This document shows positions 1 through 64,000 of a stretch of DNA of 64,000 nucleotides, piece after piece (the stretch's first letter is position 1; each line of letters opens with the position of its first letter). The notes under the pieces were generated by a model. It had not been told where the DNA came from and searched no databases. It saw nothing but the letters and a program-made list of their open reading frames with translations. The translations under genes and the position numbers were made by a program. The stretch comes from Frigoriglobus tundricola (lineage in GTDB: Bacteria > Planctomycetota > Planctomycetia > Gemmatales > Gemmataceae), in the NCBI RefSeq assembly GCF_013128195.2, contig NZ_CP053452.2:4092001-4156000 (forward strand). The letters run 5' to 3'.

Positions 1-1617
1 AAACTCGTCGGCGAGTTCGCGGGCCTGCCGGGCGAGCGCGCGGGCCTCGGCGGCCGCCTGGTCTTTCGCCGCCCGGTCCTCGCGGGCGGCCCGCGCCTTC
101 GTTTCGAGCGCGGTGAACTCGTCCTTGGCTTTGATGCCCTCCGCCTTGAGTTGCACCTCTTCGGCCCGCGCGGCTTTTTCGCCCGCGACGACTTTTGTTA
201 GCTCCGCGCGGTCGTGGTGGAGGCGCTCCAGGACCGCGATGTTTTGCGCCAGGACGACGAGCTGCTCCTGCTCCTCCTGGAGCTGCTTCACGGTCTCATC
301 GGGTTTGGCCGGGAGGCGGGCGAGTTCGTCGTCGAGGCGCTTGGCGTCGGCTTCGGCGTCCTCCACCTGCCGGACCTTTTCCAGCACGCTGGTCAGTTCG
401 CGGAGCCGCGTTTCGAGCTTCGCCTTGTTCGCCTCGTCCTCGCCCTGGGTCTTCTTGAGGTTGCCCAGCTTCTTGCGGCCGAGCGAGAGTGCGTTCTCGG
501 TCACGCGCCGCCGCTCCGCGGCGGTCTCGCGGTCCTTCGTGAAGCGCTCCGTCTTGCGTTCCGACTCGCTGATGCGGCCGCGCTCCGTGACGATGGTGCC
601 GACCGTGGGCAGCACGTCGCGCAGTTCGCGGAGCCGCGTGTGGTCCTTCTCGATCGCCAGCGCCGTGCCGAGCAATTTTTCGGCGTCCGCGAGCTTGGTC
701 CGCACCCCGGCGAGCTTCCCCTGGGTGTCGGTCCAGCGCCGCGCGCGGAGTTCGAGCGCGTTGAGCGCGTCGATCCGCTCCTGCGTGGCGTCGCGCGCCG
801 TCTCCACCTCCAGGATGCGCGCCGCGACCCCGGCGTACTCCTCCTCGCTCACCTCTTTGATGCCCGAGAGCTGGTTGGAGATGCCCTCCAGTTCGCCCTT
901 GAGCGCGCGCCGCCTGTCGTCGGCCTTGCCGTGCAACTTCTGGTAGCGTTCGAGATCGACGATGCGGGCCAGCACCCCGGCCCGCCCCGCCGGCGTGCTG
1001 TCGAGGAGCTTTTCCGACTTGCCCTGGAGCAACAGCACCGACGACGTGAACGTCTCGTAGTCCAGGCCGATCTTGTCCCTCACCCAGGCGTCGAACTTGG
1101 TTTTGTACTCGGTTCCCGAGACGGCCTCCCACTCGTCGGAAGCCCCCGAAGAACTCACCCCCCGGCCCCCTCCCTGAAGGGAGGGGGTGAACGCGCGCAA
1201 CGCCTCCTCTGATCCTCTGGAGGCATGGGAGTTCCGAAGGTCTTGCTCCCCTCCCTTCAGGGAGGGGCCGGGGGTGGGGTCCGGGACCGGTCCGACCTTC
1301 CGCAGCACCTGTTGCGTGCTGGCGATCTTGTCGTTCTTCTGCCGGCGGACGGTGCGCTTGATGCGGTAGAGCTGCTTCTCGCTGGTGAAGTCGAACTCCA
1401 CGCTGAGCGTATTGGCTTCCTTATTAATCAGTTCGGCGGCGCTCTGGCTGCCGCCGCGGTGGTGCCCGAACAGGGCGAAGGTGACGGCGTCGAACACGCT
1501 GGACTTGCCGCTCCCGTTGGTGCCCGAGAGCATCCAGAGCGGCGACCCGTCGAACCGGATCTCCTGCTCGTCCTTGTAGGACAGGAACCCGGACAGCTTC
1601 ACGCGTTGGGGAATCAT
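1..1617 (-). CDS. sbcC: SbcC-like exonuclease ATPase subunit (C-terminus outside window)
   Basis: The reading frame is open from an ATG at 1617 down to base 1, so only about 539 N-terminal residues are present. The protein starts MIPQRVKLSGFLSYKD and has a Walker A motif GTNGSGKSS near residue 33, followed by FDAVTFALFG, as in SbcC/Rad50 ATPases; the conserved stretch SSVLLLQGKSEKLLD follows at about 200. After that the sequence becomes charged and Glu/Arg rich, consistent with the coiled-coil arm. SbcC/Rad50 works with the SbcD nuclease to open DNA hairpins and process ends in the cytoplasm. SbcD lies directly upstream on the same strand. Odd feature: about 44 residues at roughly 112-156 are encoded by two GC-rich hairpin repeats inserted in frame. 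The hinge and Walker B are outside the window. Confidence 0.9.
   Translation of the reverse strand, partial: MIPQRVKLSGFLSYKDEQEIRFDGSPLWMLSGTNGSGKSSVFDAVTFALFGHHRGGSQSAAELINKEANTLSVEFDFTSEKQLYRIKRTVRRQKNDKIASTQQVLRKVGPVPDPTPGPSLKGGEQDLRNSHASRGSEEALRAFTPSLQGGGRGVSSSGASDEWEAVSGTEYKTKFDAWVRDKIGLDYETFTSSVLLLQGKSEKLLDSTPAGRAGVLARIVDLERYQKLHGKADDRRRALKGELEGISNQLSGIKEVSEEEYAGVAARILEVETARDATQERIDALNALELRARRWTDTQGKLAGVRTKLADAEKLLGTALAIEKDHTRLRELRDVLPTVGTIVTERGRISESERKTERFTKDRETAAERRRVTENALSLGRKKLGNLKKTQGEDEANKAKLETRLRELTSVLEKVRQVEDAEADAKRLDDELARLPAKPDETVKQLQEEQEQLVVLAQNIAVLERLHHDRAELTKVVAGEKAARAEEVQLKAEGIKAKDEFTALETKARAAREDRAAKDQAAAEARALARQARELADEF
1148..1280. repeat. Pair of palindromic repeats inside the sbcC coding sequence
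   Basis: Two short palindromes of the same family face each other: arms at 1166-1175/1178-1187 and 1248-1256/1259-1267, each a CCCTCCCT..AGGGAGGG hairpin. The flanks resemble other copies at 35518-35623 and 37351-37409. The sbcC frame reads through without a stop, adding a Gly/Pro/Ser-rich segment between two conserved parts of the ATPase head. Confidence 0.8.
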
Positions 1618-1628
1618 TGCACACTCCG

Positions 1629-1698
1629 GGCGCACCCCGTTCGCGCGGGCGGCGGGTGGCGACTGGGCCACCCGCCGCCCGCGCGGGTGGGGTGCGCC
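1629..1698. repeat. Long inverted repeat between sbcD and sbcC
   Basis: Arms of 31 bp (1629-1659 and 1668-1698) pair with only a few mismatches around an 8-base loop. The right arm ends on the first base of the sbcD stop codon, and the left arm ends 12 bases before the sbcC start codon. In the mRNA it would make a very stable hairpin between the two reading frames and could set the ratio of the two subunits. Confidence 0.85.
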
Positions 1699-2927
1699 TA
1701 TTCCATCTCCTTGAGCAGTCCGTCGGCGATCTTGAGGATCGCGTCGCGCTCGACCTCGTCGTGCTGGATCAGCTCCTGGCCGAGGTAGTCGCGGACGGTT
1801 TCTCCGAAGCCCTTCCCGGTGCCACCGGCGCCGGAGGCGAGGGTCGGGCCGAGCGCGCCGGTCTCCTTCCAGTCGCGCGCGTACCACCGCGGGAAGATGC
1901 GGTCGAGGTCTCGGAGCACGTCTTCGAGCTGGTCCTTCCCCGCCGTGTAGCGGATCTGGAGGTTCACCAGGTCGCCGCTCGCGTTCGGGTACTCCTGTTT
2001 CAACCGCGGGAGGTCGTCGGCCGGCTCCAGCACCACCACTTCGTAGATGGGCGTCGCGGGGAGCGGGAGAACCGTCGGTTCTTCGCTCCGCCCGTCCGGG
2101 CCGATCTCGACAATCACGACCCCTTTCTGGTCGCCCTGCTCGCCGAGGTCCATGCGCTCGATGCTGCCGGAGTAGCGCATGTGCGTCGCGCCGAGCCACT
2201 GCGGCTTGTGGATGTGGCCCAGCGCGGCGTAGTCGAACTGCTCGGGGAGCTCGGCCCCCTGGACGACGACGTCTTCCTCTTCGGTAATGCGGAACAGGCT
2301 CGGCCCGACGCTCGACCCGTGAACGTGGACGTGCGCGCCGAGGACGGCGGGCGCTTGGAGGTCGTACTTGGGGTGGGCGCGGATCGTGCGGAGCGCGTCG
2401 GCCCAGGCCGCAACGAGGTGCTTGTTCTTCTCCTCGGGGCTCCCGTACTTGAGACCGGTATCGCTCTTGAGGAAGCGGTTCGGCGTCGGGTACGGCATCA
2501 GCACGAATTGTACCGGGAAGCCGCCCATGCGGTCTTCGAGGCGGATGAACGTGGGGTCGGCCGCGAGGTACAGTCGGCCGGGCGGGACCGTCTCGCCGGG
2601 ACGGCCGACGGTGGGCGAGGCGAGCGTCATGGCGCTCACGAGCGTCTGACAGAAGTTCTCGTTGTCGTGGTTGCCGGTGAGGGTGAGGATCGTGCCGCCG
2701 CCTTCGAGGAAGCCGTGGAACACGTCCTGCCAGTGGCGGATGGTTTCGCGCAGGCCGTCGGGGCGGGCGAGTTCGCTGAACAGGTCGCCGGCGACGAGTA
2801 GCACGTCGACCGCTTGTTCCTTGCAGTGGACGGCGACGCGCTCGACCGCCTTGCGGAGGTCGTCGGTGCGGTCGATCCGGCCGAGGCGGTCGCCGAGGTG
2901 CCAGTCGGCGGTGTGGAGGATTCTCAT
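1698..2927 (-). CDS. sbcD: SbcD-like DNA repair exonuclease (metallophosphoesterase)
   Basis: A 409-residue calcineurin-like phosphoesterase. The metal-binding motifs appear in order: HTADWHLGDR at the N-terminus (DxH), VAGDLFSE near 47 (GD), TGNHDNEN near 103 (GNHD), GAHVHVHG and ALGHIHKPQ in the later part. This order and length fit SbcD/Mre11, which supplies the manganese-dependent nuclease of the SbcCD complex. It is transcribed toward sbcC, 80 bases apart, so the two probably form an operon. The C-terminal 150 residues are the less conserved capping region. The ATG at 2927 begins directly with the conserved strand, so the start is secure. Confidence 0.92.
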   Translation of the reverse strand: MRILHTADWHLGDRLGRIDRTDDLRKAVERVAVHCKEQAVDVLLVAGDLFSELARPDGLRETIRHWQDVFHGFLEGGGTILTLTGNHDNENFCQTLVSAMTLASPTVGRPGETVPPGRLYLAADPTFIRLEDRMGGFPVQFVLMPYPTPNRFLKSDTGLKYGSPEEKNKHLVAAWADALRTIRAHPKYDLQAPAVLGAHVHVHGSSVGPSLFRITEEEDVVVQGAELPEQFDYAALGHIHKPQWLGATHMRYSGSIERMDLGEQGDQKGVVIVEIGPDGRSEEPTVLPLPATPIYEVVVLEPADDLPRLKQEYPNASGDLVNLQIRYTAGKDQLEDVLRDLDRIFPRWYARDWKETGALGPTLASGAGGTGKGFGETVRDYLGQELIQHDEVERDAILKIADGLLKEME

Positions 2928-2974
2928 ACCTCGGTATTGTGCCGGGGGTTGCGCGCGAGCGAAAGGTCAGTCGC

Positions 2975-3640
2975 TCACGGGTCAAGCGGCTCACGGGTGA
3001 AAAACCACTCGCTCGACTGGGACGCGGTCGGAAAGGTCTTCACGCCGACCACGGCGACAGTCTGCCGGTTTTCGATGTCATCGACGACGCGACCGAAAGT
3101 GCCGGACCGGCCGGGTCGAATTTCCGAGGACAAGATGTGACCGAGTACCCGATATCCGCGCACCTCTTCGGAGGGGGCGCTTCTCGTCGAGTTCCAGGGG
3201 CCATCCAACCCGCACAAGAACGCGCCATCTTCTTTCCGAAAGACCGTGTGGGCCGCGTCGTCCGGTGTGCGCGTGCCCCCAACGGCTCGCGGGCCGTCCG
3301 CACCTTGACCCCAGAGAAGCTGGTACGAGACGGCGCGGGTTCCTCCCGGTATCCCCGTGATCGCCCACTGCCCGCGTCGGCCACGGAATTTCCCGTCCTC
3401 GAAGGCCAGAACGGCGATCACGCCGTAGTTCTCGTTTTCGGGCAACTCGTATTCGCCTCCGATCGACTTGGCGTCGAGAAAACTTCGGAGGGCGGTGTCG
3501 GCTTGGAGCGAGGGGCGCCCCGTGCCTGACACGGGAGGCGCGACACTGGGATGCGAATCACGCCAAAGGAGATACCCACAGCACGCCACGAGGGCCAATG
3601 TGAGAGCCGTGCGCGCGACTCGCCAGATTCGGAACAGCAT
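2975..3640 (-). CDS. Unknown protein with N-terminal membrane anchor
   Basis: 221 residues; I do not recognise a family. Residues about 5-25 (FRIWRVARTALTLALVACCG) form a hydrophobic segment preceded by arginines, which suggests a signal anchor or uncleaved signal peptide. The rest is soluble, with a proline-rich linker after the anchor and a region of alternating strands (YGVIAVLAFEDGKFRG, WAITGIPGGTRAVSYQLLW), which may be a beta-rich extracytoplasmic domain. It lies between sbcD and the ferredoxin gene on the same strand, but nothing links them in function. No close paralogue in the window. Confidence 0.6.
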   Translation of the reverse strand: MLFRIWRVARTALTLALVACCGYLLWRDSHPSVAPPVSGTGRPSLQADTALRSFLDAKSIGGEYELPENENYGVIAVLAFEDGKFRGRRGQWAITGIPGGTRAVSYQLLWGQGADGPRAVGGTRTPDDAAHTVFRKEDGAFLCGLDGPWNSTRSAPSEEVRGYRVLGHILSSEIRPGRSGTFGRVVDDIENRQTVAVVGVKTFPTASQSSEWFFTREPLDP

Positions 3641-3676
3641 GATAAGTCTCGCGAGCTGTGGTGAACATGGCCGCCA

Positions 3677-4036
3677 TTATCCCTTCGGCACCCACACCGG
3701 CGGCGGGCTGATGGCGTCCGTCGGGCGCTTGCCCGCGTCCTTCCGCCCGCTGCCCGCGAGGCGGCTCGTGCACCGCACGGTCATGTCCCCGTCGCACGCG
3801 AGCTGGCAGCTCAAACGCACGCCGGTTAGACCCTTCGCGGCCAGCACCTTCTTTTCGGCCTCGGTCATCAGGTCCGGCTCGCCCGCCACGAACTCGACCC
3901 GGCACGTCGTGCAGGCCGCGTTCCCGCCGCACGCGTGGAGCTGGTCCACCCCGGCCTCGTCGATCAGGGCGAGTACGAGTCGCTTACCGGTGGGCACTTC
4001 GAACGCGCCCACGCCTTCAACGGATAGCTTCGGCAC
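3677..4036 (-). CDS. 2Fe-2S ferredoxin
   Basis: A 119-residue plant/adrenodoxin-type ferredoxin. The cluster ligands are visible as ACGGNAACTTC (Cys-x5-Cys-x2-Cys) and the fourth cysteine in RLSCQLACDG. I chose the GTG at 4036, which sits 7 bases after AGGAGA and begins VPKLSVEG; a longer frame upstream adds only a Pro/Arg-rich stretch. The protein carries electrons between a reductase and a partner oxidase in the cytoplasm; no partner gene is adjacent. The C-terminal 25 residues after the domain are Gly/Lys/Pro rich and probably disordered. It is divergent from the ABC transporter genes. Confidence 0.85.
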   Translation of the reverse strand: MPKLSVEGVGAFEVPTGKRLVLALIDEAGVDQLHACGGNAACTTCRVEFVAGEPDLMTEAEKKVLAAKGLTGVRLSCQLACDGDMTVRCTSRLAGSGRKDAGKRPTDAISPPPVWVPKG

Positions 4037-4188
4037 TGGTCGTTCTCCTGGTGGTCTGGCCGGTGGGAACACCGACCGGTTTACCTTACTCCATTGCTCT
4101 GTCGCAGCGCTGTCAATATCTTCTGCGTGACGGCGAATGCCTCTCCAGACGCTCTTTTCCCCCGCATCACTCTAGCCCGGAGGTGGCC

Positions 4189-5160
4189 GTGGCGGTCATC
4201 GAGACGCGGGATCTGCGCAAAACGTATGGTCGGATCGAGGCGCTCAAGGGCGTGTCGATCCGCGTCGAGAAGGGTCAGATCTACGGTCTGCTCGGCCAAA
4301 ACGGCGCGGGCAAGACCACGCTCATCAAGATCCTCCTCGGGATCGTCCGGCTCACGGACGGCGAGGCGTCGATCCTGGACCAGCCGGCCGGCTCCGCCGA
4401 CGCGCGGCGGCGGGTGGGCTACTTGCCCGAGGACCACGCCTTCCCGAACTACCACACCGGCTACTCGCTCATGGATTTTTACGGCAGCCTGTACGGCGTG
4501 CCGGCCGCCGAGCGCGCGAAGCGGATCCCCGAAACGCTCGAACAGGTCGGGATCGCGGGCCGGATGCACTCCAAGATCAAGACGTACTCGAAGGGCATGA
4601 AGCAGCGGCTCGGCATCGCCCAGGCCCTGATGCACGACCCGGACCTCATCATCCTCGACGAGCCGACCGACGGCGTGGACCCGATGGGGCGGAAGGAGAT
4701 CCGCGAGCTGATGACCGTGCTCAAGGAGCGCGGCCACACCATCTTCCTCAACTCGCACCTGCTCGGTGAGGTGGAGCTGATCTGCGACCGCGTCGCGATC
4801 CTCCAGCAGGGGAAGCTGGTCCGCGAGGGGACGATCGACGAGCTGACGAAGACCAAGGGCACCTACACCCTGGGGCTGCTGACGGGCCAGACGTTCCCGG
4901 TGGACGCGGTCGCCCAGCTCGGGTTCCCCGTGCGCCCGTTGCCGGACAGCGCGGGCCATTTTGAAGTGACCCTGCCCGACGGCAAGACCATTGAGCCGGT
5001 GATGAAGCTGCTCTCCGAGCGCGGGCTGACGGTGACGCACATCGTTGAGAAGAAGCAGTCGCTGGAAGACGTGTTCATGACGACGGTCGAGGGGGCGGAG
5101 CCCGGTGTGGACAAGAAGCGGCGGCGCGGCACCGCCCGCCCGGTCGGGGGGGGAGAATAA
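4189..5160 (+). CDS. ABC transporter ATP-binding protein
   Basis: A 323-residue ABC ATPase. Walker A is GQNGAGKTT, the signature is YSKGMKQRLGIAQAL (KG in place of the usual SG), Walker B is LIILDEPTDGVDP, and the switch histidine is in FLNSHLLGEVE. After residue about 220 there is a C-terminal regulatory domain like those of ABC-2 type exporters. The GTG at 4189 follows GGAGG by 5 bases; the frame is open further upstream but without a ribosome site. It is followed after 2 bases by the permease gene, so the pair forms one transporter. The substrate cannot be told from the sequence. Confidence 0.92.
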   Translation: MAVIETRDLRKTYGRIEALKGVSIRVEKGQIYGLLGQNGAGKTTLIKILLGIVRLTDGEASILDQPAGSADARRRVGYLPEDHAFPNYHTGYSLMDFYGSLYGVPAAERAKRIPETLEQVGIAGRMHSKIKTYSKGMKQRLGIAQALMHDPDLIILDEPTDGVDPMGRKEIRELMTVLKERGHTIFLNSHLLGEVELICDRVAILQQGKLVREGTIDELTKTKGTYTLGLLTGQTFPVDAVAQLGFPVRPLPDSAGHFEVTLPDGKTIEPVMKLLSERGLTVTHIVEKKQSLEDVFMTTVEGAEPGVDKKRRRGTARPVGGGE

Positions 5161-5162
5161 CC

Positions 5163-6593
5163 GTGCAACAGTTCATCGCCATCTTGAAGGACTCGTTCCG
5201 CGAGGCCGTGGACGGGTTCGTCATTTATGTCATGTTGGGGCTGTCGGCGGTCATCATTCTGCTCGCCGCCAGCATGTCGTTCACCCCCACGGAGCCGACG
5301 AAGGCGTTCGAGGTGATCGTCCAACAGTTCAGCCTCATCGTTCCGGAAAAGGGCCGCAGCCGCGCCGTCGCGTTCGAGCGCGTCAACTACAAGGTGGCGG
5401 ACGTGCAGCCGATCAGCGGCGGGTACAAGCTGCGCCTGGCGGCCGACGGCGAGGCGCTCAAGGGCGACGAGTTCGACCCGGTGGAGGCGGCCGGCGGGAA
5501 GTCGGACCGGCCCAAGGGCGACACGTTCCGCGCCGCGGTCGTCCGGTGGGCGGCGGCCACCGGTAGTACCGTGCGGTTGAACGAAAAGGGCGGGGTCGAG
5601 AAGGAGAAGGGCGGCAAGCGCAACAAGGGGATCGATTTCGCTACGCCCACCGCGGTTCCCGTGACGGACCAGCGGGCCGTCACCGATGCCCAGATGGAGG
5701 AGTTCCTCAAGAGCCAGTTCGTGATGCACGCCGGCATGACCGCCACCGTGACCCGCGTCAAGACCGGGGTCGAGGAGCCGGCCTACGCCTTCGACGTGAC
5801 CACGAGCGGCGGCTCCGCGGTCCAGGGGTGGCCGCACACGACGAAGGTGCTGTTCGGCGCGTTCGCCCTCAACGACGCCGGCCCGCTCGGGGCCACGCTG
5901 TGGCTGATCGAGGACGTCGTCATTAACCGGTTCGGCGGGACGTTCACGCTCCTGGTGGGCATGATCATCACCGCGTTCTTCATCCCCAATATGCTCCGCA
6001 AGGGGAGCGTGGACCTGCTCATCTCCAAGCCGATCAACCGCGCCCAGTTGCTCGTTTACAAGTACATCGGCGGTTTGACGTTCATGTTCCTGGTGACCGC
6101 GTTCACGGTCGGCGGCATCTGGCTCGTGATGGCCGTCCGGTCCGGGTACTGGGACCCGGCGTTCCTTTTCGCCATCCCGATCCTGACGTTGACGTTCGCG
6201 ATCCTGTACGCCATGTCCACCCTGGTCGCCGTGTTCACCCGCAGCGCCGTTGCGGCCATGCTCATGACGGTCGGGTTCGCGTTCTTCCTGTTCGTGTTCG
6301 GACAGATCAAAGCGACCTACGACGACAACCGGGCCGCCAACCCGGACGCCGAGCGCCCCGCGTGGCTGGCGACGGTGGTGGACACCGGTAACGACGTCCT
6401 GCCGCGCACCCGCGAACTCGACTTGCTCATTCGCCGCAAGATCTCCGAGGGCACACTGACGCCGGCCATGCAGAAAGTGCTCATCGAACAAAGCGAATCG
6501 GCCCCGCTCGTTGGCACCATCGGCGTGTCGCTCGTCCACATCGCGTTGATGCTCGGTATTGCCTGTTGGTGGTTCAGCACCCGCGATTACTGA
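5163..6593 (+). CDS. ABC-2 type transporter permease
   Basis: 476 residues starting with GTG. A first membrane helix lies near residues 17-38 (FVIYVMLGLSAVIILLAA). A soluble loop of some 200 residues with a charged Lys/Glu stretch follows, then a block of about five helices from residue 255 onward (including TFTLLVGMIITAFFIP, LTFMFLVTAFTVGGIWLV, AMLMTVGFAFFLFVFG) and a last helix at the C-terminus (VSLVHIALMLGIACWW). The large extracytoplasmic insertion between the first two helices is common in this permease type. It is the membrane half of the transporter with the ATPase just upstream. Its stop codon overlaps the end of pxpB by 7 bases in convergent orientation. Confidence 0.85.
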   Translation: MQQFIAILKDSFREAVDGFVIYVMLGLSAVIILLAASMSFTPTEPTKAFEVIVQQFSLIVPEKGRSRAVAFERVNYKVADVQPISGGYKLRLAADGEALKGDEFDPVEAAGGKSDRPKGDTFRAAVVRWAAATGSTVRLNEKGGVEKEKGGKRNKGIDFATPTAVPVTDQRAVTDAQMEEFLKSQFVMHAGMTATVTRVKTGVEEPAYAFDVTTSGGSAVQGWPHTTKVLFGAFALNDAGPLGATLWLIEDVVINRFGGTFTLLVGMIITAFFIPNMLRKGSVDLLISKPINRAQLLVYKYIGGLTFMFLVTAFTVGGIWLVMAVRSGYWDPAFLFAIPILTLTFAILYAMSTLVAVFTRSAVAAMLMTVGFAFFLFVFGQIKATYDDNRAANPDAERPAWLATVVDTGNDVLPRTRELDLLIRRKISEGTLTPAMQKVLIEQSESAPLVGTIGVSLVHIALMLGIACWWFSTRDY

Positions 6594-7297
6594 CCTCGGT
6601 CCCGGTCCGGGCGGCCGCCCGGACCGAGCCGCTCGCCGTCCAGTTCGCGGTACTCTTTCTCGTCGATGCGCTCGAACCGCACCGCGTCGCCCACGCGGAG
6701 CGGGAAGAAGCCGCTCGCCGCGTCCACGATGGTAAGCGGCGTTCGTCCGATCAGGTTCCAGCCGCCCGGCCGTGGGAGCGGGTAGATGCCCGTTTGCCGG
6801 CCGGTCAAACCGACACTCCCGGGTTCGACGCGCACCCGCGGACTCGCCAAACGTCCCACCCCACACAACTCCGGCGGCAAATAGCCCAGATACGGGAAAC
6901 CCGGCACGAACCCGATCGCGTACACGGTGTACCCGGCCCCGGTGTGCCGGCGAACGACTTCGTCCGCGGATAACCCGGTCACTTCGCACACGCGGGGCAA
7001 ATCGAGCTGCATTTCATAACAGACGGGAATCGTGAAGTACCGTTCCGTGCGCGGGGCGTCGGCGCCCTGTGTGATGGTAAATGCGGGGAACGCGCGCTCG
7101 CCTCTCAGAAACGCGATTACGTCTGCGGCGCGAATCTGGTCCGCGTCGAAGAAGACGCCGACGCTCGCGTAGGCCGGAACCACATCGAACAGCCACGACG
7201 GATTTGCGGCCCGCACGGCGCCCGCGAACCGCACGGCGGCGGCTTCGTCTGCAAGGTAGGCCAGCACCGCCTGATCGCCTAAAGGCATGAGCTTCAT
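6587..7297 (-). CDS. pxpB: 5-oxoprolinase subunit PxpB (KipI family)
   Basis: A KipI/PxpB protein of 236 residues from the ATG at 7297. Family hallmarks are YAIGFVPGFPYLGYLP, SPRVRVEPGSVGLTGRQTGIYPLPRPGGWNLIGRTP and the C-terminal LRVGDAVRFERI. PxpB works with PxpA and PxpC to open ATP-dependently the ring of 5-oxoproline formed from glutamine and glutathione breakdown. Neither pxpA nor pxpC is next to it, which is unusual, so partner genes would have to lie elsewhere. Start choice: MKLMPLGDQAVL matches the usual N-terminus; the extra upstream residues in the frame are Arg rich and unlike the family. Confidence 0.9.
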   Translation of the reverse strand: MKLMPLGDQAVLAYLADEAAAVRFAGAVRAANPSWLFDVVPAYASVGVFFDADQIRAADVIAFLRGERAFPAFTITQGADAPRTERYFTIPVCYEMQLDLPRVCEVTGLSADEVVRRHTGAGYTVYAIGFVPGFPYLGYLPPELCGVGRLASPRVRVEPGSVGLTGRQTGIYPLPRPGGWNLIGRTPLTIVDAASGFFPLRVGDAVRFERIDEKEYRELDGERLGPGGRPDRDRGQ

Positions 7298-7412
7298 ACG
7301 TTTGGTTCTAGGCCAATTCCGGCCGCAAGTCCGGCGGGTGGAGAAGGCCATTCGCCGCCCCTGCGGCCGGGCTTCGCCTGAAATCCTCCCCCGCGGCCGG
7401 CGTTATCTACCA

Positions 7413-7556
7413 CGTGGAGCGGCCGTGAAGCAGCGCTTCGGTGCGACAGGCCGCGAGGGACGTGGAGCGGCCGTGAAGCAGCGCTTCGGTGCGACAGGCC
7501 GCGAGGGACGTGGAGCGGCCGTGAAGCAGCGCTTCGGTGCGACAGGCCGCGAGGCA
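7413..7556. repeat. Three tandem 48-bp repeats upstream of the ECF sigma gene
   Basis: Three copies of a 48-base unit at 7413-7460, 7461-7508 and 7509-7556; the only difference seen is one base near the end of the third. Each unit contains a hairpin (GAAGCAGCGCTTC) between the conserved flanks GGAGCGGCCGTGAAGC and GCGACAGGCCGCGAG. The last copy ends 2 bases before the ATG of the sigma factor gene. A related pair with the same flanks and a different hairpin lies at 23700-23793. Confidence 0.9.
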
Positions 7557-7558
7557 CG

Positions 7559-8050
7559 ATGGGACCGGAACAGCTAGCGGACCTGGTTGACCGGTACGCG
7601 GCGGCACTCGTGCTGTACGCGCGGCAGTGGTGCGCCTGTCCCGAAGACGTGGTTCAGACGGCGTTTCTGAAGCTGGTGAGCGTCCGCACGCCGCCGGACA
7701 ACTTGCTCCCGTGGCTGTACCGGGTGGTGCGGAACGGGGCCATCGACGCGAGTCGGGCCGCCCGGCGCCGGCACCGGTACGAAGCGGCCGCGGCCGATAA
7801 CGCCCCCAAGTGGTTCGCCCCGTCCTATGACCCGACCGGGCTGGACGGCCAGGCCGCCGCCGCCGCACTGGCCGCGTTGCCGGCCGAGACCCGGGAGATT
7901 ATGGTCGCCCACCTGTGGGGCGGCTTGACGTTCGAGCAGATCGCCGAGGCCGTTGGCAGTTCCGCCGCCACCTGCTATCGCCGGTACGCGGCCGGCCTCG
8001 ACACCCTCCGCCAGAAACTCGGGGCCGAACGCCCCGCTCAAACGAAATGA
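7559..8050 (+). CDS. ECF-type RNA polymerase sigma factor
   Basis: 163 residues. The region 2 signature is seen as YARQWCACPEDVVQTAFLKL (residues about 20-40), followed by PWLYRVVRNGAIDASRAARRRHRYE. Region 4 has the helix-turn-helix LPAETREIMVAHLWGGLTFEQIAEAVGSS. This is the small two-domain architecture of extracytoplasmic function sigma factors, which redirect RNA polymerase in response to a signal. Its stop codon overlaps the next start (ATGA at 8047-8050), so the following membrane protein is translationally coupled and is a candidate anti-sigma factor. Three tandem repeats occupy the place of a normal leader directly before the ATG, so the ribosome site lies within the repeat. Confidence 0.88.
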   Translation: MGPEQLADLVDRYAAALVLYARQWCACPEDVVQTAFLKLVSVRTPPDNLLPWLYRVVRNGAIDASRAARRRHRYEAAAADNAPKWFAPSYDPTGLDGQAAAAALAALPAETREIMVAHLWGGLTFEQIAEAVGSSAATCYRRYAAGLDTLRQKLGAERPAQTK

Positions 8051-8541
8051 ACACGAAACCCGATCACCCGCCGCGCGCCGCTCCCGACCCCCTGGCGGTC
8101 ACGCTCTCGAAACTGGACCCGGCCCCGCACGGGTTCGATTGGAACGCGCTGATGTTCGCGGCCGGGCGGGCGTCGAAGGCGCGCGCCCTCCTCTTTTGGC
8201 GGGTGGCGACCGGCGTCTGCGCCGTGGCCGCGTGCGGTTTCGCGTTCGCGTTCTTCACGCGCCCGACGAGTGTCGTCGTGCGCGAGCAGACCGTGTACCG
8301 CGACCGCGCGCCGGCGCCGGTCGCGGAGAACCCCATTCCGGCAGCGCCGCTCGATCCCGCGCCTCGCGTCAAACCCGAGTTGCCGTCCGTTGCGGACCCG
8401 TCGGGCTGGACGTTCGATGCGCCGCCGGAACGGGGCGCCGCGGCGCGGTGGCTCACCGGCCGGAACGAGATCCTCACCTTTGGGCTCGGGTTGCTACCCG
8501 ATACGGGGCACAAGGTGCCCTCGCCGCAGGAGAAACGGTGA
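8047..8541 (+). CDS. Single-pass membrane protein coupled to the ECF sigma factor
   Basis: 164 residues, starting in the ATGA overlap with the sigma gene. A cytoplasmic N-terminal part of about 50 residues (KLDPAPHGFDWNALMFAAGRASKARALLFWR) precedes one membrane helix near residues 57-75 (GVCAVAACGFAFAFF). The C-terminal part is proline rich. Position, coupling and topology suggest a partner that senses the envelope and restrains the sigma factor, but no zinc-binding anti-sigma motif (HxxxCxxC) is present, so the role is inferred from context only. Confidence 0.7.
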   Translation: MNTKPDHPPRAAPDPLAVTLSKLDPAPHGFDWNALMFAAGRASKARALLFWRVATGVCAVAACGFAFAFFTRPTSVVVREQTVYRDRAPAPVAENPIPAAPLDPAPRVKPELPSVADPSGWTFDAPPERGAAARWLTGRNEILTFGLGLLPDTGHKVPSPQEKR

Positions 8542-8547
8542 CTCGGT

Positions 8548-8655
8548 GTTCGTAGTGCCCCGCTAAAGCGGGTCCGCCGCGCCGCGGCGGTGCGGCACCG
8601 AGAAAACGCCAGGCACTTCGCGCCCCCCACCCCGCTGAAGCGGGTCACTACGAAC
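8548..8655. repeat. Compound palindromic element
   Basis: Outer arms of 26 bp (8548-8573 and 8630-8655) with few mismatches begin and end with GTTCGTAGTG / CACTACGAAC. Each arm itself contains a small CCCGCT..AGCGGG hairpin, and a third GC hairpin lies between them. It fills the space between the sigma-associated protein and the next gene and ends just before that gene's ribosome site. Confidence 0.8.
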
Positions 8656-8670
8656 GTGAAGAGGTTTGCC

Positions 8671-10149
8671 ATGCTCCGTTCCCTCGTCCTCGTCGCTCTG
8701 TCGGGCACGGTCGTCGTCGCGCAGCCGGCGAAGGACGCCCCGCCCGGTGCCCCACCGCCGGCCGTGCCGACTGTCGAGGTCCGCACACTCACCCTGGTTC
8801 CGGCGGCGGCCCCCGTGCCGGCGCTCCGGTACGAACTCCTCCCGCGGTTGCGCGACCGCGTGGCCGGCAACGCCGCCCTCGATTACCACCGCGCGTACGT
8901 CCTCCGGCCGAGCTGGCCGCGCGATCCCAACGACGCGAAGAAGCTGGACGAGTCGCTCGCCGCGTGGGAGGAGAGCGCCGTCGACAGGTTGCCGGTCGCG
9001 GAGGTGAAGAAGTACCTCGCCGGTCACTCGCAGAGCCTCCGCACGCTGGACGCCGCGGCCAAGGCCGATCGCTGCGACTGGGGACTGAACGGCCGGTTGT
9101 CCGTCTCCAACATCGATTTGCTCCTGCCCGAAGCGCAGACGTTCCGCGAACTCGCCCGGGTCCAGAAGTTGCGCGTCCGCGTCGATCTCGCGGAGAACGA
9201 TTTCGACGCCGCCGTGCGGAACCTCCAGGCCGGGTTCCGGCTGGGCAAGGACGTGGGCGAGGGGCCGACGCTCATCATGTCGCTCGTCGGCGTCGCCATC
9301 ACCAGCATCTTCCTGGGCGAAGTCGAGCAACTGGTCCAGCGGCCGAACGGCCCGAACATGTACTGGGCGCTCACCACACTGCCGCGCCCGCTCATCGACC
9401 CGCGGCCCGCGCTCGAGGGCGAAACGCGGCTGTTCGACAACATGTTCCCGAACGCCAAGGTGCTCGAGAAGCGGCCCGTCTCGGCAGAACGGGCGAACGT
9501 GATCCTCGACGAGATGATCACCGCGTTCAACACGATGGGCAAGCTGGACGATTTGAACGTCGGCAGTGTCAGCCTGGGCGGCATCGGCGTGGCGGGTTAC
9601 GTCGCCCTTCAGGCGCCGGCGGCGCGGAAGCAACTGGTCGCACTGGGGTGGGCGGCCGAGACGGTGGAGAAGATGCCGCCGGCGCAGGCGGTGGCGCTGC
9701 GGACGATCACCGCCTACCGGTCGTTCACCGACGACCAGACGAAGTGCTTCAGCCTGCCGTACCCCGCCGCCCGCGCCGAACTGGGGAAGTTGAGCGAGCG
9801 GGCCGAAAAGCTGAAGAAGGAGAGCGGCGACGCGATCATCGCGATGTTTTCATTGACCCTGCCGGCGGTCGAGAAACTGTACGAGGCGCACGCCCGTACG
9901 GCCCGCCGCGTCGCGGCCCTTCGCGCGCTCGAGGCGATCCGCCTGCACGCGGCCGCCAACAACGGCCAGTTGCCCCCAACGCTGGCCGATGTCAAGGTCG
10001 TGCCGGTGCCGGAAGATCCGTACACCCTCAAGCCGTTCGAATACGCGCCGACCGGCAACACGTTCACCCTCTCCGGCCCGCCGCCGGCCGGGGACAAGCC
10101 GAGTCGGTCGAACAATTTCCGGTACGAGGTGACGGTGAAGGAAAAGTAG
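8671..10149 (+). CDS. Secreted protein of unknown function
   Basis: 492 residues from the ATG at 8671, which follows GAAGAGG by 6 bases. A signal peptide is clear (MLRSLVLVALSGTVVVAQ, cleavage after VAQ likely). The mature protein is mostly helical with no motif I recognise; it contains DYHRAYVLRPSW near 60 and, near the C-terminus, AAANNGQLPPTLADVKVVPVPEDP followed by PFEYAPTGNTFTLSGPPP. That C-terminal pattern resembles the tail region of secreted planctomycete proteins that carry a prepilin-like end domain, but the match is loose. Function unknown. Confidence 0.75.
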   Translation: MLRSLVLVALSGTVVVAQPAKDAPPGAPPPAVPTVEVRTLTLVPAAAPVPALRYELLPRLRDRVAGNAALDYHRAYVLRPSWPRDPNDAKKLDESLAAWEESAVDRLPVAEVKKYLAGHSQSLRTLDAAAKADRCDWGLNGRLSVSNIDLLLPEAQTFRELARVQKLRVRVDLAENDFDAAVRNLQAGFRLGKDVGEGPTLIMSLVGVAITSIFLGEVEQLVQRPNGPNMYWALTTLPRPLIDPRPALEGETRLFDNMFPNAKVLEKRPVSAERANVILDEMITAFNTMGKLDDLNVGSVSLGGIGVAGYVALQAPAARKQLVALGWAAETVEKMPPAQAVALRTITAYRSFTDDQTKCFSLPYPAARAELGKLSERAEKLKKESGDAIIAMFSLTLPAVEKLYEAHARTARRVAALRALEAIRLHAAANNGQLPPTLADVKVVPVPEDPYTLKPFEYAPTGNTFTLSGPPPAGDKPSRSNNFRYEVTVKEK

Positions 10150-10180
10150 GGAACAGGAGACAGGGAGCGGATGTTAGTTC

Positions 10181-10407
10181 GAGCCCCGGAGGGGCGTGAG
10201 GTGTTAGCCCGGGGTAGAGCGAGCGCCCCGCGAGCGCAACCCCGGGACCGATGCGGAAACCAATTGGAGCCCGGGACGGGCGCCAGAACTTCTCGCGAAG
10301 GTTCTGGCGCCCGTCCCGGGCTCCTGCGCTTGTCTGGTCCTGGCCCGGGGTTGTGCCGCGATGCACTCGCAACCCCGGGCTAACACCTCATACCCCTCCG
10401 GGGACTC
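10181..10407. repeat. Nested palindromic element of about 230 bp
   Basis: Outer arms of about 35 bp (10181-10215 and 10372-10407) pair with a few mismatches and share GAGGTGTTAGCCCGGGG. Inside is a perfect 24-bp inverted repeat (10266-10289 and 10301-10324) with an 11-base loop. The element occupies most of the gap between the secreted protein gene and bamA. It is followed from about 10418 to 10490 by a pyrimidine tract built of CCCTGT-like repeats, whose complement also appears once before the element at 10150-10170. I see no gene in 10150-10609. Confidence 0.85.
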
Positions 10408-10609
10408 AAACCAACATCCGTTCCCTGTCCCCTGTCCCCTGTTCTCTATTCCCTGCCCTCTGTCCTCTGTTTCCTGTCTTCCTCCTCTTGCCGGGGCGGC
10501 TTTTCGTCAATTCGCGTCACGATCTTGACACAAAAATGCACCCCGTCTATGTGCCCGCCCGACACCACGATGATTTTGCGCCGCCGACCGGGAACCCTGG
10601 GGAGCCCCG

Positions 10610-12976
10610 ATGACCGTTTGCCGACGCCACTGCTACTGGTCCGTCGTCGCTGCCCTCGTGCTCGTTTTGTTGGGAGCGGGGCGGGGCTGGATCGGCGCGG
10701 CCGATGGCCCACACGGCAAGATCATCGCCGACATCGTTCCGATGGGGTGCCGGCTGCACCCCCCCGAGCAGATCCTCAACCAGATGCGGTCGCGGGTCGG
10801 CAAGGCGTATGACGATTTGACCATTCAGGAGGACGTGCGGCGGCTGATCAACACCCGCTGGTTCACCCCCGACGGCGTGCGCATCTTCACCGTCGCCGAG
10901 CCCGACGGGCGCGTCAAGGTGATGGTGTACCTGACCGAACTGACGGGCACCATCCAGGAGATCGTGTACGAGGGGGCGCAGCACCTCAGCAAGAGCGAGC
11001 TGCAGTCGCTCACCGGGCTGCGCAAGGGCGACCCGATGAACCCGATGGCGAACGGGCTGGCCCGCCAGTCCCTGTTGCGCAAGTACCAGGACGAGGGGCG
11101 GTACTACGCGACCGTCGAACTCGTCGAGGGCAACAAACCGACCGACGCGCGGGTCGTGTTCGACATCGTCGAGGGGCCGGTGATCAAGGTGGCCGCCGTC
11201 AATTTCGTCGGCAACAACCACGCGGACGCCGGCCGGCTGCGGACGCAACTGGTTACGAAGCGCCAGTTCATCGGGATCGGCGGCAAGTTCAACCCGACCA
11301 CCCTGGACCTCGATCAGAAGGCGCTCGTCGAGTACTACCAGGCACTCGGGTTCCTCGGGGTGAAGATGAAACCGGAGATCATCCGGTCCGCCGACCTGGC
11401 CCACGTCACCATCGTGTACCACATCGTTGAGGGGGTCCAGTACCATGTGTCCGGCGTGCAGATCGACGGGGCGGTGTCGGTGCCCCCGGAGAAACTGGCG
11501 GCGGTCACGGAACTGAAAGCGGGGGAGCGGTACGACCGGCGGATCACGCAGCGCGACCTGACCCGGCTCCGCGACTACTACGGCCTCCGCGGGTACTCGG
11601 TCGGGATCGAGGAGAAGCTGTCCGCCGACCCGACGCAACCGGGGCTGGTTAACGTCCAGTACGTCGTCCGCAACGACTCCGGCACCCCGAAGCGCGTCGG
11701 TCGGGTCATCATCGAGGGCAACGAGATCACCCAGGACCGGGTGATCATGAACCAGCTCGGCATCTACCCGGGCCAGATCCTCCAGTACCCCAAGCTCGAG
11801 GACGCCCGGATGCGGCTGTCCCGGCTCGGCATCTTCGACGGCGACCAGGCCCCCACGGTCACGGTGGCCCCGAACAACCTGGAAGACAACGAGTTCGAGG
11901 ACATTCTCGTGCGTGTGCGGGAGACGCGCACGGGGCAGTTCATCCTGGGCGGGAGCGTGAACTCGGACGCGGGTCTGACGGGCAACATCGCGATCAACGA
12001 GCGGAACTTCGACATCACGCGGATCCCGACCAGCTGGGACGACATCCGGAACGGCCGTGCGTTCCGGGGCGGTGGCGAGGAGCTGAACATCCAGGCGGCG
12101 CCGGGCACGACGTTCTCCCGGTACTCGGTCACGTTCCGGGAGCCGTACCTGTTCGACACGCCGTTCGGCCTGACGACGTCGCTGTACTACTTCCAGCGGT
12201 CGTACACGGAGTACACGGAGGAGCGTTACGGGGGGCGCATCACCCTGGACCGTCGCCTGGACCCGATCTGGACCGCGTCGGTGAGCACGCGGATCGAGGG
12301 GGTCAGCATCAAGAACACGCCGCTGGACGCGCCGTGGGCGATCTCGCAGTACGAGGGGGGGCACTTTCTGGCCGGGTTCCGGGCCGGGCTGAAGCGCGAC
12401 ACGCGGGACTCGTACATCTACCCGACCAAGGGCAACGTGTTCGATATTGGGTTCGAGGAGGTGACGGGGGACTACACGTTCCCGGTGGGTACGGCGGAGT
12501 TCACGCAGTTCTTCTCCAACAAGGCCCTGGCCCGTGAGGACGGGAGCGGGAAGCACGTGCTGGGCATCCGTACGCAGGTGGGTTTCGCGGGTGCCAACGC
12601 CCCGATCTACGAGCGGTTCTACGCGGGCGGGATCCGGAGCTTCCGTGGTTTCGCGTTCCGCGGTGTGGGCCCGTTCACGCCGGGGAGCGACTACGCGCTG
12701 GGGGGCACGTTCTCGTTCCTGAACACGATCGAGTACCAGATCCCGGTGCTGCCGAGCGACAAGATGTTCTGGGTGGCGTTCGTGGACCACGGCACGGTGG
12801 AGTCGAAGGTGGAGATCAAGGACTACCGCGTGTCGGTGGGTACAGGGATCCGGATCGCGATCCCGGCACTGGGGCCGATGCCCCTGGCCCTGGACGTGGC
12901 GGTGCCGATCGTGAAGGGCCCGGGGGACCACAAGCAGCTCATCAACTTCTCCGTCGGCGTGTTCGGCAGCCAGTGA
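10610..12976 (+). CDS. bamA: BamA/Omp85 outer membrane assembly protein
   Basis: 788 residues with a signal peptide (WSVVAALVLVLLGAGRGWIGAA). The N-terminal half holds several POTRA repeats: one begins after GKIIADIVPMG, another at VKVMVYLTELTGTIQEIVYEG, another at VIKVAAVNFVGNNHADAGRL, then VQYHVSGVQIDGAVS and finally GRVIIEGNEITQDRVIMNQLG. From about residue 440 the surface-antigen barrel starts (TGQFILGGSVNSDAGLTGN) and contains RFYAGGIRSFRGFAFRG, the conserved RGF motif. It folds beta-barrel proteins into the outer membrane. The barrel half is almost identical at the DNA level to the next gene, which is striking. No BAM lipoprotein genes lie beside it. Confidence 0.9.
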   Translation: MTVCRRHCYWSVVAALVLVLLGAGRGWIGAADGPHGKIIADIVPMGCRLHPPEQILNQMRSRVGKAYDDLTIQEDVRRLINTRWFTPDGVRIFTVAEPDGRVKVMVYLTELTGTIQEIVYEGAQHLSKSELQSLTGLRKGDPMNPMANGLARQSLLRKYQDEGRYYATVELVEGNKPTDARVVFDIVEGPVIKVAAVNFVGNNHADAGRLRTQLVTKRQFIGIGGKFNPTTLDLDQKALVEYYQALGFLGVKMKPEIIRSADLAHVTIVYHIVEGVQYHVSGVQIDGAVSVPPEKLAAVTELKAGERYDRRITQRDLTRLRDYYGLRGYSVGIEEKLSADPTQPGLVNVQYVVRNDSGTPKRVGRVIIEGNEITQDRVIMNQLGIYPGQILQYPKLEDARMRLSRLGIFDGDQAPTVTVAPNNLEDNEFEDILVRVRETRTGQFILGGSVNSDAGLTGNIAINERNFDITRIPTSWDDIRNGRAFRGGGEELNIQAAPGTTFSRYSVTFREPYLFDTPFGLTTSLYYFQRSYTEYTEERYGGRITLDRRLDPIWTASVSTRIEGVSIKNTPLDAPWAISQYEGGHFLAGFRAGLKRDTRDSYIYPTKGNVFDIGFEEVTGDYTFPVGTAEFTQFFSNKALAREDGSGKHVLGIRTQVGFAGANAPIYERFYAGGIRSFRGFAFRGVGPFTPGSDYALGGTFSFLNTIEYQIPVLPSDKMFWVAFVDHGTVESKVEIKDYRVSVGTGIRIAIPALGPMPLALDVAVPIVKGPGDHKQLINFSVGVFGSQ

Positions 12977-13121
12977 CGCGCCGGCCGGTTCGGCGCGCCC
13001 GCGGCGCCGACCAGGACCGGCCCCAACGACTCCTTCGTCCGTAACCGGCCCGCACGCGCTTTTTCCCGCTGTTACACATCGGGTTGGGGCGTGTTTCACT
13101 CCCGCGCACGGGTACCGCGTC

Positions 13122-14495
13122 ATGCGCCCCTCCCACCTCCTGCCGGTCGTCATGCTGACGTTCGGCCTGACGGCCCTCGCGCGCGGCGACGGGCCGCCCG
13201 ACGTAGCCACCCCGGATCGCGTCGGCCGGGTCAAAATTGAGGGCAACACCTTCACCCGCGACCGGGTGATCATGAACCAGCTCGGCATCTACCCGGGCCA
13301 GGTCCTCCAGTACCCCAAGCTCGAGGACGCCCGGATGCGGCTGGCCCGGCTCGGCATCTTCGACACCAGCGAGCCCCCCGAGGTGGTGGCGGTACCGAAC
13401 GAACTGGACGATTTCAAGGACGTGATCGTGCGTGTGCGGGAGACGCGCACGGGCCAATTCATCCTGGGCGGGAGTGTGAACTCGGACGCGGGTCTGACGG
13501 GCAACATCGCGATCAACGAGCGGAACTTCGACATCACGCGGATCCCGACCAGCTGGGACGACATCCGGAACGGCCGTGCGTTCCGGGGCGGTGGCGAGGA
13601 GCTGAACATCCAGGCGGCGCCGGGCACGACGTTCTCCCGGTACTCGGTCACGTTCCGGGAGCCGTACCTGTTCGACACGCCGTTCGGCCTGACGACGTCG
13701 CTGTACTACTTCCAGCGGTCGTACACGGAGTACACGGAGGAGCGTTACGGGGGGCGCATCACCCTGGACCGTCGCCTGGACCCGATCTGGACCGCGTCGG
13801 TGAGCACGCGGATCGAGGGGGTCAGCATCAAGGACACGCCGATCGGTGCCCCGACGTCGATTTCGCAGTACGAGGGGGATCACTTTCTGGCCGGGTTCCG
13901 GGCCGGGCTGAAGCGCGACACGCGGGACTCGTACGTGTACCCGACCAAGGGCAACGTGTTCGATATTGGGTTCGAGGAGGTGACGGGGGACCACACGTTC
14001 CCGGTGGGTATGGCGGAGTTCACGCAGTTCTTCTCCAACAAGTATTTCGCCCGTGATGACGGGAGCGGGAAGCACGTGCTGGGCATCCGTACGCAGGTGG
14101 GTTTCGCGGGTGCCAACGCCCCGATCTACGAGCGGTTCTACGCGGGCGGGATCCGGAGCTTCCGTGGTTTCGCGTTCCGCGGTGTGGGCCCGTTCACGCC
14201 GGGGAGCGACTACGCGCTGGGGGGCACGTTCTCGTTCCTGAACACGGTCGAGTACCAGATCCCGGTGCTACCGAGCGACAAGATGTTCTGGGTGGCGTTC
14301 GTGGACCACGGCACGGTGGAGTCGAAGGTGGAGATCAAGGACTACCGCGTGTCGGTGGGTACAGGGATCCGGATCGCGATCCCGGCGCTGGGGCCGATGC
14401 CCCTGGCCCTGGACGTGGCTTTTCCGATCGTGAAGGGCCCGGGGGACCACAAGCAGATCTTCAACTTCTCCGTCGGCGTGTTCGGCAGCAACTGA
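13122..14495 (+). CDS. Short BamA paralogue: one POTRA plus barrel
   Basis: 457 residues with its own signal peptide (SHLLPVVMLTFGLTALARG). Only the last POTRA (GRVKIEGNTFTRDRVIMNQLG) remains before the barrel. From 13260 on, the DNA matches bamA (from about 11737) nearly base for base, except for short stretches near 13363-13430 and 13830-13870, and the final residues differ slightly. The architecture resembles TamA-like or FhaC-like proteins with few POTRA domains, but the sequence shows a recent tandem copy or repeated gene conversion. It lies 145 bases after bamA on the same strand and may be read with it. Confidence 0.85.
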   Translation: MRPSHLLPVVMLTFGLTALARGDGPPDVATPDRVGRVKIEGNTFTRDRVIMNQLGIYPGQVLQYPKLEDARMRLARLGIFDTSEPPEVVAVPNELDDFKDVIVRVRETRTGQFILGGSVNSDAGLTGNIAINERNFDITRIPTSWDDIRNGRAFRGGGEELNIQAAPGTTFSRYSVTFREPYLFDTPFGLTTSLYYFQRSYTEYTEERYGGRITLDRRLDPIWTASVSTRIEGVSIKDTPIGAPTSISQYEGDHFLAGFRAGLKRDTRDSYVYPTKGNVFDIGFEEVTGDHTFPVGMAEFTQFFSNKYFARDDGSGKHVLGIRTQVGFAGANAPIYERFYAGGIRSFRGFAFRGVGPFTPGSDYALGGTFSFLNTVEYQIPVLPSDKMFWVAFVDHGTVESKVEIKDYRVSVGTGIRIAIPALGPMPLALDVAFPIVKGPGDHKQIFNFSVGVFGSN

Positions 14496-14652
14496 CAAAC
14501 CCGCCGCACGCGGGCGGCGGCATATCATGGGGATGTCGCGTGTGATACGCGGTCCGGTCGAGCCGGTCTGTTCTCTTCGCCTGTGTGTCTCGGAAACACA
14601 GGCTAGAAAGGTTGTGCCAGGCTCAACCGGATCGTGAGTGAGGAGGCGCCCA

Positions 14653-15312
14653 ATGTTTTTGCTCGGCCTGAACGGCGACGAGGTTTCTGAGGAGTACACC
14701 AAGCGCGTCGTGGTCACCATTCTGGTGGCCGCGAGCACGTCCGGTGCGACCTTCGTGTTCACCTGGTGGTGGGCGCGGCGGCGCGCCCGCCGGCAGTGGG
14801 ACGCGAAGGAGTTTCTCGACCGCATCATCGTCAGCCTGAACCTCTTCGCCGACGGTGCCCTCAAGATCCGCACCGTTTTGGAGCGCTCGCTGGACGAGAT
14901 CTTTCTGAACAAGCTGGCGGTGGCGAAGGTGTGGGCCGCGGCGCGGGCGACGACGGTCGAGAACCCGGTGATGCCGATCGCCAAAGAGGACCGCTGGTTC
15001 CTGCTCAACTTCGTGCTGAACGCGGTGGCCGAACACTTCGTCGCGGGCCACATCCGGCGGGACGCCGGGCAGCCCGTTGTCGTCGTGAAGTACGCACTGT
15101 TCCTGACGTGCGAACTGGTGGGCGACGAGCGCATCCGCAAGGTGCGGGCGATGCTCGTGCGCCAGGACGTGCTGGAAAACTTTCCCTACGCGGACACGAT
15201 GCCGGCGCTCGAAAACCCGTGGCACGCCGACCGCATCAAAACGCTCCGCGTCGCCGCCGCGCTGTACAAGACCGAGCCGGACAACTTCCTCATGCTCGAA
15301 GCGTGCGTGTGA
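14653..15312 (+). CDS. Single-pass membrane protein of unknown function
   Basis: 219 residues from the ATG at 14653, placed 6 bases after AGGAGG. Residues about 17-38 (VVVTILVAASTSGATFVFTWWW) form a membrane helix followed by a cluster of Arg residues, so the remaining 180 residues should be cytoplasmic. This part is helical (FLDRIIVSLNLFADGALKIRTVLE, VRAMLVRQDVLENFPYADTMP) and shows no catalytic motif that I recognise. It stands alone between the BamA paralogue and a convergent oxidoreductase gene. Confidence 0.7.
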   Translation: MFLLGLNGDEVSEEYTKRVVVTILVAASTSGATFVFTWWWARRRARRQWDAKEFLDRIIVSLNLFADGALKIRTVLERSLDEIFLNKLAVAKVWAAARATTVENPVMPIAKEDRWFLLNFVLNAVAEHFVAGHIRRDAGQPVVVVKYALFLTCELVGDERIRKVRAMLVRQDVLENFPYADTMPALENPWHADRIKTLRVAAALYKTEPDNFLMLEACV

Positions 15313-15401
15313 GCCGAGGGTTTAAGCTGTGTCCCGGGCAGCAAACAGACGGGCCGCGACCTCTTGGTCGCGGCCCGGTTTCCACACACGCGTGCTCCTC
15401 A

Positions 15402-16832
15402 CTACGCCAGCTTCCAGTCGCCGCGGCGGGCGCGGGCCAGGTGCTTGTTCGCCTCCGAGCTGTCGAACGTGTGGCTCTTCGGGTCCCACTTGAGCTTCAG
15501 CCCGGTGCGCAGCGCGATCGTGCCGATGTGGCAAACGATGACCGACCCCGCCCCGACCTCGACCCCGCAGATCGGCGTTTCGCGGCTCTGCACGCAGTCC
15601 AGGAAGTTGCCCATGTGCGTGGCCGGGCGCGTCGGGTACAGCTTCGGGTCGTCCTTGATCGGCGCGAAGATGCCCTTGTCGCTGGCGAGCAGCAGCCCGC
15701 GGCTGACGAACAGCGTGCCCTTGTCGCCGATGACGAGGACGCCGTTCTCACCGCCGTCGACGCCGTCGTGGGTCTTCCCGTCCCGGCTCTTCCACGGTTC
15801 GCCCTTGGCGTCCACCAGCCCCTTGGCCGTCGAACCCGCCCCGTGGCTCACTTCCACCTTCACGCCGTTGGCGTAGGTGTGCAGCACCTTGAACCTTTCG
15901 TGGCAGTTGTAGCCGTCGCCCTTGTCATAGGGCTTGGACGCTTCGATCACCTCGACCGCGACCGGTCCGTTGCCGTCCATGCCGAGCATCCACTGGGCGA
16001 TGTCGATGTGGTGCGCGCCCCAGTCGGTCATCTTGCCGCCGCTGTAGTCGTACCACCAGCGGAACTCGTAGTGGCAGTTCGTCTTCCCGCCGTCGAGCCG
16101 GTACGGCACCTTCGGGGTCGGCCCGAGCCACATGTCCCAGTTCAGTTCCTTCGGCGGTTCGACCTCTTTAATCGGGCCACTGTGCGGATTCGTCCCGATC
16201 CGGCACTCGATCTTTTCGATCTTGCCCACGCGGCCGGCGCGGACGAGTTCCGTCGCCAGCCGGAACTTGCCGCCCATCTCGGTCCGCTGCTGGCTGCCGG
16301 TCTGGAGCACGCGCTTGGTGTCGGCGACGGCCGTCTTCATCGCGAGCGCTTCTTCGATCGTCAGCGTGAGCGGCTTCTCGCAGTACACGTCCTTACCGGC
16401 CTTCATGGCGGCGATGGCGATGATCGCGTGCCAGTGGTCCGGGGTGGCGACGATGACCGCGTCCACGTCCTTGCTCGTCACGAGCTCGCGGAAGTCCGCG
16501 AGCCCCTTCACGTCGTAGCCGTCCTTCTTGTACTGCTTGACGGCGTGTTCGACGTGCCGGGCGTCCACGTCGCACACAGCGGTGAAGTTCACCTTGTCCT
16601 TGAACCGCTTGGCCTCGCCGTACAGGGCGTTCGAGCGCCGCGGTTCCGGGCCGACGCCGATGACGCCGATGTTCAGTTTGCCGTTGGCGCCGACCGTTTT
16701 CTTTTCCTCGGCGGCGCGGGCACAGGCGCCGAACTGTTCGGCCGCGAACCAGCCGGGCAGACCGGCGGCGGTGAGGGCCGCGACGGAGCGATTCATGAAC
16801 CCGCGGCGGGAGAGAGATCCGCGTTCCAACAT
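15402..16832 (-). CDS. Tat-exported Gfo/Idh/MocA family oxidoreductase
   Basis: 476 residues from the ATG at 16832, preceded by AAAGG. The N-terminus carries a twin-arginine signal (LSRRGFMNRSVAALTAAG). The nucleotide-binding fold follows with NIGVIGVGPEPRRSN; further hallmarks are VIVATPDHWHAIIA, the catalytic-lysine motif VYCEKPLT, and MTDWGAHHIDIAQWMLG in the C-terminal domain. Members oxidise or reduce sugars and related substrates with NAD(P); in planctomycetes many are exported with bound cofactor. The substrate is unknown. It converges with the preceding gene and is divergent from the next, so it is probably transcribed alone. Confidence 0.92.
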   Translation of the reverse strand: MLERGSLSRRGFMNRSVAALTAAGLPGWFAAEQFGACARAAEEKKTVGANGKLNIGVIGVGPEPRRSNALYGEAKRFKDKVNFTAVCDVDARHVEHAVKQYKKDGYDVKGLADFRELVTSKDVDAVIVATPDHWHAIIAIAAMKAGKDVYCEKPLTLTIEEALAMKTAVADTKRVLQTGSQQRTEMGGKFRLATELVRAGRVGKIEKIECRIGTNPHSGPIKEVEPPKELNWDMWLGPTPKVPYRLDGGKTNCHYEFRWWYDYSGGKMTDWGAHHIDIAQWMLGMDGNGPVAVEVIEASKPYDKGDGYNCHERFKVLHTYANGVKVEVSHGAGSTAKGLVDAKGEPWKSRDGKTHDGVDGGENGVLVIGDKGTLFVSRGLLLASDKGIFAPIKDDPKLYPTRPATHMGNFLDCVQSRETPICGVEVGAGSVIVCHIGTIALRTGLKLKWDPKSHTFDSSEANKHLARARRGDWKLA

Positions 16833-16947
16833 GATAAGTACCTTTCGTTTGAGCGGACGGTGACGAGCGGACGGTGGGTTCGACGCGTATGATGATACCA
16901 TGAGGGTACACGGTTCACGCAACGAGAAACCGGAGCGATCGCACGAC

Positions 16948-17874
16948 ATGGCCGACGACCTGCTGGACCGGTTTTTCGGGAAGGGCGTACCGCGGCTCGG
17001 CGGTCCGCCGGTCGCCAACCCGCGGCTCACGGACCCCATCGGTTTGCAGCTCCTGTTGGACGTGCCGCTCGCCCTGGACGCCGAAGAGGTCACCAAGGCG
17101 CTCCGCGACTACCACGCGGACATGGCCCGGGCCACGGCGGAACTGTACTTCGTCCCGCCGGACCCGAACCCGAAAGCCGGCGAGGGCGAACCTTCGATCA
17201 TGGGCCTGATCGCGTGGGAGCGGCACGTGATCAAGGTGGTCGGCTTCACCGCGCCGATGCCACCGGACGCGGTCCGTGCGTGCGTGCAGCCCGCCCACTT
17301 CGACGCCGGGTTCAAGACGCGCGCGTACCAGCACGCGTCGCACGTGATGCTGTACTACGCGGGCTACGAACTCGACCCGCTGGAACAGTACGTGGCCCTG
17401 GCGGCGGCGGCCGGGTCGGTGGCGTACTTCGGGGCGTCGTTCGTGCTGAACGAGACGGCCCGCACGGCGGTCCCGGCGGCGGTGCTGCACCCGCACGAGG
17501 AGGACGGCGGGGACATGCTCGGCGCGCTCCGCGGCTTCCCGCTCCCGTTCCTCTTCTGCGGCTTCGTGAAGCTGGAAGTGGAGGGCGAGCCGGGCGTCTG
17601 GATGCGCACGTACGGCTGTCACCGCCTGGGGTTGCCGGACTTCGCGTTCCACGCGCCGGGTCACGAACTCGGCTCGGCCACGTTCGAGATCTTCAGCAAC
17701 CTGTTGGCGTATCTGCGGCTCTCGGGCAAACAGTTCGTCCCCGGCGACACGATGCGGGTGGGCGACGACGTGTTCATGCGGTTGCGCGCCCGCACGCCGC
17801 ACGAGTGGTACCTGGAGAGCGAGGGCGAGATGCTCGTCGCCGAGCGCATCCCCGCGGGCGAGGTGAACAAATGA
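16948..17874 (+). CDS. Unknown cytoplasmic protein, DUF4261-like at best
   Basis: 308 residues if translation starts at the ATG at 16948 (MADDLLDRFFG); an ATG 48 bases upstream (16900) is also in frame but has no ribosome site. No signal peptide or membrane helix. The middle part (IKVVGFTAPMPPDAVRACVQPAHFD, ASHVMLYYAGYELDPLEQYVALAAAAGSV) and the closing LRARTPHEWYLESEGEMLVAERI recall the DUF4261 family, but I cannot confirm it. The last codon overlaps the next start as ATGA, so the TPR protein downstream is translationally coupled. Confidence 0.65.
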   Translation: MADDLLDRFFGKGVPRLGGPPVANPRLTDPIGLQLLLDVPLALDAEEVTKALRDYHADMARATAELYFVPPDPNPKAGEGEPSIMGLIAWERHVIKVVGFTAPMPPDAVRACVQPAHFDAGFKTRAYQHASHVMLYYAGYELDPLEQYVALAAAAGSVAYFGASFVLNETARTAVPAAVLHPHEEDGGDMLGALRGFPLPFLFCGFVKLEVEGEPGVWMRTYGCHRLGLPDFAFHAPGHELGSATFEIFSNLLAYLRLSGKQFVPGDTMRVGDDVFMRLRARTPHEWYLESEGEMLVAERIPAGEVNK

Positions 17875-19166
17875 GCGGTCTTCGCGTCGCGGTGGTTCTG
17901 GCGCTCGGGCTCACGCCCGCGGTCGCCTCCGCCGGGTTGCACTACTCGGGCGAGCAGTTCGCGGACCTGCCGAGCCGGCCGGCGGGATTCCTCCTCGACC
18001 ACCGCGCGCTCCGCGCCGCCGGTTACGCCCGCCCGGACGGGTTGCCCTCGCCCCTCCGGGACGACTATCTCGCGGCCGTCGAGCGCCTGGAGAAGCTCGC
18101 GAAAGCTCGCGCACTCACGGCCGACGAGGCGGCCGATCTCGGGGCGGTTCACCTGCGCCTCGGCAAGCCGGAGCAGGCGCTCAACGTCCTCGTGCCGGCC
18201 GCCCGCAAGTTCCCCGACCACTTTCGCACCTCCGCCAATCTCGGGACCGCGTTCCAGTACACCGGCGACCTCGAACGTGCCGCCACGCAACTCGAAGAAG
18301 CCGTCCGCCTCGCCCCGGCGAAGCTCAAGCCATTTGAGCAGGCGCACCTCAAACTCGTGCGGCTCCGCTTGAAGGAGGGGAAGGCCGCGAACGCGACCCT
18401 CGACGACCTGTTTGGAGTGAAATACGTCGGGCCGTCCGGTGCGCCCGGAGCCGGCAAGATTGCGGATACCGAACAAAAGAAGCTGCCCGACAACGCCGTG
18501 GCCGTGGCGCAGCAGCTCGCGCTGTGGCTGCCCGCCGACGCCCGTCTGCTGTGGCAGTTCGGTGAGCTGTGCAACGCCTTCGGCGACGTGCGCGCCGCCG
18601 CCGCCGCGCTCGACGGCTGCGTGACCGAGTTCGCCCTCGGCTCGCCCGACCTCCGCAAGCGGCGGCTGATCTACCGCGCCGCGGCCGACGACCTGGCGAA
18701 GAAGCCGGACCACGAGCAGCACCGCGGCACGCTGAAAGTGAAATCGTCGCGCCCTCTGGTGAAGGCGTTCGACGAATCGCTCCTGCCCGTGATCGAGGCG
18801 GACAAGATCAACGCCCTCCCGTGGCCGGTGCTGGCCGCGACCGTACTGAACGCGAAGGGGCGGCCGACCTTCGCGAAGTACCTGGAGCAGCTCGACGGCA
18901 AGACCGTCGCGCTGACGGGCTTCATGCAGCCGACGAAGGAGGAGCTGACGGTGTCGTCGTTCCTCTTGCTTGAGTATCCCGTGGGGTGCTGGTTCTGCGA
19001 AACACCCGACCCGACCGGGCTGCTGAGCGTGGAACTGAAAGGGGGCAAGACGGCCGAATCGCGCAAGGGGCTGGTAAAGGTCACCGGCACGCTGGCCATC
19101 AACCGCGACAACCCCGAGGGGTACCTGTTCCAACTGAAAGACGCCCGAATCGGCGAAGCGGATTGA
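17871..19166 (+). CDS. Secreted TPR protein with C-terminal DUF3299-like domain
   Basis: 431 residues starting in an ATGA overlap with the preceding gene. A signal peptide is visible (LRVAVVLALGLTPAVASAG). Residues about 75-150 contain tetratricopeptide-like helices (DLGAVHLRLGKPEQALNVLVPAARKFP, ANLGTAFQYTGDLERAATQLEEAVRLAP). The last 90 residues (LDGKTVALTGFMQPTKEE, then LLEYPVGCWFCETPDPTGLL and VKVTGTLAINRDNPEG) fit a DUF3299-like fold, a small OB-like module in exported proteins. It probably acts outside the cytoplasm as a scaffold, but its partner is unknown; coupling to the upstream gene is the only hint. Confidence 0.8.
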   Translation: MSGLRVAVVLALGLTPAVASAGLHYSGEQFADLPSRPAGFLLDHRALRAAGYARPDGLPSPLRDDYLAAVERLEKLAKARALTADEAADLGAVHLRLGKPEQALNVLVPAARKFPDHFRTSANLGTAFQYTGDLERAATQLEEAVRLAPAKLKPFEQAHLKLVRLRLKEGKAANATLDDLFGVKYVGPSGAPGAGKIADTEQKKLPDNAVAVAQQLALWLPADARLLWQFGELCNAFGDVRAAAAALDGCVTEFALGSPDLRKRRLIYRAAADDLAKKPDHEQHRGTLKVKSSRPLVKAFDESLLPVIEADKINALPWPVLAATVLNAKGRPTFAKYLEQLDGKTVALTGFMQPTKEELTVSSFLLLEYPVGCWFCETPDPTGLLSVELKGGKTAESRKGLVKVTGTLAINRDNPEGYLFQLKDARIGEAD

Positions 19167-19177
19167 AAGGCATGTTC

Positions 19178-19292
19178 ATCCGCAGATTTCGCAGATAGAC
19201 GCAGATTGAAGGCAAGGCTGAGAGCGGAAGTGAGTCGTTCCAACTCGGTCTTTTCGGTCTTCCAATCTGTGTCATCTGTGTAATCTGCGGAT
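19178..19292. repeat. Inverted repeat of the ATCCGCAGATT type
   Basis: Arms at 19178-19207 and 19264-19292 are both built of the CGCAGATT / ACACAGATGACACAGATT pattern seen in intergenic regions of many bacteria. The two arms pair imperfectly. The element fills the space between two convergent genes. Confidence 0.75.
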
Positions 19293-19304
19293 AAAACTCT
19301 CTTC

Positions 19305-19652
19305 TTAGTCCACGATCTTCACGTTCATTTTGCGCTGGCCGGCCATCCAGGGCTGCGGCGGCATCTCCTTGAACCAGTCGCTCAGGCTCGGGATGAACCC
19401 CAGGTCCTCGAGGACGTGCTGCTCGGCGATGTCGCGGACGAACACCTCCTTGCCGTCTGAGTTGGTGACGAACCGGCCGAAGATCTCTTCGATGATGTAG
19501 ATGCCGAACGCGGAATGGAACACGCACCGGTGCGTGACCTCGGCGTGAGCGCTCTTGGTGCTGTCCATGCGCTCGTGGATGGCGATGTAGTCGTCCGGCG
19601 TGCCGCCGAAGCGCTTGGCGGACGACTGCGCATGAACCCAGGCTTTCGACAC
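19305..19652 (-). CDS. DUF6915-like small protein
   Basis: 115 residues from a GTG at 19652 that follows GAGGTG. The sequence opens VSKAWVHAQSSAKRFGGTPDDYIAIHERMD and later has CVFHSAFGIYIIEEIFG, RDIAEQHVLEDLGFIPSLSDWF and QPWMAG, which is the pattern I know from DUF6915 proteins. Histidines are conserved in position, which hints at metal binding, but no activity is known. The frame stays open far upstream; those residues are in an AT-richer region and look non-coding. It converges with the TPR protein gene. Confidence 0.75.
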   Translation of the reverse strand: MSKAWVHAQSSAKRFGGTPDDYIAIHERMDSTKSAHAEVTHRCVFHSAFGIYIIEEIFGRFVTNSDGKEVFVRDIAEQHVLEDLGFIPSLSDWFKEMPPQPWMAGQRKMNVKIVD

Positions 19653-20304
19653 GAGGCACCTCGATACGTAAGTGGCTTTAAGTGGCCCGCTTGCTCCGCG
19701 AGCGGTGCTATGTGTCTGTGGTCGCAAAGGGACAACTGCTTCCCAACAGACACTGCGGAGCGAGAGGACTGCACTCCGGCGCTCACCCGCCAAGCGCCCC
19801 AAGGACGCCACAACAAGGGACACAGTTGCTGGGCGCGTGGGTCCCAGCCACTGTGTGAGAGGGGCTGGTGAACACTTCAGGCACCGCAAAATATTGTCTG
19901 GCATAAATTTAGAACAAAAGTGCCTGAAATGCGGCATACGCCGCTGTATGCGGAAACACAAGTTGGACACTCGACCGCGGCTTGAATTCCCGGCCCTTTT
20001 ATTCGCGGCTCGTGCCTTCGGTGGCAACACTGATTTTCGTCATAAGTTACTGCAAATAAATAAATTAGGACAATCTAACTGGGTGCCGAGGGTCGCGGCG
20101 TGGCCTCGCCTGAAAAAATCGTCCATCATCTCCTATGGAAAATTTGCGACAGTATGGAGTATAATTCGGTTGCCCGGAACCGGTTAGTTTTGGAAGGGTT
20201 GCTTGTTCGCGGTTTCGCTAGGCGAAATGCCCAACATCTCTCCATTCTGATCATCGTGATCAGAAGCCGGGTGTGTCTCTTGCGGTCGTCATATCGGAGT
20301 CGCT
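19653..20304. other. AT-richer non-coding block before the DUF1559 gene
   Basis: About 650 bases without a convincing gene. Base composition is visibly lower in GC than the neighbours, with runs such as AAATAAATAAATT near 20055. Contents: an inverted pair CTTCAGGCAC (19875) / GTGCCTGAA (19920), a TATAAT hexamer at 20160-20165, and a palindrome at 20245-20265 just before the next gene. Open frames of up to 170 codons exist here, but their composition is not protein-like. It may hold the promoter region of the DUF1559 gene or be recently acquired DNA. Confidence 0.5.
20245..20265. promoter_or_regulatory. Palindromic operator-like site upstream of the DUF1559 gene
   Basis: TTCTGATCA-TCG-TGATCAGAA is a perfect palindrome with 9-bp arms, 39 bases before the ATG at 20305. 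Its form fits a dimeric repressor or activator site. No regulator gene lies beside it. Confidence 0.45.
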
Positions 20305-21234
<930 letters not shown>

Positions 21235-21318
21235 GCGACTCCACTGTGACATCCGCCGGCGCGAGCGCTTGCTCGCGCTGGTGCCGTTCGTTCTCCGCCT
21301 TAAGGAATTTCCATACCG

Positions 21319-21726
21319 ATGAAACCCCTCTCTCGCGTCCTCGCCTTCGGCATATTGACCGCTTGCCTCGCGTCGGGCTGCTCGAAGGGCGGAGTCAATA
21401 AACTGACGGTCCCCGGAACGGTCACGTACAAGGGCGAGCGGCTGCGTTCGGGCATCCTGCGCGTTGTGGGCTCGAACGGATCGTTCGCAACCGCCCCGAT
21501 CCGCGCAGACGGCACCTTCACCCTCACGGACGTGATGCCCGGAGAGGTTCAGGTGGGGATCACAGAAGAGCCGCGGTCGTCGTCCGCGTCGGACGGTAAG
21601 GGCGGCAAGGGCGGCCCGGCTCCGAAAGCGGTCGCGCTCCCGGCTCAGTACCAGAACCCGGAGAAATCGGGGTTGAAGTACACGATCAACGAAGACACGC
21701 GAAGCCTGGACATCGAACTCAAGTGA
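21319..21726 (+). CDS. Lipoprotein with carboxypeptidase-regulatory-like fold
   Basis: 135 residues. The signal peptide ends in a lipobox (LASGC), so the mature protein begins at the cysteine and is lipid anchored. The remainder contains a transthyretin-like beta sandwich pattern: VPGTVTYKGERLRSGILRVVG, then IRADGTFTLTDVMPGEVQVGI, a Gly/Lys/Ser-rich loop, and LKYTINEDTRSLDIEL. Such lipoproteins commonly follow DUF1559 genes in planctomycetes, and the 84-base spacing suggests cotranscription. The loop of glycines and lysines near residue 95 is unusual within the fold. Confidence 0.85.
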   Translation: MKPLSRVLAFGILTACLASGCSKGGVNKLTVPGTVTYKGERLRSGILRVVGSNGSFATAPIRADGTFTLTDVMPGEVQVGITEEPRSSSASDGKGGKGGPAPKAVALPAQYQNPEKSGLKYTINEDTRSLDIELK

Positions 21727-22001
21727 CTTCACCCGTCGTCCCGAGATGCGACGTCGGCTTCCGCGGAACAAGCACGGCCCAATAGGGGCGCCGAGCCTGC
21801 GAAAACGAAGCCGATGTCGTAGCTCCCAATCGCCCGAATGTGCCCGCCGTTCCCTTCCGCACTTCGTTGACCAGGAAACCGCCCCGCGGCGGGGCAACTT
21901 CCGCGCGAGCACGCAACAGAGAGTACGGGTGCAGCGCCCGGATGTCGGCGCCCGCCGAGACGACCAGGCCACGACCCGCGCGCTGACGAAGGGCACCAGT
22001 G

Positions 22002-22056
22002 CCGCGGCACCATGTGGCGCTCACGGTCCTGGTGTGAGCGCCGCATGGTGCCGCGG
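22002..22056. repeat. 23-bp inverted repeat in a gene-poor stretch
   Basis: Arms 22002-22024 and 22034-22056 pair with a single mismatch around a 9-base loop and contain CCGCGGCACCAT. It lies in 21727-22084, between a + strand lipoprotein gene and a - strand small gene. Apart from this hairpin I see no gene or other clear signal there. Confidence 0.75.
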
Positions 22057-22084
22057 GAGGTCGGGATGAGTCGTTTGGGTTTGT

Positions 22085-22195
22085 TCAGCGCACGCCGCCC
22101 TTGTACTTCTTGGTGCTGCGGAGCTTGTGCTTGCGGTCCTTGCGGCGCTTCTTGGAGGCGTTCCGGACGCTCTTCGGCTTGTGCTGAATGCCCAT
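22085..22195 (-). CDS. 36-residue Lys/Arg-rich protein
   Basis: A short frame begins at the ATG at 22195, 8 bases after GGAG, and ends in TGA at 22085. The peptide (MGIQHKPKSVRNASKKRR, then KDRKHKLRSTKKYKGG) is about half Lys and Arg. No family is certain; the composition resembles small ribosomal or ribosome-associated proteins and small DNA-binding proteins. It is 84 bases downstream of rimO on the same strand. RimO modifies ribosomal protein S12, so a ribosomal role for the small protein would fit, but this is inference. Confidence 0.7.
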   Translation of the reverse strand: MGIQHKPKSVRNASKKRRKDRKHKLRSTKKYKGGVR

Positions 22196-22279
22196 CGTCG
22201 ATTCTCCGATCGGTGTTGGTACGAAGACGGGCATTCTAGCGGCGCGGAGCGCTTCCGCCCACGCGCTCCGTCTTACTCG

Positions 22280-23689
22280 TCACCACGGTTTGCCGACGAC
22301 CTTTGCGGCGAGGTCGTAGCCGTCGGCGGCGGTGATCTTGGCCCGCACGAAATCGCCCGGCCGCAGGTTCTTTCCCTTTACCCGGACGGCGCAGTCGATC
22401 TCGGGCGCGTCGGCGTAGGTCCGCCCGCGGAAGTGGCCGGCGAACTCCGGGTCCGGGCCGTCGATCAGCACCGGGTGGTCCTTACCGACCTGCGCCGCGG
22501 CCCACCCGAACGCGACCTGCTGCTGCACTTCCATGATCGCCGCCACGCGGGCCTGCTTCACGTCTTCGGGCAGGTGGCCGTCGAGCTTCTCGGCCGGCGT
22601 GCCCGGTTCGAGCGAGTACGGGAACACGCCGACGCGCTCGAACTTGAAGTCCCCGACGAAGGTCTTGAGTTCCTCGAACTCCTGCTCGGTCTCGCCGGGG
22701 AAGCCGGTGATGAACGTGGTGCGGATGGCCAGGTCGGGCCACTTTTCGCGCAGGCGGTGCAGGAGCGCTTCGGTCGCGGCGCGGTCCACGCGGCGGATCA
22801 TGCGCTTCAGGACGCGGTCGCTGATGTGCTGGAGGGGCATGTCCAGGTACGGGATGATCTTCTTCGCGCCGGCGAACGTGTCGATGAGTTCGTCCGAGAT
22901 GTGTTCGGGATAGGCGTAGAGCGTACGCACCCACTCGATGCCCTCGACCCGGTCGAGTTCGCGGAGCAGTTCCGGCAGCCGCGTGCGGCCGTACAGGTCC
23001 ATGCCGTAGTAGGTGGTGTCCTGCGCGACGATGATGAGTTCGCGGACGCCGTCCGCGGCCAGTTCTTTTGCCTCGCGGATCACTTCTTCAATGGGCTTGG
23101 TAACGTGCTTGCCGCGCATCTTCGGGATGGCGCAGTACGTACAGAGCCGGTCGCAGCCCTCGCTGATTTTGAGGTACGCGAAGTGCCGCGGGGTGATGCG
23201 GAGGCGGGCGGTGTCCTCGAGCGCCCGGACCGGCGCCGGGCGGAACAGGCTCCGCTGTTCGTCCCGCTGGGAGACGGCGCGGTCCACCACGTCCGCGATC
23301 TCTTCGCGGCCGAACACGCCGACGATCTGATCGACCTCGGGGACCTGTTCGAGCAGCACTTCGCGCTGGCGTTCGGCCATGCACCCGGCGACGACCACGG
23401 CCCCGACCTTCCCGGCCTTCTTGAGCGCGAGCATCTCGCGGATGACCGCGAGCGACTCCTGCCGGGCCGGTTCGATGAACCCGCACGTGTTGACGATGAC
23501 CACGTCCGCGCCGCTGGCGTCGGGCTGGAGCGCGTAGCCGTCCTGGGCGAGCTTGCCGAGCATCCGCTCGCTATCGACGGTGTTCTTGGGGCAGCCCAAG
23601 CTGATGAAGGCGTAGTTGCCCTTCGCCTGCGCTGGGCCGGAGGCGTGAGTGGAGGCGGCGACGGACAGCGGGAGGCTCTTGACGGACAT
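22280..23689 (-). CDS. rimO: Ribosomal protein S12 methylthiotransferase RimO
   Basis: 469 residues with the complete MiaB/RimO layout. The N-terminal UPF0004 domain has FISLGCPKNTVDSE and VNTCGFI and VAGCMAERQ, giving three cysteines for the first iron-sulfur cluster. The radical SAM motif is SEGCDRLCTYCAIP (CxxxCxxC). The remaining TIM-barrel motifs IVAQDTTYYG, YPEHISDELI and FITGFPGETEQEFEEL are present, and a TRAM domain ends the protein. The SLGCPKN and CAIPKMRG signatures favour RimO over MiaB. It adds a methylthio group to an aspartate of ribosomal protein S12. The upstream 60 bases contain two copies of a short repeat. Confidence 0.95.
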   Translation of the reverse strand: MSVKSLPLSVAASTHASGPAQAKGNYAFISLGCPKNTVDSERMLGKLAQDGYALQPDASGADVVIVNTCGFIEPARQESLAVIREMLALKKAGKVGAVVVAGCMAERQREVLLEQVPEVDQIVGVFGREEIADVVDRAVSQRDEQRSLFRPAPVRALEDTARLRITPRHFAYLKISEGCDRLCTYCAIPKMRGKHVTKPIEEVIREAKELAADGVRELIIVAQDTTYYGMDLYGRTRLPELLRELDRVEGIEWVRTLYAYPEHISDELIDTFAGAKKIIPYLDMPLQHISDRVLKRMIRRVDRAATEALLHRLREKWPDLAIRTTFITGFPGETEQEFEELKTFVGDFKFERVGVFPYSLEPGTPAEKLDGHLPEDVKQARVAAIMEVQQQVAFGWAAAQVGKDHPVLIDGPDPEFAGHFRGRTYADAPEIDCAVRVKGKNLRPGDFVRAKITAADGYDLAAKVVGKPW

Positions 23690-23699
23690 TCAGATGTTC

Positions 23700-23793
23700 C
23701 TCGCGACCTGTCGCCCGCACAGCCGGGCTTCACGGCCGCTTCCTCTGACCCTCGCGACCTGTCGCCCGCACAGCCGGGCTTCACGGCCGCTCC
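23700..23793. repeat. Two copies of the GGAGCGGCCGTGAAGC repeat family
   Basis: Copies at 23700-23742 and 23751-23793, 51 bases apart. On the minus strand each reads GGAGCGGCCGTGAAGC, a hairpin CCCGGCTGTGCGGG, then GCGACAGGTCGCGAG. The flanks match the 48-bp tandem repeats at 7413-7556, but the hairpin differs. They lie in the divergent space between rimO and the ATP-grasp gene. Confidence 0.85.
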
Positions 23794-23878
23794 AAGTGCG
23801 GCCCGGCGTATTGTACGGCGAAGATCGAACTGTTTTTATAGAGGGTCGAGAACGAAGGTGCAAGGAACCGGAGCGCGC

Positions 23879-24622
23879 ATGAGACTGAAACGCGTCTATA
23901 TCAAGCGGGCCGGTGGCGAGATCGCTTCGGAGGCGTGCTTCGCCGCGTGGAAGGGGTTTTCTGCGAAGGCGTACCCACTGGACTTCTTCGAGTGGGACGA
24001 GTTGACCGGCCGACACCTGTCACTGGCCCGGGACACGCTCCTGGTGGGCGGAACGGTCGCGATTCACAAGGCGCTCGCTCAACTCGGGCTGCCGATTCCG
24101 CCACCGCTGAACGTGCCGGAATCGCTCCTGTCGTTCACGGGCCGGAAATTGTGGCCGACCACCCTCGGTGAAATCCGGGGGCAGTTTGAAGCCGGCTCGG
24201 CCCCACCGGTGTTCGTCAAGCCGCTCTCGTCCGCGAAGGAATTTGCCGGGCAGGTGATGACGACCACATCCGACCTCGCTCGAGTGCGTCACCTCGAAGA
24301 CGACCTCGCGGTGCAGGCCGCCGAACCGATTGCGTTTGTTTCCGAATGGCGGTTCTTCGTTCTACACGGGGCAGTGATCGGAACTGCACACTACAAAGGC
24401 GATTGCTTCACACACCCGGAAGCGGTCGCCGTGCGAAGCGCGGTCGCCGCATACTCTGGGGCTCCTGCGGCATATGGCATCGACTTCGGCGTAACCGCTG
24501 ACGGCCGGACGCTGCTCGTCGAAGTGAACGACGGGTTCGCACTCGGTTGCTACGGCCTCGATCCCGTACTCTACGCGGACATGCTCGAAGCCCGATGGTG
24601 CGAACTGGCCGGGTTGGTGTGA
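23879..24622 (+). CDS. ATP-grasp domain protein (DUF4343-like)
   Basis: 247 residues from the ATG at 23879, 6 bases after CCGGAG. Features of the ATP-grasp fold: PPVFVKPLSSAKEFAGQVM (lysine that contacts ATP), AVQAAEPIAFVSEWRFFVLHG (Glu and adenine-binding segment), and YGIDFGVTADGRTLLVEVNDGFALG with the metal-binding Glu-x-Asn. The N-terminal part (FFEWDELTGRHLSLARDTLLVGG) matches what I know of DUF4343 proteins. The enzyme should ligate a carboxylate to an amine or thiol with ATP; substrates are unknown. A GNAT acetyltransferase follows after 29 bases on the same strand. Confidence 0.8.
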   Translation: MRLKRVYIKRAGGEIASEACFAAWKGFSAKAYPLDFFEWDELTGRHLSLARDTLLVGGTVAIHKALAQLGLPIPPPLNVPESLLSFTGRKLWPTTLGEIRGQFEAGSAPPVFVKPLSSAKEFAGQVMTTTSDLARVRHLEDDLAVQAAEPIAFVSEWRFFVLHGAVIGTAHYKGDCFTHPEAVAVRSAVAAYSGAPAAYGIDFGVTADGRTLLVEVNDGFALGCYGLDPVLYADMLEARWCELAGLV

Positions 24623-24651
24623 AGCCCCGTGAACCCGCTCGGAACGAAATC

Positions 24652-25137
24652 ATGATCGAGGTCCGCGAAGCCACCCAAGCCGACTGGCCGCACATCTGGG
24701 CTCTGTTTCAGCGCGTCGCAGCGGCGGGCGACGTGTTCGCTTACGACGAATCGACTACCGAAGACGTCGCCCAGAAGCTGTGGTTCGCCCCGCCCACGGT
24801 GTGCTACGTGTGCGACGTGGACGGTTCGTTCGCGGGGACGTACTTCGTGCGCCCGAACCAGCCCGGGCGCGGGAGCCACGTCGCGAACGGGGGCTACATG
24901 GTACACCCGGGGTTCCGCGGGCGCGGGCTGGCGGTCGCACTCTGCGAACACTCGTTAGAGGTCGCCCGTCGGCTCGGGTTCACGGCAATGCAGTTCAACT
25001 TCGTGGTGAGCACGAACACCGGGGCCGTGCGGGCGTGGGAGAAGTGCGGGTTCGAGGTCGTCGGCCGCCTGCCGGGGGCTTACCGGCACAAGGAAATGGG
25101 TCCGGTCGATGCACTCGTGATGTTCCGCCGGTTGTGA
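24652..25137 (+). CDS. GNAT family N-acetyltransferase
   Basis: 161 residues starting MIEVREATQADWPHIWALFQRV, the typical first strand and helix of GNAT enzymes. The acetyl-CoA binding loop is YMVHPGFRGRGLAVALCEHSLEVARRLGF (R-x-x-G-x-G/A). The C-terminal motif is NTGAVRAWEKCGFEVVGRLPGAYRH. It transfers an acetyl group to an amine of an unknown substrate. It is close behind the ATP-grasp gene, which may be cotranscribed. The start at 24652 follows GGAACG; the frame is open upstream but lacks family similarity. Confidence 0.88.
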   Translation: MIEVREATQADWPHIWALFQRVAAAGDVFAYDESTTEDVAQKLWFAPPTVCYVCDVDGSFAGTYFVRPNQPGRGSHVANGGYMVHPGFRGRGLAVALCEHSLEVARRLGFTAMQFNFVVSTNTGAVRAWEKCGFEVVGRLPGAYRHKEMGPVDALVMFRRL

Positions 25138-25225
25138 GTGCAGCCAAAGGCGGCTTGCGGTTAATGAGTCGCGACCGGCGCGGGTCGTTTCCGCTTCTTC
25201 GCCACGATCGGGCTCCCGAGAACGG

Positions 25226-26709
25226 TCAGCGCGCGAAGAGCAGGTAGCCGATGACCCCCGACAGGATCATCACCACGATGAGCAGCACCGGCGTCCAGTT
25301 GAACGACGAACGGTCTTCACGTCCGCGGCCGGGTTTGCCGGCCGGGGCTGGTGTGGGCTGGGAGACGGGCGTCTTGCCGTAGGCGCCGGCTGAGGCGGCC
25401 GGGTGTGTGCGGCTGCCCGAAATCGGGTGCGTGCGGCTTCCGGCGGCTGCCGGTGCGGGCGGCCGGACCTGGGGGGCGCGTAGCGGCCGGACGCGGGGTT
25501 CGGGGGCGGGGGGGGCGCGTAGCGGCCGGACGCCGGCTGTCGGCCCCGGTTGAGCCCCGACGCGCTGGGGCCGGCGGCCGGCGCGGCCCCGTAATCGGGC
25601 GCGTCGTCCGGGCCGGGCGCGCGGGCGCTGGGGAGCGGCATCGGTGAGGGGGTGACCACGAGGTCGCGGAACTCCGGCGTGCTGTGCAGCGGCACGAAGC
25701 TCCCGTGCTTGGTGCGGCTCACCACGATGCCCGCCGGGTCGCCCAGGAGCCGGTCGCGCAGCGCCTTGCGGATGCCGTCGGTGCTGCCCTTCACCGTGTG
25801 CGGCTGGTTGTTCTCGTCCCGGTACACCAGGTACCACACGTCGGCGGCGGCCGCGGCGGGCGCGGCCGGGCCGGCGGACTTGGCCTGGCCGGTCAGGTCC
25901 TCGATGAACTCGCGGCAGCTCGCCGGCCGCTGCCCCGGTTCGGCGCTCATCGCCCGGCGGATCGCCCAGTCCACGCGCTCGGACAGCGCCGGGTTCAGCT
26001 CGCGGGGCGGCGGGAACTCGTTGCGGATCTTCTTCATCCAGCAATCGAGCGGGCTGGCGTTGTCGAACGGGACGACGCCGGTCACCATCGCGTACAGGGT
26101 GGCGCCGAGCGAGTAGATGTCGCCCCGCACGTCCACCGTTTTCGCGTTGCGGAACTGCTCGGGGGCCATGTAGTGCGGCGTGCCCAGCCCGCGCCCGGTG
26201 CGGGTCAGGTTCAGGTCCCCCTCCACCTCCTTCACCAGCCCCATGTCGGTCAACTTGGCGACGCCGTCGTGGGTGACGAGGATGTTGTCGGGCTTCACGT
26301 CGCGGTGGACCAGCCCCTGCTTGTGGGCGCGCTGGAGGCCGTCGCACACCTGGCCGATGAGGCGCACCGCCTCGGCCTCGGCGTACGCGCCGCGCTGCTC
26401 GATCCGCTGCCCGATGGACATCCCGTCCACGAACTCCATGACGAGGAACGGGTGCGGCAGGGCGCCGCTGTAATCGAGGGCCTTGACCACGTTGGGGTGG
26501 TCCAGCACCTTGGCGGCCCGGAACTCCTGCTCGAACCGCTGGAGGAGGATCGGGTTCTTGGCGGTCGCCGGGGCGATCACCTTGACGGCCACGATCTCGC
26601 CCGTGTTGCGGTTGCGCCCCTTGTAGACCGTGCCCATCCCGCCCTCGGCGATTTTCGACACGATGTCGTAGACGCCGAGTTGTGTGGGGACGGTCGCGTC
26701 GAGTGTCAT
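25226..26709 (-). CDS. Membrane-anchored Ser/Thr protein kinase with an apparent frameshift near the end
   Basis: From the ATG at 26709 (8 bases after GGAG) the kinase domain is complete: IAEGGMGTVYKG, VAVKVI, catalytic loop LVHRDVKPDNIL, DMGL in place of DFG, GTPHYMAPEQF, and GDIYSLGATLYAMVTG. A second small domain follows (VWYLVYRDENNQPHTVKG). The reading frame then runs into a Pro-rich linker and would stop at 25270 with an unnatural end. In the next frame the same region encodes a plausible linker and a membrane helix (TPVLLIVVMILSGVIGYLLF) ending at 25226. The switch point is a run of six G at 25471-25476. I read this as one gene with a single-base indel, real or from sequencing. Confidence 0.8.
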
Positions 26710-26794
26710 TGGGGCGCTCCGGCTGCCGCCCCGGGGGAGGGGGAGTGTCGGGACCGGTCGGAAGGGCCGACGGCCCGGCTGAAGGCGCGCAGTT

Positions 26795-26868
26795 ATTATA
26801 CTTATAGCCCAAACTCGGTCGCCGTGCGGACACTTCCGGTTGGAGCGGCTGTGACGCGCCTCTACAAT
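26795..26868. promoter_or_regulatory. Candidate divergent promoters between the kinase and coiled-coil genes
   Basis: In the 378-base gap 26710-27087 two promoter-like signals stand out. On the minus strand TATAAT at 26800-26795 lies about 85 bases before the kinase start, in an AT-rich stretch. On the plus strand TTGGAG (26840-26845), a 17-base spacer and TACAAT (26863-26868) form a sigma-70-like pair about 220 bases before the gene at 27088. These are visual matches only. The rest of the gap shows no gene. Confidence 0.35.
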
Positions 26869-27087
26869 TGTGAAAGGTTCGCTCACGTCCCGACATAACC
26901 GATAGGACCGACACGGCCTTTCCCTCTTCCCGATCTCCCGTGGTTTGTGTGAGTTCGGCGCTTGTCAAGGTCCACGTTGTCCGTCACAATCGCCTTACGC
27001 ACGTGCAGCGCCGGGGTTGCGCCCGTGCCGTAACCCCTTATTCCGCCGGGCGCTCGCAACCCAGGCACCGCAGGGACTCGAACCGCC

Positions 27088-28473
27088 ATGAGACTGTTCG
27101 GCATCCTGCTGATCGTCGCCAACCTGCTCGCCGGGGCCGGGTTCGTCTATCTGTCCACCCAGGATTGGAAGGGGCGGCAGAGCATCACCGCGGCCGGCCT
27201 GCGGTACCTGCTTCTCTTGAAAGGCGTCCCGCTTGAGCCGTCGGGGCCGGACGGGTTCGGCGCCGAGGACGAAACTCCGTTCGTGTTCGAGATGGGCGGC
27301 GGGGAGACGACCAAGACCATCAGCAAGAAGTTGCTGGAAGCGTACTTCCGGGACAATTCCGGGGCCGCGCAGGCCCCGGCGGGCGCCGACGGCCCCGCGG
27401 GGGCGCCGCGGGTGTCCCTCGCGGCCAATACGCCGGTGACGAATCAGATCGCGGAAGTAAAGCGGGTGCAGGCGCTTATCAAGGCCGAACTCGCCAAAGA
27501 CGGGCTCGCCCCGGCCGAGAAGGTCGCGCTGCTGCGGGGCTGGCTCCTCTACCAGGCGGAGAGCTACGAAACGCGCCTCGAGTACCTCGCGCTCACGGAC
27601 GCCAAGGACGCGAAGGGGCAGATCAAGTCGCCCGAGCAACTGAAGGCCGACGCGGAGCGGCTCGAGAAGATTCTGGACACCCGGTTCGCGGCCGTCGTCA
27701 ACCGGCCCGACGCGAACCGGACCCCGACCGCCGCCGCGCTACCGGACGTGAAAAAGGCGGCGGACGAACTCACGAAGCTGACGAACGACCTGCGGGACCT
27801 GCAGGACCGCCGCCCGGCCCCCGAGGACGATATCAAGGCGAAGGCGAAAGAGGTCGAGGCGAAGCGGACCGAACTCACCGAGGCGGCCAAGCAGGCCCAG
27901 GCCGCGGCGGATCAGGTCGCCGACCAGCGCGGTGCGAGTTCGCTGGACGAGACCGAGCGGCGGGGCCGGCTCGCCCACCTGCTCATCCACCTCGATCCCG
28001 ATGCGGCGTGGCAGAAGCGCATCATCGCGGTGGTCGGCCTGCGCCGCTACGTCCGGGCCGTGTCCCTCCAGGTGTCGCGGTTCGACGACATGATTCGGCA
28101 CGTCGAGCAGGCCATCCCCGGCGACCAGTCGGCGTTCATTGTCGAGGAAACGGTGCTCCGCCAGCAGGCCACCCAGAACGCCGAGCGGGCGCGGGCGATC
28201 GCGGAAGAGCGGGCCAAGATGGTCGAGCAGAAGACCGCGACCGTAGACGCCGTCACCCGCCGCCGCACGCAGCTCAAGAGCCTGACCGATCAGCTCACAA
28301 AGGTGAAGGCCGAGGTGGACGAGCTGCTCGTGCGGCAGACCGCGATGGAGAAGCAACTGTTCGAGGTCCAGCGCGAGGTGGGCCTGACGCTGGAAGACGT
28401 GTACCGTTTGGAAGCGCTGCTCGACGCGGCCGAGCGCGAGCGGTTCGGTCTCCCCCCGCGGGTCAACCCTTAG
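27088..28473 (+). CDS. Coiled-coil protein with N-terminal membrane anchor
   Basis: 461 residues. Residues 3-22 (LFGILLIVANLLAGAGFVYL) form a membrane helix or signal anchor. After a linker the protein is dominated by long charged helices (KKAADELTKLTNDLRDLQD, KAKEVEAKRTELTEAAKQAQ, and from about 345 a second coiled coil with repeated Ala/Glu/Lys/Gln heptads). I recognise no catalytic motif. It opens a run of four similar genes on the same strand, each with one N-terminal helix followed by coiled coil, so the products may assemble into one envelope complex. This is inference from shared architecture and spacing. Confidence 0.75.
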   Translation: MRLFGILLIVANLLAGAGFVYLSTQDWKGRQSITAAGLRYLLLLKGVPLEPSGPDGFGAEDETPFVFEMGGGETTKTISKKLLEAYFRDNSGAAQAPAGADGPAGAPRVSLAANTPVTNQIAEVKRVQALIKAELAKDGLAPAEKVALLRGWLLYQAESYETRLEYLALTDAKDAKGQIKSPEQLKADAERLEKILDTRFAAVVNRPDANRTPTAAALPDVKKAADELTKLTNDLRDLQDRRPAPEDDIKAKAKEVEAKRTELTEAAKQAQAAADQVADQRGASSLDETERRGRLAHLLIHLDPDAAWQKRIIAVVGLRRYVRAVSLQVSRFDDMIRHVEQAIPGDQSAFIVEETVLRQQATQNAERARAIAEERAKMVEQKTATVDAVTRRRTQLKSLTDQLTKVKAEVDELLVRQTAMEKQLFEVQREVGLTLEDVYRLEALLDAAERERFGLPPRVNP

Positions 28474-28506
28474 GGGCGGCCGGCCGCGGCTCTGTTATTG
28501 CAGTCT

Positions 28507-28600
28507 TGTGGGGCGGGACACGGCTCTGCGCCGTCCCGCTCGCGCGTGAAAGTGAACGCAGGCAGTGGCGGGGCGCCGCAGAGTCGCGTCCCGCCCCACA
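28507..28600. repeat. 24-bp inverted repeat between coiled-coil genes
   Basis: Arms 28507-28530 and 28577-28600 (TGTGGGGCGGGAC... and its complement) pair with two mismatches around 46 bases. The element takes up most of the gap between the first two genes of the coiled-coil group and could act on their shared transcript. Confidence 0.8.
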
Positions 28601-28637
28601 TAACCCGGCATCAGACCAACACGGGCCAGGTGCGGCG

Positions 28638-29387
28638 ATGACAGCAATCGGCAAACTCCTGGCCCTGCTCAACCTCGTTGCGGGGCTGGGGCTCTTAACG
28701 TGGTCGGTGGGCCTCTACGTCGAGCGGCCGGGCTGGTTCGCGGAGCCCGAGCTCACCGTGGACAAGGGCAACAGCCCGGTCGGGTTCAAGCAACTGAAGA
28801 TCGAGATCGACGCGCTCGCCCGCAGCGCCGGCACCGCGAGCGAGGCGTGGGGCGCGCACCTGAAGAAGCTGGAAGCGCGCGAAAAGGTGCGGGCCGACCG
28901 CCGCGAGGGGTACGCCCTGCGGCGCCGCTGGGCGCTCGAGGGGAACCCGAACGACCGCCTCGATCCGACCAACCCGAAGAGCCCGGGCAAGGGCTTTTAC
29001 GACCCGGTCATCGACCCCGAAACGCGCCTGCACGACCTGTCCCTGGTGGCCGGGGTCCCGAAGGGCAAGCCGTCGCTCGGGACCAGCGGCGAACCGCTGC
29101 TCGGACGCAACGGGTTGCTCGATTCGATCAGCGGCGACGTGGCCGAGATCCAGAACCTGAACGCCCAGATCCTGACCGGGCGCAAGGAGTTCGACAGGGT
29201 CAGCGCGGAGGTGATCGCGATGACGGACCGGGCCGTGAAGATGAACGCCATTCGCGACGAGGTCCAGGCCGAGCTGTTCTTCCTCTCGACGTTCGAGGTG
29301 AACGTGTTCGAGACCCGCGCAACGGTCTTCCGCCGGGAGCGCCAGCTGCGCAACAGCCTGAAGGTACTCGGCATCAACGAACCGTGA
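28638..29387 (+). CDS. Second anchored coiled-coil protein
   Basis: 249 residues with a hydrophobic N-terminal segment (LLALLNLVAGLGLLTWSVGLYV). The soluble part has a first helical stretch (LKIEIDALARSAGTASEAWGAHLKKLEAREKVRADRREG is represented here by its start LKIEIDALARS), then a loop with GKGFYDPVIDPETRLHD, and a final helical region (VFRRERQLRNSLKVLG). No family recognised. Position within the same-strand group and the shared topology suggest that it acts with the proteins at 27088 and 29929. Confidence 0.72.
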   Translation: MTAIGKLLALLNLVAGLGLLTWSVGLYVERPGWFAEPELTVDKGNSPVGFKQLKIEIDALARSAGTASEAWGAHLKKLEAREKVRADRREGYALRRRWALEGNPNDRLDPTNPKSPGKGFYDPVIDPETRLHDLSLVAGVPKGKPSLGTSGEPLLGRNGLLDSISGDVAEIQNLNAQILTGRKEFDRVSAEVIAMTDRAVKMNAIRDEVQAELFFLSTFEVNVFETRATVFRRERQLRNSLKVLGINEP

Positions 29388-29475
29388 TCCCATGCGGACC
29401 GACGACCGGTGCAATGCCGCAGCCGTCTGTCACCTGAAACTCGCAACTGGAAACTTCGCCGGTGGGGGATGTGCG

Positions 29476-29829
29476 ATGAGTTGGCTCGGCGGGATTTTGG
29501 CGTTCGCGACTTCCACCACTGCTTGCGCGTGGGGACCCGGCGCCACACGGGCGGCGGACGAGTCCGGCTGGAACTCCGCGGGTGCCTCCGCCGTGCATTG
29601 CCAAACGGATGAGCAGATGAAGGTGCTCGAAGCCGCCGGCCGCAAAGCTGACGCCGAGTACAAGCAGTTGGAACGAGATTACATGATCGCCAATACGCAG
29701 GCCCGCATTCTGATTGCCGCACAGAAGGCAGCCCTCGACGAGTTGGCTGTTAGTCGCAAACGCAACGCGGTCCTTGAAGACGAACAGTTGCAACGCCTGA
29801 TTAAGGCGCTCCGTCGCGCTAAACAATAA
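29476..29829 (+). pseudogene. Decayed partial copy of the next coiled-coil gene
   Basis: A frame of 117 codons from the ATG at 29476. It begins MSWLGGILAFATS, like MSWLGKILTFLVL of the gene at 29929, and ends with RKADAEYKQLERDY, ARILIAAQKAALDEL and RNAVLEDE, which match KKADAEYKKLEQDY, ARILIAGQKTILDEL and RNTALEDE there. The membrane helix is disrupted (TTACAWGPGATRAADE), an internal stretch is missing, and the C-terminal half is absent. The 80 bases before both starts are also nearly the same. I read it as a tandem duplicate that has lost most of its sequence; expression of a short peptide cannot be excluded. Confidence 0.75.
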
Positions 29830-29928
29830 TCGCGTGTGATCCGCGGTCGATGGTTCGGTCCTCGACCGGTGCGGTGCCGCACCCGTTCATGTCCGGAAAC
29901 TGGAAACTTCGCCGGTGGGGGATGTGCG

Positions 29929-30840
29929 ATGAGTTGGCTCGGCAAAATTCTGACCTTCCTGGTTCTCGTCGCCGCCTGCGTGTGGGTGTTTTTCACCGTG
30001 CAGGCGTACGCCACCCGCACGAACTGGAAGGTGCGCGCGGACGCTTATGAGAAGGCGTTCAAGGAGAGCGAAGAGGCCCGGCAGAAAGAGTACCGCGACA
30101 ACCAGGCGACGCGCGACGCGCTGGCCCGGGTGAACGCGGCGGAGCGGAGCCGGGCCGACGACCTCGAGAAGAGCCTCGCGGACGTGTCCTCGGCCGGCAA
30201 GAAGGCCGACGCCGAGTACAAGAAGCTCGAACAGGACTACATGAACGCCGACGTGCAGGCCCGCATCCTGATCGCCGGCCAGAAGACCATCCTCGACGAG
30301 CTGACCGCCACCCGCGCCCGCAACACGGCCCTTGAGGACGAGCGGCAGAAGCTGGTGCTCGCGACGGAGGCCGCCAACCGCGCGCGGCTGAGCGCGGAGA
30401 ACGAGTCCCGGCTCGCCCGCTCCATCGCCGACGAGAACGCCCGGAAGGTGGAGCGGCTCACGGCCCTGGTCACGGAACTCCGGCAGACCGGCGGCGGCGG
30501 GGGCACCGCGACCGTTCTCCGCACGATCGACAAGACCCCGCCCCCGCCGCCCGAAGGCGTCCGCGGCACGATCACGCAGGACATGGTCGGCAACTTCGTC
30601 GCGATCAACATCGGCATCGACGCGGGCCTGGAGCAGGGCAGCCGGCTGGACGTGTACCGCGAGACCGAAGGCGGGAAGTACCTCGGCACGCTGGTCATCA
30701 CCAAGTCGATCTACCCGAAGGAAGCGGTCGCGGAGTTCCGGCCCGCCCGCCGGGTGTCGATCGCACAGCTCCGGCCGGACGAGCTGCCCCGCAAGGGTGA
30801 CCTCGTGGGCCAGGTGTCGAGCGGCCACGGACCCCGGTAG
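29929..30840 (+). CDS. Anchored coiled-coil protein with C-terminal beta domain
   Basis: 303 residues. Membrane helix at residues 5-28 (GKILTFLVLVAACVWVFFTV), then about 170 residues of coiled coil (EKAFKESEEARQKEYRDNQ and later AENESRLARSIADENARKVE), a Gly/Pro linker, and a C-terminal domain of about 90 residues. That domain (GNFVAINIGIDAGLEQGSRLDVYRE, then YLGTLVITKSIYPKEAVAEF and LPRKGDLV) has the pattern of a small beta barrel found at the ends of envelope and flagellar accessory proteins. This is the parent of the decayed copy upstream. Probably faces the periplasm-like space. Confidence 0.78.
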   Translation: MSWLGKILTFLVLVAACVWVFFTVQAYATRTNWKVRADAYEKAFKESEEARQKEYRDNQATRDALARVNAAERSRADDLEKSLADVSSAGKKADAEYKKLEQDYMNADVQARILIAGQKTILDELTATRARNTALEDERQKLVLATEAANRARLSAENESRLARSIADENARKVERLTALVTELRQTGGGGGTATVLRTIDKTPPPPPEGVRGTITQDMVGNFVAINIGIDAGLEQGSRLDVYRETEGGKYLGTLVITKSIYPKEAVAEFRPARRVSIAQLRPDELPRKGDLVGQVSSGHGPR

Positions 30841-30872
30841 TGGCGTGTGACGCCGAACCGTGTGGGTTGCGT

Positions 30873-30946
30873 TCTGTAACCGGCCCCTGTGAGGCCGGTG
30901 GTCCGGGACTCGGGTCGCACCGGCCGCACAGGGGGTCGGCTACAGA
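30873..30946. repeat. Inverted repeat with 28-bp arms
   Basis: Arms 30873-30900 and 30918-30946 start with TCTGTAACCGGC and end with its near complement, with a few mismatches and 17 bases between them. It lies between the third and last gene of the coiled-coil group. Confidence 0.8.
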
Positions 30947-31067
30947 GACGTACCGGCGCCGACGGGCCGACACCGTCACGAATCGATCGGCGAATAGTTT
31001 ACGGCTCGTGCCGCTGCTCGTGCGAGAGCCCCGGCGTCAACTCCGGCACTTAACATTGGAGCGACCG

Positions 31068-31328
31068 ATGGCGAAATACAAGGAGAAGGACGGCGAGGCC
31101 AAGCGGCAGACGCCGGTGGCGCGCGACGGCGCGTACGTGATGATGCTGTCCATCAGCCTGATCGCGATCGTGATCGGCTGCGTGCTGATGTACCTCGATA
31201 CCGACGAGTACTCGGGTAAGCCGTTGACCAAAGAGGCCGCCCCGGCGATTCAGAAGCTCGGTGACCCGTTCAAGGGCAGCGAGGCGCCGGCGGCCACGAC
31301 TCCGGCCCCGGGGCCGGGGGGACCCTGA
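31068..31328 (+). CDS. Small single-pass membrane protein
   Basis: 86 residues from the ATG at 31068, 6 bases after TTGGAG. A charged N-terminus (KYKEKDGEAKRQTPVARDG) precedes one membrane helix at about 24-43 (YVMMLSISLIAIVIGCVLMY). The short tail is Pro/Ala/Gly rich. No family recognised. It closes the coiled-coil group and is followed directly by a strong terminator, so it is likely the last gene of that transcript. Confidence 0.72.
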   Translation: MAKYKEKDGEAKRQTPVARDGAYVMMLSISLIAIVIGCVLMYLDTDEYSGKPLTKEAAPAIQKLGDPFKGSEAPAATTPAPGPGGP

Positions 31329-31354
31329 ACCCCCCCGTTTCGCAAATCGTGATC

Positions 31355-31390
31355 CGGCCCCGGCTCCTGCGCCGGGGCCGTTTTCGTTTC
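31355..31390 (+). terminator. Intrinsic terminator after the coiled-coil gene group
   Basis: A perfect 10-bp stem (CGGCCCCGGC, 31355-31364, with 31371-31380), a 6-base loop and then TTTTCGTTTC. It lies 26 bases after the stop codon at 31328. Confidence 0.85.
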
Positions 31391-31490
31391 CGCCCCGGTG
31401 CCACTTCGTATTTTTTCTTTCCGACCCAGTCGCTAATGTCCCGCCCGACCGGGTCAAATGGGCAGACTACCTAGAAGGGGCGGTGGGAGT

Positions 31491-32225
31491 ATGCGTCGGA
31501 CAACGGCGTGGATCGTCGTGCTCGGCGTTGTGATCACCGGAACCGCGTCGCCCGCGCGTGCGCAGGACGGGTTCTGGGTGTCGATCGCTTCCGGCGTCGC
31601 CGGGGCGTCCGCACCAACGAGCTATCAGGACTGGTGGTTCGAGACCCCGCACGGCCCGCCGCCGGTGGCCGTCACGCAACTGAGCGGGGTGACCGCACAG
31701 GCCACAACCGGCGGGGGCAGCAGCTTCTTCACCGGCGCCGCGGTGCCCGTGATTCTGACCGCGACCGACGGGTACGCCTACCTGACCGCCGGGGCCACGC
31801 CGAGCGAACTGAGCCAGGCGCTCAAGCAGCAGATGGCCGGCGGCCAGGGGCTGGCGAGTACCACACCGGTCCCGAGTGCGGCGTCCGTGCCGGCCAGTGC
31901 CGATCGGTTGGCGATCAATCAGACCACCTCCGCGACCGGTGTCACCACGCTCGCGCTCTCTCTGACGAGCCCTTCGGGCACCTCCCTTGTGAACAGCAGT
32001 GTTTCCGTACCGGACGGCGGCTGGTGGGTGCTCGGCCTGGGCGCGAACCCGAACGCCCCCGTGACGGTGAACCCGGCCTCCGGTTCGGGGTCGGGGTCCA
32101 CCTCGACCCCGGTTCCGGTTCCCGGTGCGGCTTCGACCCCGGAACCGGCGACCGTCCTCCTGGCCGGCGTCGGCGGGTTGAGCGTGATCGGCTGGCGACG
32201 GATCAATCGCCGCCGATCGCAATAA
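31491..32225 (+). CDS. PEP-CTERM sorted exported protein
   Basis: 244 residues. A signal peptide ([21 protein letters not shown]) starts the protein. The C-terminus is a PEP-CTERM signal: [19 protein letters not shown], then WRRINRRR, that is the Pro-Glu-Pro motif, a membrane helix and a basic end. Such proteins are cleaved and attached by an exosortase and go to the outer surface. The mature part is rich in Thr, Ser, Gly and Ala with low complexity ([16 protein letters not shown]) and shows no catalytic motif. The exosortase gene is not in the window. Confidence 0.85.
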
Positions 32226-32419
32226 CCGCGATCCGAAGACCCGCCGCCGCCGTGAGCCCCCGCACGCGGCGGGCGCACGTCCGGTGCCCATCGGTCCGCC
32301 CGATGCGCCTCCTTCTCGCCGCCCGCTGGAAACGCGGGCACCCGTCCCTAATCATGTCTGCGTGGACCGGCGGGTGTGCCGGCCCGCGACCTCGCGCCCC
32401 ACCAACTGGAGTACCCCCG

Positions 32420-33007
32420 ATGTCGGTTCAAGTGCAGAAGGCGGCCCCGGACTTTACCGCCGCGGCCGTGGTGAACGGCAACATCGTTCAGGACTACAAG
32501 CTGTCGAGCAGCCGCGGTAAGTACGTCGTCCTGTTCTTCTACCCGCTCGACTTCACCTTCGTGTGCCCCACCGAGATCATCGCGTTCAGCGACCGGGTCG
32601 CGGAGTTCGAGAAGCGCAACACCCAGGTGATCGGCGTGTCGGTGGACAGCCAGTTCTCGCACCTCGCGTGGATCAACACCCCGCGGAAAGAGGGCGGCCT
32701 GGGCGAGCTCAAGTACCCGCTGGTCGCGGACCTGACGAAGAAGATCAGCGCGGACTACGGCGTCCTCCTGGACGCGGGCATCGCGCTCCGCGGGCTGTTC
32801 GTGATCGATAAAGAGGGGATCGTTCAGGCGATCACCATCCACAACCTGCCGCTGGGCCGCAGCGTGGACGAGGCGCTCCGGGTGCTGGACGCGCTCCAGC
32901 ACTTCGAGAAGCACGGCGAGGTGTGCCCGGCCGACTGGAAGCCGGGCGCCGACACCATCGACACGAAGAACGCCAAGAAGTACTTCGAGAAGGCGGCGGC
33001 GAAGTAA
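32420..33007 (+). CDS. 2-Cys peroxiredoxin (AhpC/Prx1 type)
   Basis: 195 residues. The peroxidatic cysteine is in [17 protein letters not shown] and the resolving cysteine in [11 protein letters not shown] near the C-terminus, as in typical 2-Cys peroxiredoxins of the AhpC/Prx1 class. The ATG at 32420 follows GGAG by 8 bases. The enzyme reduces hydrogen peroxide and organic peroxides in the cytoplasm, with electrons from thioredoxin or AhpF. Neither partner is adjacent, so it is probably transcribed alone. The ending [10 protein letters not shown] is the usual C-terminal helix. Confidence 0.95.
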
Positions 33008-33095
33008 GTCGCAGGTCGTAAAGTCGAAAACCTGAGTTGTTGGGGTCTTCGACTTTACGACTTTCGACTTAATGACTTTCGACTCTACGAGCCGC
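33008..33095. repeat. CGACTTT-type short repeats
   Basis: Several copies of GTCGTAAAGTCGAAA and its complement (TCGACTTTACGACTTTCGAC) occur between the peroxiredoxin gene and the convergent NAD gene. They can pair as arms of a hairpin around 33019-33035 and 33046-33066. No gene here. Confidence 0.65.
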
Positions 33096-33105
33096 GACTG
33101 TCTGC

Positions 33106-34518
33106 CTACATCCCTTCCGGCGGGAACATCGACCGGAGGAGGCGCGAGGACAGGTCGAACTCCGGCGTAAACGCGAGTTCCACGGCGGCCACCGAACTCA
33201 CGCGGATGCTCATCGACCGCACCGCCCCGGTGGCCCGGCCGTCCACGAACCCGCGGAGCGGGCGCTTCGGGTTCGTGCCCGGTTCGTCCCGGTGGTTCAA
33301 GCTGGTGAGCGTCACCGCCGCGGTTTCGGGCAGCGCGACCGGGCGCCAGAACCGCGGGAGGAACACGTTCGACCCGGTCAGCGTGAGGACCGGTGCGGTC
33401 AGCGGCACCGGCGTCGCGCCCATCGCCCGCGCGTAGGAGCTGCCGCCCGCGGGCGTCGCCACCAGGAGCCCGTCGCCGACCACCTTCGACACCTGGGTGC
33501 GGCCGTCGATGCCCACGCGGAGCCACGCCGCCTGGCCGCTCTCGCGCTCCACCCACGCGTCGCCGCACGCCAGCGCCCGCGACCACTTCCCGTCCGGCGC
33601 TTCGGTGTCCACCCGCAGCATCGGCATCCGGTAGAGCACCAGTTCCGACCCGCCGAGGGCGGTCGGCAGGGACTCGTTCATCAGGAAGCCGAGCGTCCCG
33701 GCGTTCAGGCCGATGAACGGGAGCCGCAGGCGCCAGTGGTCGCGGATGGCCTGGAGCATGGTGCCGTCGCCCCCGATGGCCAGGACGTGCGTCGGGGCGT
33801 CGGACTCGTAGCGGCGGAACCGCTCGGCGAAGCCGCGGGCCTTCTCGTTCCGCTCGTCGAACACGAACTTCAGCCGCAGGTCGGTGAGGCGCACGCGGGT
33901 CTCGCGCGGGCTGGGCGTGCCGGAGAACAGCGCGTACCGGCGGATGTACGCCTCCACCGCCGGGGGCACGTCCGGGTGGGCCGTCCCGCCCTGGAAGATG
34001 CGCGTGCGGATGTCGGCGGTCGGTACGTGGCCGGCGGCCTCCACCAGCTTACACGCCGGCGGCAGGTCGGCCTTCTCGGGCGCCCGGTCCTCGGGGTGCA
34101 ACACGATGAACCGCCCGGCGGCCCACAGGTCGGCGCCGCACTCCCATTTCGTGTGGACCCAGGACTGGCCGTTCCGCCCGCCGGCGACGAACTCATCGGA
34201 CACGACGTGCCACACCTCCCCGTGGTCGGCGTGGAGGTCGTCGAAGGCGACCGGCGGGGTGAACACGCCGTCGTCCAGGTCCGACAGATCGACCGACACG
34301 CCGGGCAGGTCGCGGAACGCCAGATCGACCATCACGGCGCGGTGGATCGGGGTCGCGTGCTCCAACTCGTCGGTGTCGCCCCGGGGGCCGTTCGGGCGGA
34401 CGATGACCTCGTCGAACCCGCGCTCGCGGAGCAACGTCGCCACGCGGCGGTGGAACGTGGTGGGCGGGTCGAAGCTACCGGTGAAGATCGCCACCTTCCG
34501 GCGCTTGATCGGTACCAC
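33106..34518 (-). CDS. Fusion of a NadD-like adenylyltransferase and NAD kinase
   Basis: 470 residues from a GTG at 34518, but the frame is open further upstream and joins the CobT-like part without a stop. Residues about 8-190 are a nucleotidyltransferase: VAIFTGSFDPPTTFHRRVA (GxFxPxxxxH, first His of HxGH replaced) and PTADIRTRIF in place of ISxTxIR. Residues about 205-470 are an NAD kinase: LAIGGDGTMLQAIR, FIGLNAGTLGFLMNE and VVGDGLLVATPAGGSSYARA, the expected GGDGT, NxGxLGF and GDGLLVxTPxGS motifs. NadD makes deamido-NAD from NaMN, and NAD kinase makes NADP. To find both on one chain is unusual. A purely kinase role with an inactive N-domain is possible because of the altered HxGH. Confidence 0.85.
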   Translation of the reverse strand: MVPIKRRKVAIFTGSFDPPTTFHRRVATLLRERGFDEVIVRPNGPRGDTDELEHATPIHRAVMVDLAFRDLPGVSVDLSDLDDGVFTPPVAFDDLHADHGEVWHVVSDEFVAGGRNGQSWVHTKWECGADLWAAGRFIVLHPEDRAPEKADLPPACKLVEAAGHVPTADIRTRIFQGGTAHPDVPPAVEAYIRRYALFSGTPSPRETRVRLTDLRLKFVFDERNEKARGFAERFRRYESDAPTHVLAIGGDGTMLQAIRDHWRLRLPFIGLNAGTLGFLMNESLPTALGGSELVLYRMPMLRVDTEAPDGKWSRALACGDAWVERESGQAAWLRVGIDGRTQVSKVVGDGLLVATPAGGSSYARAMGATPVPLTAPVLTLTGSNVFLPRFWRPVALPETAAVTLTSLNHRDEPGTNPKRPLRGFVDGRATGAVRSMSIRVSSVAAVELAFTPEFDLSSRLLRSMFPPEGM

Positions 34519-35428
34519 CTGTTCGAACGAGCGGATGCGCCGAACGGCCTGGGCCGTGATCGCGGCCGCCGCGTCGAGGACCGGCAGCGCCAGCAGCGCG
34601 CCGACGCCCTCGGACGCGCCGGCCCCGCGGTAGCCTTCTCGGAACGGGAGCGGCGGAAAGAACTCGGTGCCCTTTTCGCCCTTGTCCGAGGCCAGCGGGC
34701 CGGGGCGGGCGGCCGCCCGCTGACGGCGCGGGCCGACGTGCCCGGGGCGAGCCGCTCCGCAACGGTCCCGGCCGCGACCGCGAACGTGCCGTCGATCAGC
34801 ACGACGAGGCCGAGTTCGGCGGCCCGCGCGAAGAAGCCGGCCGCGGCGGCGAGGTCCGCTCCGCCCACGGCCGCCATCGCGGCGACCGGGTCGGCGTCCT
34901 GGTCGAGCCGGTCGCGGACGGCGAGGACGCGCTGGGCCGCGTCCTCGCTGCCGGCGCCGAGGGCGTCGGCGGCGACCACTTTCATGCCGTCCTTCGCGGC
35001 GAGTTCGGCCTCGGTCCGCCCCACACCGAACGCGGCGCGGAACTCGGCGGCGGTGAGGGCGGGCTCTTTGGTGAAGTCGCGCGTCCCCGCGCGCGCCTTG
35101 CGGACCCGGTAGTTCGGCGTTTCCAGAAGGGGATCGCTCCGCGAGCCGACGTCAACGAGTACGAGATCGGTGCCGGTGGTCCGGGCGAGAACCGCGCTCG
35201 CGGACCCGCCCGACGCCACCTCGCGGATCGCGACCGCGATGTTGCTCTCGTCGCCGTGGCCGTGGTCCGCCGCGAACAGGACCAGCGCCGCGGCGCCGTG
35301 ACGGGCGCCAGCGACCGCTGGATCGCGCACAGCCGCGCGGCGACGGGCCGCAGGTCGCCGAGGCCGGTCGGCGGGACCGCGAGCGCCTCGAGGTGGGCGC
35401 GGATGTCGGCGTCGGTGAGTTCGGGCAT
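34519..35428 (-). pseudogene. CobT-like phosphoribosyltransferase region in three frames, upstream of and joined to NadD-NADK
   Basis: The protein similarity is continuous, but it moves through three frames. The first frame (start at ATG 35428) gives MPELTDADIRAHLEAL and ends its similarity at RLCAIQRSLAPV. The second frame, from about 35310, gives HGAAALVLFAADHGHGDE, YRVRKARAGTRDFTKEPALT and LAAAAGFFARAAELGLVVLIDG. The third frame, from about 34710, gives EGYRGAGASEGVGALLALPVLDAA and continues into the NadD-NADK gene. This order matches CobT, which uses NaMN to make alpha-ribazole phosphate for cobalamin; the GEMGIGNTT motif is degenerate (ALGAGSED). Both breaks behave like one missing base. 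Either sequencing errors hide a three-domain protein or the CobT part has decayed. Confidence 0.7.
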
Positions 35429-35517
35429 GAGCGCGGCGTCCGGCGGCAAGGAAACGACTGCCGGAGATTGTACGGGGCCGGACCGAGCGGGAGTGCCCGG
35501 AGTCGGTGCCGACGACG

Positions 35518-35623
35518 AAGACCTACCCCCCTGCCCCCTTCCCTGCCAGGAGGGGGTTGCAGTGGGAACCCGCGGGGGGGCACCCTCACAAGATGGGAGG
35601 GGAGCTGGGGAGGGTAGGTCTTC
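35518..35623. repeat. GAAGACCTACCCCC palindromic element
   Basis: Starts GAAGACCTACCCCC at 35518 and ends GGGTAGGTCTTC at 35623, with a CCCCCTTCCCTG..CAGGAGGGGG-type hairpin inside. It lies in the divergent gap 35429-35717 between the CobT-like region and the sigma factor gene. The same family is found at 1148-1280 and 37351-37409. Confidence 0.8.
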
Positions 35624-35717
35624 TTCGGACGACGTTTTCCGGATTTGGGCGTATGGATCGGGATCGTATCGGGATCAGTATGGGGTAAGAGCAACGGTCC
35701 CGAGGGCTTGATGTCTC

Positions 35718-37334
35718 ATGTTACGCCGATTCGCTCGTTTGCTGACCGCGACGGCTGAGGTCGGAGACCGGGTCCCTGATGCCGAACTCCTTCGCCAGTT
35801 CACGCAAGACCGGAACGCGGCGGCGTTCGAGCTGCTTGTTCGCCGCCACGCCGACACCGTCTGGACGCCGTGCCGGCGCCTCCTCCGCTCGGACGTCGAT
35901 GCCGAGGACGCCTTTCAGGCCACCTTCCTCATCTTCGCTCGTAAAGCCGCTGCCGTTCGCGGGGCGTGTGTCGGCGGGTGGCTACACCGGGTGGCCATCC
36001 GCGTCGCACTGAAGTTGCGCACGCGAGCAGCTCGGGTTCCCGTCACAACATCAGAGCACCTGAGCAGCGTCCCGGCCCCCGAAGGCCCCGACCCGGAAAT
36101 CCCCGGGATCGTTCAGGAGGAACTGGCCCGGCTTCCGGACCGGTACCGGCTGCCGGTCGTGTTGTGCGATCTGGAAGGGCACACCCACGTCGAAGCCGCG
36201 GCCGCACTGCGGTGCCCGGTCGGGACCGTGGCCGGGCGGCTCAGCCGCGCCCGGGGCCTGCTGCGCGATCGGCTCGCCCGGCGCGGCGTGGCCCCGGTTC
36301 TGGTGCTGTCTGCCGCGGCCACCCCGGCCGATGTGGTCCGCGCGGTGGAAGCGCTCGCGGGCGGTGGGTCGGTCGTTCGCCCCGTTGTGTCATCCCTCAC
36401 CGAAGGAGTTCTGCACGCCATGAGTATCGCGAAATGGAAGATGGTCGCGGGCGCGACCGCGGGTCTGCTCGGACTGGTCGGCGTTGCGATTGCGGCGTAC
36501 GGCTCGCTGCTGCCAGCACCGGCGCCGGTTGCGGCCCCGATGCCCGCACCCGCGGCCCCGCCCCAAAAAGACGAGCCCGCGCCGAAGGCCAAAACGAACG
36601 CGGAGTTGGTCCAGGAAGCAAAGGCCCGCTTCGCCGAATTCGAGCAGCTCTTGACGGTGCTCACCGAGGCCGAACTGCTCAAGCACCGCCAGGAGATCCA
36701 TGCGGCCGGGCGGCCGGGCAAGGAGGACGCGGCCGCGCTGGCCAAGAAGGTGGCCGAGCTGGAGCGGAAGATCGAAGAGCTGAAGCCACGGCTGAAATAC
36801 TATGCCGACGACTTCGGGATCTCGCCCGCCTCGAAACTCCCGGTGGGGATCAGGAGGGTCAAGGAGGAACTGGATAAACAGGAGAAAGCGGAGAAACGGG
36901 AGAAGCCAGAAGGCCCGAAGTCGTCTGACCCCAAGCCCGCGGCGGCCGAGGACCTCAAACGGCTCAACGGGGAGTGGAAGGTTGTGGCCCTGGAAGCCAA
37001 CGGGAAGAAGGCCCCGGCCGCGGAGCTCGAGGGGATGCGCTGGTCGTTCTCGGGCGCAGAGGTCCGGTTCGCGGACCCCGGCGAGGAACTCGGGGAAAAG
37101 TCGTCCGTCAAGCTGGACCCGAGCCAATCGCCGAAGCACATCGATCTGGTCGGCCTGGAAGGGGCGGGCAAGGGGATGACGAGCCAGGGCATCTACAAAC
37201 TGGAAAACGACCGACTCGTCATCTGCCTGCGCGACTCGAAGAGCGCCGAGAAGGGACGTCCCACAACCTTCACGACCGGGGTGGTGAGCGAGTCGGGTTT
37301 AATCACCCTGGAGCGGGTCAAGGACAAGAAGTAG
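35718..37334 (+). CDS. ECF sigma factor fused to a membrane helix and TIGR03067-like domain
   Basis: 538 residues. Residues 1-190 are a sigma-70 ECF factor: LRQFTQDRNAAAFELLVRRHADTVW, DAEDAFQATFLIFARKA (region 2), GWLHRVAIRVALKLR, and LPDRYRLPVVLCDLEGHTHVEAAAALRCPVGTV (region 4). A membrane helix follows at about 240-262 (AGATAGLLGLVGVAIAAYG). After a Pro/Ala linker and a coiled coil (LAKKVAELERKIEELKPRLK) the last 110 residues (LKRLNGEWKVVALEANGKKAP, then RLVICLRD and TFTTGVV) match the planctomycete TIGR03067 type. A sigma factor tied to the membrane with an exported sensor would be its own one-protein signalling system. No separate anti-sigma gene is adjacent. Confidence 0.87.
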   Translation: MLRRFARLLTATAEVGDRVPDAELLRQFTQDRNAAAFELLVRRHADTVWTPCRRLLRSDVDAEDAFQATFLIFARKAAAVRGACVGGWLHRVAIRVALKLRTRAARVPVTTSEHLSSVPAPEGPDPEIPGIVQEELARLPDRYRLPVVLCDLEGHTHVEAAAALRCPVGTVAGRLSRARGLLRDRLARRGVAPVLVLSAAATPADVVRAVEALAGGGSVVRPVVSSLTEGVLHAMSIAKWKMVAGATAGLLGLVGVAIAAYGSLLPAPAPVAAPMPAPAAPPQKDEPAPKAKTNAELVQEAKARFAEFEQLLTVLTEAELLKHRQEIHAAGRPGKEDAAALAKKVAELERKIEELKPRLKYYADDFGISPASKLPVGIRRVKEELDKQEKAEKREKPEGPKSSDPKPAAAEDLKRLNGEWKVVALEANGKKAPAAELEGMRWSFSGAEVRFADPGEELGEKSSVKLDPSQSPKHIDLVGLEGAGKGMTSQGIYKLENDRLVICLRDSKSAEKGRPTTFTTGVVSESGLITLERVKDKK

Positions 37335-37350
37335 CCTCGCGCACTTGCGC

Positions 37351-37409
37351 GAAGAACACACCCCCCAGCCCCCCTCCCTTCAGGGAGGGGGCCGGGGGGG
37401 TAGGTCTTC
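37351..37409. repeat. GC-rich palindrome ending in TAGGTCTTC
   Basis: A CCCCCTCCCT-TC-AGGGAGGGGG hairpin bounded by GAAGAACACACCCCCC and GGGGGTAGGTCTTC, 16 bases after the sigma fusion stop codon. Same family as at 1148 and 35518. The rest of the gap up to 37608 shows nothing else. Confidence 0.8.
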
Positions 37410-37608
37410 GCCGCCTTTGCATCGGAAAACGAAGCCCGACCCCGACCAAACTCACGCCTGTGCCGACGCCGATTTGTCCGCATTTACTGTTTGCCCAGCC
37501 GGCTCCGCTCGAGTATTATCGGTAATTGCCCGCCGGCACTCTCCCGCCTGCATTGCCCCCCCCGCCAGGTATCCCGGAACCGCTTCCGGGTTCGCGTTGA
37601 GTCAATAC

Positions 37609-39931
37609 ATGCTTCGAATCGCACTTGTTGCCACACTGTTCGTACCGTCGTTCGGCACGGCCGCGGAGCCGCCCGCGCCGGACGCAAAAGCGGTGGAGTT
37701 CTTCGAGACGAAGATCCGGCCGGTCCTCGTCGAGCAGTGCTACAAGTGCCACTCGGAAGAGGCCGCGAAAGAGAAGAAGCTCAAAGGCGGTCTCAAGCTC
37801 GACACGAAGGCCGGGCTGCTCGCGGGCGGCGACACCGGGGCCGCGCTCGTGCCGGGCAAACCCGACGCCGGCACGCTGCTCAAGTCGATGAAGTACGACG
37901 GCGAACTGCAAATGCCGCCGAAGGGCAAGTTGCCGGACGCGGTCGTCAAGGACTTCGAGAAGTGGATCGCCGACGGCGCCGCCGACCCGCGCACCGGCGA
38001 CATCGCGAAAGCCGCCGGCATCGACATCGAGAAGGGCAAACAGTTCTGGTCGCTGCAAAAGCCCAAGGAGCCGGCGATTCCGGGGGAACCTCCCGCAGGT
38101 TCCCCCGCACCCCCTCCCGCTTCCCGGAACCGCGAAGACCGCGATCGACGCGTTCGTCGCCGCGAAGTGGGCCGAAAAGGGACTGAAACCGGTCGCGCCG
38201 GCCGACAAGCGGGCGCTCATCCGCCGGGCGTACTACGATCTGACGGGTCTGCCGCCGACAGCGGAAGCCGTCGATCGGTTCCTCGCCGATGAATCGCCGG
38301 ACGCGTTCACGAAGGTGATCGACACGCTGCTCGCGTCGCCCCAGTACGGCGAGAAGTGGGCGCGGCACTGGCTCGACGTGGCCCGGTACGCGGAGGACCA
38401 GGCGCACACCTTCGACGTGAAGCCCAAGACGCAAGCGTGGCGGTACCGCGACTGGGTCATCGCCGCGTTCAACAGCGACATGCCCTACGACCGGTTCGTG
38501 AAGCTCCAGCTCGCCGGCGACCTGCTGCCCGACGCGCCGGACGACCCGTTCACCCGGTTCGCGGGCCTCGGCTTCCTCGGCCTGGGCGCCGAGTACTACA
38601 AGAACACCGCGGCGGCCCAGGCCATCGCGGAGGAACTCGACGACCGCGTGGACACGGTCACCCGCGGGTTCCTCGGGGTCACCGTGGCCTGCGCCCGCTG
38701 CCACGACCACAAGTTCGACCCGATCCCGACCCGCGACTACTACTCGCTCGCCGGCATCTACATGGGAACCAACATGAGCGACGCCCCGCTGGCCCCGGCC
38801 GGCGAGGTGAAGGCGTTCAACGAGGCCCAAAACAGGGTCAAGCAGGCCGAGGAGAAGCTCAAGAAGGTCCGCGCCGAGATCAAAAAGCAGAAGGGCGGGT
38901 TCCGCGCCCCCGTCGCCAACGCGTTCGCCCTCAAGGCGCTCGGGGACGAGATCCCGAAGCTGAAGAAGGAGGTGCCGCCGGCCCCGCCCGTCGCGCACGT
39001 CATCAGCGGGAACGGCGCCGGCATGAAGGTCTACATCCGCGGGAACCCCGCGACCACCGGCGACGCCGCGCCGAAGGGCTTCCTGCAAGTGCTGCCGTCG
39101 GCGGCGGCGGCCGGCGACAAATTCACCCGGCTCGACCTCGCCAACGCCATCGCGTCGCGGGACAACCCGCTCACGGCCCGCGTGATCGTGAACCGGGTGT
39201 GGGCGTGGCACTTCGGCCGCGGCCTGGTCAGCACCCCGTCGAACTTCGGCGCGCTGGGCGACCGCCCCTCCCACCCCGAACTGCTCGACTGGCTCGCCGT
39301 CAACTTCGTCAAGAACGGCTGGTCGATGAAGTGGCTGCACAAGCAGATCATGACCACGGCGACCTACCAACTGGAGAGCCGGCCGGACCTCGACAACGAC
39401 AAGGTGGACGCGGCGAACGTGTACCTGTGGCGCGGCGCCCGCAAGCGGCTCGAGATCGAGGACTGGCGCGACACGCTGCTCGCGGTGAGCGGCACCCTCG
39501 ACCCCACGCTCGGCGGGCCGACGTTCGACCTCCGGGACGCGAACGCGCGGCGCCGCACGGTCTACGCGAAGGTGAGCCGCCACGAACTCAACGGCCTCCT
39601 GCGGCTGTTCGACTTCCCGGACGCGAACGTGACCGCCGACAAGCGGACCGTCACCACCGTCCCGCAGCAGCAGCTGTTCGCGCTCAACAGCGAGTTCATG
39701 ATCGGCCGGGCCAAGGCGTTCGCCCAGCGCGTGGAAGTGCTCGGGGCGACCGACGCCGAGCGCGTCGCGGCGGCGTACCGCATCGCCTACGGCCGGGCGC
39801 CCGAGGCGGCGGAACTCGACCTGGCGGTGAAGTTCCTCGCGCGGCCCGCGAAACCCGACGACAAGCTCACCCGCTGGCAGCAGTACGCACAGGTTCTTCT
39901 CGCCAGTAACGAGCTGATGTACGTAGACTGA
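37609..39931 (+). pseudogene. PSCyt1-DUF1549-DUF1553 protein broken by a frame change at a palindrome
   Basis: From the ATG at 37609 the first frame gives a signal peptide (LRIALVATLFVPSFGTAAE) and a cytochrome-c-like PSCyt1 domain with the haem motif QCYKCHS and ELQMPPKGKLPD. Similarity in this frame ends at SLQKPKEPAIPG. The next frame, from about 38110, continues GTAKTAIDAFVAAKW, LIRRAYYDLTGLPPTAEA (DUF1549), TVACARCHDHKFDPIP and the DUF1553 part ending ASNELMYVD. At the change lies a perfect GGGGGAACCT hairpin (38082-38106). The intact protein would be about 770 residues and is typically paired with a DUF1501 protein, as here. Insertion of the palindrome is the simplest cause, but a sequencing error is possible. 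Confidence 0.85.
38082..38106. repeat. Small palindrome at the frame break
   Basis: GGGGGAACCT (38082-38091) and AGGTTCCCCC (38097-38106) around CCCGC, followed by GCACCCCCTCCCGC. It lies at the junction of the PSCyt1 and DUF1549 parts. Confidence 0.85.
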
Positions 39932-40024
39932 GAGTAGGTCACCCGCTCCGCGGGTGACGCCGACCACCGACTCCTGCTCGGGTGCGCCTCCGGTGCGACT
40001 CGCGGAGCGAGTCGCCTACTCTCA
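39929..40024. repeat. Compound palindrome that supplies the stop codon
   Basis: Outer arms TGAGAGTAGG (39929-39938) and CCTACTCTCA (40015-40024) enclose two perfect hairpins (TCACCCG..CGGGTGA and GCGACTCGC..GCGAGTCGC). The first three bases of the element are the TGA stop codon of the DUF1553 frame. Confidence 0.85.
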
Positions 40025-40033
40025 GGGTGCCGC

Positions 40034-40576
40034 ATGGCCGATCAACCCGAATACTCCCCGCACCACCGGGCGGACGTGCAGGTGTCCCAGGACGGCGACA
40101 CGGTGACCCTGAAGGCCCCGGCCGAGGGCGCCACCCTGACCGCGGACGAGGCGCACGAGCTGGCCAGCCGCGTGTTCGAGGCGTCGGCCCTGGCCCGCGG
40201 CGAGAACCTGGAGGAGAGCGACATCGTCCGCGTGCCGATGCAGTACATGCGGGTCGCGGCCGAGCGCCTGGAGTTCGAGGTGGAGGGCGCCCCGGCCGCC
40301 CCGGCGGACGACGAGGACGCCGACATGGCCGGCGCGAAGGAGGCCGAGGTCCACTGCTGGATCCGGGACCAGACGCACCGCAACGCGATGCACGTGGCCG
40401 CCGGCTGGATCGCCGAACACGGCTGGGTCGTCACCGAGGTGCTCGAACAGCGCGCGGTGGCGCGGGCCGACTTCGCCGGCACCGAGTACCTCCAGTACTT
40501 CGAGCAGGCGCTGACCGACTCCGAAGTCTTCTTGTACGAGATCGAAGAAGCCGAGAGCGACGAAACCGAGGGCTGA
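40034..40576 (+). CDS. Acidic protein of unknown function between DUF1553 and DUF1501 genes
   Basis: 180 residues, no signal peptide, no membrane helix. The middle is strongly acidic (PADDEDADMAGAKEAEVH) and separates an N-terminal part (QVSQDGDTVTLKAPAEGATLTADEAHELASRVFEASA) from a C-terminal part with WIRDQTHRNAMHVAAGWIAEHGW and YLQYFEQALTDSEVFLYEIEEAES. I recognise no family. It stands only 4 bases before the DUF1501 gene, a pair that usually follows the DUF1553 gene directly, so this gene is an insertion into a conserved planctomycete order and is probably cotranscribed. Confidence 0.72.
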   Translation: MADQPEYSPHHRADVQVSQDGDTVTLKAPAEGATLTADEAHELASRVFEASALARGENLEESDIVRVPMQYMRVAAERLEFEVEGAPAAPADDEDADMAGAKEAEVHCWIRDQTHRNAMHVAAGWIAEHGWVVTEVLEQRAVARADFAGTEYLQYFEQALTDSEVFLYEIEEAESDETEG

Positions 40577-40580
40577 TCCG

Positions 40581-41969
40581 ATGCGCCGTGACCTGGGCCT
40601 TTCCCGCCGCGACCTGCTCGCCCGCACCGGTACCGGTCTGGGCACGCTCGGTCTGGCGGGCCTCCTTGCCGACGAGATCAAGGCCGCCCCGGCCGCGGGC
40701 ACGAACCCGCTCGCGCCGAAGGTCGCGCACTTCCCCGCGCGGGCGAAGCACGTCATCCACCTGTTCATGAACGGCGGCCCGTCGCAGGTGGACACGTTCG
40801 ACCCGAAGCCCGAACTGACCAAGCAGCACGGCAAGAAGCCCGCCGCGGCCGGGTTGAAGACCGAGCGGCAGACCGGCCCGCTGTACAAGTCGCCGTTCGC
40901 GTTCCAGAAGTGCGGGCAGTCGGGCATCGAGGTCAGCGAGATCTACCCCGAAGTCGGGAAGTGCATCGACGACATCTGCGTCATCCGCTCGATGCACACG
41001 AACATCCCGAACCACGAGCCCGGCCTCCTGCTCATGACGAGCGGGAACACGCAGCCCATCCGGCCGAGCATGGGGAGCTGGCTCACCTACGGCCTCGGCA
41101 CCGAGAACCAGAACCTGCCCGGCTTCGTGGTGATGTGCCCCGGCGAGCCGGTGGTCGGCCCGGCCCTGTGGAACAACAGCTTCCTGCCGGGCGTGTTCCA
41201 GGGCTGCCACATCCGCAACCTGGACCCGAAGCGGGTGATCGACCACATCCGCAACACCGACGTGTCGGCCGGCACGCAGCGCGAGCAGCTCGACCTCCTG
41301 AACCGGCTCAACGGGCTGCACAAGGAGAAGCGCGGCAGCGACGACCAGCTCGAGGCCCGCATCCAGTCGCTCGAGATCGCCTACCGGATGCAGACGGAGG
41401 CCCAGGAGGCGTTCGACGTGACCCGCGAGCCCCTCAAGACCCGCGAGGCCTACGGCAAGGGCTACTTCGCGGACGCGTGCCTCGCGTCGCGCCGACTGGT
41501 GGAGCGCGGCGTGCGAATGGTGCAGGTCTTCTACGGCGCCGGTCAACCGTGGGACGACCACGGCGAGATCGAGAAGGGCCACCGCGCGAAGGCGAAGGAC
41601 TCGGACAAGCCCATCGCCGCGCTGCTCCGCGACCTGAAGCAGACCGGGCTACTCGATGAGACGCTGGTGCTGTGGGGCGGCGAGTTCGGCCGCACGCCGA
41701 CGAGCGAGGGCGGGAGCGGGCGCGACCACAACAACCACGGGTTCAGCGTGTGGCTGGCCGGGGGCGGCGTGAAGGGCGGCATGACCTACGGCGCCACCGA
41801 CGAGTTCGGCTTCGCCGCGGTGGACAAGAAGGTCCACATCCACGACCTGCACGCGACGATCTTGCACCTGATGGGAATTGACCACGAGAAGCTCACGTAC
41901 CGCTACAGCGGCCGCGATTTCCGCCTCACCGACGTGGCCGGCACCGTTGTGAAGGACATTCTGAAGTAG
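40581..41969 (+). CDS. DUF1501 protein with Tat signal (sulfatase-like fold)
   Basis: 462 residues. Twin-arginine signal LSRRDLLARTGTGLGTLGLAGLL near the start (SRRDLL). Conserved motifs of the family are HLFMNGGPSQVDTFDPKPEL, WDDHGEIEKGH, LVLWGGEFGRTP and GRDHNNHGFSVWLAGGGVKGG, which are placed like the metal ligands of alkaline-phosphatase-fold enzymes. DUF1501 proteins are exported and are nearly always encoded after PSCyt1/DUF1553 genes in planctomycetes, as here. The biochemical role is unknown. A 50-bp palindrome 21 bases after the stop is a likely terminator. Confidence 0.93.
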   Translation: MRRDLGLSRRDLLARTGTGLGTLGLAGLLADEIKAAPAAGTNPLAPKVAHFPARAKHVIHLFMNGGPSQVDTFDPKPELTKQHGKKPAAAGLKTERQTGPLYKSPFAFQKCGQSGIEVSEIYPEVGKCIDDICVIRSMHTNIPNHEPGLLLMTSGNTQPIRPSMGSWLTYGLGTENQNLPGFVVMCPGEPVVGPALWNNSFLPGVFQGCHIRNLDPKRVIDHIRNTDVSAGTQREQLDLLNRLNGLHKEKRGSDDQLEARIQSLEIAYRMQTEAQEAFDVTREPLKTREAYGKGYFADACLASRRLVERGVRMVQVFYGAGQPWDDHGEIEKGHRAKAKDSDKPIAALLRDLKQTGLLDETLVLWGGEFGRTPTSEGGSGRDHNNHGFSVWLAGGGVKGGMTYGATDEFGFAAVDKKVHIHDLHATILHLMGIDHEKLTYRYSGRDFRLTDVAGTVVKDILK

Positions 41970-41990
41970 GCCACGTTCCGGACGTTGGAC

Positions 41991-42040
41991 GCACCGCGGG
42001 CGGGACCGAAAGCACGTGCTTTCGGTCCCGCCCGCGGTGC
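41991..42040. terminator. Perfect 50-bp palindrome, likely terminator
   Basis: Each half is 25 bases and the halves are exact complements with no spacer (centre AGCAC|GTGCT). It is followed on the + strand by GTTATTTTG. It lies after the DUF1501 gene. Confidence 0.8.
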
Positions 42041-42089
42041 GTTATTTTGAGAGTGTGGCCGACGATCGGTGGGGTCCGGGGACCGCGTC

Positions 42090-42446
42090 ATGGGGTTTGG
42101 CGATCCGAAGCGGGTCCGCACTTCCGTCCGCTCGTGGGGGCGCCACATCGGCTACGTGACCGTCGTCACCTATCCCGACCGCGACCTGACACTGCACCCC
42201 GAAGGGTCGCCGTACTCCGAGGTCGTCGTCTCCGGGTTGGACGAGAAGCACGTCGCGTTACTGCAAGAGTTCAAGGAGCACTGGCTCGTCCACTGTGGGC
42301 CGACCTACGACACCACGACCGCGGCCGGGCGCCTGACCGCCAAACAGGTGACGGCGCTCGCGGCGTATGCGCTCCTCCACCGCCACGACGCGGCACCGGT
42401 CCTGATCGAAGCGATCAAGGCGCACGTCGAAAACATGCTCCGGTGA
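42090..42446 (+). CDS. Small protein of unknown function
   Basis: 118 residues from the ATG at 42090. A strand-rich first half (VRSWGRHIGYVTVVTYPDRDLTLHPEGSPYSEVVVSG) leads to a helical second half (LTAKQVTALAAYALLHRHDAAPVLIEAIKAHVENML). No signal peptide and no motif that I recognise. A GTG 21 bases upstream is an alternative start. The gene follows a strong palindromic terminator and precedes a convergent LRR gene, so it is most likely a single transcript. Confidence 0.6.
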   Translation: MGFGDPKRVRTSVRSWGRHIGYVTVVTYPDRDLTLHPEGSPYSEVVVSGLDEKHVALLQEFKEHWLVHCGPTYDTTTAAGRLTAKQVTALAAYALLHRHDAAPVLIEAIKAHVENMLR

Positions 42447-42488
42447 CGAGGCGGCGAGGCCTCTTCAACGACTCGTCGTGTCCCGTGG

Positions 42489-43013
42489 TTAATTCTTGAT
42501 ACGGCAGTTTGGCAACCCCTGCTGGAGTTGCTTCCGCCCCACGTCCGTCACCTTCGTGAAGGTGAGGTCGAGCGTGGTGAGCTTCGGGAGTGCGGCCAGT
42601 TCCTTCAGCCCCGCGTCCGTCACATTCGGGGTCGCCAGGTAAAGCGCAGTGGGGTTCTGGAGCGGGGCCAGTTCCTTCAGTCCCGCGTCCGTCACCTTCA
42701 TGCCCCACAGGTGGAGTGCGGTGAGGTTCTTGAGCGGAGCCCGTTCCTTCAGTCCTGCGTCCGTGACCTCCGTGGCGTACAGGTCGAGCGTGGCGAGGTT
42801 CTTGAGCGGGGCCAGTTCCCTCAGTCCCGCGCCCGTGACATCCGCGCCGCGCAGGTTGACGGTGACGACCGGTTTACCCGGCGCCTTCTCGGCGCGGGTC
42901 ACTGTCCCGCCCAGTTCCCTCACGAACGCGACGGCATTGTCCTCGGCTTCGTCGGCCCGGAGGGGCGAACACAGCCCCGACACCGCCAGAGCGAGCGCCA
43001 CAATCCTGAACAT
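42489..43013 (-). CDS. Secreted leucine-rich repeat protein
   Basis: 174 residues from the ATG at 43013, preceded by GGGAGAGG. A signal peptide is visible (FRIVALALAVSGLCSPLRA). From residue about 50 on there are five repeats of roughly 24 residues of the form LTxLxLxxxxVTDAGLKELAPLKN, a bacterial LRR pattern close to cysteine-containing/GALA-like repeats. The repeats form a curved solenoid for protein binding. The first repeat is preceded by VAFVRELGGTVTRAEK. The protein is short for the family, with a single cysteine near the end. Function unknown. Confidence 0.82.
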   Translation of the reverse strand: MFRIVALALAVSGLCSPLRADEAEDNAVAFVRELGGTVTRAEKAPGKPVVTVNLRGADVTGAGLRELAPLKNLATLDLYATEVTDAGLKERAPLKNLTALHLWGMKVTDAGLKELAPLQNPTALYLATPNVTDAGLKELAALPKLTTLDLTFTKVTDVGRKQLQQGLPNCRIKN

Positions 43014-43282
43014 CGCCTCTCCCGCTTGCGGTTGGACCGACGGATAGTGCATTGATGCTACCCGGCGGTACACACCGGAACAATGGTCCCAACCAATTGC
43101 GTGACGCGGAATACGAACTCAGCCCCGAACGTGCGCCGGGTCGCGGATCGGGACAGGCGGGTGAAGTCGGAACACGTCCCCGCCCCCGCTTCCGCGTCAG
43201 CCTCTGTTCTCTTATCATTCCTCTTATCTCAATCGGCCTCACCCGCGTTACTGTGGCCCTCTTCTCTTCTGTGGTTCCTCCG

Positions 43283-44311
43283 ATGAAAGCCATTCAGCTC
43301 GAACAGCCCAAAGCGTTCCGCGTGATCGACCTGCCGGAGCCGCCGGCGCCGGGGCCGGGCGACGCGGTCGTGCGCGTGTCCCGCGTCGGCGTGTGCGGCA
43401 CCGACTACAGCGGCTACCTCGGCAAGATGCCGTTCTTCAGTTACCCGCGCATTCCGGGGCACGAACTCGGCGTGGAAGTGGTCGCAGTGGGGCCGGACGT
43501 GACGACCGTCAAGCCCGGCGATAGGGCCGCGGTCGAGCCCTACATCAACTGCCAGCGGTGCTACTCCTGCACCCGCGGGCACACCAACTGCTGCGAAAAC
43601 CACCAGACGCTCGGGGTCCACATCGACGGCGGGCTCCGGCCGCTGTTCACGGTGCCCGCCCGCAAACTGCACGTCTCCACGAAGCTCAGCTACGAACAGC
43701 TCGCGCTGGTCGAAACGCTCGGCATCGGGCTGCACGCGATCAACCGCTCGAACCCGCGGGCGGACGAGACCGTGTTCGTGATCGGGGCCGGGCCGATCGG
43801 GCTGTCCGCGGTCGAGTTCGCCAAACTCGCCGGGGCGCGCGTGATCGTGATGGACCTGAACGAGCAGCGGCTCAAGTTCGTCCGCGAGCAGATGGGCGTG
43901 ACGGACACGATCCTCTCGACGGGCACGCTGGACGCCGACGTGAAGACGTTCACCGAGCTGACCGGCGGCAAGCTCGGCAACGTGGTGGTGGACGCGACCG
44001 GTAGCGCCCGGAGCATGACGGCCGCCATGAACTTCGTCGGCTTCACGGGCCGGCTGGTGTGGGTGGGCATCACGCAGGACGACTTGCAGTTCAAGCAGCC
44101 GCTCATGCACCGCCGCGAGATGACGTTCATGGCGAGCCGTAACGCTCTGAGCCACGAGTTCACGCGGATCATCCGGCTCATCGAGGGCGGGATGCTGGAC
44201 ACGCGGCCGTGGATCACCCACCGCGCGCCCATGACGGACCTGATCGACGTGTTCCCGACGTGGCTGAAGCCCGAAACCGGCGTCGTCAAGGCGATGGTGG
44301 AAGTGAGCTGA
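43283..44311 (+). CDS. Zinc-dependent medium-chain dehydrogenase
   Basis: 342 residues of the medium-chain alcohol dehydrogenase family. Catalytic zinc ligands appear in GVCGTDYSGY (Cys) and PRIPGHELGVEV (His-Glu). The structural zinc site is a cysteine cluster INCQRCYSCTRGHTNCC. The NAD(P)-binding motif is VFVIGAGPIGLSAVEFAKLAGARVI. Closest in look to sorbitol, threonine or L-idonate type dehydrogenases, which oxidise polyols to keto sugars, but the substrate cannot be fixed. It is divergent from the LRR gene and followed by a perfect palindrome. Confidence 0.9.
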   Translation: MKAIQLEQPKAFRVIDLPEPPAPGPGDAVVRVSRVGVCGTDYSGYLGKMPFFSYPRIPGHELGVEVVAVGPDVTTVKPGDRAAVEPYINCQRCYSCTRGHTNCCENHQTLGVHIDGGLRPLFTVPARKLHVSTKLSYEQLALVETLGIGLHAINRSNPRADETVFVIGAGPIGLSAVEFAKLAGARVIVMDLNEQRLKFVREQMGVTDTILSTGTLDADVKTFTELTGGKLGNVVVDATGSARSMTAAMNFVGFTGRLVWVGITQDDLQFKQPLMHRREMTFMASRNALSHEFTRIIRLIEGGMLDTRPWITHRAPMTDLIDVFPTWLKPETGVVKAMVEVS

Positions 44312-44375
44312 CGGGGGTACAGTCCCGCGACGCGACGCCGGTACGACGTCTTTCTGTCATTGCTTGGGCGCGGAT

Positions 44376-44425
44376 GGCCCGTGGAGCGATCGGGGCGGAA
44401 TTCCGCCCCGATCGCTCCACGGGCC
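44376..44425. repeat. Second perfect 50-bp palindrome
   Basis: Two 25-base halves that are exact complements without spacer (centre GCGGAA|TTCCGC). It is located between the convergent dehydrogenase and lipoprotein genes, 65 bases after the first stop. No T-run follows. The remaining bases of 44312-44479 hold nothing further. Confidence 0.9.
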
Positions 44426-44479
44426 AACACGACTTGCGTAACCGATGCCCGTCGAATCTGTTTGGCGACAGCGCGCCTA

Positions 44480-45364
44480 TTACGGTCCGCCCATTCCGCC
44501 GCCACCCATTCCGCCGCCACCCATTCCGCCGCCGCGCCCGCCACGTCCGCCGCCGTGTCCGCCGCCGCGCCCACCACCGCCATCGCTCTTCTTTGGCGGT
44601 GGACCCGATTCGATATCGTTGGCCCCCAACTGGCGCCGGGCCGTTTCCGCATCGACGCTCGTGCCGACCACGAAGTACACGTCGTTGCCGTTGCGCCGGA
44701 TCCACCGGAACGCCACTTCCGTGTTCTTCGCGTCCGACGGGATCGGGCTCCCGTTCGAGAACTTGGCGACGATCTCCGGTCCGGAGGGCAGATCGAACAC
44801 CATCGGCCCGTCCAGCCGGATGACGCCGTTCGAGCCCGGCGGGAGGGTGTAGGTAAAGGCGCGCTGCCCGGCCTGCCACGGCCCGTCCGCCCGCCCGCGG
44901 ATTTCCGCTTTCACGATGCCGCGATAGCTGGACGGGATGATCAGCTCGGCCTTCGGGCGCGGGCCGGCAAACGCTTCCACGGTGACGCTGAGCGGCGGCC
45001 CCTTGTACGGGTGGAACCGCTTGGCGCTCGCGAGCGCATCGGTCACGTCCTGGGGCAACGGGGAGTGCGAGGGGAGGTACCCGGCCGCGTTCACCTCAAC
45101 CATCACGCCGCCCTCGTCCGGCGGAGCGACGTGCGGGGTCGCGGTACCGTCCGGGCCGGTCGTGAACTTCTGGTCGTGCTCTTCGGAGTGCGAGCCGAAC
45201 CGCCACAGGCGCACGGTGGCCTCGGGGAGCGGCGCGTGCGTTTCGGCGTCGCGCACGAGGACGGTCAGCGGCGTGGACGGGTGCAGGGTCTGGCACCCCC
45301 CCGAGAGGGCGGCGAGCACCAGGCAAACGAGTCCGGCCCGGCCGCTGCGTAAGGGTGTACGCAC
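44480..45364 (-). CDS. Lipoprotein with glycine-rich tail
   Basis: 294 residues from a GTG at 45364, preceded by GAAGGGAAG. The signal peptide ends in the lipobox LSGGC, so it is a lipid-anchored envelope protein. After it comes a short beta domain (LTVLVRDAETHAPLPEATVRLWRFG, carboxypeptidase-regulatory-like) with GGVMVEVNAAGYLPS. The middle part (VIRLDGPMVFDLPSGPEIVAKF, NDVYFVVGTSVDAETARRQLG) is not recognised. The end is a low-complexity tail of repeated Gly with Met, Arg and His (GGGMGGGGMGGGG). The frame is open further upstream, but lipobox position and ribosome site favour this start. Confidence 0.78.
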   Translation of the reverse strand: MRTPLRSGRAGLVCLVLAALSGGCQTLHPSTPLTVLVRDAETHAPLPEATVRLWRFGSHSEEHDQKFTTGPDGTATPHVAPPDEGGVMVEVNAAGYLPSHSPLPQDVTDALASAKRFHPYKGPPLSVTVEAFAGPRPKAELIIPSSYRGIVKAEIRGRADGPWQAGQRAFTYTLPPGSNGVIRLDGPMVFDLPSGPEIVAKFSNGSPIPSDAKNTEVAFRWIRRNGNDVYFVVGTSVDAETARRQLGANDIESGPPPKKSDGGGGRGGGHGGGRGGRGGGMGGGGMGGGGMGGP

Positions 45365-45639
45365 GGGTGTTCTTCCCTTCAGCGGCTGCGCGGGTCGGCC
45401 CCGTGGCACGGCGGCGGGCGGGCCGAGCGGCAACCGACTTGTATTGAGTGGCGGGGAATACTGCTGAGCATGAGGCGTGTCAATCCCGCTGACCCGTGAA
45501 CCGAATGAACTGAAGTTCCCCGGAGGGCCGTGTGGCCCCGACGGAACCGGCACCCGGCCCGCGGTTCGCGCGCACGCGCGACACGGGCCACGGTCGAGTG
45601 GGACACCGTACCCGGGAGAGTACCCCGATCCTGACGGTG

Positions 45640-46041
45640 CATGAGAAGTGGCCGAGTTGAAGCCGGGGTTCCGGGTGCATCGCTGGGGGATTCGCAACGG
45701 CAAGCCGTATTGAGGGCGTGGTCCACGGGATCACCCGCGTGCCTCCCGGGGAAGCCGACGCCGAGCGGTTGCTGGTGGGGTTGGTACGGGAGCACGGGCG
45801 GATCGAGAACCCCCGGTCCGAAGACCGGCGAAGTGACAACTTGTGCGATACCGACGAGTCCCAGAACCGCCGGGAGCGGATGAAACAAGCCCTGCAACCC
45901 ACGGGGTCGGGGACTGTGGCCAGTTCCTCGTACAACGACGTCGCGGCCATCAGGAGGCACCCCAACCGGGAAAGGAGGTGCCCCCGTTTACCCACCGCAT
46001 CCGCGCATGCCAAAGTGAAATACGGAACGGCCCTGGCGTGA
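45640..46041 (+). mobile_element. Decayed ISAs1/IS4-like transposase remnant
   Basis: A frame from about 45720 reads VHGITRVPPGEADAERLL and VREHGRIEN, which matches the end of ISAs1-type transposases (YGITSL...RAD..RLL...R.HWGIEN). Upstream IRNGKPY in another frame fits the same protein (RIAGKPS), and downstream AAIRRHPNRE fits its last helix. The DDE-type central part and start are missing and the frame is broken at least twice, so this is a relic. No terminal inverted repeats were found. The neighbouring stretch 45365-45639 has no gene that I can support. Confidence 0.5.
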
Positions 46042-46163
46042 CGGACTAAAAATGTTCAGGACCGTTGACAGCATCGGGTGGGCAGCGTATCTGTCGCCCT
46101 TCCAAAGATACCGTGATGCTAGCGCGGCCGGCCGGGGGGGGCGGCTGCGCGGAAAGACGTCGG

Positions 46164-47681
46164 ATGCGACACGCGGGCGCCGCCACGATCGCTTTGCTGG
46201 CCGCAACGGGGTGTGTCTACCATCCGGTGCCGGAGTCGCGCGGAAACTACGTGTCCCGCATCGCGGCCCCGCAACCCATCCCGAAGGAATACGACCCGGT
46301 CGTGCCGACGGGCGATGCGCCCCCGGCGCCGAAACCGGAGCCGCATCGGCCCGAACCCGCGCTCGAACACCCCCTTTCGCTCGAACAGGCCGAAGAACTG
46401 GCCATGCGGCAGAGCCCGCGAATCGCAGAAGCCCGCGGGGTCGTCGCGACCGGCGCGGCACGCGAGCGCGTGGCCGCGGCGGCGTTCCTGCCGACCGCCA
46501 GCGCGAACTACTCGTTCCAGGGCTTCGCCAGCCACACCGGGTTCAGCGGGACGCCGGACGGCGGGCGGTTCCCGGTACTGCCGGTCCGCGGGTACGGACC
46601 CGGGGACCAGGACTTCGAGGTGCTGGACCTGCGGGTCCAGTGGACCGTGTTCCAGTTCGGCAAACGGTTGGCCCTGCACGACCAGGCCACGCTGCGGGCC
46701 GAGATCACCCGGTGGCAGTTGGAACGCACGCGGCAAGCGGTGGCGTTCGACGTCGCGCTGAACTACGCCCGCGTGCTCCAGGCCCGTGCGACCCAGGTGG
46801 TCGCCGAGAAGGCCGTGGTCCGCGCCGAAGCGGCGCTCAAGGACGTGCGGAACCTGGCCGCGAACGGGGTGCTGACCAAGGAGGACGTGCTCCGCGCCGA
46901 GGTGTTCCTGGCCGACGTGCGCCAGGCGCTCATCGCCGCGACCAGCGAAGCCCAAATCGCCGTGGCGGGGCTGAACCGCTCGATCGGGATCAACGTCAGC
47001 GCCCCGACCCGCGTGGTCGAGCGGGCGGCGGAACTGGACGAGTACCCGGTGCGCCTGGAAGACTGCTTGGCCCAGGCGATCGGCGGCCGGCCCGAGTTCA
47101 GTATCGTCCGCCTCGGGGTGGCCGCCGCGGGCCGCGGGGCGGACGCCACGCGGGCGGACTACCTGCCCGTGATCACCACGACCGCGGGCGGGGCCGTCAT
47201 CGACGGCAGCCGGGTGCAGAACGCCCAGGTCGCCGACGCCGGCATCACCCTCAAATGGGACCTCTACCAGGGCGGGCGGCGGCGGGCGGAAGTGCGGGGC
47301 GCGGACGCGGAAATCGACATCGCCCTCGCCCAGGGGCAGCAGGTGTGCGACACGATCGCGTTCGAAACGCACGTCGCCTTCCGGAACATCGAAGACGCCA
47401 TCGGGCGGCTGAAACAGGCCCGGACCGCGACCGGGCAGGCCGCGGAGACGCTCCGGCTCGTCCGCAACCGGTACGCCCGGGGGGACGCGAAGCCGACGGA
47501 CATCGTGGACGCCGAGACGGCCCTCATCCGGGCCGAACAGAACCTGAACTCCGCCCGGTACGACCTGGTGATCGCCCTCGCGCGCATGAAGTTCGCCACC
47601 GGCGGAACGCCCCAACCGGCGGACCCGCGTCCCAAGCCGCCGGAGCCGCTCCCCGCCCCGCGGCCGGTGGAAAAGCCCTGA
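46164..47681 (+). CDS. TolC-family outer membrane efflux lipoprotein
   Basis: 505 residues from the ATG at 46164, about 9 bases after GGAAAG. The signal peptide ends in LLAATGC, so it is a lipoprotein like OprM/NodT. After a Pro-rich stretch the TolC repeat structure begins: PLSLEQAEELAMRQSPRIAEARG, WTVFQFGKRLALHDQA, ALNYARVLQARATQVVAEKAV, and in the second half GITLKWDLYQGGRRRAEV and LRLVRNRYARGDAKPTDIVDAE. TolC proteins form the outer membrane channel of tripartite exporters. The partner HlyD and MFS genes are just downstream in convergent orientation. A 39-bp piece of this gene is found inverted at 47793-47831. Confidence 0.92.
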   Translation: MRHAGAATIALLAATGCVYHPVPESRGNYVSRIAAPQPIPKEYDPVVPTGDAPPAPKPEPHRPEPALEHPLSLEQAEELAMRQSPRIAEARGVVATGAARERVAAAAFLPTASANYSFQGFASHTGFSGTPDGGRFPVLPVRGYGPGDQDFEVLDLRVQWTVFQFGKRLALHDQATLRAEITRWQLERTRQAVAFDVALNYARVLQARATQVVAEKAVVRAEAALKDVRNLAANGVLTKEDVLRAEVFLADVRQALIAATSEAQIAVAGLNRSIGINVSAPTRVVERAAELDEYPVRLEDCLAQAIGGRPEFSIVRLGVAAAGRGADATRADYLPVITTTAGGAVIDGSRVQNAQVADAGITLKWDLYQGGRRRAEVRGADAEIDIALAQGQQVCDTIAFETHVAFRNIEDAIGRLKQARTATGQAAETLRLVRNRYARGDAKPTDIVDAETALIRAEQNLNSARYDLVIALARMKFATGGTPQPADPRPKPPEPLPAPRPVEKP

Positions 47682-47792
47682 TCACCTCTCGGTTTTTAGG
47701 CGGTCTGTTTTCTTTGTGTGTGGCACGCCCGTGTCACAAATATCAGATACTCACAAGCGTGTTGCAAATAACACGCAATCGCGTTGAACGAT

Positions 47793-47831
47793 GATGCGGG
47801 ACACGTAGTTTCCGCGCGACTCCGGCACCGG
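47793..47831 (-). repeat. Inverted 39-bp copy of the 5' part of the tolC gene
   Basis: The minus strand here is identical over 39 bases to 46224-46262 of the TolC gene (coding for HPVPESRGNYVSR region). It lies 111 bases after the gene's stop, so the gene is flanked by an inverted pair. No open gene accompanies the copy. Confidence 0.9.
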
Positions 47832-47851
47832 AACGGCGGGTTTTGTTTTTG

Positions 47852-47874
47852 CCCCCTCCCGCAAGGGGAGGGGG
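47852..47874. repeat. GC hairpin between convergent TolC and MFS genes
   Basis: CCCCCTCCC (47852-47860) and GGGAGGGGG (47866-47874) with a 5-base loop, the core of the same hairpin family as at 1166 and 37361. TTTTGTTTTT lies on its left side, so it does not have a terminator layout for either gene. The gap 47682-47917 holds this and the inverted 39-bp copy. Confidence 0.7.
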
Positions 47875-47917
47875 CCGAAACGCGGCCACCAGAATTCTTC
47901 AATACGATTGCGCCCGA

Positions 47918-49501
47918 TCACCCCCACTTCGGCCCCGGCGCTTCCGGCGGGAGCTTCCGGAGGAAGCACGTGATCAGAACCGTCGTCGCACCGATGATGG
48001 TCAGCCACCCGAACGCCGTCTGGTCGGCGTAGACCGAGGCCGTGGCGCGGACGTACCGGCCGAGCACCTGCGCCGCCTGGGTGTTCGCGGCGGCCGGCGC
48101 GCTGCCGTGGGTGCGGGCGATCCAGTCGGCCAGGCCGGCGGACACGTCACCGACCGGCGTGCGGTTGACCTGGACCGTCTGGCGGAGCGAGTCGAAATAC
48201 GCGTCCCCGGCCCGCTCGCTCGCGATCGCGATGAGCCCGCCGACGACGGCGCCGGGCAGCACCAGCCCGAGGTTCTTGATGCTCGCCGAGTTCGCGATCT
48301 CGTCCGGGCGCAGGTTGTCCTGGGCGATGCAGATGACCGGCGACGCCACGATCCCCACCGCCGCCGCCCACGCCGCGGCGACGAGGCCCACCCATTCCTT
48401 GTCGGTGAACAGGTCGATCCGGCCGAGCTGCCACGTGGCAACGGTCATTCCGACGAGCCCGATCAGGAGCCGGACCTTGCGGTTCCCGCGGGTGCCGAAG
48501 CGGGCGGTGACGACCAGAGCGACGGCCATCGCCGCCACGGCGGGCAAGAGGACCGCCCCCGTCGTCGCCCGCGGGTAGTCGCGGGTGATCGCCATGTACC
48601 GCGTCAGGATCGCCAGGACGGCGAAGAACTGCCCGTCGATCAGGGCCTTGATGGTCACGCCCATCGCAAAGTGGTGCCGGTCGAACAGGCGGAGTTCGAG
48701 CAGCGGGCGCCGAACGCGGAACTGCTCCCACAGGAACGCCCCGAACAGCCCCAGCCCCAGGGCGAGCACCACGAGCGTTTCGTTCGCCCGCTGCCAGCCC
48801 CACAACTGGAACCGGTACAGCCCGATGACGAGGCAGATCACCCAGCCCACGAGGAGCCCCAGCCCCGGGAAGTCGAACGCGCCGGGCGGCTCCCGGGGCG
48901 GGGCATCGGGCCGCAGGGTCCGCCAGGCGATGAAGTGGGTGACGGCACCGGCCGCGGCCGAGAAGTAGAACACGCTCCGCCAGGTGTCGTGGTTCACCAG
49001 CCACGAGCTGACGCTCGGCCCCACGATGCGGCCGAAGTAGATGCCGAACGCGAACACCGCGATGCCCAGATCCCGGTGCTGCGGGAACTCCCGCCACAGC
49101 AGCGCCAGAACGGTCGTCGCCACCATCCCGTTGCCCCAGCTCTGGACGAACCGGGCGGCGGCCAGCGCGTCGGTGCCGTCGGCCTGGGACGCGCCGGCGC
49201 TGCCGGCGGAATACAGGAACAGCCCGATCAGGAAGCACTGCCGGAGCCCGATGTGCCCGGCCAGCCACCCGAGACTCGACATGCCGACGACGCCCCCGAC
49301 GAGCGTCGCCCCGGTGACCCACTGGAAGCGGTAGCGGTCGGACGCCAGCTCGCTGACGACGAAGATGCGCGGCAGCTCCGTGAACGTCGAGGTGATCCCG
49401 GCCAGCACCATCGCGGGGACGATGGCGAAGACCACCCCGGCGTGGTTCAGGAAGTCGCGGCCGGGCGACAGGGCCGAACCGGGCGCGGGCGCCGTACTCA
49501 T
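47918..49501 (-). CDS. DHA2-type MFS efflux transporter
   Basis: 527 residues with about 14 membrane helices, the number typical of the DHA2/EmrB group. Recognisable helices include AGVVFAIVPAMVLAGI, TLVGGVVGMSSLGWLAGHIGLRQCFLIGLFL (motif A region), NGMVATTVLALLW and FAVLAILTRYMAI. The last part has LPGAVVGGLIAIASERAG and a long loop before the final helix WLTIIGATTVLITCFL. Its start codon overlaps the stop of the HlyD gene (ATGA at 49498-49501), so both are cotranslated. Together with TolC it should export drugs or toxic compounds using the proton gradient. Confidence 0.92.
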   Translation of the reverse strand: MSTAPAPGSALSPGRDFLNHAGVVFAIVPAMVLAGITSTFTELPRIFVVSELASDRYRFQWVTGATLVGGVVGMSSLGWLAGHIGLRQCFLIGLFLYSAGSAGASQADGTDALAAARFVQSWGNGMVATTVLALLWREFPQHRDLGIAVFAFGIYFGRIVGPSVSSWLVNHDTWRSVFYFSAAAGAVTHFIAWRTLRPDAPPREPPGAFDFPGLGLLVGWVICLVIGLYRFQLWGWQRANETLVVLALGLGLFGAFLWEQFRVRRPLLELRLFDRHHFAMGVTIKALIDGQFFAVLAILTRYMAITRDYPRATTGAVLLPAVAAMAVALVVTARFGTRGNRKVRLLIGLVGMTVATWQLGRIDLFTDKEWVGLVAAAWAAAVGIVASPVICIAQDNLRPDEIANSASIKNLGLVLPGAVVGGLIAIASERAGDAYFDSLRQTVQVNRTPVGDVSAGLADWIARTHGSAPAAANTQAAQVLGRYVRATASVYADQTAFGWLTIIGATTVLITCFLRKLPPEAPGPKWG

Positions 49502-50958
49502 GGTCGGCCCTTTCCGTCCGCGGTTCCGAGCGGGCTGACCCCGAGTTCCCCCCGCGCCCGCATCCGCTCCGCTTGGGTCCTGGCCCAGTCCGGATCGCCC
49601 GCCCCGTGGTCGAATACGACCGAAACCGAGAGCCCCGGGCGGAGCTCGCCCCAGCGCGCGTCGCGGTCGGGGAGGATGCGGACCGGCACCCGCTGGGGCA
49701 CTTTCGTGAACTCCCCGGAACTGATGTCGCGGGGCACGAGCGCGAAGTTGGCCCCGGTCGCCTGCCCGACCCAGACCACCCGCCCGGGGAGCGGGTCCGA
49801 AAACGCGTCCAACTTCAGCGCGACCGGGCTCCCGGGGGACACGCCCGCGAGGCGATCCTCCTCGAGGTACGCGGTGACGTAAACGAGGTCGGGGTCGTAG
49901 ATGCTCAGGATCGGCGACCCGAGGGGGGCGTAATCCCCCGGGTTGCGGTACCGCTTCACCACGGTGCCGTCGAACGGGGCGACGACGCGACAGTACTCGA
50001 GCTGGGTCCGGACGGCGGCCTCGTTCCGCCGCGCCTGGTCCACCTCGCGCTCGAGCACTTTCACCTTCAGGGCGGCCTCCTCGACGTTCAACCGCCCGAG
50101 TTCCGCGAGGCGGAGCCCCTCGTTGGCCTTGTCGCGGTGCGCGACCGCGACCGCGACCGCCTGCTCGGCGATCGCGACCTTGCGGCGGTTCGACTGGGCG
50201 CGGTCGAGCTTCGCCTCGGCCGTTTTGACCTCCGCGTCGGCCGTGGCGAGGGCCTTGACGGCGTCCTCCCACTTCACCTTGGGCACCGACTCCTGCTTGA
50301 ACAGCTTCTCGTACCGCTCGGCGTCCTCGGCGGCTTTCACGTACGAGGCTTTCGCGGACGTGGCGGCCGCCTCGGCCTCCCGAACGGCCTTATCGACGTC
50401 CACCCGGACGACCTCCAACTCGGTCCGGGCCTGCGCGACGCCGGCCTGGGCGAACGCCAGGTCGGCCTTCGCCGCCGCCACCTTTCGCGGGTACTCCTGC
50501 TCCAAGCGCTCCCAGGTCGCCCGCTCCAGTGCGAGCTCGCTCTCGGCTTTGGCCCGCTTGGAGGCCGCCAGTTCCGCGGTCCGGCGGTGGGGTTCCGGGT
50601 CGATCTCGGCGAGCAGTTGACCGGCCTTGACGGTGTCCCGCTCCTCGACCAGCACGCGGGTGATCAGTCCCGGGGTTTGCGCCCCGAGGTGCGTCAGGTG
50701 CGACTCGACGAAGGCGTCGTCGGTGAGCGAGTGGGTCTGTCGGTACCTGACATAGGGCACGAGCCCGAAGACGATGACGAGCAGGAGCGCCAGTGACACT
50801 CCGGACACCCACCGGACGCGCGAGCGCCGGCGGTCGGCCGGGTCGGGAGGCGGGGCCGGTCCCGCCGGCACGACGGACCCCGGGTTCTGAGGAACCGCAG
50901 GCGGGCCGGGGACGCCGCCGGCTTCGGCGGGCGGGCGGGCGGGGTCTGAGGCGAGCAT
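49498..50958 (-). CDS. HlyD/EmrA-family membrane fusion protein
   Basis: 486 residues from the ATG at 50958. A Pro-rich cytoplasmic N-terminus precedes one membrane helix (VRWVSGVSLALLLVIVFGLVPYV). The biotinyl-lipoyl part begins DDAFVESHLTHLGAQTPGLITRVLVEERDTVKAGQLLAEID, and a long coiled-coil hairpin follows (about residues 130-320). The second half of the lipoyl domain is EYCRVVAPFDGTVVKRYRNPGDY, then ITAYLEE-like VYVTAYLEEDRLAG. It bridges the MFS pump and TolC. The hairpin is longer than usual for EmrA. Directly before the gene is a 15-bp palindrome that may be a repressor site. Confidence 0.92.
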   Translation of the reverse strand: MLASDPARPPAEAGGVPGPPAVPQNPGSVVPAGPAPPPDPADRRRSRVRWVSGVSLALLLVIVFGLVPYVRYRQTHSLTDDAFVESHLTHLGAQTPGLITRVLVEERDTVKAGQLLAEIDPEPHRRTAELAASKRAKAESELALERATWERLEQEYPRKVAAAKADLAFAQAGVAQARTELEVVRVDVDKAVREAEAAATSAKASYVKAAEDAERYEKLFKQESVPKVKWEDAVKALATADAEVKTAEAKLDRAQSNRRKVAIAEQAVAVAVAHRDKANEGLRLAELGRLNVEEAALKVKVLEREVDQARRNEAAVRTQLEYCRVVAPFDGTVVKRYRNPGDYAPLGSPILSIYDPDLVYVTAYLEEDRLAGVSPGSPVALKLDAFSDPLPGRVVWVGQATGANFALVPRDISSGEFTKVPQRVPVRILPDRDARWGELRPGLSVSVVFDHGAGDPDWARTQAERMRARGELGVSPLGTADGKGRP

Positions 50959-50989
50959 GACTGCACATCTCAATCCGGTTGACGGTGTC

Positions 50990-51004
50990 GTGACGACTCG
51001 TCAC
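50990..51004. promoter_or_regulatory. Palindrome GTGACGA-C-TCGTCAC before the efflux genes
   Basis: Perfect 7-bp arms with a single central base, 32 bases before the ATG of the HlyD gene. An almost identical site is at 51326-51340. The form fits a TetR- or MarR-type operator. Confidence 0.6.
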
Positions 51005-51007
51005 ATT

Positions 51008-51271
51008 CTAATCCGCTACGAGTGGAATCGCGTCCCCTGCGAACAACTCGTTCAGGATCCTTCGGTAGCTCTCACTGGAATCGCACTCCGACGATACCGG
51101 TCTCCAGCCGAACCCGCTGGGTACGGCCCGCAAGTGCGGCCGGAAGGTGGTCGGGCCGAAGTGCATCGACAACACTTTGGAATACCCGGTCGCCGCAGCC
51201 CTCCGGTCGAGAATCAGTCCCTCGAACCCCTGGGCGACCCGGATGCGGCTGGTCGCGCCAGCCGTTGCTCC
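51008..51271 (-). other. Open stretch with protein-like composition and no start codon
   Basis: 88 codons open from just after a TGA at 51272 to a TAG at 51008. The translation (for instance RIRVAQGFEGLILDRR and RAVPSGFGWRPVSSE, then RRILNELFAGDAIPLVAD) looks like protein and unlike the other frames. No ATG stands at its beginning, so it may be the C-terminal remnant of a lost gene. It lies between the two operator-like sites, where a regulator gene for the efflux system would be expected. Family not recognised. The remainder of 50959-51495 holds the two palindromes and a hairpin. Confidence 0.35.
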
Positions 51272-51325
51272 TCACGAGCAGCGAAAGCGTGTGGTCGGCG
51301 TTCTCGGGCGCTCATGCCAGCTAGT

Positions 51326-51340
51326 GTGACGAATCGTCAC
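51326..51340. promoter_or_regulatory. Second palindrome GTGACGA-A-TCGTCAC
   Basis: Differs from the site at 50990-51004 only in the central base. The two are 336 bases apart and bracket the gene remnant upstream of the efflux operon. Confidence 0.6.
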
Positions 51341-51422
51341 GAAAAGTCAACCGGTGGGTGATTTTGCCCCTGCGATTGATCGGCGTCACAGTGTGATCGA
51401 TTGGAGATGGGGATGTGATGCG

Positions 51423-51469
51423 ACCGGCCACGCACCCGGACCGGTGGCCGGTCCGGGTGCGTGGCCGGT
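51423..51469. terminator. Hairpin after the RNA methyltransferase gene
   Basis: Perfect 20-bp arms (51423-51442 and 51450-51469) with a 7-base loop, 27 bases past the stop of the minus-strand methyltransferase gene. No T-run follows in that direction, so termination is likely but not certain. Confidence 0.6.
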
Positions 51470-51495
51470 CGGACCGCCGGCACCGCTCCGCCCGT

Positions 51496-52605
51496 CTACC
51501 ACTCCGGCTTGTTCCACACGCTCAGCACGGACGGCTGGCCCAACAGGCGGATGCGCGTCTGGCGCACCTGCGCCCACCGGTGGCTCTGGAGGACGCGCTT
51601 CAGGCCCTCGTGTTCCATCGCGAGGAGCACCGCCCGCCCGCCGGGCTTTAATACGCGGTCCCACTCTTCCGCCGCGGCCTCGTACAGCGGACCGATTTTC
51701 TCGATGGACGAGAGCTGCTTGCCGAACGGGGGGTTGGAGACGATCCGGTCCACGCTCGCGGTTTCGAGCGGCAGCGCGGTCGCGTCCCAGCGCGCGAGGT
51801 CGGCGCGGCCGACGTTCTCCAGGTTCTGGGACGTGACGAACACCGCGTTCGGGTCGATGTCGCCGCCGACCACCCGCACCTTGCCCGCCTTGCTCCGCTG
51901 TTCGGCCACGTCCAGCGCCTCGGCCAGGATCGTGCCGGCCCCGCAGAACGGGTCGAGGACGGTCATCCCCGGCCCGATGCCGGCCAGCCGGACCATCGCC
52001 GCCGCCACCGTCGGGCGCAGCGACGCCGCGACGTGGTCCAGCTTGTACGTGCGGTGCCGCATCGTGCGGTCCGAGAGGCGCACGCCGCACACGGCCGTCT
52101 TGCTGTAGATCGTGAGCCAGATTTCGAGCCAGGCGTTCTCGTTGTTGTAGTGCCAGCCGTTGGGGATCTTCCCGGCCAGCCCTTCGGTGAACGCGGTCCG
52201 CGCGTCGGCCCGGCGGAACCCGTGCTCGCCCTGCATCTGGCACACGATGTGGTACGTCGGGCGGCCCTTCGTCTTCGGCCGGATCTTGTGGTGCAGTTTG
52301 AAGAGGTGCTCCCAGTCCGGCTTGCGGGCGGTCCAGGTGCGGAGCGTGTCGAGGTCCTCGGCCTTGTAGGTGAGCGAGTCGGACCCCCACGCCATCAGGA
52401 ACACGTCCTCGGTGGTGCGGAGCGAGAGCACCTTGTCCGTGAGCTGCTCCATGCGGAACACCACGAGGCCGCGCGCGGTCTTCTTGACCTCGCCGCCGAG
52501 GTCGCGGGTGATCTCGTCGGCCGCCGTGGACTCGATGCCCCCGTGGGTCATGGCGTACAGCGGGGGCAGCGGTTTGTCGTCGGTCGGTCGGCCGGAGCGT
52601 GACAT
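51496..52605 (-). CDS. THUMP-type RNA methyltransferase (RlmL/Trm14 family)
   Basis: 369 residues. The N-terminal part (YAMTHGGIESTAADEITRDLGG, then a THUMP-like region up to about 170) binds RNA. The Rossmann methyltransferase follows: RPTVAAAMVRLAG, VLDPFCGAGTILAEAL (SAM binding), VVGGDIDPNAV and the catalytic VSNPPFGKQLSS (NPPF for N2-guanine or similar base methylation). It methylates a guanine in tRNA or 23S rRNA; which one cannot be told. The ATG at 52605 has a weak ribosome site; the frame is open for 9 more codons upstream without similarity. Confidence 0.87.
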   Translation of the reverse strand: MSRSGRPTDDKPLPPLYAMTHGGIESTAADEITRDLGGEVKKTARGLVVFRMEQLTDKVLSLRTTEDVFLMAWGSDSLTYKAEDLDTLRTWTARKPDWEHLFKLHHKIRPKTKGRPTYHIVCQMQGEHGFRRADARTAFTEGLAGKIPNGWHYNNENAWLEIWLTIYSKTAVCGVRLSDRTMRHRTYKLDHVAASLRPTVAAAMVRLAGIGPGMTVLDPFCGAGTILAEALDVAEQRSKAGKVRVVGGDIDPNAVFVTSQNLENVGRADLARWDATALPLETASVDRIVSNPPFGKQLSSIEKIGPLYEAAAEEWDRVLKPGGRAVLLAMEHEGLKRVLQSHRWAQVRQTRIRLLGQPSVLSVWNKPEW

Positions 52606-52666
52606 CGGTGGCTCGTGCGCGGGCGGAAACAAACAGTTATGATAGCAGGTGCCGCCCCCGCTCGCG

Positions 52667-53308
52667 TCATTTTTGGAAGTGTTCGCGGCCCTCGTCCGAG
52701 TTCAACATGAGCAGCCCCCACAGCCCCGCGAGGGCGCCGGGGACGCAGCACGCGTGGGCGACGTTCACCGCGGCCAGCGCGCACGCCACCTGGGCCAACC
52801 GGTAGTTCCGCCGCCGCGCCATCGCGGCCCCGCCGGCGAACACCACCACGCTGACCACAAAGGACACCGGGGTCAGCCACCGGTACGTGCCGGCGAGTTG
52901 CGCCGCGTTCCTCTCGTCCTCCGCGGCCTGCTCCTCCGGCGTGCCGGGCGTTCCGAAGCCGGCCTGCCGCAGCGCCGGCACCTGGTTCCGCGCCCACCCC
53001 GTCGCGCCGGCCGGGTCGGTGACGAACTGGTACGCGAGCACGCCGTTCACGATCGTGCCCGCGATGCCACAGAGCAAGAGCCCGAAGGCGGGCAGGAGGA
53101 GCATCGCGTCGGGCCGGGCCGGGCGGGCCGCGGCGGGCGCCGGGCCTGCCACCAGTTCCGGCTCGGTCAGCTTCCCGTCGGCGCGCACCGGCGCGCGGAA
53201 CAGCGCCTTGCACTCCGGGCACTGGACCTGCGTGCCCAGCCAGTCGAGCGGCACGCGCACGAGGTGCTTGCACGCCGGGCAGGCGATCACTTCGGTTTCC
53301 GGCGTCAT
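52667..53308 (-). CDS. Zinc-ribbon membrane protein
   Basis: 213 residues. A zinc ribbon at the N-terminus (IACPACKHLVRVPLDW, then QCPECKALFRAP) gives two CxxC pairs. After a Pro/Ala linker come about three to four membrane helices (MLLLPAFGLLLCGIAGTIV, WLTPVSFVVSVVVFAGG, LAQVACALAAVNVAHACCVPG). Such proteins, a ribbon tethered to a small helical bundle, are common in planctomycetes and have no known role. It is 61 bases before the methyltransferase gene on the same strand and could be cotranscribed with it. Confidence 0.75.
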   Translation of the reverse strand: MTPETEVIACPACKHLVRVPLDWLGTQVQCPECKALFRAPVRADGKLTEPELVAGPAPAAARPARPDAMLLLPAFGLLLCGIAGTIVNGVLAYQFVTDPAGATGWARNQVPALRQAGFGTPGTPEEQAAEDERNAAQLAGTYRWLTPVSFVVSVVVFAGGAAMARRRNYRLAQVACALAAVNVAHACCVPGALAGLWGLLMLNSDEGREHFQK

Positions 53309-53565
53309 CTCGGTTCGGTCCCCCGGTTCGCGTTGTACCCGGGGTTAGAATACGAGCCGGCGGAACGAGGACACACGTTCGCGCCGGTTCCGGCCGCCAC
53401 GCCCCCCGCGTGCGGCCCGCCGCGGGCGGAAAATCGAATTCGGGACGGGCGGCGGGCGTCAAATGTACCGCGCGGCGGGTCGGCGGCCCGAAATGTCGCG
53501 ACGCGCGAATCGTGTTCTATTCTTGGGACAGTCGCAACTACGGCTCGGCGCGGTGTGGCCCCGAA

Positions 53566-55035
53566 ATGAATCGGCCCCGGACCGTACAGGATGTGTTCGA
53601 CGCGCTCGCCCACGACCGCATCGTGGAGCCCGCACGGCTGCGCGCGTTCGCCGAGCGGCACGCCCCGGCCGACGTCGCCTCGGCCCTGGCGCGGCTGGTG
53701 ACCGACGGCCTGTTGACCGCGTACCAGGCCGACGAGGTCGGGTGCGGGCGGGCCAGCGGGCTGTGGCTCGGCGCGTACCGGGTGCTGGACCGGCTGGGCC
53801 GGGGCGGGATGGGTCAGGTGTTCCTGGCCGAGCACTCCGTTCTCGGGCGGCGGGCCGCGATCAAGGTGCTTTCGGACTCACTCCGGGCCGACCCCGGCGC
53901 GCGGCGGCGGTTCGTCCGCGAGGCGCGGGCCGCGGCCGCGCTGGACCACCCGAACATCGTCCACGTGTTCGACGTGGACATGGCACACGAGCCGCCGTAC
54001 CTGGTGATGGAGCACGTGGACGGGATCAGCCTCCAGGCGGCCGTGGCCCGCGCCGGCACGTTCTCCACGGGCGAGGCGGCGGCCGTGGGGGTGCAGGTGG
54101 CCGACGGGCTGGCCCAGGCGGCGGCCGTCGGCCTGGTGCACCGCGACATCAAGCCGGCCAACCTGCTCGTGGACCGCCGCGGGGCGGTGAAGATCCTGGA
54201 CCTCGGCATCGTCTGCTTCACCCAGGAGACGCATTCCCGGACGTGCGGACCGGCCGTGATCCTCGGCACCCTCGACTACCTCGCGCCGGAACAGGCCGAG
54301 GACAGCGCGAAGGTGGACGCGCGGGCGGACATCTACGCCCTGGGCGCGACGCTGTACTTCCTCATCGCCGGGCACCCGCCGTACCCGATGGCCGACATTC
54401 GGCAGAAGCTCGCGGCCAAGCGGGGCGAAGACCCGCCGCCGCTGAACCGGCTGCGCCCGGACGTGCCGGCCGAATTCGCCGCCCTGGTCCAGCGCCTGAT
54501 GGCCCGCGACCCGAACGAGCGGTTCGCGATCCCCGGCGCGGTCGTTGCCGCCCTGCACCCGTGGGCGCAGCCGGCCCCCGACTACCCCGGGCGGCTGTTC
54601 CGGCCCTCGTCGGACAGCACCGCGCACGACCGCCGGGCGACCGATCACGAACCCGCCTCCGACCCGCTCCCGGACACCCTCTGTATCGTCAAGCCCCCGG
54701 CCCGGCGGCCCGCCGCGCCGCTCGACGCTCCGGTCGGGCCGCCCGAGCCCGGCGCCCCCGGACCGACCGAGGAACTCTCTCCCGAACACGGGACCGAAAC
54801 GCAGGGGCCGGGCAGCCACGCCGCTCTGACGGACGAAATCCTGGTCCCGCCGGCGGGCCGGTTCGAGCTTCCGGCCGCCCTTCGGACCGCCGCGGCGCCG
54901 GCGGCACCGCCCGCGCCGGCCGCGCTCGCGCGGACCGGCATTCGCACGCGCGCCGCGCTCGCACTGACCCTGGTTCTGGTGGTCGCCGCCCTGGTGACCG
55001 CACTCACCGCGCTGATCGCCCGCGCGGTCTGGTGA
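53566..55035 (+). CDS. Membrane-anchored Ser/Thr kinase with N-terminal helical domain
   Basis: 489 residues from the ATG at 53566. Residues 1-70 form a helical domain (VQDVFDALAHDRIVEPARL, ALARLVTDGLLTAYQADEV). The kinase domain has LGRGGMGQVFLAEH, AAIKVL, LVHRDIKPANLLVD, LDLGI instead of DFG, GTLDYLAPEQA and ARADIYALGATLYFLIAG. A Pro-rich linker of about 120 residues leads to a single C-terminal membrane helix (LALTLVLVVAALVTALTALIA). It phosphorylates unknown targets from the inner face of the membrane. The next gene is a close relative 85 bases downstream, with the same order of domains. Confidence 0.92.
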   Translation: MNRPRTVQDVFDALAHDRIVEPARLRAFAERHAPADVASALARLVTDGLLTAYQADEVGCGRASGLWLGAYRVLDRLGRGGMGQVFLAEHSVLGRRAAIKVLSDSLRADPGARRRFVREARAAAALDHPNIVHVFDVDMAHEPPYLVMEHVDGISLQAAVARAGTFSTGEAAAVGVQVADGLAQAAAVGLVHRDIKPANLLVDRRGAVKILDLGIVCFTQETHSRTCGPAVILGTLDYLAPEQAEDSAKVDARADIYALGATLYFLIAGHPPYPMADIRQKLAAKRGEDPPPLNRLRPDVPAEFAALVQRLMARDPNERFAIPGAVVAALHPWAQPAPDYPGRLFRPSSDSTAHDRRATDHEPASDPLPDTLCIVKPPARRPAAPLDAPVGPPEPGAPGPTEELSPEHGTETQGPGSHAALTDEILVPPAGRFELPAALRTAAAPAAPPAPAALARTGIRTRAALALTLVLVVAALVTALTALIARAVW

Positions 55036-55120
55036 GCCGCTCGTTTGACGGTCGTCTCTTATTCGCCGTGTGGTATGCTGATACCATTCCCGCACACACG
55101 GTCTTCCGCCTCGGGTTCGT

Positions 55121-56575
55121 ATGCCCGCCCCAGCCAGCGCCTCCGAACTGCTCGACCGGCTGCGCAAGAGCAGGCTGGTGCCGGTCGATCGTTTGGAAGG
55201 GTTCCTCGCGGCGCTGCACACCGCCGGCGGCATCCCCGAGCCGGCGACGCTCCTCGACCGGCTGGTCGCCGCCGGGATGATCACCCGGTTCCACGCCGAC
55301 AAGCTGGCCGCCGGGAAGTACAAGGGCTTCCAGCTCGGCGACGACCGCTACCTCATCCTCGACCAGCTCGGGTCCGGCGGCATGGGGCAGGTGTTCCTCG
55401 CCGAACACGCCCAGATGCGGCGCCTGGTGGCGCTCAAGGTGCTCGACCCGCGGGCGTTCGAGAACGACCCCGTCGCCCGCGAGCGGTTCCTCCGCGAGGC
55501 CCGCGCCGCGGGCACCCTCGACCACCCGAACATCGTCCGCGTGTACGACCTGTGCCAGGACGGGAAGATCCTGTTCCTGGTGATGGAGTACGTGGAGGGG
55601 CTGAGCCTCCAGGCGCTCGTGAGCCACAACGGCCCGCTCGACGTTGCGGCCGCGTGTCACTACGCCCGGCAGGTGGCGTTCGGGCTCGCCCACGCGCACG
55701 AGATGGGGTTCGTTCACCGCGACATCAAGCCCGCCAACCTGATTCTGGAGCGGACGGGGCTGGTCAAGGTGCTCGACCTGGGGCTGGTCTGGTCGGAGGC
55801 CGACGCGGCGACCAACCTGACGAAACAACTCGACAACAAGAGCATCCTGGGCACGGCCGACTACGTGGCCCCCGAGCAGGCGGTGGACAGCTCGACGGTG
55901 GACGCGCGGGCCGACATCTATTCGCTGGGCGCCACGCTCTACTTCCTGCTCGCGGGCCGGCCGCTGTTCCCGGAGGGGCGGACGGCGCAAAAGCTCGTGT
56001 GGCAACAGATCAAGGACCCGGTACCGGTGGACCGGCTCCGCCCGGAGGTGCCGCCGGAGCTGGCCGCAGTGGTTCACCGCATGCTGAAGAAGCACCCGAG
56101 TGACCGGTACACGACGGCGGCCGAGGTGTTCGAGGCGCTGGCCCCGTTCGACAGCGCGGACGTGCCGCCGCCGGACCCGGCGCTCCTTCCGGAACCGCCG
56201 CTGCGGGTGGCGCTGGCCCGCGGTCCCGGCCCCAGCCCGCCCACCCGGTCGTCCGGTTCCACGTCGAAAATCCTGGTCGCCGCGATGCGCACCGGCGGCT
56301 CGTCGGCGAAGATCAAAAACGAGCGCGGCGGATCGACCGATTCCGACTCGGCGCAGATCGCCGTCGTGGCGGTGACCCCGTCCGGCGACCGCAAACTGCC
56401 CACTCAGACCGGGGCCGGCTCGAGCGACGACACGGGGCGCACGCCCGACCGGCCCCGCGCCCCGCGTGCGCCCGAGCGGCCGGTGCCGTCCGGCCCGACG
56501 ACGCTCCTCATTTCGCTCTCCGTCGCGCTCGTGCTGGCGCTCATGGGGATCGTCATCCTCCTGCTGCGCAAATGA
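55121..56575 (+). CDS. Related membrane-anchored Ser/Thr kinase
   Basis: 484 residues. Same build as the kinase at 53566: N-terminal helical domain (ASELLDRLRKSRLVPVDRLEGF, LLDRLVAAGMITRFHADKLAAG), kinase domain with LGSGGMGQVFLAEH, VALKVLDPRAF, FVHRDIKPANLILE, LDLGL, GTADYVAPEQA and ARADIYSLGATLYFLLAG, then a low-complexity linker and a tail anchor (TLLISLSVALVLALMGIVILLL). The N-domain resembles that of the other kinase, which points to a tandem duplication followed by divergence. A long inverted repeat follows after 37 bases. Confidence 0.92.
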   Translation: MPAPASASELLDRLRKSRLVPVDRLEGFLAALHTAGGIPEPATLLDRLVAAGMITRFHADKLAAGKYKGFQLGDDRYLILDQLGSGGMGQVFLAEHAQMRRLVALKVLDPRAFENDPVARERFLREARAAGTLDHPNIVRVYDLCQDGKILFLVMEYVEGLSLQALVSHNGPLDVAAACHYARQVAFGLAHAHEMGFVHRDIKPANLILERTGLVKVLDLGLVWSEADAATNLTKQLDNKSILGTADYVAPEQAVDSSTVDARADIYSLGATLYFLLAGRPLFPEGRTAQKLVWQQIKDPVPVDRLRPEVPPELAAVVHRMLKKHPSDRYTTAAEVFEALAPFDSADVPPPDPALLPEPPLRVALARGPGPSPPTRSSGSTSKILVAAMRTGGSSAKIKNERGGSTDSDSAQIAVVAVTPSGDRKLPTQTGAGSSDDTGRTPDRPRAPRAPERPVPSGPTTLLISLSVALVLALMGIVILLLRK

Positions 56576-56612
56576 TTCAGGCGCACCCGGTCGGGCCTTG
56601 CTTCGGAAATTC

Positions 56613-56848
56613 AAGAGTTCACCGCCAAGGCACAACGATCAACACAAAGGGCCACAAAGAGAGCGGAGGACAAAAGACCAAAGCCCAGAGCACGACGGGA
56701 ACAAAGAGCGGATCGCTCCGGCCGCGGTTCTCTTTGTTCCCGTCGTGCTCTCTGGGTTTCCTCCTCCGTCATTAGTGTTCTGATTTTCGACATTCGGCTT
56801 TCTTTGTGGCCCTTTGTGTTGATCTTTGTGCCTTGGTGGTGAACTCTT
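56613..56848. repeat. Nested inverted repeat of the CACCAAGGCACAAAG type
   Basis: Outer arms of about 48 bp (56613-56660 and 56801-56848) read AAGAGTTCACCGCCAAGGCAC and its near complement. An inner pair (56684-56708 and 56730-56756) forms a second hairpin with CCCAGAGCACGACGGGAAC. The bases are far less GC rich than the genes around. The stretch 56576-56966 holds no gene. Confidence 0.85.
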
Positions 56849-56966
56849 CGATCTTGTGCTGCGCCCGAATGATTCCCGGCGCACAGGGCGCGGCTCCCTA
56901 TCCTGACTCCGGTTGCACCAGCGACCTCATTCTCGCGCCGCCGGTTCTCCGTTCGCGGAGTCAGCC

Positions 56967-58415
56967 ATGTCGCAGTTCTTCAAATACAAATCGACGGCCG
57001 ATCTCGAAGCGGAAAACGCGCGTCTCGGTACCGATCTGCGGTTCCACGACGACCTCGCGCCGCTGTTCCGGCCGGTCACGATCGCGGGCCGCACGCTCGG
57101 CAACCGGTGGTGCGTTCACCCGATGGAGGGGTGCGACGGGGAACGGGACGGCGCGCCGGGCGAACTCACCTTCCGCCGCTACGTCCGCTTCGGCGCGGGC
57201 GGGGCGAAGCTGATCTGGGGCGAAGCGTGCGCCGTCACCCAGGAATCGCGCGCGACCCCGCGCCAGCTCACGCTGAACGAGTCCACGAAGTCCGCGTTCG
57301 CGCGGATCGTTACCGACTGCCGGGCGGCCCACCGTGCCGCGAACGGCGACGATTCCGACCTGCTGTTCGGTCTGCAACTGACGCACTCCGGGCGGTACAG
57401 CTACCCGCGCCCCGTCATCGCCACGCACGACCCGATCCTCGATCCGCGCACGGTCGCGAACCGGGCCACCGGCGTGACTGTTACGCGTGACGACCCGCTC
57501 ATCAGCGACGACGAGTTGAAGCGTCTGGTGGACGACTATGTGACGGCGGCGCGGCTGGCGGTGGAGGTCGGGTTCGACTTCATCGATGTGAAACAGTGCC
57601 ACCGCTACCTGCTGAACGAACTGCTCGGCGCCCGGAACCGCCCCGGCCCGTATGGCGGCAGCTACGAGAACCGCACGCGGCTCGCCCGCGAGATCATTCA
57701 GGCGGTCCGGGCCGCGGTACCCGCGCACGTCGTCATCGCGGTCCGGGTGAACGTGTTCGACGGCATCCCGTTTCACACGGCCGCGGACCGCGCCGGCGCC
57801 CCGGACGCCCACGCGCTCCCGCTCGCCAACGGCTGGGGCATGTCGGACACCGATCCGTTCGCCGTTGATCTCACCGAACCGCTGCGGTGGATCGGCGAGA
57901 TGCGGCAGCTCGGCGTTACGCTCCTGAACGTGACGATGGGCAACCCGTACGCGCAGCCGCACTACGGCCGACCGTTCGAGTACCCGCCCCTCGACGGGTA
58001 CGAGTCGCCCGAACACCCGCTCGTCGGCGTGGACCGGCACTTCCGAGCGACCGAAGCGATTCAGAAGGCGTTCCCGGACCTCGCCGTCGTCGGCACGGGG
58101 TACAGCTACCTGCAAGAGTTCCTTCCCCGAGCGGCGGCGGCGAACGTCCGCGACGGCCGGGTGACGATCGTGGGCGTCGGGCGCGGAACGCTGGCGCAGC
58201 CCGATTGGGTGCGGCAGTTGCTCGATCACGGCAAACTCGACCGCAAGCGCGTGTGCCGCACGTTCAGTTACTGCACCGCGCTGATGCGGTCGAAGCAGCA
58301 CCCGATGGGGCAGTTCCCGACCGGCTGCCCGCCATTCGATAAGGACGCCTACGGCGACATCTGGAAGGAGGCCCAGCAGTTGAACGTGAAGCCGGCAAAG
58401 CCGGCGGGCGAATAG
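56967..58415 (+). CDS. Old-yellow-enzyme family flavin oxidoreductase
   Basis: 482 residues from the ATG at 56967, 6 bases after GCGGAG. The TIM-barrel features of NADH:flavin oxidoreductases are present: LGNRWCVHPMEGCDG at the FMN site, LFGLQLTHSGRYSYPRP (the usual HxGR), VGFDFIDVKQCHRYLLNELL, NRPGPYGGSYENRTRLAREI and the late glycine-rich phosphate loop VTIVGVGRGTLAQPDW. A cysteine-containing end (CRTFSYCTALMRSKQHP) is not in classic OYE. The enzyme reduces activated double bonds with NAD(P)H; substrate unknown. It is longer than typical OYE (about 360 residues). Confidence 0.87.
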   Translation: MSQFFKYKSTADLEAENARLGTDLRFHDDLAPLFRPVTIAGRTLGNRWCVHPMEGCDGERDGAPGELTFRRYVRFGAGGAKLIWGEACAVTQESRATPRQLTLNESTKSAFARIVTDCRAAHRAANGDDSDLLFGLQLTHSGRYSYPRPVIATHDPILDPRTVANRATGVTVTRDDPLISDDELKRLVDDYVTAARLAVEVGFDFIDVKQCHRYLLNELLGARNRPGPYGGSYENRTRLAREIIQAVRAAVPAHVVIAVRVNVFDGIPFHTAADRAGAPDAHALPLANGWGMSDTDPFAVDLTEPLRWIGEMRQLGVTLLNVTMGNPYAQPHYGRPFEYPPLDGYESPEHPLVGVDRHFRATEAIQKAFPDLAVVGTGYSYLQEFLPRAAAANVRDGRVTIVGVGRGTLAQPDWVRQLLDHGKLDRKRVCRTFSYCTALMRSKQHPMGQFPTGCPPFDKDAYGDIWKEAQQLNVKPAKPAGE

Positions 58416-58463
58416 CCATGCGCTCAGTACCCCGAATCAAGCCGTGGTAGGCGGGAGGAGCCG

Positions 58464-58762
58464 ATGAGTACCAGTGCGTCGAAGTCCGCGCGAAGCCCAA
58501 ATTCCGCGTCGGCGAATGGGTCGCGTACACGTCCGGCATTTCGCGGCACATCGCGGAGGTGATCGAAGACGTTGGCCCGGTCGGAACGAGCGGTCGGCGG
58601 TTCTATCGCCTCCGCGAGCCGATCTGGTACGGCGATCCGGTCGAGTACGAGCGACCGGAAGCGATCCTCGAACCGGCGACGCCCGACGACTTGAAACGTC
58701 GCGACCCGCCGGAACACCAGCCGCCCAGCCCGTATGATCTTCTACAGAACGAACACGAATAG
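58464..58762 (+). CDS. Small unknown protein, apparent frame break just after the start
   Basis: A very good ribosome site (GGGAGGAG) precedes the ATG at 58464, but the frame from that ATG stops soon. The next frame reads DEYQCVEVRAKPKFRVGEWV, then YTSGISRHIAEVIEDVGPVG and RRFYRLREPIWYGDPVEYE to a stop at 58762, which looks like a beta-barrel protein of about 95 residues. No start codon exists in that frame before GTG 58559. One base is therefore probably missing or extra near 58465. If real, translation could begin at GTG 58559 (67 residues). Function unknown. Confidence 0.5.
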
Positions 58763-58786
58763 TACGCCCCCGGGATCTCTCCTCTC

Positions 58787-59581
58787 ATGCGCACCAACCC
58801 CGTCAAGCGGCTCCTGAAGGCCGGTAAGCCCTCGGTCGGCACGTGGCTGTCGCTCGGCAGCATCACGGCGGCCCGGTTCCTCGCCCGCGCCGGGTTCGAC
58901 TGGCTCACCGTCGATGTTGAACACTCACTCGTAAACGTGGAAACGACCACGCACATGATCGCGTCGATCGCGGACGCCGGGTGCGTGCCGCTGGTCCGCG
59001 TGCCGAGCAACCGGCACGACCACATCAAGCGCGTACTCGACAACGGGGGGTTCGGGGTGGTGGTACCGATGGTGAACACGCGGCAGGAGGCCCAGGACGC
59101 GGTGAGCGCGTGCCTGTACCCTCCCCACGGCACGCGGAGCGTCGGCGGCGGCGTCCACGCGCTGAACTTCGCCGCGTCGCCCGCCGACTACTACGCGCGG
59201 GCCAACGACGAGCTGCTCGTCGTCCTCCAGTGCGAGCACATCCAGGCGGTGCGGAACTTCGACGACGTCTTCTCCGTGCCGGGCATCGACGCGGTGTACG
59301 TCGGCCCGAACGACCTCGCCGCGAGCATGCGCGGCCCCGACGGCAAACCGCCGCACCCCGACGTGTTCAATCAAGCGCTGGCGGACATCCTCGCGGGCGC
59401 GAAGCGGATCGGCGTGCCGGCAGGCATCCACACGTTCAGCATCGAGGAGGCGAAGGCGCGGATCGCGGACGGGTGGCAGCTCGTCGCGGTGAACAGCGAG
59501 CTGAAGTTCATGACCGATGGCGCGAAGCAGGTGATCGACGGGCTGGGTTTGGGAAAGGGCGACGACCTGGCGAAGTATTGA
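58787..59581 (+). CDS. HpcH/HpaI family aldolase
   Basis: 264 residues. Motifs of the class II pyruvate aldolases are clear: GTWLSLGSITAARFLARAGFDWLTVDVEHSL, with the catalytic His in VDVEHS, PLVRVPSNRHDHIKRVLDNG (Arg), VLQCEHIQAVRN (metal-binding Glu) and VYVGPNDLAASM (metal-binding Asp). These enzymes cleave 2-keto-3-deoxy sugars or 4-hydroxy-2-oxo acids to pyruvate or glyoxylate plus an aldehyde. Planctomycetes have many copies of unknown substrate. The gene is followed by a secreted protein gene 37 bases downstream. Confidence 0.92.
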   Translation: MRTNPVKRLLKAGKPSVGTWLSLGSITAARFLARAGFDWLTVDVEHSLVNVETTTHMIASIADAGCVPLVRVPSNRHDHIKRVLDNGGFGVVVPMVNTRQEAQDAVSACLYPPHGTRSVGGGVHALNFAASPADYYARANDELLVVLQCEHIQAVRNFDDVFSVPGIDAVYVGPNDLAASMRGPDGKPPHPDVFNQALADILAGAKRIGVPAGIHTFSIEEAKARIADGWQLVAVNSELKFMTDGAKQVIDGLGLGKGDDLAKY

Positions 59582-59618
59582 AGGCGAGATCGGTGCGAAC
59601 CACGCCAGGAGAAACCCC

Positions 59619-60944
59619 ATGCGGTTCATGACGGTCCGCGTCGCGGTGCTGGTCGGGTTGGGGGCTGGCGGTGCGCTCATCGCCCAGGACGCCCCGCCCC
59701 TACACACAGAACCGGGGACACGCGCTCCACTCGTCATTGAAGAGCGCGCGACGGTGATGCACCTCATCAACCGGAAGACCGAGAAGGTCATCGGAACCGC
59801 CGGCCGGTACACGTATCACCGGTTCTTGATCGGCGGCACCCTTCACGGATCACAGGCTCGAAAGCTGGACAACCACATCCTGGACGACTTCCAGTGCCTG
59901 ACGGCCGCGCACCCGTGGGACAACCTCGCGGTCCTCGGCGCGCTCCACACCTACAACGTGCGCGAGGAACCGCTGACGTACCACCACCGGTCCGGGCCGA
60001 TCGGCGCCATCTACACCGAACTGCGGACGCGCAAAAACGGTGCGGATGCGAAGGCGCCCGTCGCAGTGCTGGGCCTGACCGCGGGCGAAGAGGCCTGTTA
60101 CGCCCTGCGGGGGCAGAAGATGACCTTCTACGAGACCGATCCGGCGGTGAAGAAGTTGGTCGCGGATACGGACAAGTACTTCAGCTACGTGACCGACGCC
60201 CGCAAGCGCGGCGCGGAGATCGAGATCCGCGTCGGCAACAAGCGCGCGAACCTGAAGGCCGACAAGGACCGGAAGTACGCGCTCGTCGTCGTGGACCTGG
60301 CCGAGTCGTTCCCGTTCCCCACCGCCATCTTCACCAAAGAGGCGGTGCGGGAGTACTTCGACCGCATGACCGACGACGGCATCCTCGCCCTGCACATTTC
60401 CAACAAGTACATCCGCCTCGAACCGATGTTCGCGAAGATGGCCGAGGAACTGAAGCTGACGGCGCGGGTGTGGAACGACGACGCGGAGGGGCGCCACGGC
60501 AAGACGGCTTCGAGCTGGTTGGTGCTGGCCCGCAAGCGTGAAGACCTGGGCGAGCGCCTGTGTTCCCCGATCAGTGACCTCATGATCAAGTTCGGCGACG
60601 AGCAGATTTACGAGGTGCTCCGCTACTCCTACCCCGAGTTAAAGGGCATACTCGATAAGAACCCGGCCAAACAGCAGGAAACGATCCTCCAGTGGCTCGA
60701 CAAGCGTCCCGACGATCCGCAGGCGAAGCAATACGCGGCGTGGATACGGAAGTACGGCTCGGAGTACGAGTCGCTGATGACGGTGCTCCAAAGAGAAACC
60801 GGGACCGGATTCCGGCCGGTGCGGCCGTTCCCGAGCGTCATGGCCTGGACGGACGAACGCGCCGACGTATTCATCCTCTGGGTGAATCCGACGCTCCAGG
60901 CCGTTCGCGGGTTCTTCGGTTATCCCACGCCCATCACCCGGTAA
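59619..60944 (+). CDS. Secreted spermidine-synthase-like protein
   Basis: 441 residues from the ATG at 59619, 8 bases after AGGAGA. A signal peptide is likely (VRVAVLVGLGAGGALIAQD). The middle resembles the Rossmann methyltransferase fold of spermidine synthase: AVLGLTAGEEACYALRGQKMTFYETDPAVKKLV, LVVVDLAESFPFPTAIFTKEAVREYFDRMTDDGILALHIS. The GGG(D/E)G motif is changed to GLTAGEE, and the end has FILWVNPTLQAVRGFFG. In bacteria such domains are often fused to membrane transporters, but here only the soluble part with an export signal exists. Catalysis outside the cell is doubtful; the function may be different. Confidence 0.75.
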   Translation: MRFMTVRVAVLVGLGAGGALIAQDAPPLHTEPGTRAPLVIEERATVMHLINRKTEKVIGTAGRYTYHRFLIGGTLHGSQARKLDNHILDDFQCLTAAHPWDNLAVLGALHTYNVREEPLTYHHRSGPIGAIYTELRTRKNGADAKAPVAVLGLTAGEEACYALRGQKMTFYETDPAVKKLVADTDKYFSYVTDARKRGAEIEIRVGNKRANLKADKDRKYALVVVDLAESFPFPTAIFTKEAVREYFDRMTDDGILALHISNKYIRLEPMFAKMAEELKLTARVWNDDAEGRHGKTASSWLVLARKREDLGERLCSPISDLMIKFGDEQIYEVLRYSYPELKGILDKNPAKQQETILQWLDKRPDDPQAKQYAAWIRKYGSEYESLMTVLQRETGTGFRPVRPFPSVMAWTDERADVFILWVNPTLQAVRGFFGYPTPITR

Positions 60945-61010
60945 CAGTGCCCGCTTTCTTCTTGCCCGATCACTATTCGCGCGGTAAGTAACCTTGGTCG
61001 AACACCCGGT

Positions 61011-61133
61011 ATGAGGCGACAGCACGCGATGACGGTCCTTGCGCGAATCCGAACGGCACACGCCGCTCTTGCGGCCCGTGCCATTCTTCGCGCCGGCGTC
61101 GTCGCTACCGCCGCGGCTGCGGCCGCAACCTGA
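61011..61133 (+). CDS. Possible leader peptide
   Basis: A 40-codon frame from ATG 61011 to TGA 61131, rich in Ala, Val, Ile and Leu (for example AALAARAILRAGVVATAAAA). A clear ribosome site is not visible. It lies about 33 bases before a terminator-like hairpin and about 96 bases before the aminotransferase start. The order short peptide, terminator, amino-acid gene resembles transcription attenuation. I give it low weight because the composition is also what GC-rich DNA yields by chance. Confidence 0.3.
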   Translation: MRRQHAMTVLARIRTAHAALAARAILRAGVVATAAAAAAT

Positions 61134-61165
61134 CTCCGGCTTCGACACGTGTTCCGAAACACCCG

Positions 61166-61206
61166 TCGGCCCCGGAGACAACCTCCGGGGCCGATTCGCT
61201 TTTCCG
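61166..61206 (+). terminator. Intrinsic terminator just before the aminotransferase gene
   Basis: A perfect 12-bp stem (61166-61177 with 61183-61194, TCGGCCCCGGAG and complement), a 5-base loop and the tract TTCGCTTTT. It ends only 23 bases before the ATG at 61229 and may either end upstream transcription or act as an attenuator. Confidence 0.7.
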
Positions 61207-61228
61207 CCACTCCGAAAGGACGGTTCGT

Positions 61229-62539
61229 ATGCCGCCGGCGCCCCTGTTGCGGTCGGGCAAGTCCAACCGCACCACCGATTCACCCATCAGCTACTTCATC
61301 AAAAAGGCGATCGAGACGCCGGGCCTCATCTCATTTGCCGCCGGCCTGGTGGACGAAGGGTCGCTCCCGGTCGATGACGTGCGGGTCGCCGCGGCCGAGA
61401 TCCTCGCCGACCCGCTCACGGGGCGGGCCGCGCTCCAGTACGGTTCAACGCAGGGGCTGCCGGAACTGCGCGAGCAGGTGCTCCAACTCGTGTGTACCGC
61501 GGACGGCGTGAAGCCCGCGGACGTGAACCTGACCGCCGCCGACGTGTGCATCACCACCGGTTCGCAACAGCTCCTCTACCTGCTCGGCGAGGTGCTGTTC
61601 GACCCGGGCGACATCGTCATCACCGAGGCCCCGTCGTACTTCGTGTTCCACAGCCTGCTGGTGTCGCACGGAACGAAAGTGCTCACGGTGCCGATGGACG
61701 CCGCCGGCATGCGCGTCGACGAACTCGAGGCGCTCCTCGAGCGGCTCCGCCGGTCCGGCGACCTGGCCCGCGTGCGGGGGATCTATACGGTCGATTACTT
61801 CCAGAACCCGACCGGCCTGACGCTCGCGGTCGAGCGCCGCAAACGGCTCGTGGAGCTGGCCCGCCGGTTCAGCACCGATCACCGCATCATCGTTCTCGAG
61901 GACGCGGCGTACCGCGAACTCCGCTTCACCGGCGGCGACCTGCCGAGCGTGAAGCGGTTCGATACGACCAACGAGTTCGTGGTCTACACCGGTACGTTCT
62001 CGAAGCCGTGCGCCCCGGGCCTGAAAACCGGCTACGCGATCCTGCCGCCGGACCTGATGGCGCCGATCCTGCACCTCAAGGGGAGCCACGATTTCGGCTC
62101 GGCGAACCTGTCGCAACACATCGCGGCGCGGCTGATCGCGTCGGGCGCCTACGCCCGCCACGCCGAAGAACTCCGCGCCGTGTACCGCCACAAGCGGGAC
62201 GTGATGCTGAACGCGTTGGGAGCGGAGTTCGCCGACTTCCCGGCCGCGAGCTGGACCGTCCCGGACGGTGGCTTCTACGTGTGGCTGACGCTCGACGGGA
62301 TCGACACGGGGCCGAACGGTCCGCTGGTACCGGCGGCGCTGGAGGCCGGCGTGCTGTACGTGCCGGGCGAGTTCGGTCACGTTCCGGACGAGAGCGGGTC
62401 CAGCCCGAGCAACGAGTGCCGGCTGTGCTTCGGAGTCGCCACAACGGAGCAGGTGACGGAAGGCATCCGCCGCTTGCGGAAAGCGTGCGCCGCGGTCAGC
62501 GCGAGTAAGGGCGCGAAGAAAGTACCCGCGGGCGTGTGA
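61229..62539 (+). CDS. PLP-dependent aminotransferase, class I/II (LysN / 2-aminoadipate type)
   Basis: 436 residues from the ATG at 61229, 9 bases after AAAGGA. The fold-type I features are ALQYGSTQGLPELREQVLQL, VCITTGSQQLLYLLGEVLFDPGD, YTVDYFQNPTGLTLAVERRKRLVELA (NPTG) and VYTGTFSKPCAPGLKTGYAIL, in which Lys in SKPCAPGLK binds pyridoxal phosphate. The C-terminal domain has WTVPDGGFYVWLTLDG. The sequence is in the group of 2-aminoadipate and branched-chain type aminotransferases related to the MocR C-domain, so the amino donor is not certain. A hairpin terminator lies both directly before and after the gene. Confidence 0.9.
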   Translation: MPPAPLLRSGKSNRTTDSPISYFIKKAIETPGLISFAAGLVDEGSLPVDDVRVAAAEILADPLTGRAALQYGSTQGLPELREQVLQLVCTADGVKPADVNLTAADVCITTGSQQLLYLLGEVLFDPGDIVITEAPSYFVFHSLLVSHGTKVLTVPMDAAGMRVDELEALLERLRRSGDLARVRGIYTVDYFQNPTGLTLAVERRKRLVELARRFSTDHRIIVLEDAAYRELRFTGGDLPSVKRFDTTNEFVVYTGTFSKPCAPGLKTGYAILPPDLMAPILHLKGSHDFGSANLSQHIAARLIASGAYARHAEELRAVYRHKRDVMLNALGAEFADFPAASWTVPDGGFYVWLTLDGIDTGPNGPLVPAALEAGVLYVPGEFGHVPDESGSSPSNECRLCFGVATTEQVTEGIRRLRKACAAVSASKGAKKVPAGV

Positions 62540-62798
62540 AGATGACCGGTCGCGGGGTGGCCGAGATGGGCCACCCCGCGACGGTGAACGGCCGGTTGTC
62601 GCCCTTCGGCCCGTCTTCGGTGAGAAGTGCCTTCAACTCCGCGGTCGGTTCCGGTGGGTGCTCCAGCAGTTCCACGAACTTTTCCCAATCCACCTTCGAG
62701 AGTGCGATGGTGGCCGGTTCGTCGGTCAGTGGAACCACTTTTGTCGTTCGGCTCACGATCCCGTTATCTCCGCGAATTTCGGTTTCGTCGTTGAGCAT
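62496..62798 (-). CDS. DUF1778-like antitoxin remnant
   Basis: A 100-codon frame from the ATG at 62798. Residues about 20-58 (VVPLTDEPATIALSKVDWEKFVELLEHPPEP) match the C-terminal part of DUF1778 antitoxins, which ends with a block that covers the toxin. The ribbon-helix-helix DNA-binding half that should come first is missing. The frame then runs through a hairpin (62550-62581) and overlaps the end of the aminotransferase gene by 44 bases, so it has probably lost its own stop. No GNAT-type toxin gene is adjacent. Likely a remnant of a toxin-antitoxin pair. Confidence 0.5.
   Translation of the reverse strand: MLNDETEIRGDNGIVSRTTKVVPLTDEPATIALSKVDWEKFVELLEHPPEPTAELKALLTEDGPKGDNRPFTVAGWPISATPRPVIFTRPRVLSSRPYSR
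62550..62581. terminator. 13-bp hairpin after the aminotransferase gene
   Basis: Perfect arms TCGCGGGGTGGCC (62550-62562) and its complement (62569-62581) with a 6-base loop, 11 bases after the stop at 62539. It has no T-run but can serve in both directions. Confidence 0.65.
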
Positions 62799-63321
62799 TT
62801 TGGTGCTTCAAGACAGGGCTTCCGTGTCCTCGTCGTCGAGTGCCACCACGATTGTACGCCAACGATCGGGCCGCGCGAACCCGTCTGCTGCGGGCCAGAC
62901 ATTGCTCGGCCCGCAAATCGTCAAAGATTCCGTGTAACGAGACGCGAGCTCCGTACCGGGCCAGGACCGTCACATAACCAGCAATACCCACTGCGTCACC
63001 GGCGATGTAAGTGGATTTTGCGATCAGTTGAACGACGTCCGTCATGGGCAGACCGAACTCGTCCTCTCGCTCAAGTTCTCGTTCGAGTGCGTCGAGTGCC
63101 TCTAATTCCGCAAGATATCGTTCGCTTTCGGTCAACAGACCGTCCGCGTATATCTCGGCGGCATCCAACACCTCGTGCGGGGCGGGGCCCGCAACCATGT
63201 CCCAAACCTGACGGCAGCAAAAAAGCCCGAAAAGTCCCAGCTTCCGTTCGCTGGCGCGTTCTCCCATCGCTCCGAGAAGGAGCAGCGGATCGTCGGCCGT
63301 GTCCCACTCGACGTCCGTCAT
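62764..63321 (-). CDS. Planctomycete-specific protein of unknown function, end probably altered
   Basis: 185 residues. It starts MTDVEWDTADDPLLLLGAMG, then ERKLGLFGLFCCRQVWDMV, which is the typical opening of a large planctomycete family of regulatory-island proteins (EW..C.DP..ML..LRG..S.RKLRLF...CCRR.W). Then come helical stretches with EIYADGLLTESERYLAELEAL. The family normally continues with Ala-rich helices and LRDIFGNPFRP. Here HGIFDDLRAEQ is followed by an Arg-rich tail (RSRRVRAARSLAYNRGGTRRRG), which looks like a wrong frame. I suspect a truncation or frame break near 62880. Its end overlaps the antitoxin remnant. Confidence 0.6.
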   Translation of the reverse strand: MTDVEWDTADDPLLLLGAMGERASERKLGLFGLFCCRQVWDMVAGPAPHEVLDAAEIYADGLLTESERYLAELEALDALERELEREDEFGLPMTDVVQLIAKSTYIAGDAVGIAGYVTVLARYGARVSLHGIFDDLRAEQCLARSRRVRAARSLAYNRGGTRRRGHGSPVLKHQNAQRRNRNSRR

Positions 63322-63429
63322 TGCCGAGCCCTCTCACGTTTCGCCACACATTGTAACCGCCACCAGGCTTGAGGTTTGGGCCGCGGCGCAGATAATGCCC
63401 TTCCGGATTTCTCCCGCGCGCCACTCTCC

Positions 63430-64000
63430 ATGACCGTCACCTGCCCCCGCTGTCGCCGCACGCTGTCGTCCGTTTCCGCGGACACGCCGCCGCTGTTTTG
63501 CATGTATTGCGGGCAGAAACTCGCCGAGTCCTCCCCGACCGCCGAGACGTACACCCAGACGTTCACGCCCCAGACGGGCGAGGGCCTGTCCGGTTCGTCC
63601 GAAGACGACGCACCGGTCGCGCCCGAACAGCCCCCCCGCGAGGTCGGCGGGTACCGGCTCCTCCGGATGCTCGGCGCCGGCGGCATGGGCACCGTGTACG
63701 AGGCCGAAGCGCCCGGCTCCGGCACCCGCGTCGCGCTCAAGTTGCTGTCGGCGCGGCTCGCCTCCAACCCGGCGTCGGTCGAACGGTTCCGCCAGGAGGG
63801 GCGGCTCGCCAGCCAGCTCGCGCACCCGCGGTGCGTGTTCGTGCTGTCGGCCGACACCGACAACGGGCGGCCGTACATCGTCATGGAGCTGATGCCGGGC
63901 CGCACGCTCAAAGACCTCGTGGACGAGCGCGGGCCGATGGCCCCGCACGAGGCCATCGCCCGCGCCCTCGACGTGATCGACGGCCTCGCCGAAGCGCACC
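63430..64000 (+). CDS. Ser/Thr kinase with N-terminal zinc ribbon (3' end outside window)
   Basis: 190 residues are visible from the ATG at 63430. A zinc ribbon opens the protein (VTCPRCRRTLSS, then FCMYCGQKLAES; two CxxC). A linker rich in Thr, Glu and Pro leads to the kinase domain: YRLLRMLGAGGMGTVYEAEAPG (glycine loop), VALKLLSARLA (ATP-binding Lys), VERFRQEGRLASQLAHPRCV, YIVMELMPGRTLKDLVDERGP. The sequence ends before the catalytic loop (VIDGLAEAH). The arrangement matches a widespread type of planctomycete kinase, often with membrane or WD-repeat domains at the C-terminus, which cannot be seen here. Confidence 0.9.
   Translation, partial: MTVTCPRCRRTLSSVSADTPPLFCMYCGQKLAESSPTAETYTQTFTPQTGEGLSGSSEDDAPVAPEQPPREVGGYRLLRMLGAGGMGTVYEAEAPGSGTRVALKLLSARLASNPASVERFRQEGRLASQLAHPRCVFVLSADTDNGRPYIVMELMPGRTLKDLVDERGPMAPHEAIARALDVIDGLAEAH

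Follow-up and report, generated by a model that had tools for sequence, protein, structure and literature searches.

CobT is the NaMN:DMB phosphoribosyltransferase and NadD the NaMN adenylyltransferase; NAD kinase (NADK) is needed by most cells, and an NE pair is a usual motif of the enzyme. For E. coli NadD, PMC1249556 has His-45 stacking on NaMN and places Asp-109 in the active site, and it permits Thr at the first place of the T/HxGH motif within the superfamily. For CobT, PMC9561151 names E317 as the general base of SeCobT, where E174 contacts the ribose, and gives Thr, Ser and Gly residues as phosphate contacts of MjCobT. CobT is also known as part of an active fusion, BluB/CobT2, according to PMC4657239. 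Our literature search found no paper on a CobT-NadD-NADK fusion; some members already bear automatic JGI names that include two or three of the functions, so databases do show the architecture, though no description of it was found.

The locus lies on the minus strand of a 64,000-nucleotide stretch of Frigoriglobus tundricola DNA (the window; genome G000) and is laid out as follows.

35288..35428, minus strand: CobT-like N-terminal piece, from an ATG at 35428, frame A (DBI_PRT 19.6 bits, under the cut-off)
35288..35300, minus strand: first frame break, A to B, placed at about 35296 by a codon-usage HMM
34729..35292, minus strand: CobT-like middle piece, frame B (DBI_PRT 101 bits, cut-off 22.6)
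34690..34730, minus strand: second frame break, B to C, placed at about 34724 by the codon-usage HMM, in a linker of variable length
34510..34690, minus strand: CobT-like C-terminal piece plus linker, in frame C, running on into the NadD-like domain
33918..34497, minus strand: NadD-like domain, here NadD' (TIGR00482 35 bits over 1-191 of 194, cut-off 112)
33106..33897, minus strand: NAD kinase domain (NAD_kinase 36 bits, cut-off 25.5), IGGDGTML kept
33106-33108, minus strand: stop codon of the NAD kinase frame

A sequence-only reading of this DNA had placed the NadD-like and NADK domains in one frame reaching upstream into the C-terminus of CobT, with the remaining CobT in two other frames. 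Open reading frames and family matches confirm this layout, the N-terminus of CobT lying in frame A and its middle in frame B, and the sites given for the frame changes coincide with the HMM placements. NadD' and NADK share frame C (33106-34518 from a GTG), which stays open for 681 codons. Pfam and NCBIfam concur on the identities of all three parts, weakly for NadD, and the NADK domain scores 141 bits against NF003406, below the cut-off of 211. The AADHG motif and the altered GEMGIGNTT region both fall within the middle piece of CobT, and NadD' reads FDPPTTFHRR where NadD has FDPxHxGH.

We searched 59 genomes, the window's own included and 19 of them of the same genus, with the frame-C protein. 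Matches within the genus lie in open frames of 747-841 codons, and nine of the 19 genomes (G001-G004, G008, G012, G013, G017 and G018) encode all three parts in one frame, which takes the co-occurrence of the parts beyond chance and bears out the three-part protein as such. To these we added G016 (CobT and NadD', the contig ending inside NADK), G006 and G011 (truncated by the 5′ end of the contig, CobT C-terminus in frame; the missing half was taken to be a CobT N-terminal piece that lies on a different contig) and G000 and G010 (frame-broken inside CobT), giving the 14 fused genomes referred to below. G007 holds a CobT piece alone, at a contig edge, and four genomes (G005, G009, G014 and G015) have NadD'-NADK without CobT in front. 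The sequence-only reading had named separate genes in relatives as evidence against a fusion; a standalone CobT occurs within the genus only in G009 and G014 and the single frame in nine genomes, so the objection fails for most of the genus. Among 95 family genomes (E limit 1e-30), the three-part form is restricted to this genus as far as the contigs show, some genomes (e.g. G113) being cut at contig edges or having long unread upstream frames, while the NadD'-NADK core is present in further genera. A protein database yielded 197 relatives among 8000 scored candidates, of which 120 were listed; named sources among the matches listed are Gemmata sp. G18, SH-PL17 and JC673.

At E 0.001, 18 of the 19 genus genomes have the NADK domain as their one PF01513 match, which suggests that this domain is an active NAD kinase. 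G007, which is 82% complete, has no match at that threshold, and G000 has a second, weak match to the NADK profile at E 0.02, under the cut-off. The window and the 120 listed relatives all keep GGDG. The letter that follows it is S, A, V or M rather than T in 15 of those 120, including P0028, P0029, P0034, P0036, P0050, P0072 and P0119. The place of the NE pair reads xD in most of the family, and NE or ND in more distant didomain proteins; as NF003406 is also matched below its cut-off, the activity remains putative.

In 150 proteins, NadD' retains the F and P of FDP throughout (D in 143), the Arg of the SSTxxR motif (150/150), an acid at the Asp-109 place (E in 79, D in 65) and the last His of T/HxGH, at the His-19 place (146/150). 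The first place of that motif is T in 109 proteins and His in none, and its Gly is found in none (F 74, Y 48, H 22), so that the NadD' form is [T/G/S]x[F/Y/H]H. The place of His-45 holds His in 4/150 and the next place R in 49/150, in a part where the alignment is uncertain. A bulky residue for the Gly and a lost NaMN loop disfavour NaMN adenylylation, whereas the kept His and acid would allow another transfer or mere binding; NadD' may thus still catalyse an adenylyl transfer. The NaMN branch-point role proposed earlier for this part finds no support, the NaMN-stacking residue being lost and a normal NadD gene being present elsewhere in the genome, as in all 19 genus genomes.

In four longer relatives a NadD lies ahead of NadD'-NADK, an arrangement suggesting that NadD' does not replace NadD: P0117 (CTP_transf_like, 73 bits), P0118 (165 bits, above the cut-off), and, by motif only, P0120 and P0125. 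The motif of this NadD reads HxGH, and NxGH in P0125. A weakly MazG-like part precedes NadD in all four (Pfam 17.8 and 21 bits against 22 in the two that were tested). In P0058 and P0059 a different N-terminal part, roughly 100 residues long and without an NCBIfam match, precedes NadD'-NADK.

The CobT part was aligned as 48 long fused relatives against four standalone CobT proteins. Of the loops, GRGTG is gapped at two marker places in 48/48 fused domains and at a third in 47/48, and the Ser place of GVSA is gapped in 47/48. The GEMGIGNTT motif keeps E174 in 11/48, its Asn in 1/48 and its Thr residues in 3/48 and 2/48, the window reading ADALGAGSED there, and HxSxEPGH is mostly absent. The lost loops would correspond to the phosphate-contact loops of MjCobT, a protein outside the alignment. 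The Asp of AADHG is retained in 40/48 and the general-base place (SeCobT E317) is E in 19 and D in 20 of 48, the window reading SEGVG, in an alignment that crosses the gapped linker at this place. P0001, the intact protein of Gemmata sp. G18, scores 126 DBI_PRT bits (cut-off 22.6), and P0046 (182 bits) and a few others retain more of CobT. With these better-kept members, the acid at the general-base place and the AADHG Asp, some CobT chemistry is conceivable; judged from its residues, the domain is probably without CobT catalysis. Its fold is intact in a predicted model, and 50 columns of the 48-row alignment are conserved at 90% or more, five of them at the NadD' edge. Standalone CobT of G009, G014 and G023 retain the motifs, and in a quick tree the fused domains form one clade adjoining standalone planctomycete CobT. 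The earlier observation that GEMGIGNTT and HxGH are both altered therefore stands, with the qualification that HxGH keeps its last His while losing its Gly, and that Thr is an allowed first residue; the accompanying question of whether the two domains catalyse or only bind is answered for the first, where CobT catalysis is probably lost, and the second may do either.

No CobS, CobU or separate CobT was found in the 14 fused genomes, which are related, so that the absence of CobS does not count as 14 independent events. Standalone CobT is present in 7/59 genomes, all seven of which have CobS; G026 has CobS without CobT, and G014 is the only one of the 19 genus genomes with CobU. With the NaMN and base motifs of CobT mostly lost and CobS and CobU missing, the proposal that the locus joins NAD and cobalamin synthesis as an enzyme around NaMN is not supported.

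Taken on its motifs and its distribution, the gene probably encodes the clade's putative NAD kinase, preceded by two N-terminal domains of NadD and CobT descent that have been put to other uses. NadD' is a strongly conserved partner of this NADK in planctomycetes: the nucleotidyltransferase fold is retained, as are some residues on the catalytic side, and residues that recognise NaMN are lost. A planctomycete CobT would have been joined in front in one Gemmata-like lineage, its NaMN-phosphate and base pocket decaying after the fusion. The C-terminal domain would make NADP, and CobT' and NadD' would serve in binding, regulation or structure, NadD' perhaps offering a site for a dinucleotide, for instance NADP. 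A bolder and rather unlikely version is that the NADK has been rebuilt as a sensor in which CobT' and NadD' govern how fast NADP is formed through the binding of NADP, NaMN, nicotinate or a nucleobase ribotide; such a role is consistent with the folds and otherwise a guess.

The main rival of the sensor role is a structural or relic CobT, and in its strongest form, which we consider unlikely but a real contender, CobT is a harmless decaying passenger and NadD'-NADK is what matters, possibly made from an internal start. Among ten pairs of relatives, with genomes shared between pairs and a simple counting method, dN/dS was 0.207-0.437 for CobT, 0.066-0.183 for NadD' and 0.049-0.154 for NADK, so that all three domains look constrained and CobT least. 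CobT being the fastest-evolving part fits a passenger, its ratio below 1 does not, and neither do the 50 conserved columns, the frame held open in nine genomes or the fold as modelled. The breaks of both the window and G010 are located in CobT, and CobT is missing in front of NadD'-NADK in four of the 19 genus genomes. On a quick NadD'-NADK tree the CobT label is patchy, with at least nine changes forced by the starred branches, although the N-terminal letters of some proteins labelled as having none (P0047, P0054 and P0055) mark them as CobT forms truncated at a contig end. A genuine break would require an internal start, since no other NADK was found, and the GTG at 34518 is a candidate. The window's breaks are a sequence error or a recent mutation, an error being likely; the fused gene of G010 (L020) is broken at a different place in CobT. 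A short GC-rich repeat occurs near the gene and elsewhere in the window (35513-35556, 37349-37413 and 1147-1188), and within the CobT-NadD linker of the relatives L019 (1377-1414) and L020 (3088-3118), where it lengthens the coding frame.

That the three-part protein is a mere artefact of a misassembled window is extremely improbable. The window's copy is spread over three frames, and a second gene there looks frame-broken too: PSCyt1 lies in one frame and PSCyt2 and PSD1 in another (37603-39928, change at about 38080), parts that usually form one gene in planctomycetes. Against this, the frame is unbroken in nine genomes and the protein is also in the database under Gemmata sp. G18, SH-PL17 and JC673; such relatives rule out the fusion itself as an artefact, and the breaks alone may be artefactual. 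A true bi- or trifunctional enzyme, in which CobT, NadD or both still use NaMN and their joining serves to channel it or to share it out between NAD(P) and alpha-ribotide synthesis, is very unlikely. It could draw on the acid kept at the general-base place in 39/48 fused CobT domains, on the second His and the acid of NadD', on the proteins with NadD ahead of NadD'-NADK, by which NAD(P) steps do get joined, and on the precedent of BluB/CobT2. The losses weigh against it, however: the gapped GRGTG and GVSA loops, the rarity of E174 and of the GNTT Asn, and, in NadD', of His at the His-45 place, the missing HxGH Gly, the lack of CobS and CobU from the fused genomes and a normal NadD in every genus genome.

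The three-part protein brings a new domain make-up to NAD kinase, and it points to the reuse of a cobamide enzyme in genomes in which no cobamide nucleotide-loop genes were found. It also carries a warning for annotation, as the proteins of Gemmata sp. G18 and JC673 are called CobT in databases despite mostly lost active-site motifs; the Gemmata sp. G18 genome (G013) gave no CobS or CobU match. If the sensor reading were true, former catalytic pockets would be allosteric sites of one essential enzyme, and proof of a sensing role for the added domains would make this a clear example of the conversion of enzymes into allosteric parts.

Compared with CobT (PF02277, TIGR03160), the protein has mostly lost GVSA, GEMGIGNTT, GRGTG and HxSxEPGH, has an NADK attached and, in the 14 fused genomes, lacks CobS and CobU as partners. 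NadD (TIGR00482) differs from NadD', which scores below the 112-bit cut-off, has an altered HxGH and has lost the His-45 place. Relative to NAD kinases (PF01513; NF003406, PRK04761-like), the domain here is under the NF003406 cut-off, has mostly xD for NE and bears added NadD-like and CobT-like domains. P0117, P0118, P0120 and P0125 share the NadD'-NADK core and have NadD, not CobT, in front. Like BluB/CobT2 of Propionibacterium freudenreichii, the protein holds a CobT domain within a fusion; in BluB/CobT2, according to PMC4657239, each domain works actively in making cobamides, whereas here CobT is joined to an NAD kinase and its motifs are degraded.
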